Part shown: one piece after another, positions 1 to 64,000 of the stretch
Layout of the letters: each line of letters opens with the position of its first letter
Numbering within the stretch: the first letter of the stretch is position 1
Notes under the pieces: generated by a model
What the model was told of the DNA's origin: nothing
Seen by the model: only the letters and a program-made list of their open reading frames with translations
Database searches by the model: none
Assembly: GCF_017696015.1 (NCBI RefSeq)
Contig: NZ_JAAORL010000002.1
Span: forward strand, 372,001-436,000
Reading direction: 5' to 3'
DNA: 64,000 bases
Origin: Prochlorococcus marinus CUG1415
Lineage (GTDB): Bacteria > Cyanobacteriota > Cyanobacteriia > PCC-6307 > Cyanobiaceae
Translations under genes and position numbers: made by a program

Positions 1-409
1 CAGCCTTCGCAAGGAGTGGTTTCTTTAGTTGGCTAACTGAAGAGGATTACAGAGAATCAATTAAATCTTATACAGAGTATTTAGTTTGCTACAAAAACGA
101 TGAAACTGCGATCCAAATGGCTGCCACAATAAGAGGTTAGCTTTTGTAGAAATTGGTAGAGATAGAGCTGCATGTGTTGATTGGGCAAAAGGGAAGGGAA
201 CCCCTTTATGGTGGTCTACCTTTAAGAAAAAATATAAGGTTTTAATTCAAAGAGGATACGATCATGAAAGTGCTTTTAATGAGGCACAAAACCACACCAC
301 TTCAAAAGAAGAAGAGTATGCATATAAAAAGAAAATATGCAGTCCTTATCTTTCAAAAAAGCAATCAATCAAACCATCTATGGGTAAAGAATTTTATCCT
401 CTCCCTTGA
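1..409 (+). pseudogene. Frameshifted or degraded gene remnant at the window edge
   Basis: Two open stretches lie end to end in different frames. Bases 3-140 encode the tail of a protein (about 45 residues, running off the left edge) ending in TAG. A second frame, open from 104 to 406 and closed by TGA at 407-409, encodes about 100 residues. The second part has no usable ATG near its beginning. It is rich in Trp, Tyr and Lys and includes the readable string GTPLWWSTFKKKYKVLIQRG. I recognise no family. The two frames overlap by about 36 bases, which fits one gene broken by a single frameshift near 105-140. Two unrelated remnants are also possible. The true start lies outside the window. Confidence 0.4.
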
Positions 410-584
410 GTATTAAAGTTGATTATATTGAAAGCTGATTTATCTTAGAAAAAGATTAGGAGATGGATGCGGATTCTTAGAAGAATTGGACGGCAGTCTC
501 CTCCTAATTACCACTTTGCATTTCTTACCAACTTATATTTCTACAGGAATTTGTGAGGTCGAATATATACTTATATCCAAAGTC

Positions 585-735
585 GATTAACCCCATACCT
601 GTATCACTTTCCTAAATAGGTACTTTGATGGATAATAAACATATAAAAAATTCTGATTCTAGCAAAATTCTAGCAGATAAATTCCTCGAGATCCCTTGAT
701 ATGACTGAAGAAAATTTTTGGCTAATGAACAATGT
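585..735 (+). repeat. Copy 1 of the EVE-gene 5' segment (truncated)
   Basis: This stretch repeats the region upstream of, and the first codons of, the EVE-domain gene at 5879. It carries CACTTTCCTAAATAGG, then ACTTTGATGGATAATAAA, then a 35-bp core at 695-729 identical to the core at 5873-5907. The core begins CTTGATATGACTGAAG and covers the start codon. Translation from the ATG at 701 gives MTEENFWLM, as in the real gene, then leaves the EVE sequence and stops at 820 after 39 residues. Homology to copy 2 begins near 585. It is a direct repeat of copies 2 and 3. The gene-free stretch 410-835 holds nothing else that I can support. Confidence 0.9.
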
Positions 736-779
736 ACCAGTAGTTATTGCAAGGGTTTTCAAAAACCAAATGAATTTCA

Positions 780-806
780 GTCACGATTCATTCACGATTT
801 TTACAG
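780..806 (+). repeat. TTCACGATT double motif, first occurrence
   Basis: The sequence reads TCACGATTCATTCACGATTT followed by TTACAG. It contains the 8-base unit TCACGATT twice, 11 bases apart (781 and 792). A near-identical element occurs at 3897-3921. Here it lies 80 bases after the ATG of EVE-segment copy 1; at the other site it lies before the ATG. Its function is unknown. A recombination or protein-binding site is possible because both occurrences are associated with truncated EVE segments and none is seen near the intact gene. Confidence 0.6.
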
Positions 807-835
807 CTAAAATTGATTGAAAAAATTTGATAATA

Positions 836-982
836 ATGGCAATTTCACACTATAGAAAGCAAAGGATAATGCTTTTAGCAAGACTCAATCTTGGTTTAGC
901 TAGTGAAGATAAAGAAGAAATTGATCTATATAATCACTATCAGAAAAATATTTATTCAGAACAACATCAACAGCAGCAATAA
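836..982 (+). CDS. Small hypothetical protein, 48 aa
   Basis: An ATG-started reading frame encodes MAISHYRKQRIMLLARLNLG, then a highly charged stretch, and ends with a Gln-rich tail. The first half looks like a basic amphipathic helix. No transmembrane segment or known domain is visible. It lies 15 bases after the stop of the truncated EVE copy 1, so the duplicated upstream region could supply its promoter. I do not recognise the family. Its well-formed start and balanced composition make it a plausible gene, but at 48 residues chance cannot be ruled out. Confidence 0.5.
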   Translation: MAISHYRKQRIMLLARLNLGLASEDKEEIDLYNHYQKNIYSEQHQQQQ

Positions 983-1058
983 AATTAATCTTTGGTAAAT
1001 TTTGATGCTGAAAATCTTATCTATATAGCTAATATATTTTCAGTACATTAATGAATAA

Positions 1059-1214
1059 ATGAATTTCGCATTTGCAAAAGTCTCAAATTTGAAAGTTAAC
1101 AGGTCTTCTAAAATAGCTATTACGCTCGCATCATCAACTTTCTTTTTATACGCATTAGGTCAAGCACCTATTTTCAAAAATATTCTTGCAGGTGCCTTTT
1201 CTTGTTCTGGCTAA
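1059..1214 (+). CDS. Small hypothetical protein, 51 aa, possible membrane segment
   Basis: The reading frame starts MNFAFAKVSNLKVNRSSKIA and continues with a hydrophobic run (about residues 21-36, then 38-47), ending SCSG. One membrane-spanning helix or a signal-like segment is likely. It is followed about 65 bases later by a good rho-independent terminator on the same strand, which supports transcription in this direction. No family is recognised. It sits in the accessory-looking region between EVE-segment copies 1 and 2. Confidence 0.45.
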   Translation: MNFAFAKVSNLKVNRSSKIAITLASSTFFLYALGQAPIFKNILAGAFSCSG

Positions 1215-1280
1215 ATACAAAACTTGTTTACAAGATAAATTGACAATCTAGAATATCCATTGATTGACAGTCGATTGCTA

Positions 1281-1305
1281 AGAGGGGCAAATGCTCCTCT
1301 TTTTT
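1281..1305 (+). terminator. Rho-independent terminator
   Basis: The stem AGAGGGGC (1281-1288), loop AAAT and stem GCTCCTCT (1293-1300) pair along all eight bases with one G-U. A T-run follows directly (1301-1305). It would end transcription of the small plus-strand genes at 836 and 1059. It sits in the gap before the convergent metallophosphoesterase operon. Confidence 0.75.
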
Positions 1306-1368
1306 ATTTTCTTTTTTGCATTACTTCAAACATACTTAAATATTGAAGTGGGTACTTGATGCTAAAAA

Positions 1369-2088
1369 CTAAAGCCTTCCAAATCCCTTAGTTCTTTTTT
1401 CTGATTTATATCCTGCTTGTACGAATTGAGTATTATCAGTCCCTACATCATAAAGAGTATAATTTTTTCCTGCCCCAATACCAATAACAGCTTTTTGCGG
1501 AACTTTCTGCTCTTTCTTACGATTTCCATTTAAATCTTCTACTTCAGAATTAACAATTCCCTCTGTCAATTCCAAATGAAACTGTTGTTTGCTCCTTGCA
1601 GTAAATAATCTGTTTACCTGAAGACGTGTAAGTCTATCAAGGAGTGTCAGTGGCGGCGTATCTAGTGTTAAATTTTCGCCAATATCTTTTGAGCTTCCGT
1701 GAATTAAACCACAATCAAGTTCAACAAATCCAAATTGAAGTGCTGCTATCCAATCAAGAAATGATTTGTCTACAGCATTCGTAAGAGACTTAACTACTTC
1801 TTCACCCTTATTTATTCTCAAAGCTTCAGCTCTTTGATCCCCACGGTAACCACTTTCCAAGAGGATTTGTTCTTCCCACCAACCGTATATACACCATGGT
1901 TGTAAATCATTACTTTTTGGATTAATTAACCTATGGAGAAGCCTATTACAGTTTTTTTCAGGACCTATCATATCCCCCAAAACAAAAAGAGTTATATTAC
2001 CTGGAGTTTTTTTTAAGTCTTTTTGAATAAGTTCATAAGTATCTAGATCCCCTTTAAGACCACTTACGAGTGCCCAGCGTTCTATCAT
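1369..2088 (-). CDS. Divergent calcineurin-like metallophosphoesterase
   Basis: This 239-residue protein resembles the phosphoesterase encoded just upstream and has the outline of the calcineurin-like fold. It shows LFVLGDMIGP at about 34-43 (GD motif), GWWEEQ at about 69-74 in the place of the usual GNHD/E, and LIHGSS near 127 (HG motif). The usual first metal motif DxH is not present; the N-terminus reads SGLKGDLD instead. No GHTH motif is seen. Hydrolase activity is therefore uncertain. The start overlaps the stop of the upstream phosphoesterase by four bases (ATGA type), indicating translational coupling in a CobW-phosphoesterase operon. No signal peptide is seen, so it is probably cytoplasmic. 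Confidence 0.7.
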   Translation of the reverse strand: MIERWALVSGLKGDLDTYELIQKDLKKTPGNITLFVLGDMIGPEKNCNRLLHRLINPKSNDLQPWCIYGWWEEQILLESGYRGDQRAEALRINKGEEVVKSLTNAVDKSFLDWIAALQFGFVELDCGLIHGSSKDIGENLTLDTPPLTLLDRLTRLQVNRLFTARSKQQFHLELTEGIVNSEVEDLNGNRKKEQKVPQKAVIGIGAGKNYTLYDVGTDNTQFVQAGYKSEKRTKGFGRL

Positions 2089-2900
2089 CTTTCACAAACA
2101 TGAGATGCATCTTCAGCTTGTTCTGCAAATTCGAATCCATTTTTTAAACGCCATGCAAAAATCGGAGGAAGACCGGCATCTATTATTGCTTTACACGTAA
2201 GTTCAAGATCATATTCCACTTCTCTAATTTTTACTTCATTTGTGACTTCGTTATAAACAACATAAGTAGCTTTAGTTCCTCCATGTCTTGGCTCTCCTAC
2301 TGAACCTGCATTTACTATTCTTCGCATCGGCAATTGAATTTCTTTTTCTTGAATATCTTTGGGAGCAGCGTTTTTGATCTTTACAGCAATTGAACCATCT
2401 GCTAATTCGCGAATATAAGGTTGATGAGTATGACCACAAAATAGAATCTCTGCTCTGGCATTTTCAACTCTCTCAAGAGCTGCAAATGCATCCATATCTG
2501 GTAAAAGATATTCATGTTGACTATTAGGACTACCATGAACAAAAAGACATTTATCTTTACGTATTGAGTAGGGTAGATTAGCTAGATAATCCTTATTTTC
2601 TTTAGTTAATTTATCCGTAGTCCATTGATGAGCAAAATGACCTCTCTTTTCAGCAAGCTGAGAAGGATAACTACAATCGCAAGCATCTAATCCATCAACA
2701 ACGTCTTCGTCCCAACATCCCTGACAAGTAGGAATTTTTTTATCTCTTATTAACTCAATAACCTCATTAGGTTGAGGACCATAACCCACTAGATCTCCAA
2801 GACAGGTAATATTTGTAATTCCTTGGAGTTCAATATCTTTTAAGACAGCCTCTACTGCAGGTAGATTTGCATGTAAACATGAGATGACAGCTTGATTCAT
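2085..2900 (-). CDS. Metallophosphoesterase (calcineurin-like, YfcE-type)
   Basis: This 271-residue protein has most calcineurin-like phosphoesterase motifs: CLGDLVGYGPQPNEV near 33-47, FVHGSPNSQHEY near 120 and CGHTHQPY near 154. Two motifs are changed. The N-terminal DxHGN is ISCLHAN (metal-ligand Asp replaced by Cys), and the expected GNHD reads GCWDED. Late Cys and His residues (THVCER at the C-terminus) and the cluster DACDCSYP add possible ligands. Metal content and substrate may therefore differ from the family norm. It begins 7 bases after the CobW-like gene ends and overlaps the next phosphoesterase, so the three form one transcription unit. Confidence 0.85.
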   Translation of the reverse strand: MNQAVISCLHANLPAVEAVLKDIELQGITNITCLGDLVGYGPQPNEVIELIRDKKIPTCQGCWDEDVVDGLDACDCSYPSQLAEKRGHFAHQWTTDKLTKENKDYLANLPYSIRKDKCLFVHGSPNSQHEYLLPDMDAFAALERVENARAEILFCGHTHQPYIRELADGSIAVKIKNAAPKDIQEKEIQLPMRRIVNAGSVGEPRHGGTKATYVVYNEVTNEVKIREVEYDLELTCKAIIDAGLPPIFAWRLKNGFEFAEQAEDASHVCER

Positions 2901-2907
2901 TTTTAAG

Positions 2908-3690
2908 TTAACGGCGAGCAGTTTGTAGTTGTGAATTTCTAAGTGAAGTTTGATGATGATCTAGTACAGCATCATTAAGAAGACAATTATGAATCGTTGA
3001 TTTTATTGACTCGAAGTTTAAATTTTTCCCTTGTATAACAATTTCAGAACATCGTTCTGGTCTTCCATTAAGAGGGGCAACTTGGTTTAATGTTTGATAT
3101 TGAGATCCTTGCTGACTGACTATCCAGTTAAACAAGATGTAACGACCATCCGGCAAGTTCATTAATGCTTTGGCTCTATATACATCCCCATAAGCACCAT
3201 TAACTAATTCAAACCAAAAAGTATTCAAGCTTGCAGGGTCCCAAATATGCTTTTTAAGATCAAGGCTTATTGATTCAATTGCTCTAAAATCTAAAGTATC
3301 TTTTATTGATAATTCTGGATCTCTACCAAAATGAAGATATCTATTTGGCTGGAGATTATATTTATCAAGTTCATTAAGAATTCTCAGATCAACTCCATTA
3401 ATACCTTGAGATTTAGGTATAAAAAATTGTGGAAATTCAATAATAATTAAACTGTTTTCTTTATCTTTCTCTGATATTGAGTTTGAAATAGATAAGTCTA
3501 ATAAGTTAGGAATTTGATCTTTCAAAAAAGCAAAATCAATTTTTGAATTTATAGCTTGCTCTAAATTAATTTCTGAATATCCTCCAAGACGTAAGTAACC
3601 ACAATTAGCAGAATAATTCTTAAAAGTATTTAGTATCCAATTTGTCTTACCGCATCCAGGCGAACCTGATATTAAACAAACTTGACTCAT
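2908..3690 (-). CDS. CobW-like (COG0523-type) P-loop GTPase
   Basis: The 260-residue protein opens with a Walker A motif GSPGCGKT (residues 9-16). Its C-terminal part reads like a CobW C-terminal domain (GDVYRAKALMNLPDGRYILF near 170-190). COG0523 proteins are G3E GTPases that act as metallochaperones or metal-homeostasis factors, often for zinc or cobalt. The usual CxCC metal-binding motif is not seen, and the protein is shorter than the usual 300-400 residues, so it is a divergent member. It is the first gene of the operon with the two phosphoesterases. A Fur-family-like palindrome lies 41 bases upstream of its ATG. Confidence 0.7.
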   Translation of the reverse strand: MSQVCLISGSPGCGKTNWILNTFKNYSANCGYLRLGGYSEINLEQAINSKIDFAFLKDQIPNLLDLSISNSISEKDKENSLIIIEFPQFFIPKSQGINGVDLRILNELDKYNLQPNRYLHFGRDPELSIKDTLDFRAIESISLDLKKHIWDPASLNTFWFELVNGAYGDVYRAKALMNLPDGRYILFNWIVSQQGSQYQTLNQVAPLNGRPERCSEIVIQGKNLNFESIKSTIHNCLLNDAVLDHHQTSLRNSQLQTARR

Positions 3691-3730
3691 AAAAAAAATA
3701 CTACCTAATGTATAAAATTTACACCAATAT

Positions 3731-3749
3731 GAAAATGAAAATCATTTCT
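3731..3749. promoter_or_regulatory. Fur-family (Fur/Zur-like) operator upstream of the CobW operon
   Basis: The 19 bases GAAAATGAAAATCATTTCT match the classical Fur-box consensus at 14 of 19 positions by hand alignment. They contain a perfect palindrome AAATGA-AAA-TCATTT centred at 3740. The site is 41-59 bases upstream of the CobW-like start. On the minus strand a possible -10 (TTATAC, about 3712-3717) lies downstream of it, so the site would cover the -35 region, as expected for a repressor. A zinc-responsive Zur is favoured over Fur because COG0523 genes are commonly Zur-regulated; this is inference. Confidence 0.5.
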
Positions 3750-3812
3750 GTATTTGTTTTTAAATATTCATTTTATGACTTAAGTGATAAAAACAATATT
3801 TTTTAGAGAATC

Positions 3813-3980
3813 AATTACCCCATAACACCCCTCACTTTCCTAAATAGGAACTTTGCAGGATAATAAATATATAAAAGCGAATAGTATGATATTACATTCA
3901 CGATTCGTTCACGATTTACAGTTTCCTCCAAATCCCTTGATATGACTGAAGAAAAGTTTTGGCTAATGAAAAGTGAGCGC
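3813..3980 (+). repeat. Copy 2 of the EVE-gene 5' segment (truncated)
   Basis: Second direct copy of the EVE upstream region and start. It contains CACTTTCCTAAATAGG and GGATAATAAA, and a core at 3936-3970 that matches copies 1 and 3 at 34 of 35 bases. After the core it keeps AAGTGAGC in common with the intact gene. The ATG at 3942 gives MTEEKFWLMKSE and then Arg-Tyr-stop (3984-3986), so it is only a 14-codon stump. Relative to copy 1 the block before the core is replaced by a segment containing the TTCACGATT element. It occupies most of the gap 3691-4042. Confidence 0.9.
3897..3921 (+). repeat. TTCACGATT double motif, second occurrence
   Basis: Two exact TTCACGATT units (3897-3905 and 3908-3916) are separated by CG and followed by TACAG. 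The element matches 780-806 except for A/G at the spacer and two extra T. It lies 21 bases before the ATG of EVE-segment copy 2, whereas at the first site it lies after the ATG. The element therefore moved or recombined independently of the EVE segment. Confidence 0.6.
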
Positions 3981-4042
3981 TACTAGCTATTACTGAGATC
4001 TAAAGGAATCGTAATTTTTTATCCCAACTTTATCCAAACTCT

Positions 4043-5644
4043 TTAAAGGCAAAATTTCTCTCCATCAGCTATTAAATAATTATCCGTAGCACATTTGATT
4101 TCATCTGATTTAATAATCAAATTAGAGGAATTATTTTTAATTTCATCCTCATTTTTCTCACCAAAATCTCTTACAGATCCATCTAAAGAACAATAATTAA
4201 AACGAGATGATCCATCTGAGAACATTTTTTTTGTAAACTCATCGCCCATTGAGATTGCTTTTTTAAATTCTTTACATGCATTGTTTGTATCTCCAAGATT
4301 ATGATTTATATAACCTTTTAGTCCATAAGCAATTGCTACTGATGGATCTTGTTGAATCAGTTTATCTAGATAATTAATGGCATCAATATTTTTATTTAGT
4401 TCAATCGAAATTTGTGATGCTTTTAATAAAGTTGCTTTATCTTTTTGATTTACTCTTAATGCTTTATCTATAGCCTCCTTAGCCTTATCTAAATTTCCAT
4501 TTTTCATAGCTTCAGTTGATCTTTCAACAAGTTTCATTGAACAAATAGAACTTTGATTTAATAATGTTTTCAAGTATCTTTTCTCTGCCATATCTTTAGT
4601 AAATGCATTAAGGTCATGGCTATAGTCTCCATTTAATGGGTCACAATATCCAGAAACTTGGAAAAATGGTTTCTCTAAAGATGGACTGAATATACGGTAA
4701 AAAAAGAAATCACCGTCGTTCTTCTCACATATTCTTACGAAAGGGTATTTTGCTGATGGGTCTTCTGATAATTCTTGATCAAAGCATTTTTCTTTTGTTC
4801 CTTCAGATGTTAAATCTTTTGTAAGTGGAATATTTGTTATAACTGAGTTTTCCTTAGTATTTCTTAAGCTGCTTGGATTAGCATTTTTGCAAAAAATTCT
4901 TATGCTCTCTTGAACTAAAGCATCACCTTTCTCTTGAGAAATCACTAAATCCAAATTACCATTAGGAACTTTTCGAGATCCTTTAGCTTTAAAATTTTTA
5001 CAATCTAAAAAAACTTCAGATAAAACTCTTTCTTCATCTTTTATTTCTATATCAAAGGTATTATCTGTTTTAAAAAAACAAAATTCAAGTTGAAATTTAT
5101 CATTATATTGACATATTCTTTTTTCCTTTAATTTTTCATTTGAATTGAGCTTTTTAGGCTTTGAGATATTTAAATTATTTGATAAATTTTTCGCACATTT
5201 ATCATTAGAAAATATGATATTTTTTTGGGTTTTTTGCCATTTTTGATTTAGAAGTTTTAATTCTTCGATATCATTTTCTAATAGAGCTAACTTTGAACCC
5301 TTTTTATTTATTTCTTCAAGTAATGGAATCATTTGATTATGATTTTTACACCAATTAGCAGAATAAAATTTATACCCTTTGCTTTTACTTTCATCCATCA
5401 GCAAGCCTAATGAATTTCCTGCTTTTCTAATTTCTGCTTTTAATTTAATTTTTTCTGATGCTTCTCCTCTTGGAAGTTGATCACATTTATTAAAGTAAAG
5501 ACATCTAGAGTATAAAAACACGTAATAAATTACTATTGAAGCTATTGATCCACCTGTTATTAATAAAATAATTAAAAACCATTTAAAGAATTTATTTAAT
5601 TTAAATTTTTTATCCTTTTTCTCTTCTGTTTTTTTACTATTCAT
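4043..5644 (-). CDS. Membrane-anchored TPR-repeat protein, unknown role
   Basis: A 533-residue protein. A Lys-rich N-terminus (residues 1-22) is followed by one strong hydrophobic helix (about 23-46), giving a single-pass anchor with most of the chain on one side. The middle is Lys/Asn-rich with many scattered Cys. About residues 370-470 form TPR-like helical pairs (AKEAIDKALRVNQKDKATLL, then AIAYGLKGYINHNLGDTNNA). No catalytic motif is seen. TPRs usually mediate protein binding. The gene lies alone between EVE-segment copies 2 and 3 and is especially AT-rich, which suggests accessory status. I recognise no family. Confidence 0.75.
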   Translation of the reverse strand: MNSKKTEEKKDKKFKLNKFFKWFLIILLITGGSIASIVIYYVFLYSRCLYFNKCDQLPRGEASEKIKLKAEIRKAGNSLGLLMDESKSKGYKFYSANWCKNHNQMIPLLEEINKKGSKLALLENDIEELKLLNQKWQKTQKNIIFSNDKCAKNLSNNLNISKPKKLNSNEKLKEKRICQYNDKFQLEFCFFKTDNTFDIEIKDEERVLSEVFLDCKNFKAKGSRKVPNGNLDLVISQEKGDALVQESIRIFCKNANPSSLRNTKENSVITNIPLTKDLTSEGTKEKCFDQELSEDPSAKYPFVRICEKNDGDFFFYRIFSPSLEKPFFQVSGYCDPLNGDYSHDLNAFTKDMAEKRYLKTLLNQSSICSMKLVERSTEAMKNGNLDKAKEAIDKALRVNQKDKATLLKASQISIELNKNIDAINYLDKLIQQDPSVAIAYGLKGYINHNLGDTNNACKEFKKAISMGDEFTKKMFSDGSSRFNYCSLDGSVRDFGEKNEDEIKNNSSNLIIKSDEIKCATDNYLIADGEKFCL

Positions 5645-5777
5645 AATTTTATATATATTTAAATATGGTTAAAAATTAAATTTAGTAAAAGATTTAGACA
5701 TCCCTTTATTTGAACATTGAAATATATTTAGAGGAAATATTTAGACCAAAGTAAAAAAAGTTAACTCAAATAAAAAT

Positions 5778-5915
5778 ACTACTTTCACAAGTAGAAACTT
5801 TGATGGATAATAAATTTATACCAAAAAAGTTTGGATAACACGTCCTCCAAGCTTAAAAATTCGCTGAGATCGCTTGATATGACTGAAGAAAATTTTTGGC
5901 TAATGAAAAGTGAGC
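5778..5915 (+). repeat. Copy 3 of the EVE-gene 5' segment (intact parent copy)
   Basis: This is the copy that leads into a complete EVE gene. It includes ACTTTGATGGATAATAAA (5797-5814) and the 35-bp core 5873-5907 covering the start codon at 5879. The gap 5645-5878 between the divergent TPR and EVE genes holds only this segment and presumably the promoters of both. GATAATAAA may contain the EVE -10 element, but no clear -35 is visible. Confidence 0.85.
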
Positions 5916-6337
5916 CTGATGCTTACAGCATAGATACCTTAAAGACTGATAGAGTAACTTTATGGGATGGTATAAGAAATTATCAAGCTAGAAATTTCAT
6001 GAGAAAAATGAATAAAGGAGATAAAGTTTTTTTCTATCATTCAAACTGCAAACCCCCAGGTATAGTTGGACTTATGGAGGTGATAGATCTAAATATTGTT
6101 GATCCTACGCAATTTGATAAAGATTCAAAGTATTTTGATCCAAAATCGAAACCTGAAAATCCTAGATGGGATTGTGTAAAAGTAAAATATATATCTAAGT
6201 CAAATAAAATTCTAAGTTTACCTGAATTAAAGATTTTATTCAGTGAGAATGAGTTATTAGTTGTGAAGAAAGGAAATAGGTTATCAATATTACCTGTCCG
6301 ACATGAGATAGCAAAAATACTACTTGAAAAAATATAA
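5879..6337 (+). CDS. EVE-domain protein (modified-nucleobase-binding PUA-like fold)
   Basis: A 152-residue single-domain EVE protein, the full family length. Diagnostic parts are FWLMKSEPDAYSID (6-19), WDGIRNYQARNFMR, GDKVFFYHSN, GIVGLMEV and PRWDCVKVKY. EVE proteins belong to the PUA-like superfamily and are known or proposed to bind modified bases in DNA or RNA; in other bacteria they often accompany modification-dependent restriction systems. The start is set at the ATG at 5879 because family similarity begins at FWLMKSEP. A TTG at 5831 would add 16 unrelated residues. Truncated copies of this 5' end occur at 585 and 3813. No restriction gene is nearby. Confidence 0.92.
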   Translation: MTEENFWLMKSEPDAYSIDTLKTDRVTLWDGIRNYQARNFMRKMNKGDKVFFYHSNCKPPGIVGLMEVIDLNIVDPTQFDKDSKYFDPKSKPENPRWDCVKVKYISKSNKILSLPELKILFSENELLVVKKGNRLSILPVRHEIAKILLEKI

Positions 6338-6344
6338 AAAATTT

Positions 6345-6596
6345 TTATTCATTAAAATTCATAGAAAACATATTCCCAATATAGAGTCTCGTTAAATCTC
6401 TATTTTGAAATCCTTTTTGCATCAAGAAACCTGCAATAGCAGCTTGTAATAACCTGTATTGATCCCAGTTAGGATGTTCTTCAACAAATTCTTTCATAGC
6501 CTTTTGAAGATTTTCTTGAAGTTCACATTTGAAACTAATGACTTCATCTTTTTGCTTTAAAACTATTGGATTTACTTTGTTATTTAACTCTTGCAT
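6345..6596 (-). CDS. DUF2811 family protein
   Basis: This 83-residue protein contains the cyanobacterial DUF2811 signature, visible as FVEEHPNWDQYRLLQAAIAG (about 37-56), followed by FLMQKGFQNRDLTRLYIGNM. It looks all-helical and soluble. Function is unknown. It is convergent with the EVE gene with only 7 bases between them, so the two transcripts probably overlap. Family assignment is from remembered pattern. Confidence 0.8.
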   Translation of the reverse strand: MQELNNKVNPIVLKQKDEVISFKCELQENLQKAMKEFVEEHPNWDQYRLLQAAIAGFLMQKGFQNRDLTRLYIGNMFSMNFNE

Positions 6597-6908
6597 GTTC
6601 AGAAAATTTTTTAAAATTTAAAACTACAAGATTTAGTTTTCTTCAAAATCACTAAATCGTCAACAAGTATGAATAAGATACGGTCTCAGAAAATAGAATA
6701 ATGAGAATATAGTTATTTCAAGGGGGTTCAAGGAACCTAATATTTGAAAAATAAATCTTACTGAAATATAAAGAATTATATAAAACAAATAGTTTTCCAC
6801 ATACTTTAGTTCATCAGCTATTTTTAAAACTTTAGTTGTGGAAAAGTTGTGAAAAATTTTTTCTGGCTAGGGGAAATATTTTAAAAAATTTCCAATTTTA
6901 TTTATCTT
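6597..6908. other. 312-base gene-free stretch with DnaA-box-like sites
   Basis: No coding frame is convincing here. Two inverted TTTTCCACA nonamers occur: TTTTCCACA at 6793-6801 and its complement TGTGGAAAA at 6837-6845, with a one-mismatch third (TGTGAAAAA, 6848-6856). TTTTCCACA is the DnaA-box form reported for Synechococcus elongatus. The surrounding DNA is very AT-rich. No dnaA or dnaN is present, so this is not evidently the replication origin. It also contains the promoter of the leftward DUF2811 gene. Confidence 0.4.
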
Positions 6909-7280
6909 TTAATCCATTGATTCCCACATTTTTTTTATTTCATAACATAAACTTTGTGCTATTGGTATCGGCCAATACATTTCAAAAGATCGCGTTTGGT
7001 CTTGACTTTCAAAAACAAATCTTAAACTCCATTCATTCTTTTTCCCTTCTAACTCAATATACCAAGGTAATTGCTCTATTTCTAAAGTAATAGCCTCCTC
7101 ATCCATTAATTCATTACTTATACTCAATATTTGTGAATTAAGTCTTAAAAGTAAAAGATATAGTGAATAAAATTCACTTCTTTGTAATTCAATTGACCAA
7201 TTATCAACCCCAATCAAGAAACAAAATTTGCCTTTTTTAAAATCTCTAAATAATCTCCATCTTTTTTGCTCTTTTAACAA
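6909..7280 (-). CDS. DUF1818 family protein
   Basis: A 123-residue protein with the layout of the small cyanobacterial DUF1818 family: KEQKRWRLFRDFKKGKFCFL near the N-terminus, GVDNWSIELQRSEFYSLYLL in the middle and MYWPIPIAQSL near the C-terminus. Its function is unknown. It lies 2 bases downstream of rpoZ on the same strand, so it is probably co-transcribed with the omega subunit. Confidence 0.85.
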   Translation of the reverse strand: MLKEQKRWRLFRDFKKGKFCFLIGVDNWSIELQRSEFYSLYLLLLRLNSQILSISNELMDEEAITLEIEQLPWYIELEGKKNEWSLRFVFESQDQTRSFEMYWPIPIAQSLCYEIKKMWESMD

Positions 7281-7282
7281 AA

Positions 7283-7519
7283 TTAACCAGGGAGCAAATC
7301 TGGTTGGTCTTGTTCATCGCTTAGTTCAATAATAGATCTTTGAACAGGTTTAATAGTTGACTCTTCTAATAGTCCATCAAAATCATCAAAACGCCTTTGT
7401 TTAGCTCTAAAAGCAATTCTTACTGTCGTCAAGTATCTATTAGTTGATTTTCTTATTAAACTCTCACCTCTTTTAGCAAGATCATTAGAATCAACAACTC
7501 TATTATTTGATATGTTCAT
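7283..7519 (-). CDS. rpoZ: RNA polymerase omega subunit
   Basis: A 78-residue omega subunit of the cyanobacterial type. The recognisable part is [20 protein letters not shown] (about 17-36), followed by [13 protein letters not shown]. Omega helps fold and recruit the large catalytic chain during polymerase assembly. The other polymerase genes in this window are far away at 52-61 kb. It is followed at once by DUF1818 and is divergent from the Hsp70-like gene. Confidence 0.9.
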
Positions 7520-7618
7520 AAAATCTTTTTTAATTTTTATTATATATTCTACAATTTATTGGCCTTATTAAAAACATAAATTACAAAACGAACTAAATTG
7601 ATTTATAAAAAGCTTTAT

Positions 7619-9187
7619 ATGGAAAAAAATTTATCTGGAACTCTTGCTATTGATTTAGGGAATACTAATACTGTAGTAGCTTTTCAGGATCAAAAAGATA
7701 TCAATTGTGTTTTAGTTGAGATACCAAATATAACATCATCTCCAGGAGTTATCCCTACAGCAGTTTGGTTCGAGGAACCTTCAAAAACTTTGAAAATTGG
7801 TATTAGTGCTTTAAAAATGAGGGATAAATCTAATGCGGATTTGTTTTTTCATTCAAATTTTAAAAGATTAATTGGAAATCCTATAGAAAAATTCAACCAA
7901 AAAAATATTTTACATCCTACTGAATGTGGCGAAAAATTTTTCAAATTTTTGTGGGCAAACATTCCTCAAACATACGAAATCAAAAGGCTTGTTTTAACTG
8001 CTCCAATTGATACATACAAGGGTTATAGAAAATGGTTAGTTAACCTTTGTGAAGAGATATCAGTAGATGAAATAGCTCTAGTTGACGAGCCTACTGCGGC
8101 AAGTTTAGGAGTTAATGTTCCATTTGGCTCCAAAATTATGACCTTAGATATTGGAGGAAGCACTATAGATATGAATATAGTCAAAATAGAAGGAGGAGAA
8201 GGAAAATCTAGCCCAATAGCTGAACTATTGAAATTTAAAGGAAATGATGTAAGCTCAATTTCAAAACAAAAACTCAGGTGTGCTGAAATAATCAGTAAAA
8301 CAGGCTCAAAAATTGGTGGTAAAGATATTGATCAATGGATAGTTGATTATTTTATTCCAGATAATAAATATGCAGTTAATCTTTTAAAGGCAGAAGAAAT
8401 AAAATGTAAACTCAGCTCATCGGCAATCGAATATGAAACTAAGTATCCAACAATATTATTAACTGAAGGAGATCAAGAAAATGAATTTTATCTTAGTAAA
8501 GAAATATTGGAGAAAATCATTATTGAGAATAATCTCCTTAATCACCTTACCTCCTTACTTAAAGATTTATTAAATGAAGCAAGAGGCAAATTTTGTACCG
8601 TAGATGATTTAAATTCAATTATTTTGGTTGGGGGTGGCACTCAAATACCATTAATCAGAGAATGGATAACACAAAACATTTCAAAAATTCAAATAAAGTC
8701 TCCTCCTCCTATTGAATCAATAGCTTTAGGAGCTTTAGCAATGACCCCAGGGGTTACTATTAAAGACATATTAAACAAAGGATTATCCATAAGATTATTT
8801 AATAAAAGAGAACAAAAACATTTCTGGCATCCTATTTTTTGTAAAGGTCAAACATGGCCAACTGATACCCCATTTCAACTGGTTCTTCAAGCTAGTAAAA
8901 ATAATCAGAAAATATTTGAAATAATTATTGGAGAAACAAAAAAAGAAAGAGAATATGATGTAATTTTTGAAAATGGATTACCAAAATTATCAGAGGTTCA
9001 AAGTGAAGAAGAAATTATTAAATGGGACAAAAATCCACTCAAAATTGAACTAAAAAATAAATCTAATCTTGGAGAAGACATCTTAAAACTTTTCTTTGAA
9101 ATTACTAAAAAAGCTGATTTATTAGTTAAGTGTTTCGATATCAAAGATGAATTTTTAGGAGAATATAATTTGGGAAATATTTTCTGA
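7619..9187 (+). CDS. Hsp70/DnaK-like protein, divergent
   Basis: A 522-residue member of the actin-like ATPase superfamily. It keeps the Hsp70 nucleotide motifs: AIDLGNTNTVVAF (about 10-22), VDEPTAASLGV (about 155), LDIGGSTIDMN (about 176) and ILVGGGTQIPLI (about 335). The C-terminal 150 residues are shorter and quite unlike the DnaK substrate-binding domain, and the acidic EEVD-like tail is missing. It is therefore an Hsp70 homologue, not the housekeeping DnaK. The ATG at 7619 is preferred to a TTG at 7598. No DnaJ or GrpE gene adjoins; a membrane J-domain protein lies at 46.3 kb. Confidence 0.8.
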   Translation: MEKNLSGTLAIDLGNTNTVVAFQDQKDINCVLVEIPNITSSPGVIPTAVWFEEPSKTLKIGISALKMRDKSNADLFFHSNFKRLIGNPIEKFNQKNILHPTECGEKFFKFLWANIPQTYEIKRLVLTAPIDTYKGYRKWLVNLCEEISVDEIALVDEPTAASLGVNVPFGSKIMTLDIGGSTIDMNIVKIEGGEGKSSPIAELLKFKGNDVSSISKQKLRCAEIISKTGSKIGGKDIDQWIVDYFIPDNKYAVNLLKAEEIKCKLSSSAIEYETKYPTILLTEGDQENEFYLSKEILEKIIIENNLLNHLTSLLKDLLNEARGKFCTVDDLNSIILVGGGTQIPLIREWITQNISKIQIKSPPPIESIALGALAMTPGVTIKDILNKGLSIRLFNKREQKHFWHPIFCKGQTWPTDTPFQLVLQASKNNQKIFEIIIGETKKEREYDVIFENGLPKLSEVQSEEEIIKWDKNPLKIELKNKSNLGEDILKLFFEITKKADLLVKCFDIKDEFLGEYNLGNIF

Positions 9188-9194
9188 ACTAAAA

Positions 9195-9731
9195 CTACTC
9201 AAGAAAAACTCCTTCTTCATTATCAATATTATTTAGACGTAAACTAATACTTTCATTCTTACTGGTTGGAACTTTTTTACCACAAAAATCAGGTTGAATA
9301 GGTAATTCTCTATGACCTCTATCTACCATTACTAACAACATCACTCTTTGAGGTCTGCCCCATGAATATAGCGCATCCATTGCAGCTCTAATTGTTCTAC
9401 CTGTATAAATAACATCATCTATCAAGAGAATTTCTTTTTTCTCAATAGGAGTTGGAATATCAGTTGCTTTTATTAGTCGAGTTCCAACTCTATTTTGATC
9501 ATCTCTATAAAAAGTTGGATCAATTATGCCTTTTCTTATTTTTAAACCTGTTTTACAGAATAATTCTTTTTCTAGAACTTCGGCAAGATCAATTCCTCTA
9601 GTAGGAATACCAACCAAAAGGAGGTTCTCTAGGTTTTTTACTTTTTCAATTATTTCGGAAGTTAAACGTGAAAGAGTTTTTCTAAGCTCTACATCAGTAA
9701 GTATTACGATCCTTTTTGTTTTATTAGGCAT
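9195..9731 (-). CDS. pyrR: PyrR: uracil phosphoribosyltransferase / pyrimidine regulator
   Basis: This 178-residue protein has the PRPP-binding motif LLIDDVIYTGRTIRAAMDAL (about 100-119), typical of PyrR, and the LVGIPTRG loop near 40. PyrR converts uracil plus PRPP to UMP and in many bacteria also binds pyr mRNA leaders as an attenuator. No pyr gene or attenuator is adjacent, so only the enzyme role is supported here. It converges on the Hsp70-like gene with 7 bases between stops. Confidence 0.92.
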   Translation of the reverse strand: MPNKTKRIVILTDVELRKTLSRLTSEIIEKVKNLENLLLVGIPTRGIDLAEVLEKELFCKTGLKIRKGIIDPTFYRDDQNRVGTRLIKATDIPTPIEKKEILLIDDVIYTGRTIRAAMDALYSWGRPQRVMLLVMVDRGHRELPIQPDFCGKKVPTSKNESISLRLNNIDNEEGVFLE

Positions 9732-9869
9732 AATTTATTAATAAATAGAATTCATTCAAAATTTTTCATAAATTAGCAAAAGCTAACTATTTTAAATATA
9801 AATTGTTAAATAGCATCTTTTAAAGCTAAATTTAAGATTGGATCACTGAACAATGAATTTGATCTAAAT

Positions 9870-11492
9870 ATGTCAAAGATTAGCAGCAAAAATATAAATA
9901 GATTAAATGTTCCTCAGAGCCCTGTAGTGCTTGCGATACTAGATGGATGGGGATATCGAGAAGATATATCCGATAATGCTATAAAAACTGCTAGTACTCC
10001 AATCATGGATTCATTATGGCATGCATATCCTCACACTCTAATAAGCGCTAGCGGCTCTGATGTAGGTCTCCCAGATGGTCAAATGGGTAATTCAGAGGTC
10101 GGGCACCTTACTATCGGTTCGGGAAGAATAATCCAACAAGAACTTGTAAGGATTTCAAATGTTGTAAAAAATAATCAGTTAGGCATAGTGAATCAGTTAA
10201 AGGAGATGGCTAATTCATTAAAGAAAAACAACTCTACTTTGCATATCACAGGATTATGTTCTGATGGAGGCGTACATAGTCATATTGATCATTTATTAGG
10301 TTTAATAAAATGGGCATCCGATAATGATATTAAAAAAGTTGCAATTCATATTATTACTGATGGAAGAGATACTCCCGCAAAAAGTGCATCTAAATATCTA
10401 AATCAAATAGATTCATGCATAAAAAAATTCAATACAGGTAAGATAGCCTCTATATGCGGAAGGTATTGGATAATGGACAGAAATCTTTTATGGGAAAGAA
10501 CAGAAAAAGCATACGCTAATTTAACTGATCCAGATATTAAACTAACAAATATTTCTCCTCAGGATTACATACAAAAAAGTTATGACAAAAATATAACTGA
10601 TGAATTTATAGAGCCCGCACGAATGTCTGAAACCTATCTTAAAGATGGGGATAGTTTAATTTGCTTTAATTTTCGTCCTGACAGAGCAAGACAAATAATC
10701 AAATCCCTTTCAATGAGTAATTTCTCAGATTTTGAAAGAAAAAATTTTCCAAATCTAGATTTAATTACTTTTACTCAATATGACACAAACTTCCCCGTTA
10801 AAGTTGCATTTCCTCCTGAATCTCTCAATAATTTTATCGGCCAAATAGTTTCCGAAAACGGACTAAAACAATACAGAACAGCAGAAACAGAAAAATATCC
10901 TCACGTAACATATTTTTTTAATGGAGGAGTAGAAATTCCTTTACCTGGAGAAGAGAGACATTTAATTCCATCTCCAAGAGTCGCAACTTATGATATGGAA
11001 CCCGAAATGTCTGCGGAAGAGTTAACTATAAGTTGTTCTAAAGCAATAAAAAGTGGAAACTATTCATTTGTTGTAATCAATTTTGCTAATCCTGATATGG
11101 TTGGTCATACAGGCAATATGAATGCAACAATTAAAGCTATAGAAACAGTAGATAAATGTATAGGTCAAATAGTTAATGCTACTGGAGAAATGGGTGGAAG
11201 CATTCTTATAACAGCTGATCATGGTAACGCAGAGGTAATGAAAGGGCCTGCAGGAGAACCATGGACGGCACACACTATAAATAAAGTTCCATTAATTTTT
11301 ATTGAGGGTGAAAAAAGAAAAATCCCAAATATGGGAAATGATATTTATTTAAGGGATAACGCTGGCTTGGCAGATATTGCACCAACTTTATTACAATTAT
11401 TGAATCTCCCAATTCCAAAAGAAATGACAGGCAAATCTCTAATTAAAGAAATCGAGTTAAAAGGTTATAATAAGGTCGTACAACACGTCTAA
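9870..11492 (+). CDS. gpmI: 2,3-bisphosphoglycerate-independent phosphoglycerate mutase
   Basis: A full-length (540-residue) two-domain iPGM of the alkaline phosphatase superfamily, interconverting 3- and 2-phosphoglycerate using Mn ions. Visible motifs are [11 protein letters not shown] near 22 (metal Asp), [14 protein letters not shown] near 73 (the phosphorylated Ser), [12 protein letters not shown] near 163, [10 protein letters not shown] near 271, [10 protein letters not shown] near 408 and [11 protein letters not shown] near 449 (late metal ligands). It is followed 27 bases later by secG on the same strand. Confidence 0.97.
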
Positions 11493-11519
11493 AGTAAATA
11501 CAAGCTTTTTATTTAAGCA

Positions 11520-11747
11520 ATGGTTCAATTTTTTAGTTGGTTATGGGTTCTTTCAGGAGTTCTTCTAATACTTTTAGTTTTACTTCATAGTCCCAAAGGT
11601 GATGGAATGGGAGGCATCGCAGCCAGTGGAAGCTCAATGTTCAATAGCGCAAGTAGTGCAGAAGCATCTCTCAACAAAATAACTTGGACTTTTTTAAGTA
11701 TATTTTTGTCTCTCGCAATTATTCTGAGTGCTGGCTGGATTTCATAA
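11520..11747 (+). CDS. secG: Preprotein translocase subunit SecG
   Basis: A 75-residue inner membrane protein with two hydrophobic helices (about 5-22 and 54-72). Between them is the conserved loop LLHSPKGDGMGGIAASGSSM, diagnostic of SecG. SecG associates with SecYE and stimulates protein export. It is probably co-transcribed with gpmI and is convergent with groEL, the two separated by a strong hairpin. Confidence 0.93.
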   Translation: MVQFFSWLWVLSGVLLILLVLLHSPKGDGMGGIAASGSSMFNSASSAEASLNKITWTFLSIFLSLAIILSAGWIS

Positions 11748-11756
11748 GTTTTACAT

Positions 11757-11784
11757 TAAAAAAGGGATCATTTAAAATGATCCC
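11757..11784 (-). terminator. Rho-independent terminator of groES-groEL
   Basis: A perfect palindrome, GGGATCATTT (11764-11773) and AAATGATCCC (11775-11784), folds into a hairpin of eight or more pairs. On the minus strand it is followed by a run of seven T (11763-11757), so it ends the groESL transcript 37 bases after the groEL stop. On the plus strand there is no T-run, so it would end secG transcripts less well. Confidence 0.85.
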
Positions 11785-11820
11785 GCAAATTAAAAAGTTA
11801 AACTATTAACTACTTTTAAG

Positions 11821-13485
<1,665 letters not shown>

Positions 13486-13509
13486 TTAATAATTTTTGAA
13501 ACAAACATT

Positions 13510-13821
13510 TTAGCTTACAACAGCTAAAATATCTTTTTCTGAGAGCAAGACATATTCATCTCCTCCCAATTTAATGTCTGTTCCAGCATATTTGCTGTAC
13601 AAGACTTTATCGCCAATACTCACTTCTGGAGTTTGTCGAGAGCCATCGTCATTTAGTTTCCCAGGGCCTACCTGAGCAACTTCTCCTACTTGTGGTTTTT
13701 CTTTAGCTGAATCAGGCAAAAGGATGCCCCCAGCAGTTTTTTCCTCAGATTCGGAAACTTTAATAAATATTCTATCTCCCAGTGGTTTTACTGTAGAGAC
13801 TGTAAGTGAAACAGCTGCCAT
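13510..13821 (-). CDS. groS: 10-kDa co-chaperonin GroES
   Basis: A 103-residue co-chaperonin that caps GroEL. It shows [20 protein letters not shown] (12-31) with the mobile loop [18 protein letters not shown], and [17 protein letters not shown] near the end. It is the first gene of groESL. I found no CIRCE inverted repeat (TTAGCACTC...GAGTGCTAA) in the 219 bases upstream, so regulation by HrcA is not supported. Confidence 0.97.
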
Positions 13822-15501
<1,680 letters not shown>

Positions 15502-15541
15502 ATATCTAAATATATATTTAACCTTCAATAATTTAAAATTA

Positions 15542-15946
15542 ATGGCAATTTCTCTTAAAGTTTTAGCTCCTAATAAAAATGTTTATCAAGGCGAAGCTGA
15601 AGAAGTAATTCTTCCTAGCACTACTGGTCAACTAGGTGTGCTGCCAGGACATATTTCTTTAGTTACCGCTATAGATATTGGCGTTTTAAGACTAAGAATG
15701 AATTCTCAATGGAAATCAATAGCTTTAATGGGGGGCTTCGCTGAAATTGAATCAGATGAAGTCATAGTTTTAGTAAACAATGCAGAAATTGGATCTGAAA
15801 TTAATGTTCAAAATGCTGAACAAGATCTGAAAGAGGCAAAATTAGCAATTAGTAAATTCTCTGAAAATGAAAAAAATCCAGAGAAATTTAAGGCTCTTAA
15901 AGAGATTTCGAAGGCTGAGGCTAGGATTCAAGCGGCTAAAAACTAA
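15542..15946 (+). CDS. atpC: F1 ATP synthase epsilon subunit
   Basis: A 134-residue epsilon subunit: N-terminal beta sandwich ([37 protein letters not shown]) and a C-terminal helical hairpin (about 90-134, rich in Ala, Glu and Lys). It is part of the rotor stalk and inhibits ATP hydrolysis. It follows atpD by 40 bases. It ends 3 bases before the convergent ycf65 stop. Plastid nomenclature calls it atpE. Confidence 0.96.
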
Positions 15947-15949
15947 TTT

Positions 15950-16426
15950 TTAAGCAGTGCCACAAAAAGTTACCTCAGGAAACTTTATCTTGGCTTCTTC
16001 TAATTTTTTTGTTTTACCCTCTTCTTGCCAATAATTTATTACTTCTGTAGCTTTATTTAAAATTTCAACTCTCTCATTATCTGTAATCCAACCTTTATTC
16101 TCTAGTTCGCTTTTTAATTTTTCCCAAGCATCATCTCTTGGCCAAAAATAATAAGCAGTTAGAGGACTAGGGCCTCCTCCTACTATTTGATCAACAGCTA
16201 AAGCCACATTATCAGGTAACCATAATACTTTAATAATGAATCTTCCTTCGTCAGGTTTGGGAGTATAACCCATAGGTACTCCATCCTCATCAATTTTGGC
16301 AGCAGCTAATACAGCTGAAGCACCCATCATTCCTGTATTGGGAGAAGAATTTTTAGATTTTGGATAATCACTGTTTTCTTCCTTTTTTTCTGTTGAATTT
16401 TGATTTAACTTATCTGATGAGGTCAT
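15950..16426 (-). CDS. ycf65: Plastid-type ribosomal protein PSRP-3 / Ycf65 (cS23)
   Basis: This 158-residue protein has a Ser/Asn/Lys-rich N-terminal extension (about 1-50) and then the conserved PSRP-3/Ycf65 domain: [38 protein letters not shown], then [24 protein letters not shown]-3 is a component of the small ribosomal subunit found only in cyanobacteria and plastids. The extension is longer than in many homologues and looks disordered. It stands alone, convergent with atpC. Confidence 0.88.
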
Positions 16427-16531
16427 TCACTTAATTATGTTCAATAAATAATTTATCAGTTTATGGACACATTTTGATTGATTGATTCAAAATTTCTTGA
16501 TTTTAATTATTGCTACTTTTCTAAAAAAAAT

Positions 16532-16690
16532 TTATCTATCATGTGAAACTTGATAAAAATCATAAATTGCAGCTTCTAATGAATCCCAAAGATCTTTAGG
16601 GATATCATTTTCTTCTGCAAACATTCCAAGTTGACTGGCCAAACCTCTTGCTTGAGAAAGTTTAGAATCATACGAATCTGATTTATCCAT
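16532..16690 (-). CDS. Small conserved-looking protein, 52 aa
   Basis: The frame encodes MDKSDSYDSKLSQARGLASQ, then LGMFAEENDIPKDLWDSLEA and AIYDFYQVSHDR. It is acidic, soluble and likely two helices. Codon use and composition look like a real gene, and it fills the gap between pepP and ycf65 on the same strand. Family and function are not recognised. Confidence 0.65.
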   Translation of the reverse strand: MDKSDSYDSKLSQARGLASQLGMFAEENDIPKDLWDSLEAAIYDFYQVSHDR

Positions 16691-16744
16691 TTTTAAAATT
16701 TAAACTTTATAAAAAATAAATCTATTAACTAAATAAGTCAAATA

Positions 16745-18070
16745 TTAAAATTCTAAATCAGAAATTTCTTTGAGTGCAGCAATACTTAAAATTTCTGGGT
16801 TTTTATCTTTAACCAGAACATCATCTTCAATTCTTATCCCAATACCTTTCCACCTTTCATCAATGCTGGGTTGTCCCTCAGGAACTGGTATCCTGTCACT
16901 AATATAGATACCAGGCTCTACAGTAAGAATCATTCCATTCTGTAATGGCACTTCATAGTCTCCCATTCTGTATGCACCTACGTCATGAACATCTAAGCCA
17001 AGCCAATGTCCAGTTCTATGCATATAAAGATGTTTATATAATTGATTATCAATTAACTCCTCAGTACTCCCGGACAATAAACCAATTTCTTTTAAACCTT
17101 CTATAAGGATAGTTAAAGCTACATTATGCACAGTACTAGAATTTGATCCGGTTACAGCACTTTTAATTGCAGTTTTCTGAGCACTCAATACAATTTCATA
17201 GATAACTTTTTGCTCTTTGGAAAATTTACCGCCTATTGGAATGGTTCTTGTTATGTCTCCGTTGTAATAATCGGTTAATGAGCAGCCAGCATCTACTAAC
17301 AACAAATCTTCCTTATTCAAAGGTGAGTTATTTGAAGTGTAATGCAGAATACATGCATTATCTCCTGAAGCAACAATAGAATTATAAGCAGGTCCTCTCG
17401 CCCCTTTTTCCAAAAAGAATCCCTCTAAAAGGCCTTGAATTTGTCTTTCATTTTTCTTAGATGAGATAGATTCTCTTACTAGTTCATGAGCTTCTGCTGA
17501 AATTTGTATAGCCTCTCTCATTCTCTTAATTTCAAATTCACTTTTAATTAATCTCATCTCATTTAAATAAATTTCTGGCGATTTTATAGAATTTGCACCA
17601 AACCCAAATCTTGAGCGATTTTCAAGTTGTTGTGAAAATATCTCCAGTACTATTTTCTCAATTGATGGATACTTACCAATTGAAAAAACGAGTTCATCAG
17701 AACCATTTATATAACCAGGCAGTAAATCTCTTAGTTCATTGATTGAGTGAGCTTTATCAGCCTTAAACTCTTTTTCAGCACCTTCTAAACCCCATCTAAA
17801 GCCATGCCAAACTTCACTAATTACATCTTTAGGAGCAACAAACAAAATAAATCTCTCTCCCTTTGGCTTATGAGATAAGAAAATGGCGACTGCATCCGGC
17901 TCATCAAAACCAGTTAAATACCAGAAATTACTATCTTGTCTAAAAGGATATTCACAATCTGCATGATGTTTTACAAGATTAGCCCCTGGAATAATAGCAG
18001 CCTTTCCATCTAATTTATCCAAGAAAATTTCTCTTCTTTCTTCAAATACTCTAGTATTAGGGTTAAACAT
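16745..18070 (-). CDS. pepP: Xaa-Pro aminopeptidase (aminopeptidase P family)
   Basis: A 441-residue M24B metallopeptidase. The N-terminal creatinase-like domain contains HHADCEYPFRQDSNFWYLTG (35-54). The C-terminal pita-bread domain carries the dinuclear metal ligands: VDAGCS and NGDITRT (two Asp, about 260-275), HRTGHWLGLDVHD (His, about 355), VEPGIYI (Glu, about 385) and RIEDD (Glu, about 415). It removes the N-terminal residue before proline in peptides. It is divergent from the CNNM-like gene. Confidence 0.93.
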   Translation of the reverse strand: MFNPNTRVFEERREIFLDKLDGKAAIIPGANLVKHHADCEYPFRQDSNFWYLTGFDEPDAVAIFLSHKPKGERFILFVAPKDVISEVWHGFRWGLEGAEKEFKADKAHSINELRDLLPGYINGSDELVFSIGKYPSIEKIVLEIFSQQLENRSRFGFGANSIKSPEIYLNEMRLIKSEFEIKRMREAIQISAEAHELVRESISSKKNERQIQGLLEGFFLEKGARGPAYNSIVASGDNACILHYTSNNSPLNKEDLLLVDAGCSLTDYYNGDITRTIPIGGKFSKEQKVIYEIVLSAQKTAIKSAVTGSNSSTVHNVALTILIEGLKEIGLLSGSTEELIDNQLYKHLYMHRTGHWLGLDVHDVGAYRMGDYEVPLQNGMILTVEPGIYISDRIPVPEGQPSIDERWKGIGIRIEDDVLVKDKNPEILSIAALKEISDLEF

Positions 18071-18144
18071 AAATTCTGTATTGGCGTGTTTTTAAAAAAG
18101 ATGGAAGAATGAACTAAAAGATATTTAGTATCTAATCTATTTTA

Positions 18145-19122
18145 ATGGAACCAAGTGTTTACGGTTTAATTTTACTTATATTTATTATCTTAATTGGGTC
18201 AGCATGTTGTTCTGGAGTAGAAGCGGCTTTTTTAGCCGTAAATTCAATTAGAATTTTAGAAATTGCCTCAAAACAGAAGCCTAAAAGTTCTGCGAATCAA
18301 CTCCTTAAACTTAGAAAACATCTCGGGAGGACTTTAACTGTAATTACAATTACTAATAATGGCTTCAACATCATTGGAAGTCTTATTTTAGGCGTATACG
18401 GTGCATTTGTAATAAATAGTAATTATGGCTTAACCCTGTTTTCAATTGTTTTTTATATTTTAGTTGTCTTAGTTGGAGAAGTACTACCCAAAGCTCTTGG
18501 TACAAAATTTTCAGTGCAAATAGCATTATTATCCGTTCCAATCCTAAGAATATTAAATAGTTTAATGAGACCATTCTTAATATTAATAGAGCAAATATTT
18601 CCAGTTATTACTGCAGAAAATGAAATTTCAACTGATGAAGAAGAAATTAGACAAATGGCAAAAATTGGAAGTCAGAAAGGTTTGATAGAAGATGATGAAG
18701 CAGCAATGATATTTAAGGTTTTTCAACTAAATGATTTAAAAGCTAAAGATTTAATGATTCCTAGGGTATCAGCACCTTGTCTTGACGGGTCTTCGAATCT
18801 TGATGAAATTAAAAAACTTATAATGTCAGATACCTCCCCATGGTGGGTTATTTTGGGAGATAAAGTTGACAAAATACAAGGGGTAGTTAAACGTGAAAAT
18901 ATGTTAGCAGAATTAATTAATGGGGAAAATAAAAGATTATTATCAGAAATTTGCGAACCTGTGGACTATATTCCCGAAATGATTAAGGCAGATCAATTAT
19001 TAACAAGATTTGACAAGAATCATAAAGGAGTAAAAGTAGTAGTAGATGAGTTTGGGGGATTTGTGGGAATTATTGGAGCTGAAGCTGTGTTGTCTGTATT
19101 AGCTGGTTGGTGGAAAAAATAA
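18145..19122 (+). CDS. CNNM/DUF21 membrane protein with CBS domain pair
   Basis: A 325-residue protein. The DUF21/CNNM membrane domain spans about residues 1-145 with three or four hydrophobic helices and the motifs GSACCSGVEAAFLAVNSIRI and VVLVGEVLPKALGTKFSV. A CBS-domain region follows (about 185-325; LMIPRVSAP and VVVDEFGGFVGIIG). The family includes Mg2+/Co2+ transporters and proteins once labelled hemolysins. The C-terminal CorC_HlyC domain is absent. It ends 3 bases before the GTPase gene. The transported ion is not deducible. Confidence 0.85.
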   Translation: MEPSVYGLILLIFIILIGSACCSGVEAAFLAVNSIRILEIASKQKPKSSANQLLKLRKHLGRTLTVITITNNGFNIIGSLILGVYGAFVINSNYGLTLFSIVFYILVVLVGEVLPKALGTKFSVQIALLSVPILRILNSLMRPFLILIEQIFPVITAENEISTDEEEIRQMAKIGSQKGLIEDDEAAMIFKVFQLNDLKAKDLMIPRVSAPCLDGSSNLDEIKKLIMSDTSPWWVILGDKVDKIQGVVKRENMLAELINGENKRLLSEICEPVDYIPEMIKADQLLTRFDKNHKGVKVVVDEFGGFVGIIGAEAVLSVLAGWWKK

Positions 19123-19125
19123 ATC

Positions 19126-20367
19126 ATGACTCAATTGAAGATTAATAAAAACTATTTACTTTTAAAAAAATGGTGGGAGACTATAGATCTTACCAACTAT
19201 GAAAAAAGTTTTTTTAACAAAGAAATAATTTCTTTTAACCAACAATTGTTTAGGCTAAAAGAAAAAAAATTAAGAATTGGCGCATATGGTAAATCAGGAG
19301 TAGGCAAATCTTCAATTTTAAACTCTTTATTGAAAGAAGACATCTTCAAAACAGCTATAATCAATGGTTCTACAAAAGAAATACAAGCACAAGAGTGGGG
19401 CTTTAAAGATCAAACGCTCAAAGGTATAGAGTTACTTGATTCGCCAGGATTTGATTTCTGCAATAATAAATTCCCAGATAAAATCAACTCTTATATAAAT
19501 CAAACAGATCTTATTTTATTTGTAGTTGCAGGAGATATTAATAGAAATGAAGTAAGCGAAATCAACTCCTTTATTAAAAATGGGAAAAAAATTATTTTAA
19601 TTTTAAATAAAATCGATCTTGTGAACAAAACTGAATTAAAAGAAATAATAGAAAATATAAAGTTTAAACTTCCAAAAGAGTTACATATTCCCGTAATTAT
19701 TAATCATGAAAACAATATTAAAAACTACATAACAAAAATAATAAATCAATATGGAGAAATACTATTAATACTAAATTCTCTTCAGTTAGCTGACAAATTG
19801 TTTTTACAGATAAAAGAGCAACGATTAAAAAGAAGACAGAAATTAGCTCAGTCTACTATTGGTAAATTTTCGACCATAAAGGCATCGGCAGTAGCTCTTA
19901 ATCCTTTTGTTTTATTTGATATTGCTGGTAGTTTTGCATTAGATACTGCATTAATTAGCGAATTAAGTAAAATTTATGGCTTAAATCTGAAGGGCGAATC
20001 TACAAGAAAAATATTTAAAAATATATCTATAAATAATTTATTTTTGGGAGTAACTCAAGTTGGTATCAATACTTCTTTCAACATCATTAGGAAATTAATT
20101 TTTTTAACAGCACCCTTCACCCACGGGCTATCATTATTACCCTATGGACCTATAGCAATCATTCAAGCCGCAATCGCAATTCATTCAACAAAAATCCTTG
20201 GAAAATTAGCAGCTAAAGAGATATTTAGAAGAAGCAAAGTTTCTTATATAGAACCTTTTATTATGCTCGAAAATATAACTTTTAAAGAACCAGAAATACT
20301 TAACCACATTAATATTTATTTATCAAATAGGAATATAAATAGTAATTTTGTGAGTTTTCTACCTTAA
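19126..20367 (+). CDS. Era/DUF697-type GTPase, membrane-associated
   Basis: A 413-residue TRAFAC-class GTPase. G1 is GAYGKSGVGKSSILNSLLKE (about 48-67), G3 is LLDSPGFDF (about 104) and G4 is LILNKIDLVNK (about 155). The C-terminal half (about 240-380) has several hydrophobic stretches (ASAVALNPFVLFDIAG; LTAPFTHGLSLLPYGPIAII), as in DUF697-containing cyanobacterial GTPases that associate with membranes. It is sandwiched between the CNNM gene (3 bases) and nadD (6 bases), so it is part of one operon. Its role is unknown. Confidence 0.8.
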   Translation: MTQLKINKNYLLLKKWWETIDLTNYEKSFFNKEIISFNQQLFRLKEKKLRIGAYGKSGVGKSSILNSLLKEDIFKTAIINGSTKEIQAQEWGFKDQTLKGIELLDSPGFDFCNNKFPDKINSYINQTDLILFVVAGDINRNEVSEINSFIKNGKKIILILNKIDLVNKTELKEIIENIKFKLPKELHIPVIINHENNIKNYITKIINQYGEILLILNSLQLADKLFLQIKEQRLKRRQKLAQSTIGKFSTIKASAVALNPFVLFDIAGSFALDTALISELSKIYGLNLKGESTRKIFKNISINNLFLGVTQVGINTSFNIIRKLIFLTAPFTHGLSLLPYGPIAIIQAAIAIHSTKILGKLAAKEIFRRSKVSYIEPFIMLENITFKEPEILNHINIYLSNRNINSNFVSFLP

Positions 20368-20373
20368 TTTAAA

Positions 20374-20952
20374 ATGGGACAAAGCATTGCTTTATTTGGT
20401 ACTAGTGCAGATCCACCAACCATCGGTCATAAAAAAATTCTTGAAGAATTATCCAAAGTTTATGATTTTACAGTTAGTTATGTAAGCAACAATCCCAACA
20501 AAAAGCACAAAGAAAATATATCAATTCGTAGCCATTTGTTAAAAACTTTGATTGAAGATTTAGATAATCCCAAAATTTTATTTAATCAAAGAGTGAGTAG
20601 CCAATGGGCAGTGGAGTCAATCAAGAATTGCAAAAAAATTTATGAATTTAAAAAATTAGATTTTGTTATTGGGAGTGATTTAATTAAAGATATTTTTTGC
20701 TGGAAAGACTTTGATAAAATTATTAAGGAAGTAAGTTTCTTAATAATTATTAGAGATGGATATCCTGTTGAATCAAGTGCTCTTAAAATGTTAGAAACTT
20801 ATAAAGTGAAATTTAAGATTTCAACCATCAAAATCCCAAACATTTCAAGTTCTAAGTTCAGGTTAAACTTTAATTATTCTAATTTACCAAAATCATTAAT
20901 AGATATTGTTAAGAAGAATAATTTATATGAATCCACTAAATTAGTTGAATGA
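20374..20952 (+). CDS. nadD: Nicotinate-mononucleotide adenylyltransferase
   Basis: A 192-residue nucleotidyltransferase. The N-terminal motif ALFGTSADPPTIGHKKIL (6-23) carries the (H/T)xGH signature as TIGH, and the C-terminal ISSSKFR motif is NISSSKFRLNF. It makes nicotinate adenine dinucleotide from NaMN and ATP. The stop overlaps the nadE start by four bases (ATGA), so the last two NAD biosynthesis steps are translationally coupled. Confidence 0.9.
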   Translation: MGQSIALFGTSADPPTIGHKKILEELSKVYDFTVSYVSNNPNKKHKENISIRSHLLKTLIEDLDNPKILFNQRVSSQWAVESIKNCKKIYEFKKLDFVIGSDLIKDIFCWKDFDKIIKEVSFLIIIRDGYPVESSALKMLETYKVKFKISTIKIPNISSSKFRLNFNYSNLPKSLIDIVKKNNLYESTKLVE

Positions 20953-22646
20953 AGTTTTTACTTGCTCAAATTAATCCAATTGTTGGAGATTTAGAGGGCA
21001 ATGCGAAAAAAATACTTTATATTGCTTCGAAGGCTTGCTCAATTTCTGCTGATTTTGTTCTCACTCCAGAATTTTCATTATGGGGATATCCAGCCAATGA
21101 CTTACTTCTAAAAAAAAATTTAATCAAAAATCAATATCAAATTCTTGACCAACTAGCCTTAGATATTAAAAAAAAATATGGGAACTTAAGTATCACAGTT
21201 GGGATGGCAGAGATCATAAATGATTCTTTTTTTCCAAATCTCTATAATTCTATTGCGTTACTTGAGGGTGGCGAATGGAAAATAATAGCACGTAAAATTA
21301 TACTGCCTACTTATGAAGTATTTGATGAGAAAAGATACTTTAGATCAGAACAAAAAGTTTCCGTATTGATAAAAAAAATCAAAAATAAAACTTGGCGACT
21401 TGGTATTACTATATGTGAGGATTTATGGGTCAACAAAGATATAGAAGGAAGAGGAATTCATAAAAAAAATCCTATTACTGATTTAAAGAACAAAAAAGTT
21501 GATATTTTAGTGAATTTATCAGCCTCCCCATATACCTTCAAAAAGTTAGAGCTAAGATACAAAGTTTCCAGTTTTGCTGCTCAATATCTTCAAGTGCCCT
21601 TGATTTATGTAAACCAGATTGGAGCAAATGATAATTTAATTTTTGATGGAAATAGTTTTATTCTTGATAAGAATGGATCTAAAATTAAGCAATTAAAATC
21701 TTTTTCAGAAGACATCTCCAGTTGGGAAATTGAGAAAACAAAACCCGAAAAAAATCAATATGTACACTGTGAAATGTCATCAATTTTTGATGCATTAGTC
21801 CTTGGTGTTAAGGATTATGCTAAAAAATGCGGATTTAAAACAGCTTTAATCGGATTAAGTGGTGGTATTGATTCAGCACTAGTTACAGCAATTGCTACAG
21901 CTGCTCTTGGCAGTAATAATATTTATTGCATCTCAATGCCTTCTAAATGGAGCTCATCTCATTCAAAAAATGATGCGAAAGATTTAGCGAGGAGATTAAA
22001 AATAAATTTCAACAGTATCCCAATTTCAAACCTCATGACCTCTTTTGAAGAGTCTTTTACAAAAACCTTAGATTTCGAAATGGCTGAAATAACAAATCAA
22101 AATATTCAATCAAGGATAAGAGGTACGCTTCTGATGGCTTTAGCAAATCAAGAAAAGCATTTATTACTTTCAACAGGTAATAAATCTGAACTAGCCGTAG
22201 GATATTGCACTCTTTATGGTGATATGAATGGAGGATTATCTGTAATAGGGGATTTATATAAGAGTAATGTTTTTAAATTATGCAATTGGCTTGATAGTAA
22301 AAATTCAATTAATCATAGAAAATCATATATGTTAGATATTCATGCAAATATAATTGGAGATAAGATACGTAAAAAAGCTCCAAGTGCCGAATTAGGGCCT
22401 GATCAATTAGATACTGATTTTCTCCCACCTTATTCTATTTTAGATAATATTCTTAAAGGAATTATTGAAGAGAAAAAAGATTTAAAACAACTTGAAGAAG
22501 ATGGTTATAAAAAAGAATTAATTTTAAAAATAATCTCTCTTATAAACAAAGCAGAATTTAAAAGGAAACAGGCTCCTCCAATTCTAAAACTAAGCAGTCA
22601 ATCCTTGGGAAGTGACTGGAGGGTTCCTATAGCAATATCTTATTAA
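20949..22646 (+). CDS. nadE: Glutamine-dependent NAD+ synthetase
   Basis: A 565-residue two-domain enzyme. The N-terminal nitrilase-like glutaminase domain (about 1-265) has the triad motifs TPEFSLWGYPANDLL (Glu), KIILPTYEVFDEKRYF (Lys) and ITICEDLW (Cys, about 158). The C-terminal synthetase domain has the ATP-pyrophosphatase loop GLSGGIDSALVTAI (about 298-311) and LLSTGNKSELAVGY. It amidates NaAD to NAD using glutamine. Its stop overlaps the stop of the opposing DUF3326 gene. Confidence 0.95.
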   Translation: MKFLLAQINPIVGDLEGNAKKILYIASKACSISADFVLTPEFSLWGYPANDLLLKKNLIKNQYQILDQLALDIKKKYGNLSITVGMAEIINDSFFPNLYNSIALLEGGEWKIIARKIILPTYEVFDEKRYFRSEQKVSVLIKKIKNKTWRLGITICEDLWVNKDIEGRGIHKKNPITDLKNKKVDILVNLSASPYTFKKLELRYKVSSFAAQYLQVPLIYVNQIGANDNLIFDGNSFILDKNGSKIKQLKSFSEDISSWEIEKTKPEKNQYVHCEMSSIFDALVLGVKDYAKKCGFKTALIGLSGGIDSALVTAIATAALGSNNIYCISMPSKWSSSHSKNDAKDLARRLKINFNSIPISNLMTSFEESFTKTLDFEMAEITNQNIQSRIRGTLLMALANQEKHLLLSTGNKSELAVGYCTLYGDMNGGLSVIGDLYKSNVFKLCNWLDSKNSINHRKSYMLDIHANIIGDKIRKKAPSAELGPDQLDTDFLPPYSILDNILKGIIEEKKDLKQLEEDGYKKELILKIISLINKAEFKRKQAPPILKLSSQSLGSDWRVPIAISY

Positions 22647-23701
22647 TCACCATAAGGACATTTTTGGATTTTTTTTAAAGGCCGTTTAATTGAATTAAGA
22701 TTAATACCTTTTTTAATAGCAAGAATTATGCCTGCTGCTTCTAAATAATTATTCACTTCAAAAAGATTAGGATAATCAAAAAACTCATTAGTCACTTTTA
22801 ATGTATTTTGATTTCTTACAGAAATAATATTTAAACCTTTTTCAATCCCTGCCAGTACTGCTTCTCCACCTAGCGCCCCATAAGGAACTACCATAGATTC
22901 AATTTGATTAGGATGTAATGATATTGTTTCCTGTATATTAGGCAATTCAACAATATCAGGCGCATTACTTAAACCAATCAATACTGATGGTAAAAAGGTA
23001 TATCCAATTTCCTCTGCAGCAGCCCGAGGATCTAAATTCTCATTCAACTCAATTGGATCTAATGCTGGTGCATGAGCACAGGGAACTTTTAAGAATTTAC
23101 TAATTAGATGACTTATGACCGCCTCGACTCCAGAAATAGGGTCAACTCCTTTCCCTTCTCGATAAATATTTGTTTCTAAAGAATCTGAATCATCTGAAAA
23201 TTTTGCCACAATTGCTATTGCAGTAGCTCCTTTTTCTATTAAACATTTACCAGCCTCAATTAGAGTATCAGGATTTTCAATTATGCCGCCACTAATTTTT
23301 AAAGAGTCAGAGTCAAAAACTATGTTTAATGGTTTTTTTGTAACCACATAAGAATGAACGTTAATTCCTAAAGTAGAAACACACGCATCAGCGACTTGTA
23401 AATGTCTTACTAATATTTCTCTTTCAATTCCTGAATCAAAAATTATTCCAATTTTCTGTTCCTTGACCTTTTTTAAACCAATTTCTCCCTTAGCAAGTCG
23501 ATCTAAACTATAACCCTCAACATAAAAAATATTTTGATCTTTTTCAGAAAGGTTACCACCATTCATAACATTTGGATGAGTAATTAAACATCCACTTGCC
23601 GATGCTAATAATTTAGCCGTAGGAAGTGCATCCCCAGCAAAACCTCCTATCTCGCAACCTATACCAGTTGGCACAATAAATATTGTTGGTGAAATTTCCA
23701 T
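22643..23701 (-). CDS. DUF3326 family protein
   Basis: A 352-residue protein of the cyanobacteria/plant DUF3326 type. Recognisable pieces are IVPTGIGCEIGGFAGDALPT (9-28), VPCAHAPALDPIELNENLDP and PRAAAEEIGYTFLPSVLIGL. It appears soluble and globular, with many Gly and Ala. Function is unknown. It heads away from nadE and is followed by a 63-residue gene and petF upstream on the same strand. Family name is from memory of the pattern. Confidence 0.8.
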   Translation of the reverse strand: MEISPTIFIVPTGIGCEIGGFAGDALPTAKLLASASGCLITHPNVMNGGNLSEKDQNIFYVEGYSLDRLAKGEIGLKKVKEQKIGIIFDSGIEREILVRHLQVADACVSTLGINVHSYVVTKKPLNIVFDSDSLKISGGIIENPDTLIEAGKCLIEKGATAIAIVAKFSDDSDSLETNIYREGKGVDPISGVEAVISHLISKFLKVPCAHAPALDPIELNENLDPRAAAEEIGYTFLPSVLIGLSNAPDIVELPNIQETISLHPNQIESMVVPYGALGGEAVLAGIEKGLNIISVRNQNTLKVTNEFFDYPNLFEVNNYLEAAGIILAIKKGINLNSIKRPLKKIQKCPYGD

Positions 23702-23729
23702 TAATAAAAATCTTTCAATTTATATTCTT

Positions 23730-23921
23730 TCAATTAGCTAAGACAGCTTTAATTTTAAGTTTTTTCGTTCCAAAAGAGTCAATAGAATTTTGAATATCTA
23801 CAATTGACCATCGAATTACATCACCTTTTTTTTCTAAATTTGCAATGATAAATTCCCTTAAGTTTTTTAATTTTATTGACACTGGCCAATCCAAATAAAA
23901 ATCAACTGAACTTAATTTCAT
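23730..23921 (-). CDS. Small hypothetical protein, 63 aa
   Basis: The protein begins MKLSSVDFYLDWPVSIKLKN and continues through a charged helix and a beta-like C-terminus. It is soluble, with no motif that I recognise. Its start overlaps the petF stop by four bases (ATGA), so it is translationally coupled to the ferredoxin gene and is probably a real gene with a related role. It lies upstream of DUF3326 in the same direction. Confidence 0.75.
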   Translation of the reverse strand: MKLSSVDFYLDWPVSIKLKNLREFIIANLEKKGDVIRWSIVDIQNSIDSFGTKKLKIKAVLAN

Positions 23922-24244
23922 TTTTGATACTTACCAAATTGATCATTATATAAATCATCTTCGACCTCTTTACCAATAACAATATCCAAATCTGACTTAG
24001 GATAAGCCACGCACAAAAGTGAAAAGCCTTTTTCCCTCAAGTCATCATTTAATCCCATTGCATCCTCTTGATCTACAGATCCTTCCAATATCATGGATGC
24101 ACAATCTGTACAAACTCCTGAACAACAACTATTTGGTAAATCTATTCCATTCATTTTTGCCGCTGAAATAATATCTTGATCTTCAGAACATAAAAAACTA
24201 AAAGTCTTTTGCTCAAATCGAACTTTGATATTGTATTCAGCCAT
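23918..24244 (-). CDS. petF: Plant-type [2Fe-2S] ferredoxin
   Basis: A 108-residue ferredoxin. The cluster ligands are in NSCCSGVCTDC (Cys-x4-Cys-x2-Cys, about 36-46) and LLCVAYP (about 76-82). The usual loop Arg-Ala is replaced by Cys-Ser, giving an extra Cys next to the first ligand, and the C-terminus is longer and charged, so it is an alternative member rather than the main photosynthetic PetF1. The ATG at 24244 is chosen because MAEYNIKV matches the family start; an upstream ATG at 24283 would run into atpG. It follows the gamma-subunit gene by 16 bases. Confidence 0.88.
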   Translation of the reverse strand: MAEYNIKVRFEQKTFSFLCSEDQDIISAAKMNGIDLPNSCCSGVCTDCASMILEGSVDQEDAMGLNDDLREKGFSLLCVAYPKSDLDIVIGKEVEDDLYNDQFGKYQK

Positions 24245-24260
24245 ATTCTTAGTATTCTTC

Positions 24261-25211
24261 CTAAACTGCTGAACCTCCCACAACTTCTAATATTTCTTGA
24301 GTAATAGCAGCTTGTCTGGCTTTGTTATAGGTTAGATTCAAAGTACTTGCTAATTCTTTAGCATTATCACTAGCATTATTCATAGCAGTCATCCTGCATG
24401 CGAGTTCTGAAGCTGCCGACTCTTGAAGAGCTCTTAGTACCTGATTCTGTAAATATAATGGTAATAACGAATCTAATAGTTGATCAGGACTTTGTTCAAA
24501 AACAATATCTGATGGTAACTTCTCTGAATCACTTTGATCAATATTTGATTTCTCAACAAGTAACTTACTATCTTTTGTAGTCAACCTAAAAATTTCATCA
24601 TTTTCCTCAGCAATACCTTGAGGATCTAGTGGCAATAATGTTTGAACGACAGGGGCGCAACTAACTAGAGTTATGAATTTCGTATAAATAATTTCTACCC
24701 TATCAGAATTTTCCGAAAGAAATTCAGCTAAAATCTCATTTGTAACTCCCTCAGAGTCCTTGGCTGTCGGTACCTGTTCCAGCTCTTTAAATGTGCTTTT
24801 AATTGTGTATCTATCTTTCCTATTTTGGAAATAACCTATTGCCTTTTTACCAACTAAGATCAAATTTGGTTCATAACCTTGTTTAATCAGCTCTGCATAC
24901 CTAATTTCCACCTTCTTGATTATGTTGGTATTGTATCCTCCACATAATCCTCTATCAGCAGTTATGCATACCAAAGAAATTGTTTTTACATCTCTTTTTG
25001 ATAGAAGAGGAGAATCCACAGCTTCAAACTGAACTCTAGATTGAATATTTTCTAAAACCCGAGCAAGTTTATCTGCAAAAGGCCTACTCTTAAGAACTTG
25101 ATCTTGTGCCCTCCTAACTTTTGCAGCTGCAACTAATCTCATAGCTTCTGTTATTTTTCGTGTATTTTTAACAGAAACTATTCGATCTCTAATTTCTTTA
25201 AGATTTGCCAT
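24261..25211 (-). CDS. atpG: F1 ATP synthase gamma subunit
   Basis: A 316-residue central-shaft subunit. The N-terminal coiled coil ([20 protein letters not shown]) and the C-terminal helix ([20 protein letters not shown]) are diagnostic. An insertion of about 35 residues near 195-235, typical of cyanobacterial and plastid gamma, is present. The plastid thiol-regulation Cys pair is not seen in it. It is the last ATP synthase gene of the operon. Cyanobacterial nomenclature calls it atpC. Confidence 0.97.
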
Positions 25212-25230
25212 GATATTCCCTTAAATAAAT

Positions 25231-26760
<1,530 letters not shown>

Positions 26761-26778
26761 TTAAGTTTGATTTAAAAG

Positions 26779-27321
26779 TTACTTGGAAAGTGACAAACCA
26801 AGTTTTCTAATTTGTGAAGCAAGGGAAGCATCAATTACTTTTGATCCTACACTGGCGACGAAACCACCAATAAGAGATGGGTCAATTTTAGTTACAAGTT
26901 CTAATTTTTCAGTTCCTGCTATATTGACGATCTTTTGGGTAATTAAACCTTTCTGTTCATCAGTAAGCTCGACTGCTGAAGTAACAGTTGCCAAAGCAAT
27001 ATTACTATTTTCTCGATAAATCTCTAAAAACCTTTCAAGAATAGAAGTAAGAATTCCAATTCTTTGCCTATCGGTCAATAATTTTAAGAAATTCAGTAAA
27101 GAAGAATTTACCTTATTTGAAAAAATTTCAATAATGATTTTCTTCTTAGCATCTGTCTCTAAAACAGGAGAGGAAAGTGCCTTTCCCAATTCAGGGGAAT
27201 CATTTAATAATTCTAAAAGTTGTTTAACCTCAGATACAATCTCTTCAGTTTGCGAATTTTCATTCACAACTTGAAGTAATGCCTCTGCATATGGTGTAGT
27301 AACTGAATTTAAAAGTGGCAT
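26779..27321 (-). CDS. atpH: F1 ATP synthase delta subunit
   Basis: A 180-residue delta (OSCP-like) subunit of the peripheral stalk, with TPYAEALLQVVNENSQTEEI at the N-terminus and LTDRQRIGILTSILERFLEI in the middle. The C-terminal domain includes DPSLIGGFVASVGSKVID, the family signature. Its start codon meets the stop of atpF (shared base at 27321). Cyanobacterial nomenclature calls it atpD. Confidence 0.95.
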   Translation of the reverse strand: MPLLNSVTTPYAEALLQVVNENSQTEEIVSEVKQLLELLNDSPELGKALSSPVLETDAKKKIIIEIFSNKVNSSLLNFLKLLTDRQRIGILTSILERFLEIYRENSNIALATVTSAVELTDEQKGLITQKIVNIAGTEKLELVTKIDPSLIGGFVASVGSKVIDASLASQIRKLGLSLSK

Positions 27322-27833
27322 TAGTTCACCTCAATATTGTTAATTGATTGAGTTACCAAATTTTCTTGTGTTGTTGTATCAAGTCTATTTGGGAGAGAAT
27401 CTAAAGCTTTCTTAATTGCCAATTCAACAGCTTCTTTTCGAAGTTGAGAAATTGCTCTGGATGCTTCAGAGCTCTCATCGGAAATTGCACTTTGTTTAAT
27501 TCGTGCCATCTCTTCGATTGCTTTTTTCTCACTTTCCATTTTGATTGATTCAGATCTTTTGAGAGAATCTGCTTTTATTTGAGAAGCTTTTTCTTCTGCT
27601 AAAGATAAGTCTTTCTTTGCCTTCTCTAAAGCTTGATTTGCATTGAGAAGTCGATCTTCAGCATCTTTTAATTCAAGAAGAATTCCTTCTCTTCTTTTTT
27701 GAAGCATTTTACCTAGGAAACCAGGCAAAAATTTATAAAGGCCAAAAACCACTACAGCCCAATTAAGGATATTAGTTTCGAATAAATCGAAATTCAATCC
27801 AAAACCTTCTGTAGCTAAAAGAGTTAAATTCAT
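27321..27833 (-). CDS. atpF: Fo ATP synthase subunit b
   Basis: A 170-residue stator subunit. One membrane helix is near residues 20-40 ([20 protein letters not shown]), followed by a long charged coiled coil (about 45-165). It pairs with b' in the cyanobacterial heterodimeric stalk. It overlaps the b' gene by four bases. Confidence 0.95.
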
Positions 27834-28291
27834 TTTTCTATAATCAGTCTATTAACAATAAGTTCGCTTAAATCATCAGCCTGTTTAGAAAGTTGATCAC
27901 GAGCAGCAGATGTCTGACTTTCAATTTCTAGTCTTGCTTTTTCTTTTGAAGCATTTGCTTCATTGTTAGCAAGTTCTAGTGCTTCTTTATAAAGCTTATC
28001 AGACTCATTCTCAGCTTCGCCCACAATTCTTTGAGCTTCTGAACGAGCACTTTGAAGCTGAGTCATTAAATCAGCTTCTAATTTTTTAACCTCTGAAAGC
28101 TTATTTTTGGCCTCAATAATATTATTACTTACAAACTTTTCTCTTTTTTCAACAACGTTGCCAACAGGCTTAAAAAAGAGAGAATTTAATATGTAAGTGA
28201 GAGCAACTACTTGTATCGCCATTAGTGGCAAAGTGGCATTTATATCAAATAATCCACCTTCTGTAGCACCAAAAAAATTAAAGGCCAACAT
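27830..28291 (-). CDS. atpF2: Fo ATP synthase subunit b'
   Basis: A 153-residue b' subunit. A membrane helix lies near 18-40 ([20 protein letters not shown]), then [18 protein letters not shown] and a long Ala/Glu/Lys coiled coil. Presence of both b and b' is the photosynthetic-organism arrangement. Cyanobacterial literature calls this gene atpG. The ATGA overlap with atpF couples their translation and helps 1:1 production. Confidence 0.94.
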
Positions 28292-28359
28292 ATGATTCAG
28301 TTGAAGTTAAAAAATTAAATTTAAATATTGCTAATAAGGAGTAGAAGCAATATTAACTT

Positions 28360-28623
<264 letters not shown>

Positions 28624-28683
28624 TTAATACTTGTGATAAATCTTTTTTGTCATACACGCTTGGACATCCTTTCATTTAAGAAT

Positions 28684-28753
28684 GGGTCTGATATTTTCAG
28701 ACCTACGCGATTAGATATTTTGCCAGATTACAGACCCTTTGTAAAAGCGTCTG
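28684..28753 (-). promoter_or_regulatory. Alternative hairpins between atpB and atpE
   Basis: In the minus-strand mRNA four elements occur in order: CAGAC (28753-28749), GGGTCTG (28737-28731), GGTCTGA (28703-28697) and TCAGACCC (28691-28684). The last two form a 7-bp hairpin with a 5-base loop. The second can also pair with the fourth over seven bases, and the first with the second or third over five. The folds are mutually exclusive. No T-run follows, so a terminator is unlikely. An mRNA processing or stabilising element for the c-subunit message is more plausible. Confidence 0.5.
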
Positions 28754-28770
28754 AATGTATTGGAAGACAG

Positions 28771-29496
28771 CTAATGATGTTCTTCAACAGCTTCTCCAAT
28801 GTAGTAGGCCGCTAAAGTTGCGAAAATCAATGCCTGAATTGCACTAGTAAATAATCCTAGGAACATAACAGGTATTGGTAGAATTAGTGGAACTAAGAAG
28901 ACTAGAACACCAACAACAAGTTCATCAGCCAAAATATTTCCAAATAGCCTGAAAGAGAGTGATAAAGGTTTAGTAAAGTCCTCTAGAATTTTAAAAGGAA
29001 GCATAATCGGAGTTGGGTGAACATAGTATTCGAAGTATCTCCAACCCTTGTTGCTTAAACCAGCATAGAAATAAGAAAGTGAAACCAATAAAGCCAAAGC
29101 TATTGTTGTATTGATATCTGCAGTTGGTGCTCCCAACTCTCCACTTGGCAACTTAATCAATCTCCAAGGAATTAAAGCTCCTCCCCAATTACTAACAAAG
29201 ACGAATAAAAATAATGTACCTATAAATGGCATCCAATCTCTATAAACTTTTTCACCTATTTGAGTCCTAGCAAGATCTCTTATATAATCCCAGAGAAACT
29301 CAAGCAAGTTTTGAAGGCCTTTAGGATCATTTTCCATTTTTTTAGTTCCTAAAGAAATAAAAACTAATAACGCTCCTAATAAAATCCAAGATGTCAAAAA
29401 TACCTGCCCATGAAGTCTGATATTTCCAATTTGCCAATAAAGATGTTGACCAACTTCTAATGCTGCAAAATTTGTTAGCAGGGAATTAAAGAACAT
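28771..29496 (-). CDS. atpB: Fo ATP synthase subunit a
   Basis: A 241-residue integral membrane subunit with five or six hydrophobic helices. The functional Arg lies in [20 protein letters not shown] (about 175-194), and [20 protein letters not shown] is the conserved last helix. It forms the proton half-channels against the c ring. Plastid and cyanobacterial nomenclature calls it atpI. It follows atp1 by 22 bases. Confidence 0.96.
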
Positions 29497-29518
29497 TTGA
29501 TTTGAATAAAAAATTTAC

Positions 29519-29995
29519 TTAAGAACGTGAAAAATAAAGAATGAGTGAAGGTTTATAAATAAAAAAACCTATCATTGCAGGAAAAATATCCAAAGATCCT
29601 AGCTTGCTAGCAAAAATAAAGAGGCAAACTGGAACTAATAGTTGCAATTTTGATACACCTGTTGATTCTTTACCAAGTTTTCCTACATTTTTAGCGAGCA
29701 AACGTAAGTAAAAAATACCGGCAATTGCACCTATAAAAATACTAAAACCAAAAGTAAATCCGAGAAAAATTCCAGTTATTGATGCTAATAAAATAGAAAC
29801 AATAAAAGTAATTCCAAAAATTGTTAATTGCAATTTTGTGTATTCATCATTTTGAGAAAGTAAATTATCTATTTGATTGGCGATGCCAGATCTACTTTCC
29901 TTGATGATTGAATTATCCAGGGATTGAGCAAATTGAACATTCTCATTAGAAGGATGCTCAACTTTTTTTCTATTTGAGTCCACTGATGTGAACAT
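29519..29995 (-). CDS. atp1: ATP synthase operon protein Atp1/AtpI-like
   Basis: A 158-residue protein with a polar N-terminus (about 1-52) and four hydrophobic helices (about 53-75, 77-97, 115-135 and 137-155). Position as first gene of the atp operon identifies it as the small Atp1/AtpI-type protein. Members are thought to assist assembly of the c ring or ion supply. Sequence conservation is weak, so the call rests largely on context. Confidence 0.8.
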   Translation of the reverse strand: MFTSVDSNRKKVEHPSNENVQFAQSLDNSIIKESRSGIANQIDNLLSQNDEYTKLQLTIFGITFIVSILLASITGIFLGFTFGFSIFIGAIAGIFYLRLLAKNVGKLGKESTGVSKLQLLVPVCLFIFASKLGSLDIFPAMIGFFIYKPSLILYFSRS

Positions 29996-30263
29996 AGTTT
30001 AGAAATCCTCTCTTAAATGGTTTGAAGTAAGTATATAAACTCAGGGAATCTATCACGGAGAGGGGCCTTTTAGCTAGTTTTTTTTTATAAAAAATTAATT
30101 CTTAAGATTTATGATGAATCTATAGACCATTTTTTACTTTATTCTTCAAGAATAAATCTCATAAAAAAGTCATAATATTAATTGACTTACAACTTAAAAC
30201 GTTAATAAAAGACTTGGCAAAATCTGAATTAAACGTCTCAATAGTGTATATACATCTAAAAAA
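29996..30263. promoter_or_regulatory. Divergent atp operon / ftsW control region
   Basis: A 268-base gene-free stretch. On the minus strand TATATAC (about 30031-30036) is a possible -10 for the atp operon, 40 bases before atp1. On the plus strand TGTATATA (about 30245-30252) is a possible -10 just before ftsW. Clear -35 boxes are not seen. No RNA gene is apparent. Confidence 0.3.
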
Positions 30264-31499
30264 TTGGAGATAAGTCAAGAAAAAATAGAATATAAAAGAA
30301 TTTCTAAAAGAAAAAAAACCCTTAGTTCTGATAACAAAAAGAATCAAAGCAATTTAATAGAATCTATATTTCCCTTACCTTGGACAATATGGCCTTATGA
30401 GGCAAAAATCCTAGTTATGCTCGTTGGAATTTGGTCAATATTAGGAATATTTATTCTAGGATCATCAAGTTGGTGGGTGGCTAGTAGAGAAATGGGAAAT
30501 TGGGCTTACTTCTTAAAGAAACAAATTATTTGGACAATTCCAGGCATTGGTCTATTTTATTTGGTTCTTAATACGAACATTAGAAGTCTTTTAAAGTGTT
30601 CAAAAATTATTTTTTATATTTTATTCTTTTTGATTTTCCTAACCAATATTACTGGAATTACGGTGAATGGATCTTCAAGATGGCTATTACTAGGGAATTT
30701 ACGTCTGCAACCATCTGAATTAATTAAACCTTTCCTAATTTTAGAATCTTCAAACCTTTTTGCTCATTGGAATCTGATAAAGAATGATAAAAAACTAATT
30801 ACAATAACATCATTTGGTTTATTAATTTTATTAATACTAAAGCAGCCTAATTTAAGTACTGCATCATTAACTGGAATTCTTTTTTGGGTTATGGGTTTAT
30901 GTGGAGGCGTAAAACTTAGCTCTCTTAGTTCATTTGCCTCATTTGGATTAATTACTGGATGTATTAGTATCCTCAATAACGAATATCAAAAACTTAGAGT
31001 TACTTCATTTATTAATCCTTGGAAAGATCAACAAGAAAGTGGATTTCAATTGGTTCAAAGTTTATTAGCCATAGGTTCAGGTGGTCTATTTGGCCAAGGT
31101 TTTGGGCTTTCTATACAAAAATTACAGTACCTACCATTTATGTACACAGATTTTATTTTTGCCATTTTTGCGGAGGAATTTGGTTTATTGGGTTGTACTT
31201 TATTCTTAGGTTTTTTAGCAGTTTTCTCTTATATAAGCCTAAGAATTGCTCTTAAGTGTAGAAACAACTATACAAAATTAGTTGCTATCGGATGCGGTGT
31301 ATTGTTGACAGCTCAATCAATAATGCATATTGCTGTAGCCACGGGTTCAATGCCTACTACAGGCTTACCCCTACCCTTCATTAGTTATGGTGGGAATTCA
31401 TTAATCGCATCTTTTTTTATTGCAGGGATGTTACTTAGATGTTCATTAGAATCAACAGGATTCATAGGTATGATGAGTACACGAAAGACTCTTCATTAG
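30264..31499 (+). CDS. ftsW: Cell-division SEDS protein FtsW/RodA family
   Basis: A 411-residue polytopic protein (about ten membrane helices) of the SEDS family of peptidoglycan glycosyltransferases. Signatures are WLLLGNLRLQPSELIKPFLI (about 146-165), KLRVTSFINPWKDQQESGFQ (about 243-262), GQGFGLSIQKLQYLP and STLPLPFISYGGNS-like PTTGLPLPFISYGGNS (about 364-379). The last motif and cyanobacterial practice favour FtsW. The start is TTG at 30264; the first in-frame ATG lies inside the first helix, about residue 53, and would remove the cytoplasmic N-terminus. Confidence 0.9.
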   Translation: MEISQEKIEYKRISKRKKTLSSDNKKNQSNLIESIFPLPWTIWPYEAKILVMLVGIWSILGIFILGSSSWWVASREMGNWAYFLKKQIIWTIPGIGLFYLVLNTNIRSLLKCSKIIFYILFFLIFLTNITGITVNGSSRWLLLGNLRLQPSELIKPFLILESSNLFAHWNLIKNDKKLITITSFGLLILLILKQPNLSTASLTGILFWVMGLCGGVKLSSLSSFASFGLITGCISILNNEYQKLRVTSFINPWKDQQESGFQLVQSLLAIGSGGLFGQGFGLSIQKLQYLPFMYTDFIFAIFAEEFGLLGCTLFLGFLAVFSYISLRIALKCRNNYTKLVAIGCGVLLTAQSIMHIAVATGSMPTTGLPLPFISYGGNSLIASFFIAGMLLRCSLESTGFIGMMSTRKTLH

Positions 31500-31581
31500 T
31501 TAGAATTTAAAAGAATTCAGCCAAGCTATCGAATCATTTAATTTATTTATTTCAGAATTATCTCAAAAGGGTAATCTGCTT

Positions 31582-32238
31582 ATGCAGAATGGTCTAAATA
31601 GTCCAGGTCCATTTACTATATTTTTGGTTTTCAGCGCAGGACTTTTAACAAGTCTTGGGCCATGCTCATTATCATTACTTCCAGTCACAATTGCTTATAT
31701 AGGAGGAACAGAGGAGAATAAATTTAAACTTATTAGTTTTTCAGGAGGAGTCGTTTTTTCACTCGTTGCACTTGGGGCTGCTAGTGGATTCTTAGGTAAA
31801 ATATACGGTCAAATTCCATCTTATTACACTTCGTTTGTTGCCCTAATAGCAATAATAATGGGTTTAAATTTACTGGGGATTCTAAAGTTTCAGTTCCCGA
31901 ATGGACCTGATTTAAAAATAATTGAAAATAAAATACCATCATTTCTAGGACCTTTTGCGATAGGAATTACTTTTGGATTAGCCTCTTCACCTTGCATTAC
32001 TCCAGTTTTGGCTACTCTTCTCGCTTGGGTATCGCAAGCTAAAAATCCGACGATCTCTATTATTGTTTTATTCTTCTTTGGAATAGGCCAAGTAACTCCA
32101 TTAATTGTCGCAGGGGCTACTGCAGAAAACTTAAAAAAATTTTTAGAACTTAGAAAATTTAGTCAAATAATTCCCACCTTAAGTGGGATATTTTTAGTTT
32201 CCCTAGGATTATTAAATTTATTTTCAAATTGGATTTAA
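31582..32238 (+). CDS. ccdA: Cytochrome c biogenesis protein CcdA
   Basis: A 218-residue membrane protein with six predicted helices. The two redox Cys lie in SLGPCSLSLLPVTIAYIGG (about 24-42) and LASSPCITPVLATLLAWVS (about 133-151), each next to prolines as in CcdA. It carries reducing power across the thylakoid membrane so apocytochrome Cys residues can accept heme. Ccs1 follows directly, the ATG abutting this stop, so both belong to the system II cytochrome c maturation pathway. Confidence 0.92.
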   Translation: MQNGLNSPGPFTIFLVFSAGLLTSLGPCSLSLLPVTIAYIGGTEENKFKLISFSGGVVFSLVALGAASGFLGKIYGQIPSYYTSFVALIAIIMGLNLLGILKFQFPNGPDLKIIENKIPSFLGPFAIGITFGLASSPCITPVLATLLAWVSQAKNPTISIIVLFFFGIGQVTPLIVAGATAENLKKFLELRKFSQIIPTLSGIFLVSLGLLNLFSNWI

Positions 32239-33525
32239 ATGATTATTTTTAAGAATTTAATTTTAAAAATATCAAGTTTAAGATTCGCCATATCGCTAAT
32301 AATCTTCATAGCCATTTCAAGTGGCATAGGAACTTTCATCCCTCAAGGTAATAATAAAAAATTCTATATTGATATTTTCGATGATGCTCCTATTTTTGGA
32401 CTTTTAAATGGAGATAATGTCTTAAGACTTCAATTGGATCATATATATACAAGCTTCTGGTTTTTATTTTCATTAATTCTTCTTTGCATTTCTCTTTCAG
32501 CTTGCAGTTTTAGGAGGCAAATCCCTTCTCTAAAAGCTTCATTAAAATGGATTGAATATGATAGTGAAAAAAAATTTAGCAAACTACAATTAACTTCAAG
32601 TCACCAAATCAATGAAGACGAAGATCAACTATCACAAGCTGATTTATTACTTAAAAAAAGAGGATGGAAAACATACAAATTTAAAAGTCATATATCTGCA
32701 AGAAGGGGTTTAATTGGAAAAGTCGGACCTTTAGTTGTACATATTGGATTAATAGTCTTACTTATAGGTTCAGCATATGGAAGTTTTACAAGTGAATCAA
32801 AAGAACAATATTTGTTGCCTGGAGAAAGCTTGAATCTTATCAATGAGAGTACAAACTCAAAAGCTAATGTGAAATTAGTCGATTTTTCTATAGAACGAGA
32901 AAGTGATGGTATACCAAAGCAGTTCGTTTCAAAGTTAGATTTTTCTTCTGAAGATTTAAAATCGAATGAAATCAAAACTGCCAAAGTTAATCACCCAATT
33001 AGGTTTAAAGGTTTAACTATTTATCAAGCTGATTGGGCAATATCAAATATAGTTTTAGAAATAGATAATATCCTTTATCAATTACAGCTAAAGGAGATTC
33101 CTGAAATAGGCAATCAAGTTTGGGGGGTTTTAGTTGAATTAGGTTCAGAGACTAAAAAAAATTTCCTTTTAACCATAGACAATGAAAATGGTCCACTTAC
33201 AATTTCCAATATAGAAAATTTTTCCGAGAATATTCTCTATATCAATGAAGATCCCTTGGAAGTTAACTTTTCAAAATTATCTTTAAAAAAAATAATACCC
33301 AGCAGTGGATTAATTATTAAAAATGATCCGTCTGTGCCATTTATTTACTTTTCTTTCATCTTAATAATTTTTGGAACAATAATAAGTCTTATACCAACCA
33401 ACCAATTATGGATTCTTGTAAATAAAGAAACAAAAAAGTTATCCATTGGAGGTCTAAGCAATAAAAATCTAGTTGGTTTTAAAAAAGAATTTTTAAAATT
33501 ATCAGAAGAAATAAAAAATTTTTAA
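32239..33525 (+). CDS. ccs1: Cytochrome c biogenesis protein Ccs1/CcsB (ResB family)
   Basis: A 428-residue ResB-type protein. Helices are near 10-28, 73-93 and 162-180, and a last one near 372-390, with a large lumenal domain between the third and fourth. Typical features are [40 protein letters not shown] with a heme-related His, and [16 protein letters not shown]. With CcsA it delivers heme to c-type cytochromes. The stop overlaps the opposing queF stop by four bases. Confidence 0.92.
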
Positions 33526-33932
33526 ATTTTTTTCTGTCCACTAAAAATATCCAACTGCATAGAAACATTCCCTCTTGGATTAAATGCAGCATTTAAATGT
33601 ATCCAGTGCGGTGAGCCTGAACTCAATAAATCATCCATAATTCTATTAACAACTTCCTCGTGTGATATTTTTATATCTCTAAAATTATTGATATAAAGCT
33701 TTAAAGACTTCAACTCATAAACTCTCAAATTAGGTTGATAAATAATATTTAGCTTTGCAAAATCTGGATAACCAGAAAAGGGGCACTTACAAGTGAATTC
33801 AGGTAACTGAATAGAAATTTCATAAATTCTTTTCTTATTTGGATTCTCGAAACAAATTATTTTTGATTCTTCAATAATTCTTTCACCATATAGTGGTTTT
33901 TGTGTCGAATCATCTAATTTAGCTGTACTCAT
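33522..33932 (-). CDS. queF: NADPH-dependent 7-cyano-7-deazaguanine reductase
   Basis: A 136-residue type I QueF with the tunnelling fold. The nucleophilic Cys is in [20 protein letters not shown] (about 51-70), and the QueF motif is [15 protein letters not shown] (about 75-89) with the substrate-binding Glu. It reduces preQ0 to preQ1 for queuosine in tRNA. It stands alone on the minus strand. Confidence 0.94.
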
Positions 33933-34043
33933 TTTTAGTAGAACTTATTTACTAAACCTATATAAAAAGATCAAAATCCGCAAAAATCTCAAGAAGCTTA
34001 AGTATTACAATTAACTCAGTCAAAAACTGTTAAATCTTATTTT

Positions 34044-34070
34044 TGTATCAATAGTAACATTCATAATGTT
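34044..34070 (+). promoter_or_regulatory. NtcA-like box and palindrome upstream of the glnB unit
   Basis: TGTATCAATAGTAACA (34044-34059) matches the NtcA consensus TGTA-N8-TACA except for one base. A TATATG/TTATAT -10 candidate at 34082-34088 gives the class II NtcA-activated spacing, with the box centred about 41 bases before a start near 34093. The small gene starts at 34111. Overlapping the box is a perfect palindrome AACATT-CAT-AATGTT (34056-34070), a possible second operator. Activation under nitrogen limitation is inferred. Confidence 0.5.
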
Positions 34071-34110
34071 AGCCAAGAGGCTTATATGTGTTTAGTTCAA
34101 AGAAAAATTA

Positions 34111-34356
34111 ATGGACATTTGTTTGATAACTATTGATAACAACTTAAATAAATCACTTCAACCAAAAAGTGCTATTGGAATGTTATGGCTTCAAACACAC
34201 TTCGATGATGATCATTGGGAAGCATTATCAACTAGTACAGTAATTATTTCTGAAGAGAATTCTAAATTATTAATTGAAGACGCTTCGAATGCAGGACTTA
34301 ATATTAAATGTTTTTCTGATATTTCAATGTTGGATCTTTTCCAAAAAAACAATTAA
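34111..34356 (+). CDS. Small hypothetical protein upstream of glnB, 81 aa
   Basis: An acidic 81-residue soluble protein beginning MDICLITIDNNLNKSLQPKS and containing GMLWLQTHFDDDHWEAL. The alternation of strands and helices suggests a small alpha/beta fold. No family is recognised. It sits between the NtcA-like site and glnB (24 bases before the glnB ATG), so the two are probably co-transcribed and it may act in nitrogen signalling. That link is contextual only. Confidence 0.75.
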   Translation: MDICLITIDNNLNKSLQPKSAIGMLWLQTHFDDDHWEALSTSTVIISEENSKLLIEDASNAGLNIKCFSDISMLDLFQKNN

Positions 34357-34719
<363 letters not shown>

Positions 34720-34720
34720 T

Positions 34721-35533
34721 TCAAAGAGTTTCATTTACTAAATTTTGTATATATTCTCTATTAATCCTTGGATTTGCTTCACTTCTTAAACTCATCCAAG
34801 CTAGATATTCATGATTTCCAGCAGGGCCCACCAAAGGAGAAGCTATTAAATTATTTATATTCCATTGAAAATTTTTAGCATTACTAATAACAGACTCTAT
34901 AGCCTCAGTATGGAATTTAGGATTGCGAACTACGCCACCTTTACTAACTTTATCTTTACCCACCTCAAATTGGGGCTTAATTAAAAATATTCCCTCTATA
35001 CAATCTCCTACTAATAAATTACTAATAGATTTAAAAACTAACTTTAATGAAATAAAAGACAAATCAGCAACCACAAAATTTGGCAATTGATCACTTCTAG
35101 ATAAAAGATCATTAGGTTTTAAATTTCGAATGTTTGTTCGTTCAAAAAGGATGACTTTTGGGTTATTTCTAATCTTCCATGCAGTCTGTCCATAACCAAC
35201 ATCTATCCCATAAACTAACTTTGCTCCTTGTTGCAATAAGCAATCAGTAAATCCCCCGGTAGAGATTCCTGCGTCAATACATATTTTATCTTTTACTTTA
35301 ATTTCAAGTTTTTTAAATGCCTCCAATAATTTATCGCCGCCCCTTGATACAAACATAGGTTCGGAATCAATAAAAAATTCAGATCCAATTAATACTTGTT
35401 GTCCAGGTTTATCCCATACTTTCCCATTGATATCTCTAACCTTACCCGCAAGAATTAAACCTTGGGCTTTTTGACGAGTTTCACATAAACCACTTTTTAG
35501 AAGATAAAGGTCTAATCTACTTTTTTTAATCAT
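34721..35533 (-). CDS. tlyA: TlyA-type rRNA 2'-O-methyltransferase
   Basis: A 270-residue protein. An N-terminal S4 RNA-binding domain (about 4-65; RLDLYLLKSGLCETRQKAQG) is followed by an FtsJ-like methyltransferase domain. The SAM site is CIDAGISTGGFTDCLLQQGA (about 88-107), and LIKPQFEVGKDKVSKGGVVR (about 180-199) carries a catalytic Lys. TlyA methylates ribosomal RNA, and older annotation calls it hemolysin A. It converges on glnB with a 1-base gap. Confidence 0.9.
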   Translation of the reverse strand: MIKKSRLDLYLLKSGLCETRQKAQGLILAGKVRDINGKVWDKPGQQVLIGSEFFIDSEPMFVSRGGDKLLEAFKKLEIKVKDKICIDAGISTGGFTDCLLQQGAKLVYGIDVGYGQTAWKIRNNPKVILFERTNIRNLKPNDLLSRSDQLPNFVVADLSFISLKLVFKSISNLLVGDCIEGIFLIKPQFEVGKDKVSKGGVVRNPKFHTEAIESVISNAKNFQWNINNLIASPLVGPAGNHEYLAWMSLRSEANPRINREYIQNLVNETL

Positions 35534-35815
35534 CTATTAATCAATAAAAAAAGACTGAATAATGAACTTCTACAAGATTAAGATCCAAATTCTTTAATAC
35601 CTTCCAATTTTAAATAAGAACTAAAAAATTACCCATTATTAACGAAAGGACTAAATGCAAACATTTTTATATTTAAGCTTTCTTAATTAGCCAGAAAAAT
35701 GTTACATAAGAAAATAATAGTCAGGCAAATATGTTCAATGGCAAGTACATCTTTAAGGTATAGAGCAATAATTCGATTTTGGTTATAAAGTTTAAATTGA
35801 TAATTAATAAAAATT

Positions 35816-37111
35816 GTGATCGAGCGTTACACATTACCCGAAATGGGGAAAATCTGGACTGATAGCGCAAAATTCCAGAGTTGGCTTAAGGTTGAAATAG
35901 CTGCATGTGAAGCAAATTTTTCCCTGGGGAAAATTCCTGAGAATGCCATGAGAGAGATACGTTCAAATGCAAAGTTTGATGAATCTAGAATTACAGAAAT
36001 TGAGAAAGAAGTTAAACATGATGTCATAGCATTTCTTACAAGCGTTAATGAATTTGTAGGAGATTCTGGAAGATATATACATGTTGGCATGACCAGTAGT
36101 GATGTACTTGATACTGGCTTATCTCTTCAGTTAAAAGATTCTTGCGAATTGTTATTAGAAGAAATTGAGAACCTAGAAAATGAAGTCAGATTATTAGCAA
36201 GGAAGCATAAAAATACATTAATGATTGGCAGATCTCATGCAATTCATGGGGAGCCAATTTCCTTCGGTTTTAAACTTGCTGGATGGTTAGCAGAAATAAT
36301 AAGGAACAAAAAAAGATTGTTAGCACTTAAAGAATCTGTAGCAATTGGACAAATAAGTGGTGCAATGGGAACTTACGCTAATACGAATCCCAAAGTAGAA
36401 CAAATAACTTGTGATTTACTAGGCTTAAAACCTGATACAGCAAGTACGCAGGTGATATCGAGAGACAGGCATGCAGAATATGTTCAAACTATTGCACTAG
36501 TTGGCGCTTCTCTAGATAGATTTGCAACTGAAATAAGAAATTTACAAAGAACTGATGTTTTAGAAGTTGAGGAGGGCTTTACAAAAGGGCAAAAAGGAAG
36601 TTCTGCCATGCCTCATAAAAGAAATCCTATTCGAAGTGAAAGAGTAAGCGGTTTAGCAAGAATTTTGAGGAGTTACGTCTTAACAGCACTGGAAAATGTT
36701 CCACTTTGGCACGAAAGAGATATAAGCCATAGTTCAAATGAACGTATCATGTTACCTGACGTATCAATCTGTTTGCATTTTATGCTCAGTGAAATGAAAT
36801 ATATAGTAAGCAATTTGGAAGTTTATCCAAAAAATATGCTCAAAAATTTAAATATATATGGTGGTGTAATCTTTAGTCAGAAAGTTTTACTTTTGCTTGT
36901 AGAGAAGGGGTTGTCTAGAGAAAAAGCTTATAGCATAGTACAAAAAAATGCGCATCAGGCTTGGAATACTGAAAATGGGGATTTCAAACAAAATATAGAG
37001 AGAGATAATGAAATAATGGATTTTATTGATCAAAGTGACTTGGAAGAATGTTTTAATCCTTCAATTCATCTCAATAATTTAAGTGTAATATGGGAGAAGT
37101 TAGGTATCTAG
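35816..37111 (+). CDS. purB: Adenylosuccinate lyase
   Basis: A 431-residue fumarase/aspartase-superfamily lyase acting twice in purine synthesis. Signatures are IHVGMTSSDVLDTGLSLQLK (about 88-107), GRSHAIHGEPISFG (about 138) and GSSAMPHKRNPIRSERVSGL (about 261-280). The start is GTG at 35816 in front of IERYTLPEMG, as in the family. The 282-base gap before it holds no convincing gene; a 29-codon frame (35699-35788) is weak. Confidence 0.95.
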   Translation: MIERYTLPEMGKIWTDSAKFQSWLKVEIAACEANFSLGKIPENAMREIRSNAKFDESRITEIEKEVKHDVIAFLTSVNEFVGDSGRYIHVGMTSSDVLDTGLSLQLKDSCELLLEEIENLENEVRLLARKHKNTLMIGRSHAIHGEPISFGFKLAGWLAEIIRNKKRLLALKESVAIGQISGAMGTYANTNPKVEQITCDLLGLKPDTASTQVISRDRHAEYVQTIALVGASLDRFATEIRNLQRTDVLEVEEGFTKGQKGSSAMPHKRNPIRSERVSGLARILRSYVLTALENVPLWHERDISHSSNERIMLPDVSICLHFMLSEMKYIVSNLEVYPKNMLKNLNIYGGVIFSQKVLLLLVEKGLSREKAYSIVQKNAHQAWNTENGDFKQNIERDNEIMDFIDQSDLEECFNPSIHLNNLSVIWEKLGI

Positions 37112-37159
37112 GATTACTGAAAACCTTATCTAAGTTAAACCAGTGTTTTCAGAGGAATA

Positions 37160-38545
37160 ATGACAAAAAACTTTAGGATTGAAAAAGATAGTATGGGAAC
37201 AATAGAGGTTCCCATTGAAGCTTTGTGGGGAGCTCAAACACAAAGATCGATAATAAATTTTTCTATTGGAGAAGAATTAATTCCAATTGAATTAATTTAT
37301 TCACTCACCCTCATAAAAAAAGCTGCTTCAATTGCGAATTTCAATTTAGGGTTAATAGATAAAAGAAAAAAAGATTTGATTGTAGAGGCATGTACAGAAA
37401 TACTTGATGGGCTTCATGATTCACAGTTCCCCTTAAAGGTTTGGCAAACAGGTAGTGGCACGCAAACAAATATGAATGTTAATGAGGTAATTTCAAATAT
37501 TGCAGCATTAAAAACAAATTCAGAGCTTGGGAGTCATCAACCACTTCATCCGAATGATGATGTAAATAAATCTCAGTCAACTAATGATACTTTTCCTGCT
37601 GCTATTCAAATATCAGTTGTTAATGAAATAATTAAAAACTTAGTTCCAACGATAAGAGAGCTTACTAAGATCCTTGATAAAAAAAGTGAGCAGTGGAAAG
37701 ACCTCATAAAAATAGGAAGAACCCATTTTCAAGATGCAGTGCCCCTTACTTTTGGGCAAGAAATATCAGGATGGTCAGAGCAACTTAAAGATGCTGAGAA
37801 TGCAATTATTATAAGTCTGAATGAATTGTATTTTTTACCTCTGGGAGGAACTGCAGTTGGAACAGGGATTAATTGTCCAAAAGGATTTTGTGAAGAGTCT
37901 ATAAAATCAATTTCCGATGATACTAATCTCATGTTCTATAAATCAAAAAATAATTTTTCTATCATGGCCTCGCATGATCGTCTAGCTCAAGTAATGAGTC
38001 AGATAAAAATATTAGCAGGTGCATTATTTAAAATTTCAAATGATATAAAAATTCTATCTTCAGGACCAAGGTCAGGAATATATGAATTAATTATCCCTCA
38101 AAATGAACCTGGAAGTTCTATTATGCCGGGTAAAGTGAATCCGACTCAATGCGAAGCCTTATCAATGGTTTGCACTCAGATAATGGGTCTTGAATATGCA
38201 GTTTCAATGGCAAATTCTAGCGGCACTTTGCAGATGAATGAATATAAGCCTCTGATTGGATTTAATATTCTTACAAGTTTAAAATTACTTAAAAATGCAA
38301 TAAAAAACTTCAGAATAAAATTAGTTGATGGGATGGAACCTAATCAAAAGAAAATGAAGTTTAATTTAGATAATTCACTAATGTTGGTTACAGCCATAGT
38401 GCCAAAAGTTGGTTATGAAAAAGCAGCTGAAATTGCAAACCTTGCCTTCAAAGAATCATTAAATTTAAAAGAGGCAACACTTAAATTAGGTTATTTAAAC
38501 GAAGATGAATTTGATGAAGCGATGAATATTAATTCAATGATTTAA
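37160..38545 (+). CDS. fumC: Class II fumarase
   Basis: A 461-residue fumarate hydratase. Signatures are GSGTQTNMNVNEVISN (about 97-112), HPNDDVNKSQSTNDTFPAAI (about 129-148) and the family block GSSIMPGKVNPTQCEALSMV (about 315-334). It interconverts fumarate and malate. It follows purB, which also releases fumarate, by 48 bases on the same strand, a sensible metabolic pairing. It is convergent with the helicase. Confidence 0.95.
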   Translation: MTKNFRIEKDSMGTIEVPIEALWGAQTQRSIINFSIGEELIPIELIYSLTLIKKAASIANFNLGLIDKRKKDLIVEACTEILDGLHDSQFPLKVWQTGSGTQTNMNVNEVISNIAALKTNSELGSHQPLHPNDDVNKSQSTNDTFPAAIQISVVNEIIKNLVPTIRELTKILDKKSEQWKDLIKIGRTHFQDAVPLTFGQEISGWSEQLKDAENAIIISLNELYFLPLGGTAVGTGINCPKGFCEESIKSISDDTNLMFYKSKNNFSIMASHDRLAQVMSQIKILAGALFKISNDIKILSSGPRSGIYELIIPQNEPGSSIMPGKVNPTQCEALSMVCTQIMGLEYAVSMANSSGTLQMNEYKPLIGFNILTSLKLLKNAIKNFRIKLVDGMEPNQKKMKFNLDNSLMLVTAIVPKVGYEKAAEIANLAFKESLNLKEATLKLGYLNEDEFDEAMNINSMI

Positions 38546-38556
38546 TTAAAAAAAAT

Positions 38557-41283
38557 TTAAGAATTATTTTCAATTCTTTTTGTCGCAGGATTAATATCTT
38601 CAGAGACTTTTATAAGATCATTAGATTCAGAAACAGGAAAACGATTAATAGCTTTTAATGCTAACTTTGCTTTGCTTTTTAATTTATTACTAACACCAAT
38701 ACAGTATTGCACTTGAGAAAGTACATCAATTGATCTTCTAATAATCCTCACTACATCACCTTCGTCTAATGAAGAATTAAAAACCAAATCTTTCCATTTT
38801 TTTCCCCTTGCCCATTCAGAAATAATTCCAGTCAACTCTGTTTCTAAATAAATAGGAATTTCAATATGAAACTTATTTTGTTGAGAAGCGACTAATTTTC
38901 TTAAACCATCTAATTCATTAAAAACATCTATTACCTTTAAAGAAGGCTTGAAATTACACCAAAGATTAGGCCTCCTTACATCAACACATATAGCTTGAAT
39001 AATTGCAGCTAAATCAGGAGGATCTAAATCGTCTAAATAACCACTAACTAAAACAAGACCAATCCATAATTCATTTTCACTTCTTATGGCACCAACTGTT
39101 TGTCCAACTTCTGTCAATTCCAAATTATTTAAACAACCGAAATGATTCAAAATTTTAATCAAATCAGTAAAAGTTCTCCAGTTATGATTTTCTTTATCCT
39201 CAAGCAGTTTTTTTCTCATATTTATTTCTTGTTCAACATCAATAATTCTTTTTCTATATTTCTTTAATTTCCTGGAGTCTCCAAATCTATGTGCGGGATG
39301 ATCAGTAACTGTTTCTTCTAAATTATTAATTTGTTGCTGTTGTGCCAAAACCTCCGTTGTCAGATCATATTGTGGAGTTTGTAAATCATTTTTTTTAGAA
39401 ACTTCTAAAATTCGATCAGCATAACACTGCGACATATCATCTCCCCTAAATACCTCTCCAGAAAAATACATCTTTGGCACTTCAAGTCCTAAGACATCAA
39501 TTGCATCCAAATCATTAAAAATACTTACTATGTGGGAGGGTTTTATAAGAATAAATAAATTATCAATTGTCAAACACAATAAACTCTTAATTTTCTGGGA
39601 TTCATATATTTTCTGACAAATTAATCCTGGAACAATTTTTCTTTTAATTTGAGGAGCTTTGATTGAAATTAAGCTTCCATCTTTAATATATGGTAGTGCA
39701 TTAGTTATCTCTTCTGATAATTTTTCTGCCGCTTGTTTTTCTAAAATTTTCAAGAGTCTTCTCTCTTCTTTAAGACGATTTTTTAACTTTTCGTAGGCAT
39801 CAAAATCTTTCCATGAGACGTTAGATGTGATTTTTTTTAATTCAATTAAATCCTTATTTAAATTTTCAAGAATTATATTCTCACCTGAGGATTCACCTAA
39901 ATATAAAAAACTACCAAAACTTCTTTTAATTAATTCTTTAGACTTCTCTAAAGTATAACTTTGTAAAAGATTAAGTACCATTCCATAACTAGGAGTGAAT
40001 TGACTTTCTAAAGAATTTGGTTTGCTAATAGCTAGTGCACTAGCTTCTTTAGCACCTTCGAATCTTGTTTGTAATGTAACAACATATCCTTGGGTATCTT
40101 TTCCTCTTCTTCCAGCTCTTCCTGACATTTGCAAAAATTCACTGCTAAATAATAATCTATGCCCATCTTCTGTCCTTTTTGATAAAGAAGAAATAACAGT
40201 TGTTCTTGCGGGCATATTAATTCCTGCAGCAAGAGTTTCTGTTGCAAAAACAACTTTTATCAAGCCTTGCTGAAATAATTCCTCAACCAATTCTTTCCAT
40301 GCAGGCAATAATCCAGCATGGTGAGATGCAATACCTCGTTTTAATGCCTCGCATTGAGATTTATCTTTAATTGCCTCTTGATTATTTTTAAGATAAACAT
40401 CTAATTTTTGGGATATCATATTTGCTTCTGAATAACTTACTAAAGTTAAGTCTTTTATATTCTCAATAGCCTTATCACAGCCTCTTCTACTAAAAATAAA
40501 ATAAATAGCTGGCAACATATTTCGTTCAGCTAATTTCGAGATCACAAAGCCAATTGAGGGAGACTTTGGTTGCATTATCCTGCCCACTTTTCCTCTCATT
40601 TTCTGCCCTTTAGGAGCTCTCCAAATCTTACAGTTTGGATGAATTCCATTACCCTTATTATTTAAAAGTGGATGGAGGCCTTTAATACTACAAAAAATAA
40701 AATCAAGTGGGACTGGTCTCTTATCACTATTAATTAGTACTGTGGGGCCATGAACTTTTTCTATCCAATTTTGTAGTTGATCTGCATTGGCTATTGTTGC
40801 TGATAAAGCTATTATTTGAGTTCTAGTAGGGCAATGGATTATAGTTTCTTCCCAAACTGTGCCTCTTTGGGGGTCATTCATATAATGACATTCATCAAGA
40901 ATCAAAGATTCTAAATTTTCTAAGGGATCATCAAATTCATCAAATTCGCCATAAAGCATGTTCCTAAAAATCTCAGTCGTCATAACTAAGATTGGTGCTT
41001 CTCTATTTATACTTATATCTCCAGTTAAAAGACCAACTTTATTCTCACCATATTGATTAGCAAAATCTCTAAACTTTTGATTTGATAGGGCTTTTAAAGG
41101 TGTTGTATAAAAAACTCTGCTGTCATGAGATAAGCCTCTATATATAGCAAATTCTCCTATCAATGTTTTACCCGAACCTGTTGGTGCCGTTAAAACAACA
41201 GAATTTCCGCTATTAATAGCTCGGATTGCTTCTAATTGGAAATCATCTAGCGGAAAGGGGAAATATTCCTCTAAATTAAGCAA
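38557..41283 (-). CDS. Ski2-like DExH RNA helicase with DSHCT domain
   Basis: A 908-residue superfamily 2 helicase. Motifs are VVLTAPTGSGKTLIGEFAIY (29-48, I), LILDECHYMNDP (about 127, II), ALSATIAN (about 158, III) and EFLQMSGRAGRRGKDTQGYV (about 386-405, VI). The C-terminal third carries the DSHCT region found in Ski2/Mtr4-type RNA helicases (LGLEVPKMYF onward). Cyanobacterial homologues are thought to act in RNA metabolism, perhaps with RNases. It is divergent from bioF. Confidence 0.9.
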   Translation of the reverse strand: MLNLEEYFPFPLDDFQLEAIRAINSGNSVVLTAPTGSGKTLIGEFAIYRGLSHDSRVFYTTPLKALSNQKFRDFANQYGENKVGLLTGDISINREAPILVMTTEIFRNMLYGEFDEFDDPLENLESLILDECHYMNDPQRGTVWEETIIHCPTRTQIIALSATIANADQLQNWIEKVHGPTVLINSDKRPVPLDFIFCSIKGLHPLLNNKGNGIHPNCKIWRAPKGQKMRGKVGRIMQPKSPSIGFVISKLAERNMLPAIYFIFSRRGCDKAIENIKDLTLVSYSEANMISQKLDVYLKNNQEAIKDKSQCEALKRGIASHHAGLLPAWKELVEELFQQGLIKVVFATETLAAGINMPARTTVISSLSKRTEDGHRLLFSSEFLQMSGRAGRRGKDTQGYVVTLQTRFEGAKEASALAISKPNSLESQFTPSYGMVLNLLQSYTLEKSKELIKRSFGSFLYLGESSGENIILENLNKDLIELKKITSNVSWKDFDAYEKLKNRLKEERRLLKILEKQAAEKLSEEITNALPYIKDGSLISIKAPQIKRKIVPGLICQKIYESQKIKSLLCLTIDNLFILIKPSHIVSIFNDLDAIDVLGLEVPKMYFSGEVFRGDDMSQCYADRILEVSKKNDLQTPQYDLTTEVLAQQQQINNLEETVTDHPAHRFGDSRKLKKYRKRIIDVEQEINMRKKLLEDKENHNWRTFTDLIKILNHFGCLNNLELTEVGQTVGAIRSENELWIGLVLVSGYLDDLDPPDLAAIIQAICVDVRRPNLWCNFKPSLKVIDVFNELDGLRKLVASQQNKFHIEIPIYLETELTGIISEWARGKKWKDLVFNSSLDEGDVVRIIRRSIDVLSQVQYCIGVSNKLKSKAKLALKAINRFPVSESNDLIKVSEDINPATKRIENNS

Positions 41284-41422
41284 TAATTGTGATTGAAGAG
41301 AGGATGAGTTAACTTCTTAATATATGATCTATATAGATATTAATAAACAAAAAATACCTTGCAAACTTTAATAGTAAATCTAAATCTTTTTAATTAAATC
41401 CACTATATTTTATTTTGCCAAA

Positions 41423-42562
41423 ATGAAAAAAATAAAAATTCCAAAAAATAGAATCCGTAAATTAAAAACATTTTCTTTAGGTAAAAAATCATTCGAACTT
41501 CTAAGTTTAAATTCGCAAAATAAAAAACTTATAGACTTATGTAGTAATGATTATTTTGGATTAAGTAGAGACAAGGATTTAATAAAAGCTGCTTACGAAA
41601 TAAGCATTTTAGAAGGTATTGGTTCAGGAAGCTCAAGGTTTATTACAGGTTCAAGACCAATACATAAATTATTAGAGACAGAACTTGCCAAGTGGCTTGA
41701 TCAAGAGAAAGTATTACTTTTCCCAAGCGGATTTCAAGCAAATATAGCCGCTATCCAAGCTTTAGCAAACAGAAATAGTATCGTAATAGCAGATAAATTG
41801 ATCCATAACTCTTTATTGGTGGGAGTTAAAGCTGCTCAAGCAAAACTAGTTCGATTTTCACACAATAATTTAAAAGATTTAGAAGACAAAATTATAAAAT
41901 CTAACCCCACAAAAAATTCCATTTTAGTTGTTGTCGAATCTCTTTATAGCATGGAGGGCTCAATTGCTCCGCTCAGAGAAATAACGGAAATTTGCAAAAA
42001 AAATAGTGTGCAATTATTAGTTGACGAAGCCCATGCAATTGGGATCTTGGGCCCTGAAGGGAGGGGTTTAAGTTTTAATTGCCGTTCAGATATAACTATA
42101 ATTACTGGAACTTTTGGAAAAGCATTTGGAAGCGGTGGAGCTTTCATAGCTTCCAATTCAGAAATTGGTGAATATCTTATCCAAACAAGTGGTGCATTTA
42201 GGTACACAACCGCTCTTGCGCCATCTTTAGCTGCTGGAGCGCTAGAAGGCTTGAAAAAAATTTTAGAAAATAAAGAATGGGGTAATGATTTGTTATCTTC
42301 TGCGAAGATATGGAAAGATGAAATTATTAAAAATTTTAGTTTTCCAGTTCAGGGAGATTCTCACATTTTATCAATTATTGTTGGCCAAGAAGAGAAGGCA
42401 ATTTATCTCCAAAAATATCTTGAGGAAAATGGGTTTTTAGCAATTGCGATAAGACCTCCTACTGTACCAGTTGGGCAATCAAGAATTAGAATAACAATAA
42501 GAAGAAACTTAGATTTTAATCTGCTAAAAAATTTCATTGCAGTATTAAAAGATTTTAAATGA
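41423..42562 (+). CDS. bioF: 8-amino-7-oxononanoate synthase
   Basis: A 379-residue PLP enzyme of the alpha-oxoamine synthase family. Signatures are CSNDYFGLSRDKDLIKAA (about 41-58), GSGSSRFITGSRPIHKLLE (about 72-90), LLVDEAHAIGILGPEGRG and the PLP Lys in ITGTFGKAFGSGGAF (about 232-246). It joins pimeloyl-ACP with alanine in biotin synthesis. It opens the cluster bioF-bioK-bioC-bioD-bioA, and its stop overlaps the next start by four bases. Confidence 0.95.
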   Translation: MKKIKIPKNRIRKLKTFSLGKKSFELLSLNSQNKKLIDLCSNDYFGLSRDKDLIKAAYEISILEGIGSGSSRFITGSRPIHKLLETELAKWLDQEKVLLFPSGFQANIAAIQALANRNSIVIADKLIHNSLLVGVKAAQAKLVRFSHNNLKDLEDKIIKSNPTKNSILVVVESLYSMEGSIAPLREITEICKKNSVQLLVDEAHAIGILGPEGRGLSFNCRSDITIITGTFGKAFGSGGAFIASNSEIGEYLIQTSGAFRYTTALAPSLAAGALEGLKKILENKEWGNDLLSSAKIWKDEIIKNFSFPVQGDSHILSIIVGQEEKAIYLQKYLEENGFLAIAIRPPTVPVGQSRIRITIRRNLDFNLLKNFIAVLKDFK

Positions 42563-43263
42563 AACAAATTATTACTCAACATGGGTGGGGACTAAATAAA
42601 TATTTCTGGGATGATTATAAAGTTGATTTTTTAAATAATAATTGGCATTGGCAAGATAATGAAAGGGGCTATTTTTCAACAAAAAATTATCAAGCAAAAT
42701 GGATTAAAAGCGAATCTAAAAAAGAAATCAGAATGACTTTATGCCATTCATTTGGTTTTCATTTAATGCAAAAAAAAATCTTAAAAGAAGCAACTCATAT
42801 TGTTCTTATAAATTCTTTTAATAATTTTCTTCCTTTAAGTAATAAGAGAAACTTTATTTTGAGGTCTCTAAAAAGAATGGAAACAAAAATCATAAAAGAT
42901 GAACCTAAGGAAATGTTGAAAGAATTTATACATAGATCATTTATGCCAAATCATATGAATAATAGTTTTAAAAATATCTTTTATAAAAGTTTAGAGAGTT
43001 TAAATAAAACTCTTCTTTTAGGTGATTTAAAACAACTTTACATCAATAGAGATTTTCCAGTATTTTTAAGAAAAGATTGCAAAATTATTTTTATAAAATC
43101 AGAAAATGATTTGATTCTTGACAACGAATCAAATAATAACTTTTTATATTTATTGAATAGAACACTTGATAGGAAGCCAATATTAATTAAATTAGCTCAA
43201 CAAGGTCATTGCTTGAATAATTTAAATTTATACGAGATCTTACTTAATAGACTTAATGATTGA
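42559..43263 (+). CDS. bioK: BioK-like pimeloyl-ACP methyl ester esterase (alpha/beta hydrolase)
   Basis: A 234-residue divergent alpha/beta hydrolase. HGWGLNKYFW (8-17) is an oxyanion-hole-like start. LCHSFGFHLM (about 61-70) holds the nucleophile Ser in a degenerate elbow, and QQGHCLNN (about 215) supplies the catalytic His. BioK was described as the picocyanobacterial replacement of BioH, removing the methyl group that BioC adds. The position between bioF and bioC, with overlapping start and stop codons, strongly supports this role even though sequence conservation is modest. Confidence 0.8.
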   Translation: MKQIITQHGWGLNKYFWDDYKVDFLNNNWHWQDNERGYFSTKNYQAKWIKSESKKEIRMTLCHSFGFHLMQKKILKEATHIVLINSFNNFLPLSNKRNFILRSLKRMETKIIKDEPKEMLKEFIHRSFMPNHMNNSFKNIFYKSLESLNKTLLLGDLKQLYINRDFPVFLRKDCKIIFIKSENDLILDNESNNNFLYLLNRTLDRKPILIKLAQQGHCLNNLNLYEILLNRLND

Positions 43264-44026
43264 AATGGATAGTAAAAAGTGGAATGAGAAAATAAAAAAT
43301 AATTTCAATGATGCTGCATATCGGTATTTCAAGCATTCAAATATTCAGAAATTTTTTGCAAAAAAGATTGTTCAATTTATCAAAGAATTAAATCCCCAAA
43401 AAAAAGGTGAATGGATGGATCTAGGTTCAGGACCAGGAATATTAGCTGATGAAATAGAAAAAAAATTTTCTTCCCAAAAAGTATCCAGAATTGATTTCAG
43501 CAAAAAAATGCTTCTTGAGAATAAATTATCTAGTAAAAAAATTTTATGGGATTTGAATAATGATTTACCTTCTGAAATCAATAACTGTTCTCTATTAACA
43601 TCTAACTTTTGCATCCATTGGTTAAACAACCCAGAAAAGATACTAAAAAATTGGTTTAGTAGATTAATATCTGGAGGTTTTTTAATCATTTCATATCCAA
43701 CAAAAAATTGTTTTCCTGAATGGAAAGATACTTGTAGAAAAATTGATATTGAATATAGTGGTCTTAATTTCCTTTGCTCTAAAGAATTATTAAAAGATTT
43801 CAAATCAACTGAAATTCATTATTCAGAAAAGTTTAATTATCTTGAAAATTTTGAAGATGTATTTAAGCTTTTTAGAAGCATTAAAAATGTAGGGGCACAA
43901 TCAACAAATTGTAAACGCAAAACAGTGAAGGAGTTAAAAAAAATTCAAAAGTTTTGGCCAAAGAATTACAATAATACAGTGAACCTTTCATGGCAAATTG
44001 AGATTCAAATCATAAAGAAATTATGA
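43256..44026 (+). CDS. bioC: Malonyl-ACP O-methyltransferase
   Basis: A 256-residue SAM methyltransferase. The SAM motif is EWMDLGSGPGILADEIEKKF (about 53-72), followed by a BioC-like NNCSLLTSNFCIHWLNNPEK (about 105-124). BioC methylates malonyl-ACP so fatty acid synthesis can extend it to pimeloyl-ACP. The start is either the ATG at 43256 (8-base overlap with bioK) or the ATG at 43265; the first is used here. Its stop overlaps the bioD start. Confidence 0.92.
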   Translation: MIEMDSKKWNEKIKNNFNDAAYRYFKHSNIQKFFAKKIVQFIKELNPQKKGEWMDLGSGPGILADEIEKKFSSQKVSRIDFSKKMLLENKLSSKKILWDLNNDLPSEINNCSLLTSNFCIHWLNNPEKILKNWFSRLISGGFLIISYPTKNCFPEWKDTCRKIDIEYSGLNFLCSKELLKDFKSTEIHYSEKFNYLENFEDVFKLFRSIKNVGAQSTNCKRKTVKELKKIQKFWPKNYNNTVNLSWQIEIQIIKKL

Positions 44027-44688
44027 GTAGTCAGGATAGTATTTTCAAATTTATAATTTGTGGAACAGATACTGATATTGGAAAAACTTTAATAAGCTCT
44101 TTTTTTGTTAAAGGATTAAATTCCTTTTATTGGAAGCCTATTCAAAGTGGTATTGAATCGCACACTGATAGTCAAACTGTTGAAAAACTTGCACAAGTAA
44201 GTAAAGAGAAAATCATCAAAGAAGCTTATGTCTTTACAAAACCTCTATCTCCTCATTGGGCTGCTGAAATAGATCAAAAAACTATTAACTTTGACAAGTT
44301 GAGATTGCCAAAAGTGCAGGGCTCATTAATTGTAGAAACTGCAGGTGGATTAATGGTTCCAATAACACGCAATTTTTTGCAAATAGATCAAATAAAACAA
44401 TGGAATCTTCCGGTAATACTTGTATGTAAGAGCTCACTTGGGACTCTTAACCATACCCTGCTTAGTATTGAGGCCTTAAAACGAAGAAATATTGAGATTT
44501 TAGGTTTAGTAGTCAATGGCGAAAAACACCTAGATAATCCAAAAACTCTAGTTGATTTTAGTGGTATTCCGTTAATTACTGAATTTCCTTATATCAAAAA
44601 AATGGACTCAAATAATTTAGATATACTATGGAAAGAACTTGAAATTAAAAATAAGTTAATCTCACTTTTAAATTCCAAAATAAGTTAA
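44023..44688 (+). CDS. bioD: Dethiobiotin synthetase
   Basis: A 221-residue P-loop ATPase. The N-terminal motif FIICGTDTDIGKTLISSFFV (about 10-29) is the BioD nucleotide-binding loop, and FYWKPIQSGIESHTDSQTVE carries the catalytic Lys. VETAGGLMVPI is the usual GAGG-like motif. It closes the ureido ring from diaminononanoate, CO2 and ATP. bioA begins at the next base after its stop. Confidence 0.94.
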   Translation: MSSQDSIFKFIICGTDTDIGKTLISSFFVKGLNSFYWKPIQSGIESHTDSQTVEKLAQVSKEKIIKEAYVFTKPLSPHWAAEIDQKTINFDKLRLPKVQGSLIVETAGGLMVPITRNFLQIDQIKQWNLPVILVCKSSLGTLNHTLLSIEALKRRNIEILGLVVNGEKHLDNPKTLVDFSGIPLITEFPYIKKMDSNNLDILWKELEIKNKLISLLNSKIS

Positions 44689-45990
44689 ATGAAACCTTTG
44701 GATTCAAAAACTCCAAATCAAGATTGGCACCCAAATATTTGGCCACCTTTTACTCAAGTCAATAAGAGCAAACCGCAAATAGAAGTAACTCATGGTAAAG
44801 ATGCCCTCCTATTTACTAAAGATCCTAAAAAAGAGCTAATAGATGCAATTAGTAGTTGGTGGGTAACTCTTCATGGTCATAGCAACGAATATATTGCGGA
44901 TGCCATTTTCAATCAATCAAAAAAACTTGAGCAAGTTATATTTGCTGATTTTTTACATCCACAGGCAAAAAAATTGGCGGAAAGACTTAGTAAATTAACA
45001 AAACTAGAAAGATTATTCTTTTCTGATAACGGTTCTACTGCAGTGGAAGTCGCTTTAAAAATTGCCTTCCAATCATGGCAAAATAAAGGAGAGACAAGAA
45101 CTCAAATAGTAGCTTTTGATGGAGCCTATCATGGCGATACATTTGGAGCAATGGCTTTAGGTGAAAGAAATATTTTTAATGAGAATTTCGATAATCTTAT
45201 GTTCCCAGTTAGGAGAGTCCCATGGCCTTCAACTTGGATAAATGATGAAGAAGTAGAAAATAAAGAAAATGAGGCGATCCAAAAATTAGAAACTCTACTT
45301 AAAACTCCTACAGTAGCAGTTATCCTTGAGCCACTTGTTCAAGGAGCCGGAGGAATGAATATGGTTAGGCCTCAGTTTATAAAAAAAGTTTCAGAAATTA
45401 TAAAAAATAATAATTCTTTGTTAATTGCCGATGAAGTGTTGACTGGGTTTGGAAGATGTGGAAGCCTTTTTGCGTCTCAAAAGGCAAAAATCATTCCTGA
45501 TTTAATGAGTATTTCAAAAGGCTTAACTGGTGGATTTTTACCAATGGGAATAACTTTATGTAAAGAAAAAATTTTCCAATCCTTTATTGATGATTCCCCA
45601 AGAAAAACTTTTTGGCATGGACATAGTTTTACTGCTAATCCTTTAGGTTGTGCTGCGGCAAACGCTAGTCTTGATTTATTAGAAAAAGAACCACACAAAT
45701 ACCTTTCATTTGAAGAAAAACATTTATCTCATTTAATTAAATTTAAAAATTTACCTCATATAAAAAAGATAAGGGTATCCGGCACAATTGCTGCCTTCGA
45801 TTTAGATATTGGGAACAAAAAAGGTTATTTCAATAATATTGGGAAAGAAATAAAGAGTCTTGCAATGGAGCAAGGTTTATTTATTAGGCCCCTGGGAAAT
45901 GTTATTTATCTCTTGCCACCTCTCTGTATAACCGATGATCAATTAGAAAAAAGTTACTGGATAATAAGGCAAATCTTAGAAAATCTTTAG
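44689..45990 (+). CDS. bioA: Adenosylmethionine-8-amino-7-oxononanoate aminotransferase
   Basis: A 433-residue class III PLP aminotransferase. Signatures are SSWWVTLHGHSNEYIADAIF (about 54-73), FSDNGSTAVEVALKIAFQSW, DEVLTGFGRCGSLFA (about 248) and the PLP Lys in SISKGLTGGFLPMGI (about 272). It uses SAM as amino donor. Last gene of the biotin cluster. bioB, the final sulfur-insertion enzyme, is not in the window. Confidence 0.95.
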   Translation: MKPLDSKTPNQDWHPNIWPPFTQVNKSKPQIEVTHGKDALLFTKDPKKELIDAISSWWVTLHGHSNEYIADAIFNQSKKLEQVIFADFLHPQAKKLAERLSKLTKLERLFFSDNGSTAVEVALKIAFQSWQNKGETRTQIVAFDGAYHGDTFGAMALGERNIFNENFDNLMFPVRRVPWPSTWINDEEVENKENEAIQKLETLLKTPTVAVILEPLVQGAGGMNMVRPQFIKKVSEIIKNNNSLLIADEVLTGFGRCGSLFASQKAKIIPDLMSISKGLTGGFLPMGITLCKEKIFQSFIDDSPRKTFWHGHSFTANPLGCAAANASLDLLEKEPHKYLSFEEKHLSHLIKFKNLPHIKKIRVSGTIAAFDLDIGNKKGYFNNIGKEIKSLAMEQGLFIRPLGNVIYLLPPLCITDDQLEKSYWIIRQILENL

Positions 45991-45998
45991 ATAGAAAT

Positions 45999-46256
45999 TT
46001 AAGGTCCCTGCAGTATTGCATTTTCCACATCTTCTCTATTAATGCAATAGGAAAATAGTCTTTTAGTTTCTTGTCCTTCACTTTCCCAGATAACACTTAA
46101 ATCTTCTTGTTCAAAAATAATAGTTGCATTCCAATTTGAAAGTAACAGATACCATTTAGATGGATTATTAATATCCTTCACAGCACCTAAATCAGTGAGC
46201 CACAATTCCAATGTTTGCAATGAATTTTGATTAATAGGTTTTTTAGAGGGATTCAC
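45999..46256 (-). CDS. DUF3143 family protein
   Basis: An 85-residue soluble protein with LQTLELWLTDLGAVKDINNP and WNATIIFEQEDLSVIWESEG, as in the small cyanobacterial DUF3143 family. Function is unknown. It lies 16 bases downstream of a membrane J-domain gene on the same strand, so the two are likely co-transcribed. Confidence 0.8.
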   Translation of the reverse strand: MNPSKKPINQNSLQTLELWLTDLGAVKDINNPSKWYLLLSNWNATIIFEQEDLSVIWESEGQETKRLFSYCINREDVENAILQGP

Positions 46257-46272
46257 AGACTTTTTTAAATAA

Positions 46273-46713
46273 TTATTTAATTAGCCAAAGCGGGATTGTC
46301 TCTAATTCTTTTCCAGTAAAAGAAGCAATAAAAATTGAACAAATTAAACTTATAGAAATGATGATAATTAAAAGAAACAACGAAAACAATTCTCCACTTG
46401 AAAAAGGTCTTCTATTTCCTATTAAATTTTGATTATTAGAATCGATTACTAAATTGTTTAAAACGTTAGTATTATTTCTACTTCTAGAGTTTTCTTTTAG
46501 TTTGTCATCATATATTTTCCTTAAATTACTATTATTTAAATGTTCATAAGCTTCTAGAACTTCTTGAAATTTACTTTTAGCAACGTCTATTTCTAATGAA
46601 GTTGTATCAGGATGTAACTCAATAGAAAGTTTACAAAATGCCTTTCTTAATTCATTATTGGATGCATTTTCATTTACACCTAAAATTTTGTAATAGGAAG
46701 TTTCCCCTTTCAA
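46273..46713 (-). CDS. J-domain protein with C-terminal membrane anchor
   Basis: A 146-residue protein. Residues 5-70 are a J domain (SYYKILGVNENASNNELRKA; HPD motif intact in ELHPDTT near 34-36). A polar Asn-rich linker follows. The C-terminus has one long hydrophobic helix (about 108-130) and ends PLWLIK. It therefore presents an Hsp70-activating domain at a membrane. There are no Cys-rich or CTD regions, so it is a type III J-protein. A DnaK partner is expected; the Hsp70-like protein at 7.6 kb is one candidate. Confidence 0.88.
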   Translation of the reverse strand: MKGETSYYKILGVNENASNNELRKAFCKLSIELHPDTTSLEIDVAKSKFQEVLEAYEHLNNSNLRKIYDDKLKENSRSRNNTNVLNNLVIDSNNQNLIGNRRPFSSGELFSLFLLIIIISISLICSIFIASFTGKELETIPLWLIK

Positions 46714-46775
46714 AATAATCTTTTATTAATATTGTAATTCTAGTAAATTTTTACTAAATAGAATGTATTTAATGG

Positions 46776-47516
46776 ATGGTTAAAATTCATATTTACAACG
46801 AAATGAAAAAACAAAACATTCCAGAAGAAATTCTTTCCTTAATAACTGAAGAAGAAATAAATATGTTTCAAGAGTTACAAATTAAAATTAAAGAATTAAA
46901 TAATAAAACCAATCTCACAAGATTAACTGATGGGGATGATTATTGGGTATCTCAAGTTTTTGACAGCATTTGGCCATTTAAAGCTTTCACGAATATTAAT
47001 TTTGATAATAAAAGATTTTTAGATATTGGATCAGGCTGTGGCTTCCCAGGTTTAGCTTATGCCATAACTCATCCTAATTCTGAGATATACCTAATTGATT
47101 CTTTGAAAAAGAAAACAGATGCAATAAAAATTTTAGTTGAACAGATCAATTTCAAAAACAATATTCATGTAATCAATGATCGTATTGAGAACTTAGCCCA
47201 CCAATCGTCAATGAGAAATAATTTTAATATTGCAACAACTAGAGCGGTTAGTAATCCATCAACAGTTTCAGAATATATACTACCAATGTTAAAAAAAGAA
47301 GGGTTTGGAGTTTTATATTGTGGCAAATGGACGAATGAAGAAAGCAAAAATCTGGATAAAACTTTAGAAATATTAGAAGGGAAAGTTAAAGATAAAAAAG
47401 AGATATTATTACCAAGAAATAAAGGCACCCGAAATATTATTCTTATTCAACCAAAAAAATTTTGCCCTGAAATTTACCCAAGAAAAGTTGGCAAACCTGA
47501 GAAGAATCCATTATGA
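46776..47516 (+). CDS. rsmG: 16S rRNA 7-methylguanosine methyltransferase
   Basis: A 246-residue RsmG (GidB). The SAM-binding motif is RFLDIGSGCGFPGLAYAITH (about 83-102), and NLTRLTDGDDYWVSQVFDS (about 47) is the usual N-terminal RsmG signature, where most homologues have ...HxxDS. Here the family His is Gln-Val-Phe. It methylates G527 (E. coli number) in the 530 loop of 16S rRNA. It converges on the aldo/keto reductase with a 2-base gap. Confidence 0.93.
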   Translation: MVKIHIYNEMKKQNIPEEILSLITEEEINMFQELQIKIKELNNKTNLTRLTDGDDYWVSQVFDSIWPFKAFTNINFDNKRFLDIGSGCGFPGLAYAITHPNSEIYLIDSLKKKTDAIKILVEQINFKNNIHVINDRIENLAHQSSMRNNFNIATTRAVSNPSTVSEYILPMLKKEGFGVLYCGKWTNEESKNLDKTLEILEGKVKDKKEILLPRNKGTRNIILIQPKKFCPEIYPRKVGKPEKNPL

Positions 47517-47518
47517 GA

Positions 47519-48712
47519 TTATTTTGTTGATAATCTTTTCGCAATATTATCTCCAAATTTTTCTTTTAAGGTTCTCAATTTATTTATAACTTTTTTAGGA
47601 TTTATATGGCCTTCTAAAACATTCATTAATTGTCCTTCAGAAACATCCACATCTAGTAAATTAGCGTTACATCCAGGGAACCAGTGACTTCCATTACCAA
47701 GCAATTGATATCTAGCTTTCGCAAATCCTTCCAAATCCAACCAATCAATTAAATTCGAAAGCCAAATCAGAATGGGAATATTAATATTTCCTGGCGTATA
47801 TTCCCAACCAGGTAAATTTCTATTCCAATTTTGATACCAATCTAAACCTAAAGTATTAATTGATTCCTGCCTTAATCTGTTTATTATCTTTGGAACATAT
47901 TGCTCAGATTCTGATAATAAAGAGACAGCTTTCAAATGGAGATCAAAATCTGTCTCTTTTGCAATTCCCACACTGAGAGTATGGACATTTTTGTTCCTTA
48001 AGCAAAAAAGATCATTAAAAACTATAGGATGAAGTGGACTACAAAGTTCCAACATTTTTGTTGAGGGAGTATGAAGATGTCCCCCTTTATCAGTGGGACT
48101 TATTATAAAAACCCCAAGGTCATACTTATTTGCTAAATTAATAACTTTTGTATTTTCTTGATTTATAAAATACCAGTGCAAATTTACATAATCAAATAAG
48201 TTAGTTGATATGGCCTTCTCAATAAGAGAAGGTTTTCCATGAGTTGAAAATCCAATATATCCAATTAAATTTTTTTTTTGCAAATTCCTCAAAATATCAA
48301 TACAACCTCCATCTCTAATAGCATGATGTAAATGTTCATCTGTATTAATGCCATGTATTGCTAGCAAATCAATTTTTTTAACTTTCAATTTCTCAATACT
48401 TGTCATAACATCTCTCTCAAAGATTTCTGGATCACTATTTGGTGGAATCTTTGTTTGAATAATATTTGGGATTTTCTTAGTATTCTTAAAACACATCCCT
48501 AATTGCACCTCAGAAGTTCCATAGTACTTAGCAGTTTCTACATGACTTAAGCCATATTTGTTTGCAAGATCTAATATATTTTCTACTTTATTTTGTTCTT
48601 CATATGAAACTTCAGAAAAATCTAATTGATCCCAACTTTTTTGAAATCTCATACTACCCAAAGATAAAATAGGAATCTTTATATTGGTTCTGCCAAATCT
48701 ACGATATTGCAT
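47519..48712 (-). CDS. Aldo/keto reductase family protein with C-terminal domain
   Basis: A 397-residue protein. The N-terminal AKR barrel (about 1-270) opens MQYRRFGRTNIKIPILSLGS and has SHVETAKYYGTSEVQLG (catalytic Tyr near 64), IIQTKIPP (Lys) and LLAIHGIN (His). The usual AKR Asp position reads VE. The C-terminal 120 residues resemble the extension of COG1453-type reductases but lack its Fe-S Cys motif; only one Cys (FPGCNANL) is seen. It lies 9 bases downstream of the ferredoxin gene, a possible electron partner. Substrate unknown. Confidence 0.85.
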   Translation of the reverse strand: MQYRRFGRTNIKIPILSLGSMRFQKSWDQLDFSEVSYEEQNKVENILDLANKYGLSHVETAKYYGTSEVQLGMCFKNTKKIPNIIQTKIPPNSDPEIFERDVMTSIEKLKVKKIDLLAIHGINTDEHLHHAIRDGGCIDILRNLQKKNLIGYIGFSTHGKPSLIEKAISTNLFDYVNLHWYFINQENTKVINLANKYDLGVFIISPTDKGGHLHTPSTKMLELCSPLHPIVFNDLFCLRNKNVHTLSVGIAKETDFDLHLKAVSLLSESEQYVPKIINRLRQESINTLGLDWYQNWNRNLPGWEYTPGNINIPILIWLSNLIDWLDLEGFAKARYQLLGNGSHWFPGCNANLLDVDVSEGQLMNVLEGHINPKKVINKLRTLKEKFGDNIAKRLSTK

Positions 48713-48721
48713 CTTTTGATA

Positions 48722-49081
48722 TTAATGCTTATTCATTCTTGGTGGTTTTCCAAGTGATTGAAACATATCCCTATCTAGATTATTTTCTAAATCATCCAAT
48801 TCTTCAAACTTGACCCAGTGAATGCAATCAACAGGACATGTATCTATTGCTTCTTGTATAACATTAACACTATTTCCATCTTGTCTCATAGCTCGACTTC
48901 TACCATGAAAGTCATCAACTAGGAAAGTGTTTGAAGCTACATGTACACAGTATCTACAACCAATACATCTAGCCTCATCAACCCATACTGCCTTATCAGC
49001 TAATTTGCCACCTAATACAGGCTCGCAGCCTGTAATTTCGATGTTTTCTTCAACATTCTCTAATGGATCGGTAAAATCCAT
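48722..49081 (-). CDS. [4Fe-4S] ferredoxin-like protein
   Basis: A 119-residue protein. The cluster motif is ARCIGCRYCVHVASNTF (Cys-x2-Cys-x2-Cys, about 38-44), with the fourth ligand in DTCPVDCIHW (about 82). The Cys that would bring a second cluster (x3 after the third) is Ala, so a single [4Fe-4S] is expected. N- and C-terminal extensions are acidic. The gene is 9 bases downstream of ycf35 and 9 bases upstream of the reductase, in one apparent operon with DUF2997. Confidence 0.88.
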   Translation of the reverse strand: MDFTDPLENVEENIEITGCEPVLGGKLADKAVWVDEARCIGCRYCVHVASNTFLVDDFHGRSRAMRQDGNSVNVIQEAIDTCPVDCIHWVKFEELDDLENNLDRDMFQSLGKPPRMNKH

Positions 49082-49090
49082 ATGCTGATA

Positions 49091-49483
49091 TTAGTTTTCC
49101 CACTTGGTTAAAACCAATTCAATAGAACCGTCATTTGTGTTTTTTTGTTCCACAATTTGATAGCCATCCTCTTTTGTTTTGGAAACAATTGTTTCGTAAG
49201 CATACATTTGAGTAACTTTTGAAATAAATCTTTCTACAGGGAGCTCAAAATTCCAAAGATCAAGATCTGAAACTAATTCATATGAATTTGAAGTATTGTC
49301 CCATTTAAATCCAACTTTAGTATCACCAGGTAAATTCATGCTTATATCAACAGTTGTAAGTTTACCTCTATAGCCTTTAACAAACTTTTCTTCTTGATTG
49401 ATAACATAACCAAGGTTATTTAAAGCCTTAATTAAGGGCTCTGCTTCTTTCAGCTGAGTTTTTATCTTACTAAAATGTGACAT
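49091..49483 (-). CDS. ycf35: Ycf35 / DUF1257 family protein
   Basis: A 130-residue protein of the plastid-cyanobacterial Ycf35 (DUF1257) family. It begins MSHFSKIKTQLKEAEPLIKA and has VGFKWDNTSNSYELVSDLDL and a terminal ELVLTKWEN. Function is unknown. The start overlaps the DUF2997 stop by 14 bases, so the two are translationally linked. Retention in algal plastids argues for a basic role in photosynthetic cells. Confidence 0.88.
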   Translation of the reverse strand: MSHFSKIKTQLKEAEPLIKALNNLGYVINQEEKFVKGYRGKLTTVDISMNLPGDTKVGFKWDNTSNSYELVSDLDLWNFELPVERFISKVTQMYAYETIVSKTKEDGYQIVEQKNTNDGSIELVLTKWEN

Positions 49484-49685
49484 TAGATTCGTTGTTAAGT
49501 TGTTTTAAGTTTTCACTGTGATTAGAGATGAAAGCATCAGATTTTTTATTCTTAACTGTTACTTCACCCAGAGCATCTTCGAGATTTTTTGTAGCTTCAC
49601 TGCATGAGTTACCAGTGAATCCCTCAACAGTCTCTTCAACTCTTCCGTCTTGATGAATTTTGAATCTCAATATTCTTTGAGGCAT
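49470..49685 (-). CDS. DUF2997 family protein
   Basis: A 71-residue protein starting MPQRILRFKIHQDGRVEETV with FTGNSCSEATKNLEDALGEV, the DUF2997 pattern. The C-terminus is Asn/Lys-rich. Function is unknown. It is first in the unit DUF2997-ycf35-ferredoxin-reductase. The 150-base gap upstream to the HEAT-repeat gene shows nothing but AT-rich DNA, presumably the promoter. Confidence 0.85.
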   Translation of the reverse strand: MPQRILRFKIHQDGRVEETVEGFTGNSCSEATKNLEDALGEVTVKNKKSDAFISNHSENLKQLNNESNVTF

Positions 49686-49835
49686 TAAATTCAGCTAATT
49701 AGTATTTAAACTTTATATAGAATAACGAAAATTTTTTGTTTCAGTTGGTACAAGTTAAATAATTTTAATTTTTATATTGATTATTTGATAAAAAATTCTT
49801 TTTCCGGTTGGGTTCTGGTTAAAAAATTAATAAAT

Positions 49836-50603
49836 TTAATTATAAAAACCTTGCATACCCATTGAATCCAAGGCAGTTTTTGCTTCTTCCATAACGGAAG
49901 GTTCCTTATCGAAAAGTGCTATCTTTGTACATTCATCAATGAAAATTTCTTGATATGAATTGTTTAATTTCTCATACAATCTACACAATGACCAAATGCA
50001 ATTACTTCTAACCCCCGGTTCATTATCTATTTTTAAACTTACTAAAAGTTGTTCTGCTGCTAATTGAGCATTTTCTAATGAAACGTTTCCAATTTCGGCT
50101 AAAGAACTAGATGACCATAACCTTACTGCAGCCACATCATTCTTCAAAGCATTTATTAATGGCTCTAAAACAATTTGGTTATCATAATTAGCTAAGCTCC
50201 ATGCAGTTGCTCTTCTGACATAAGCATTATCATCAGTCTCCAAAAGACTGACAAGTTTCTGGACTGCCGTAGGACATGGATTACGGCCTAAAGCATATAC
50301 CGCACTCATTCTCTCAACAGGACAAGGCTGATCAAGTAATGGTAACAAAAGGGGGAATGATCTTTTATCTCTATATTCGCAAAATATTCTTAAGCCTTGT
50401 ATTCTTTCTTCTCTATTACCTTGAAGCATTGTTAAAGCTTGATTGCATTCTTGAGTTATATTTAAACCTTTTGAAAATGCATCCTCATCAATTTGTTCTA
50501 AAGGATCTATTTCAAGCTCTAAAGCCAATTCTCTAGCTAAAACATCTGGATCAACAGCAATTTCAGCTAAGCTTTCTTTATTAGGATCCTGATTTCTTGT
50601 CAT
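49836..50603 (-). CDS. HEAT-repeat protein (PBS-lyase-like repeats)
   Basis: A 255-residue protein. Residues about 65-230 form HEAT/PBS-lyase-like helical repeats (SAVYALGRNPCPTAVQKLVS; RRATAWSLANYDNQIVLEPL; GVRSNCIWSLCRLYEKLNNS). No signal peptide. Such repeats occur in phycobilin lyases and in general scaffold proteins. This lineage lacks normal phycobilisomes, so a lyase role is doubtful. Partner unknown. Confidence 0.8.
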   Translation of the reverse strand: MTRNQDPNKESLAEIAVDPDVLARELALELEIDPLEQIDEDAFSKGLNITQECNQALTMLQGNREERIQGLRIFCEYRDKRSFPLLLPLLDQPCPVERMSAVYALGRNPCPTAVQKLVSLLETDDNAYVRRATAWSLANYDNQIVLEPLINALKNDVAAVRLWSSSSLAEIGNVSLENAQLAAEQLLVSLKIDNEPGVRSNCIWSLCRLYEKLNNSYQEIFIDECTKIALFDKEPSVMEEAKTALDSMGMQGFYN

Positions 50604-50620
50604 TTCAAAACCTAAAAATA

Positions 50621-50746
50621 TTAATTCAAGGGAGCTGGTGACATCATATCTCCAGGCAGCCAGATTCTTGCGCTGACTGCAAAGAAAGCAATTCCAAAAA
50701 GTGCGACGATAGCGAAAGGTAAAATTTTTGTCTTAATAAAACCCAA
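50621..50746 (-). CDS. Small single-helix membrane protein, 41 aa
   Basis: Reading from TTG at 50746 the product is MGFIKTKILPFAIVALFGIA, then FFAVSARIWLPGDMMSPAPL and Asn. It has one clear membrane helix (about 8-26), a basic N-terminus and a Pro-rich tail, the shape of small thylakoid complex subunits. No in-frame ATG precedes the helix; the frame is open upstream to a TAA about 50 bases before. It is 17 bases downstream of nothing else on that strand, and just ahead of the HEAT-repeat gene. Not identified by name. Confidence 0.65.
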   Translation of the reverse strand: MGFIKTKILPFAIVALFGIAFFAVSARIWLPGDMMSPAPLN

Positions 50747-50818
50747 AGATTCAAAATGAATTAAGTCAATAATAACCTGTTTAGAGACTTTTTAAAAAAT
50801 TATTTTCAGATAATATTA

Positions 50819-51874
<1,056 letters not shown>

Positions 51875-51891
51875 TTAGTTAAAAACTATTT

Positions 51892-52047
<156 letters not shown>

Positions 52048-52098
52048 TTATAAATTAATAAATTCATTCTAGTAACTAAAAATGATAATAGATAATTT

Positions 52099-58165
<6,067 letters not shown>

Positions 58166-58175
58166 TTATGAGTAT

Positions 58176-61100
58176 TTAATCTTCCTCATATTCAGAGGTT
58201 CCTAGTGATTCGTAAGTCGGCCTAGACGGAGTATTCCTTCTCGGATTTATATCTTGCATTAAATCCACCTCTTTTCCTTCATCTGTATATACCCCAATAT
58301 CTAGTCCTAATGACTGTAATTCTCTCATAAGTACTTTGAATGACTCAGGAGTACCAGGCCTAGGGATTGGTTTACCTTTTACAATTGCATTTAGAGCTTC
58401 ATTCCTTCCTTGCATATCATCAGATTTAACTGTTAAAAGTTCTTGCAGAGTATAGGCTGCTCCATAAGCTTCAAGAGCCCATACTTCCATTTCTCCAAGC
58501 CTTTGTCCACCTTGCTGAGCTTTACCACCCAATGGTTGCTGTGTCACTAAAGAGTATGGACCAGTAGATCTGGCATGAATTTTATCATCCACCAAATGTA
58601 CTAACTTAAGGAAGTGAGAGTATCCAACGGCAACTGGCTGATCAAAGGGTTCCCCTGTTCTACCATCTTTGAGTAATAACTTTCCAGGATCATCAGGATT
58701 GTAAACCCATGATTTACCTGGCTGTTTTGAAGCCTCCTCTAAAAATGCCTGAACAGTCTGATGCGATTTTTCAGCACCGTACATTTCATCAAATGGGACA
58801 ACTTTAACCCTGCAATTTAAGTTAGAAGCTGCCCAGCCCATCAATAATTCAAAAACTTGACCTACATTCATCCTACTTGGAACTCCAAGAGGATTAAGAA
58901 CTATGTCTACAGGGGTTCCGTCAGGTAAATAAGGCATATCTTCTCTGGGTAAAATCCTGCTAATTATCCCTTTATTGCCATGCCTTCCAGCCATTTTGTC
59001 GCCTACTTGTATTTTCCTTCTCTGGGCCACATAAACTCTAACAACCATATTAGCTCCTGGAGGTAACTCATCACCTTGTTCTCTAGTGTAAATGCGAACA
59101 TCTAAAACCCTTCCCTTTTCAGTCTTAGGAACCCTCAGTGAGTTGTCTCTAACATCTCGAGCCTTTTCACCAAAAATAGCTCTCAAAAGTTTTTCTTCAG
59201 GTGGTTGATCCGATTCCCCTTTTGGTGTAACTTTTCCTACAAGAATATCTCCACTCTCCACAAAAGCACCAGTCCTAATAATCCCCATTTCATCAAGATT
59301 ATTCAAGCTGTCTTCAGAAATGTTAGGAATCTCTCTTGTGATTTCTTCAGGTCCTAACTTTGTTTGTCTTGCCTCAATTTCATATTTTTCAATATGTACT
59401 GATGTATATAAATCATCAGTCACCATCCTCTCGCTTACAAGGATTGCATCTTCATAGTTATAACCCTCCCATGGCATATATGCAATTAAGACATTCTGAC
59501 CTAGTGCTATTTCCCCTCCTTCACATGCCGAACCATCTGCTAAAACTTGTCCAGATATAACTTGATCTCCAATTTTTACTATAGGTCTTTGGTTTAGGCA
59601 GGTATCTTGATTTGATCGTTGATATTTTTGAAGATAATGAAAATGTTCATTACCATCCTCATCTTTAACAACAATCTCATTAGCATCTACATAAGATATC
59701 GTTCCATTAACTTTTGTGATGGGAACCATCCCCGAATCTCTAGCAACTTGAGATTCTAAACCTGTTCCGACCAAAGGACGTTCTGGTCTAAGCAATGGAA
59801 CGGCCTGACGTTGCATATTAGATCCCATCAAAGCTCTATTTGCATCATCATGTTCCAAGAAAGGAATTAGTGAAGTCGCAACTGAAATGACTTGAACGGG
59901 GGAAAGCTGAACAAAATCAACTTGATGAGGAGGTACTTTTTCAAAATCTTGTCTGTATCTAACTGGTATTAGATTTGCAAGTATATTCCCATCCTTGTCA
60001 GTTGCTACATCTCCTGGAGCAACCCTGCACTCATCTTCTAAATCAGCAGAAAGATAAACAGGATTACCTTCTTTATTAACTTTACCGTTTTTAACTTCCC
60101 AAAAAGGGGTTTCAATAAACCCGTACTCATTTACTCTTGCGTGGGTAGCTAAAGAGTTGATCAGTCCAGCATTAGGGCCTTCAGGAGTTTCTATAGGACA
60201 TAATCTTCCATAATGTGAAGGATGAATATCTCTAACTGCAAAGCCTGCTCTTTCTCGTGTTAAACCTCCAGGACCTAAGGCTGAGATTCTTCTCTTATGT
60301 GTTAATTCAGCCAGAGGATTAGTTTGATCCATAAATTGACTTAATTGACTAGAACCAAAGAACTCCTTTATAGCCGCAACCAAAGGTTTAGGATTGACTA
60401 ATTGAGCAGGAGTAAGAGAATCTGTTTCCCCAACAGTCATTCTTTCCTTAATAATTCTCTCTAAACGGTTAAGTCCAACCCTTACTTGGTTCTGAAGCAG
60501 TTCTCCTACAGATCTAACTCTTCGATTGCCAAGGTGGTCAATATCATCCAAGCTGGCACCACCAATATCTAACTCTAGGTTAATTAGATAATCTATTGTA
60601 GAGAGTACATCTTCATGGGTTAGTGTTCTGATTTCATCTGGTACGGTAAGCCTCAATTTTTTATTTATTTTATATCTTCCTACTCGGCCTAAATCGTATC
60701 TTTTAGGATCAAAAAATCTACTGTGTAATAGCTGTTGTCCACCAGAGACAGAGGGAGGTTCACCAGGACGTAGCTTTTTATAAAGCTCTAGTAAGGCCTG
60801 ATCTTCTGAATTTATACCTTCGTCATTGGCAGAGTCAATTGAATTTTGATAAAACTCAGGATGCCTAAGTTTATCGATGACATCATTATCAGACATTCCC
60901 ATCGCTCTCATGAGAACATGAGCATTAATTTTTCTAGTTTTATCAACTCTTACATAAAGTAAATTATTTTTATCAGTCTCGAATTTTAACCATGCACCTC
61001 TATTCGGGATAACGCTTGCGTTGTAAGTTCTTCGGCCATTTTTATCCTGTTCATCTTTGAAATATACTCCTGGACTTCGAACAATTTGATTAACAATTAC

Positions 61101-61469
61101 TCTTTCCGCACCATTAATGATGAAAGTTCCTCTTTCAGTCATTAATGGCAATTCTCCGATAAATACTTCTTGTTCTTTAATTTCGCCTGTCTCTTTATTA
61201 ATTAATCTGCAAGTTACATACATTTGAGAGGCAAATGTTGCATCTCTTCTTTTTGCTTCCTCAACATCATGCCTAGGTCTTTTTAACCTGTACTCTTCAC
61301 CAATAAAATGCAATTCTAATTTACCTGTGTAATCAGAAATGGGAGAAAAGTTTTGTAATTCCTCTATTAAACCCTTTTCCAAAAACCATTTAAAGCTTGC
61401 TCTTTGTACTTCAACTAAATCTGGTAGATAAGTAGCTGTTTTTGCTACCTGTAAAGCGCTACTGCTCAT
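58176..61469 (-). CDS. rpoB: RNA polymerase beta subunit
   Basis: A complete 1097-residue beta subunit. Recognisable blocks include the rifampicin region ([20 protein letters not shown], about 378-397), [33 protein letters not shown] (about 812) and [17 protein letters not shown] near 990. It is shorter than the E. coli protein (1342) because it lacks that lineage's insertions. It heads the operon rpoB-rpoC1-rpoC2. The 238-base gap upstream to tatD should hold the promoter; no clear elements are seen. Confidence 0.98.
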
Positions 61470-61707
61470 CCAAGAAAACCTGAGATTATGTGAGATTTAC
61501 TATTTACTTTAAATCTACTCAATATTTAGTTGTTTAACTCTTCTTTTTATTTAAAATCAAACATTAAATCTCGATTTCAAAAAAATCAATTTAACAAAAA
61601 ACTAAAAAATTTAGCTTACTTAATAGCCGTAAAACCATTAAATAAGAAGGTTAAAACTAAAAAATTAAGAAAATTTCCAGTAATTCCTAATACTAGCAGC
61701 TGCTGTG

Positions 61708-62502
61708 TCAACTTATCAAGTCAAATTTAAACAAATCTTCAGCATTCTTAGATGATTCTTTGGCAATTGTCATGAGATCTTTAGATCTTAAATCTGCAAT
61801 AAAATTTGCAACATTTTCAACAAATGCGGGCTCATTTCTTTTACCTCTGTGGGGAACAGGGGCTAAGAAGGGTGAATCAGTTTCAATTAAGTATTTATCA
61901 TTTGGAACTATCTTGGCACACTCATGAATTTCATGTGCTTTTGGGAAAGTTACTATTCCACTAAAACTGATATAAAAACCAAGATCCAAGAATTGCATCA
62001 TTTCTTTTTGGGTTCCTGTCCAACAATGAAGGACACCTTGTGGACATTTTCCTTTTTTCGAGAGATCATTACATATCTCGATCATTTCATTCGCAGCATC
62101 TCTACAATGGATAATTACAGGCAATTCAAGTTCATAAGCTAACTCCATTTGAGGAATAAGAGCATCAATTTGCTGAGTTTTATTGTCATTTTTAAAAAAA
62201 TCCAAGCCTAATTCCCCAATAGCTACAACTCTTCTATCTTCTTGAGCTGATCTTCTTAAAACAGATTGGGAACTTAGTTCCCATTTTTCTGCTTCTAGCG
62301 GATGCAAACCAACTGAATAGTAAATTTCATTAAATTCATGGGATATTTTTCTCAACTTAGGAATTTCTGTTAATTCACAACAAGCATGAACTAATTTTTT
62401 TACACCTCTTGAACGCAATCTTAGAACAACATCTTCAAGATCTTTCTCAAAATTTTCAAATATCAAATGACAGTGTGAATCTATGAGTTCAATATCGCTC
62501 AT
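61708..62502 (-). CDS. tatD: TatD-family metal-dependent hydrolase
   Basis: A 264-residue TIM-barrel hydrolase. Metal ligands are in IDSHCHLIF (HxH, about 8-12), GELGLDFFK (Glu, about 96), PVIIHCRDA (His, about 131), LHCWTG (His, about 156) and IETDSPFLAP (Asp, about 208). Family members are 3'-5' DNA/RNA exonucleases. It lies 17 bases downstream of rpsT and upstream of rpoB. Confidence 0.93.
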   Translation of the reverse strand: MSDIELIDSHCHLIFENFEKDLEDVVLRLRSRGVKKLVHACCELTEIPKLRKISHEFNEIYYSVGLHPLEAEKWELSSQSVLRRSAQEDRRVVAIGELGLDFFKNDNKTQQIDALIPQMELAYELELPVIIHCRDAANEMIEICNDLSKKGKCPQGVLHCWTGTQKEMMQFLDLGFYISFSGIVTFPKAHEIHECAKIVPNDKYLIETDSPFLAPVPHRGKRNEPAFVENVANFIADLRSKDLMTIAKESSKNAEDLFKFDLIS

Positions 62503-62519
62503 AATTATGATCTGCCTTT

Positions 62520-62813
62520 TTACTTTGTAGTAAGAGTATTTTTTACAAAATTGTTAATTTTTGATTTTCTATTAGCCCCGTTATTCTTGTGAAGAACATT
62601 TTTTTTGACTGCTTTATCAATTAAACTAAAGGCTTTATTAAGACTTGTTATTACTAAGTTTTTATTATCCTCATTAGGGTCTTTTTTATATTTTTCACAA
62701 TTATCTAGAGTTTTTTTAGTCAAAGTTCTTACTGTAGATTTATATGACTTATTAATTAAACGATTTCTTTCTGCAATTTGTATTCTCTTTTTTGCTGATT
62801 TGGTATTTGCCAC
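62520..62813 (-). CDS. rpsT: 30S ribosomal protein S20
   Basis: A 97-residue basic protein of helical hairpins. It begins (V/M)ANTKSAKKRIQIAERNRLIN, the S20 N-terminus, and has LNKAFSLIDKAVKKNVLHKN at 60-80. The start is a GTG at 62813; an upstream ATG at 62870 would add 19 unrelated residues. S20 binds the 5' domain of 16S rRNA. The gene is divergent from hisD across a 124-base region. Confidence 0.95.
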   Translation of the reverse strand: MANTKSAKKRIQIAERNRLINKSYKSTVRTLTKKTLDNCEKYKKDPNEDNKNLVITSLNKAFSLIDKAVKKNVLHKNNGANRKSKINNFVKNTLTTK

Positions 62814-62937
62814 AGAGGGTACATAAATATGAAGAGTAATATCATAACAAATAGATCGACTACTAATCAATCATATATAATTTTATATATAAGGTATTAA
62901 TTAGGTCTCGAGCCTTTCAATTTGAAAAATTAAGAAT

Positions 62938-64000
62938 ATGAAGATAATAAATAATAAAAAAGTCGCTATACAAGAATTAAAAAGGATTTCTACTCGAACT
63001 AATTCAGAAAACAATAACAAGATCAATGCAATAGTTGAAGAAATTCTTCAAGATGTAAAAAAGTATGGAGATATAGCAGTAGAAAAATACACAAAAAAAT
63101 TTGATGGTTTCGGCCCTAACCCTATGCAAGTTAGTGCAGATGACTTAAAAGATGCATGGGATGAAATTGATAGCAATTTAAAGCATTCACTTGAAGTGGC
63201 GCATAAAAGAATTAAAAAATTCCATGAGAAAGAAATACCAGAATCTTTCAGTATAAAAGGTGAACATGGTGATACAGTCCAAAGGAGATGGAGGCCAGTG
63301 AAAAATGCTGGTATATATATCCCCGGAGGTAGAGCTGCTTATCCAAGTACTGTATTAATGAATGCAATACCTGCAAAAGTAGCAGGAGTAGAAGAAATAA
63401 TAATGGTATCTCCTGGGAATAAAGAGGGGAAAATAAACAAAACTGTTTTAGCTGCAGCTCACTTATCAGGGATCAAAAAAGTTTTTAGAATTGGAGGAGC
63501 TCAAGCAATTGGTGCTTTAGCATTTGGCACAAATCAAATCAACAAAGTTGATGTCATAACAGGTCCAGGTAATATCTATGTAACTACTGCTAAAAAACTA
63601 ATATATGGCTCTACAGGAATTGATTCTTTAGCTGGACCAAGTGAAATATTAATCATTGCAGATGAAACAGCTCAAAGCACTCATATAGCATCTGATCTAC
63701 TAGCACAAGCAGAACATGATCCTTTAGCTTCTTCAATACTTCTAACTACATCAAAGAACCAGGCAAATGAAGTTTTAGAGGAAGTTTATAAAAAAATAGA
63801 TGATCATCCAAGAAAAGAAATTTGCATGCAATCAATAAAAAACTGGGGATTAATTGTTATTTGCGAGAATTATGAATTATGTATTGAACTAAGCAATAAC
63901 TTTGCTCCAGAACACCTAGAAATTTTAGCTTTAGATTCAAAAAAGATTCTTGAAGGTATAGAGAATGCAGGAGCAATATTTATAGGTAAATGGACCCCGG
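62938..64000 (+). CDS. hisD: Histidinol dehydrogenase, 5' part (runs off window)
   Basis: The first 354 residues of HisD are present. They include GIYIPGGRAAYPSTVLMNAI (about 122-141), RIGGAQAIGALAFGTNQI, DVITGPGNIYVTTAKKLIYG (about 205-224), DSLAGPSEILIIAD and LLAQAEHDPLASS with zinc-ligand Gln/His (about 261-273). The enzyme oxidises histidinol to histidine in two NAD-dependent steps. The C-terminal portion lies beyond the right edge. The ATG at 62938 is 124 bases from the opposed rpsT start; TATATAATTTTATATATAAG (62871-62890) may be a promoter for either. Confidence 0.95.
   Translation, partial: MKIINNKKVAIQELKRISTRTNSENNNKINAIVEEILQDVKKYGDIAVEKYTKKFDGFGPNPMQVSADDLKDAWDEIDSNLKHSLEVAHKRIKKFHEKEIPESFSIKGEHGDTVQRRWRPVKNAGIYIPGGRAAYPSTVLMNAIPAKVAGVEEIIMVSPGNKEGKINKTVLAAAHLSGIKKVFRIGGAQAIGALAFGTNQINKVDVITGPGNIYVTTAKKLIYGSTGIDSLAGPSEILIIADETAQSTHIASDLLAQAEHDPLASSILLTTSKNQANEVLEEVYKKIDDHPRKEICMQSIKNWGLIVICENYELCIELSNNFAPEHLEILALDSKKILEGIENAGAIFIGKWTP

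Follow-up and report, generated by a model that had tools for sequence, protein, structure and literature searches.

An array of cassettes upstream of a Prochlorococcus EVE-domain gene, very probably built by site-specific insertion at the gene's 5' end

Why would the start of one gene recur, always in the same orientation, amid unrelated cargo genes upstream of it? This question is raised by the window, a stretch of 64,000 nucleotides from Prochlorococcus marinus CUG1415. A preliminary description had reported a 35-bp core, spanning the start codon of an EVE-domain gene, in three plus-strand copies, and we recovered it at 695-729, 3936-3970 and 5873-5907, copies 1 and 3 being identical and copy 2 differing at one base. 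Its further details were borne out as well: beyond the core, copies 2 and 3 have AAGTGAGC in common; the upstream similarity is real (583-648, 3811-3876 and 5758-5823, the later two matching the first at 79% and 65%); the first two copies open stumps of 39 and 14 codons, and copy 3 alone opens a full EVE reading frame (152 aa). At up to three mismatches, the core pattern occurs in this genome six times on the plus strand and never on the minus strand, and a reversed-pattern control gave no match. The recurrence is therefore not due to chance.

The repeats delimit cassettes, each running from just after one 11-bp centre, TGGCTAATGAA, through the end of the next; this exchange centre falls in the EVE codons for WLMKSEP. 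At the left end of a cassette lie two short repeats (iterons), followed by the cargo and, at the right end, by one or two iterons; after these come the upstream region, the start codon and the opening codons of EVE, as far as the centre. The features in the window are:

583..729, plus strand: right end of the left-hand cassette with core copy 1; conserved upstream block at 583-648; iterons TTCTAGCA at 657-664 and 668-675, in an 11-bp step
719-729, plus strand: exchange centre 1, TGGCTAATGAA, preceded by the EVE start codons within core copy 1
730..3970, plus strand: cassette 1 (3241 bp), beginning after centre 1 and including centre 2
about 730-805: left end of cassette 1; iterons TCACGATT at 781-788 and 792-799
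1369..2088, minus strand: cargo reading frame, 239 aa, phosphoesterase-type by inspection, without a Pfam match at 0.01
2085..2900, minus strand: cargo reading frame, 271 aa, calcineurin-like metallophosphoesterase (PF12850)
2908..3690, minus strand: cargo reading frame, 260 aa, CobW C-terminal domain (PF07683), barely above the cut-off
about 3811-3970: right end of cassette 1; iterons TCACGATT at 3898-3905 and 3909-3916
3936..3970, plus strand: core copy 2, exchange centre at 3960-3970, yielding the 14-codon stump
3971..5907, plus strand: cassette 2, 1937 bp, left end AAGTGAGCGCTACTAGCTATTACTGAGATC
4020-4029 and 4031-4040: left iterons of cassette 2, TATCCCAACT and TATCCAAACT
4043..5644, minus strand: cargo reading frame, 533 aa, TPR protein with an N-terminal hydrophobic stretch, by inspection
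5828-5837: right end of cassette 2, inverted iteron AGTTTGGATA
5873..5907, plus strand: core copy 3, exchange centre at 5897-5907, junction of cassette 2 and the intact EVE gene body
5879..6337, plus strand: intact EVE-domain gene, 152 aa from ATG (PF01878, 1.1e-52)

Cassettes 1 and 2 each carry a single iteron class at both ends. The EVE gene is the target and the right border of the array.

The three copies in the window close a plus-strand series of about a dozen upstream of this one EVE gene. In contig numbering they lie at C2:372696, 375937 and 377874, and the series runs leftwards beyond the window, reaching a point about 23 kb upstream of EVE, with cores at C2:354672, 360086, 363246, 364488, 367027, 370041 and 370961 and one further core, of type C, 16836 bp upstream of EVE. 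The core at C2:354672 has 7-8 mismatches, yet its upstream motif is copied exactly; genome-wide, this motif has seven matches at up to three mismatches, all on the plus strand and all inside the array. Two more distant cores on the same side (28.7 and 31.1 kb from EVE, with 7 and 8 mismatches) may be chance matches. Among ten proteins of the array, PADLOC returned just two weak matches, and an Rfam scan of the array found no family at gathering scores.

The arrangement recurs widely. Across 21 genomes of the genus we counted 82 cores on the EVE strand, of which 21 are EVE's own start and five have 7-8 mismatches, and none on the opposite strand; extra cores (up to six edits) are present in 17 of the 21 arrays. 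Cores mark the joints between successive cassettes, most of which measure 1-5 kb, and the cargo differs from strain to strain. Same-orientation fragments of the target gene thus border different cargo, a feature of additive islands. Arrays upstream of EVE also occur in ten genomes of other genera, with 63 cores on EVE's strand and four on the opposite strand, one of the latter good (three mismatches, L203:4742) and the other three with seven mismatches; in one genome of this set (G250), a good core lies far away from EVE. Over the family, at least two exact cores were found in 36 of 251 genomes, representing 18 of 59 genera, and at least one, possibly EVE itself, in 28 of the 59. Among the genomes compared, neither an empty-site pair nor an excised circle was seen.

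The cassette ends carry a signal of their own. About half of the classable cassettes have the same iteron class at both ends: with related cassettes (families F1 and F4) counted as independent and 15 of 61 cassettes dropped as unclassed, the classes agreed in 24 of 46, against 10.8 expected and a maximum of 21 in 20,000 permutations. The ends differ in class in the other 22. Across one core, agreement showed no excess (9 of 40, expected 9.6). After the centre, +4 G, +7 C and +10 G are conserved across five left-end families and EVE, and the 11-bp centre sits within an imperfect inverted repeat, clearest in the form TACTGGCT-N11-AGCCAGTA; the iterons flanking this repeat resemble the arm-type sites of integrases. 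The 11-bp centre and the 11-bp-spaced iterons in the window could be traits of an element worked by a tyrosine recombinase, the inverted arms being imperfect. A wider palindrome around the core, seen by eye, varied between left-end families and was set aside.

Cassettes can be traced between genomes. Copies in families F1 and F5 are 99.3-99.8% identical between species and stand at different array ranks; in the same species comparison the EVE bodies are 84-96% identical and the downstream flanks 84-93%. The breakpoints of both families lie at the 11-bp centre TGGCTAATGAA on both sides, so that the boundaries of the insert coincide with the target fragment, again as in additive islands, and in most pairs the flanks of the site are unrelated except for about 11-30 bp. 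In F2, F3 and F4, right ends have been swapped or have diverged. Judged from these alignments, whole cassettes have passed between species. The preliminary description had cautioned that the CobW and phosphoesterase genes of the window do not look foreign. This is overturned by their cassette's membership of F1 (about 97% over 78% of its length), a 2.6-kb cassette found in four other genomes at 99.3-99.8% identity from core to core and at two array ranks.

The start of the EVE gene has a history of its own. Several unrelated EVE 5' ends exist, and on a quick tree of 87 gene bodies the 5' end type requires at least 31 changes. In 200 shuffles it required 33-46, always above the observed 31; as no shuffle gave so few, some descent signal is left in the 5' types. 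Body and 5' end diverge in history even between genes whose bodies are 98.6% identical. Comparison of the genes indicates many exchanges of the 5' end, made independently of the gene body. An insertion order could not be read from the decay of the cores, which is weakly related to distance once EVE is excluded (rho 0.20, p 0.13).

We consider it highly probable that non-autonomous cassettes have accumulated here into an additive array, through site-specific recombination at a single point within EVE's 5' end. Insertion at the centre would split EVE and leave a stump upstream, and the cassette would supply the EVE body with its own upstream region and first codons; because the cassette brings these, the gene would stay whole. 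Later cassettes would enter at existing cores, with the array growing in one orientation. The enzyme would be a tyrosine recombinase acting in trans, and transduction, vesicles or DNA uptake could carry cassettes between cells. The preliminary description had suggested successive insertions at the gene's 5' end, each resupplying the gene. This suggestion is supported by cores on one strand (82 against 0) and differing cargo, by shared cassettes that break at the core, by a match of cassette ends above chance that is not seen across a core, and by the exchange of the EVE 5' end apart from the gene body. Two observations that it had named as telling against insertion were not made: cargo does vary between related strains, and extra cores stand at this place in other strains too.

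Other processes could repeat a gene start. Partial duplication, or a mobile promoter or leader, would copy the EVE 5' end alone, the cargo being unrelated to the copying. The repeated unit is indeed the upstream region with the start codons, but the cargo moves together with the core and both ends, shared core-to-core cassettes contradict such copying, and since several unrelated 5' ends exist, the core copies are not duplicates of one gene; we regard this explanation as extremely improbable. Homologous recombination alone would have RecA shuffle cassettes at the repeated 100-220 bp around the cores, after uptake or transduction, with no site-specific enzyme at work now. Cores of one right-end type do have as much as about 220 bp in common, 61-87% identical, right ends have been swapped inside F2 and F4, and the arrays are without a resident recombinase as searched. 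What makes this account unlikely is that most F1 and F5 pairs have unrelated site flanks beyond about 11-30 bp, that EVE body and 5' end part even at 98.6% body identity, and that matched iterons at cassette ends require a maker. Homologous recombination may add later shuffling.

Which enzyme, then, would act at the centre? A tblastn search of 156 array loci (1.6 Mb) with 13 queries, namely 11 recombinases (nine YR and two resolvase) and two small array ORFs, found no complete recombinase, a result that applies to enzymes similar to the queries. Its recombinase matches were a decayed YR fragment in the array studied here and a false one inside an ABC-F-like gene. As array DNA held no complete recombinase, the enzyme for the cassettes probably acts in trans. 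No PF00589 match adjoins EVE in the 21 array genomes or the CUG1415 genome, and no PF00239 match does so in 21 genomes, 20 of them in common with the PF00589 set. ARAGORN found no tRNA gene in our array or in loci L007 and L008; the array holds a fragment resembling the tRNA end in L216. Some of the YR genes whose surroundings were scanned sit at tRNA ends.

Among viral contigs, scanned with exact or short peptide patterns that miss distant forms, a single contig, L070, was convincing: genes of T4-like cyanophage type there adjoin a core and left end. L198 comes from the same metagenome, and its junction of the same cupin gene with phage-like DNA falls within the gene. This has the look of an assembly chimera, and L070 is accordingly kept as a lead only. 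Six other viral contigs with core matches were attributed to chance, judged by their flanks. A collection of named phages yielded no similar DNA or protein, at most five weak matches with E 0.2 or worse.

Two sources of a trans-acting enzyme, both compatible with the site-specific array, can be weighed. One is a 389-aa tyrosine recombinase, itself among the family's core genes and located next to hemH, which would serve the arrays much as a chromosomal integron integrase does. A PF00589 match of 389-404 aa (the gene being assigned by length) occurs in our genome and all 21 others and stays constant where other PF00589 matches come and go; it is the sole such match in seven genomes with extra cores (G119, G127, G146, G184, G039, G015 and G059). 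The protein has a long N-terminal part, about 100 residues ahead of a part like a core-binding domain, and PDB and Pfam searches showed nothing beyond a tyrosine recombinase. Yet the gene, present in 60 of 71 family genomes, extends to genera with larger genomes that lack the core pattern, has no core or iteron pair nearby, and as a single enzyme is hard to reconcile with about nine iteron classes. All 21 genomes searched with PF00239 equally have a resolvase match, about 220 aa long. We find this candidate somewhat unlikely. The other source would be visiting mobile elements (tRNA-site islands or phages), whose recombinases would act one per iteron class. This would suit the variety of these classes, the several YR types of some genomes (six matches in G049, for example) and the decayed YR fragment and L216-like tRNA-end fragment inside our array. 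Against them, the stretches round other YR genes (L011, L215-L220) have no iteron pair and, for cores, just two one-mismatch 11-mers, and the viral contigs gave one convincing core, on a contig that is possibly chimeric. Such visitors are a real possibility, short of an even chance.

The array resembles several known systems without coinciding with any of them. Chromosomal integrons line up small, non-autonomous cassettes in large numbers and in a single orientation; every cassette has one recombination site and needs an integrase in trans. The EVE array shares this one-orientation, one-site plan. It differs in having no integrase gene beside it (no PF00589 match near EVE, none complete in the 156 loci), in its site, which is the coding start of a gene, and in ending in the EVE gene rather than at attI; the attC motifs GTTRRRY/RYYYAAC lie within 35 bp of only 7 of the 82 cores, in a crude test with no chance control. 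Cis-mobilizable elements lack a recombinase and have tandem att sites at their borders, arising by att-site accretion. EVE cassettes are like them in their att-like flanks and, as far as searched, in carrying no recombinase. No partner element that would mobilise them was found in the array loci searched, and we know of no cis-mobilizable elements that are maintained as long arrays in many genera, with numerous iteron classes and no autonomous element at the site to partner them. The terms themselves, cis-mobilizable and att-site accretion, occur in PMC5704250 and PMC7563491.

Closest are additive flexible genomic islands, in which a repeated fragment of the target gene likewise punctuates changing cargo after successive insertions at one site. 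In one such island, at tRNA-Lys of Ca. Methylopumilus, 20-bp tRNA ends recur (PMC10872708); by comparison, the EVE array has as its target the 5' end of a protein gene, which each insertion would re-start, and contains some cassettes with matched iteron ends that can be traced whole between species. Tycheposons are described as bordered by a tRNA gene and as having a tyrosine recombinase (PMC10872708). They too are islands of Prochlorococcus whose cargo lies at a fixed site in the chromosome; the EVE array, in contrast, has no border tRNA gene (CUG1415 array, L007 and L008) and no tyrosine recombinase was found in it. Islands and prophages insert at the 5' end of dusA (PMC4482086). With the EVE array they share a conserved protein gene as the target of site-specific insertion, entered at its 5' end, but they bring an integrase gene, whereas none was found in the EVE cassettes, mostly of 1-5 kb. 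As a site-specific additive island placed at the 5' end of a protein gene, the EVE array would be a variant of the known additive islands. A literature search on the EVE domain or DUF55 with Prochlorococcus, covering few subscription papers, found no account of the array.

The described route to the variable islands of streamlined ocean cyanobacteria is through tRNA-site elements that carry their own recombinase. The EVE array is a second route of island building, at a protein gene, with at least two cores in 18 of the 59 genera sampled in the family. How these islands are made has so far been only partly known, and cassette insertion at a gene start would explain both the building of such an island and its sharing between species. 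The cassette units can be read base by base and predict the boundaries of moving DNA, and the EVE core offers an attachment site and natural cassettes for a group that is hard to engineer. Which enzyme builds these islands becomes a bench question for short DNA substrates. Tentatively, Prochlorococcus might possess a cassette-capture system of its own, integron-like in behaviour and made of unrelated parts, in which a conserved protein-coding motif of EVE is the dock, one or more recombinases, perhaps including the core 389-aa enzyme, act in trans, and the gene is re-started each time. Gene cassettes from a shared pool would then be docked and released, and the system, if real, would be a main builder of the variable island in streamlined marine cyanobacteria.

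The 35-bp core spanning the start codon of the EVE gene occurs three times in the window, and its preliminary description was borne out by the sequence, including the single-base difference of the second copy and the upstream EVE stumps of 39 and 14 codons. The third copy is, as described, the start of the intact EVE gene (PF01878 match). The units between cores, here called cassettes, run from just after one 11-bp exchange centre (TGGCTAATGAA) through the next, comprise a left end, cargo and a right end with the first EVE codons, and carry short repeats (iterons) at their ends, spaced 11 bp in the window:

657, 668: iterons TTCTAGCA
695-729, plus strand: first core copy
781, 792 and 3898, 3909: iterons TCACGATT
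3936-3970, plus strand: second core copy
4020, 4031, with an inverse copy at 5828: iterons TATCC[AC]AACT
5873-5907, plus strand: third core copy

The array extends beyond the window, which is C2:372001-436000 in contig coordinates. The genome holds six core matches with at most three mismatches, all on the plus strand (the reversed core, used as a control, gave 0), and relaxed limits extend the series to span C2:354672 to 377874, on a single strand throughout. All seven genome-wide matches to the upstream motif fall within the EVE-array stretch. On another contig, at C1:354429 (minus strand; L200), and so away from the EVE array, we observed an orphan left end with iterons. It neighbours a gene whose product resembles zinc-binding transport proteins; its core is TCAAATGTGATGAAAAGTG, its right end is decayed, and it is likely a secondary insertion. 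One long segment of the array holds both a fragment resembling the tRNA 3' end of L216 (L007:12638-12693) and a decayed tyrosine recombinase piece (L007:13971-14315), the two together spanning C2:357638-359315; they look like traces of a past tRNA-site insertion into this segment. Separately, a 44-nt repeat like ATTGACAGTCGATCTAACATGGAGGGATAAAACCCTCTTTT, forming a terminator-like hairpin with no Rfam match, recurs near genes and left ends at L008:4599, 5326, 10152, 11632 and 13263.

Similar arrays are found across the genus. The EVE gene was present in 170 of 200 genomes, and ~17.5 kb upstream of it was taken from 20 of the 170, selected by long contigs and not by repeats. Together with our own genome, these contain 82 cores on the EVE strand versus 0 on the opposite one (at most 8 mismatches in 29), a count that includes EVE's own start (21) and five cores with 7-8 mismatches. 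A second detector recovered at least one extra core with at most six edits in 17 of the 21 arrays. In the first count, at up to six mismatches within 17.5 kb of EVE, three extra cores were found in G041, one in G015 and none in G171 and G108. Several unrelated 5' ends, among them ATGACTGAAGAAAATTTT-, ATGACTGAACCTAACTAC-, CAACAGGAACCTAGCTAC- and ATGACTGAAATAAACTAC-, each lead into TGGCTAATGAA. Cassette length between cores has a median of 2775 bp (range 676-14727, n=59), and the longest may hide lost cores.

Within the family, an exact core pattern matched 61 of the 251 genomes, spread over 28 of the 59 genera, and a genome's only match may be the start of EVE; at least two exact cores occur in 36 genomes of 18 genera. 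All genomes with the pattern are listed at ≤2.0 Mb, and EVE is present in all eight larger genomes examined that lack it, an absence that is soft because the pattern was designed for low-GC codons. Ten genomes of other genera supplied 13 loci upstream of EVE, with 63 cores on the EVE strand versus four opposite, three of these with seven edits and one (L203:4742) with three. The latter, on the plus strand ~2.9 kb upstream of a minus-strand EVE gene, runs counter to the one-strand rule and is possibly an inverted insertion or rearrangement. In some draft genomes, core matches occur on both strands, on different, unordered contigs. In G250, an EVE-type core at C1:71455-71483 (plus strand) is distant from the EVE array (1.66 Mb, minus strand) and is possibly another secondary site.

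Among 56 core-to-core cassettes, five families (F1-F5) recurred in more than one genome, with >70% coverage of both partners. F1, to which the CobW/phosphoesterase cassette of the window belongs, adjoins EVE in L062, L065 and L068 and is sixth from it in L050, and these copies are 99.3-99.8% identical when aligned centre to centre; F5 occupies three different array ranks in L064, L068 and L069, with 99.3-99.5% identity in the same kind of alignment. In the same genome pairs, the EVE body differs by 4-16% and the 1.4 kb downstream by 7-16%. Identity within F1 and F5 drops at TGGCTAATGAA on either side, and right ends of F2, F3 and F4 are exchanged or diverged in some pairs. Judged from these alignments, cassettes move as units. 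The window's F1 version is longer (3212 bp versus 2590-2592), being ~97% identical to the other copies across 78% of its length, with an additional left part bearing its own iterons. We also observed 1.1 kb of host-like DNA opening a viral contig (L070:1-1095; IMGVR_UViG_3300006334_000917) with T4-like phage genes (UvsX, a DnaB-like helicase and MazG); positions 370-1085 are 97% identical to our array and include a core, a left end, iterons and the cupin gene also present there. The contig represents a phage that carries a cassette or else a chimera of the assembly.

We sorted the iterons at left and right ends by eye into nine sequence classes, some perhaps variants of each other. Among the 46 of 61 cassettes classable at both ends, class was equal at both ends in 24 (permutation average 10.8, maximum 21, n=20,000), an effect less certain in size than in direction, since the commonest class supplies half of the matches, kinship among cassettes breaks their independence and 22 of the 46 were mismatched. 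Across one core, class was equal in 9 of 40 cases versus 9.6 expected. Ends of the same cassette thus match more often than chance and sides of a core do not; therefore, each repeat is part of a cassette, and a core marks the seam where one cassette meets another.

From pairs that share only the left end or only the right one, the exchange can be placed within TGGCTAATGAA. Three positions beyond it are conserved: among 53 stump cores with at most four edits, from five left-end families, +4 G occurs in 45, +7 C in 49 and +10 G in 51, and the corresponding counts among 21 EVE genes are 21, 21 and 18. Together with TACTGGCT upstream, these positions form an imperfect inverted repeat around the centre, an arrangement that would be expected for, and may reflect, a tyrosine recombinase. 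The exchange stretch encodes WLMKSEP, the signature of EVE proteins; this status would account for its serving as an unchanging target, much as tRNA genes do.

No PF00589 match adjoins EVE in the 21 array genomes, and tblastn, run on 156 array loci (1.61 Mb) with queries from nine tyrosine recombinases and two resolvases, revealed no complete recombinase. It yielded one false match and a decayed fragment in our own array. Candidate enzymes acting in trans include a 389-aa recombinase beside hemH, present, judged by frame length, in every genome profiled for PF00589, ours included, but likewise in genera that lack the core pattern. Another candidate is a ~220-aa resolvase-type serine recombinase, matched in 21 of 21 genomes searched and lying on the EVE contig, 86-90 kb away, in 19 of them:

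C2:467142-467552: resolvase-type serine recombinase match, ~89 kb downstream of our genome's EVE gene

Recombinases of visiting elements are further candidates. As a separate observation, C1:366585-373507 (L011) has the look of a defence island at a tRNA site: an integrase adjoins tRNA-Thr there, accompanied by a cytosine methyltransferase-like gene and another three large ORFs.

Successive site-specific insertion is already known from additive islands at tRNA sites, as is insertion at a gene's 5' end from dusA. The EVE arrays resemble integrons as recombinase-less cassettes in long one-way arrays, but tests for integrons were negative; tycheposons are described as bordered by a tRNA gene and carrying a recombinase, neither of which was found in the EVE arrays (the tRNA scan covered our own array, L007 and L008). 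If G015 is MED4, its EVE gene presumably stands, by gene numbers, at the end of genomic island 5. One Hli-like motif lies ~17 kb upstream of EVE in this context. Genomic island 5 is tied to phosphorus and light stress (PMC2518516).

We compared 87 distinct EVE genes from 103 loci using a quick tree built from the gene body, typing 5' regions by simple rules into four labels, one of them a remainder. The 5' type changed at least 31 times, compared with an average of 40.1 and a minimum of 33 in 200 shuffles; turnover is therefore fast, with some signal of descent remaining. Where EVE bodies are 98.6% identical, the 5' regions can still be unrelated, with 45% identity over 75 bp; conversely, the same 75 bp across the start can be shared by bodies only 84% identical. 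The EVE gene thus appears to be re-started by new 5' ends.
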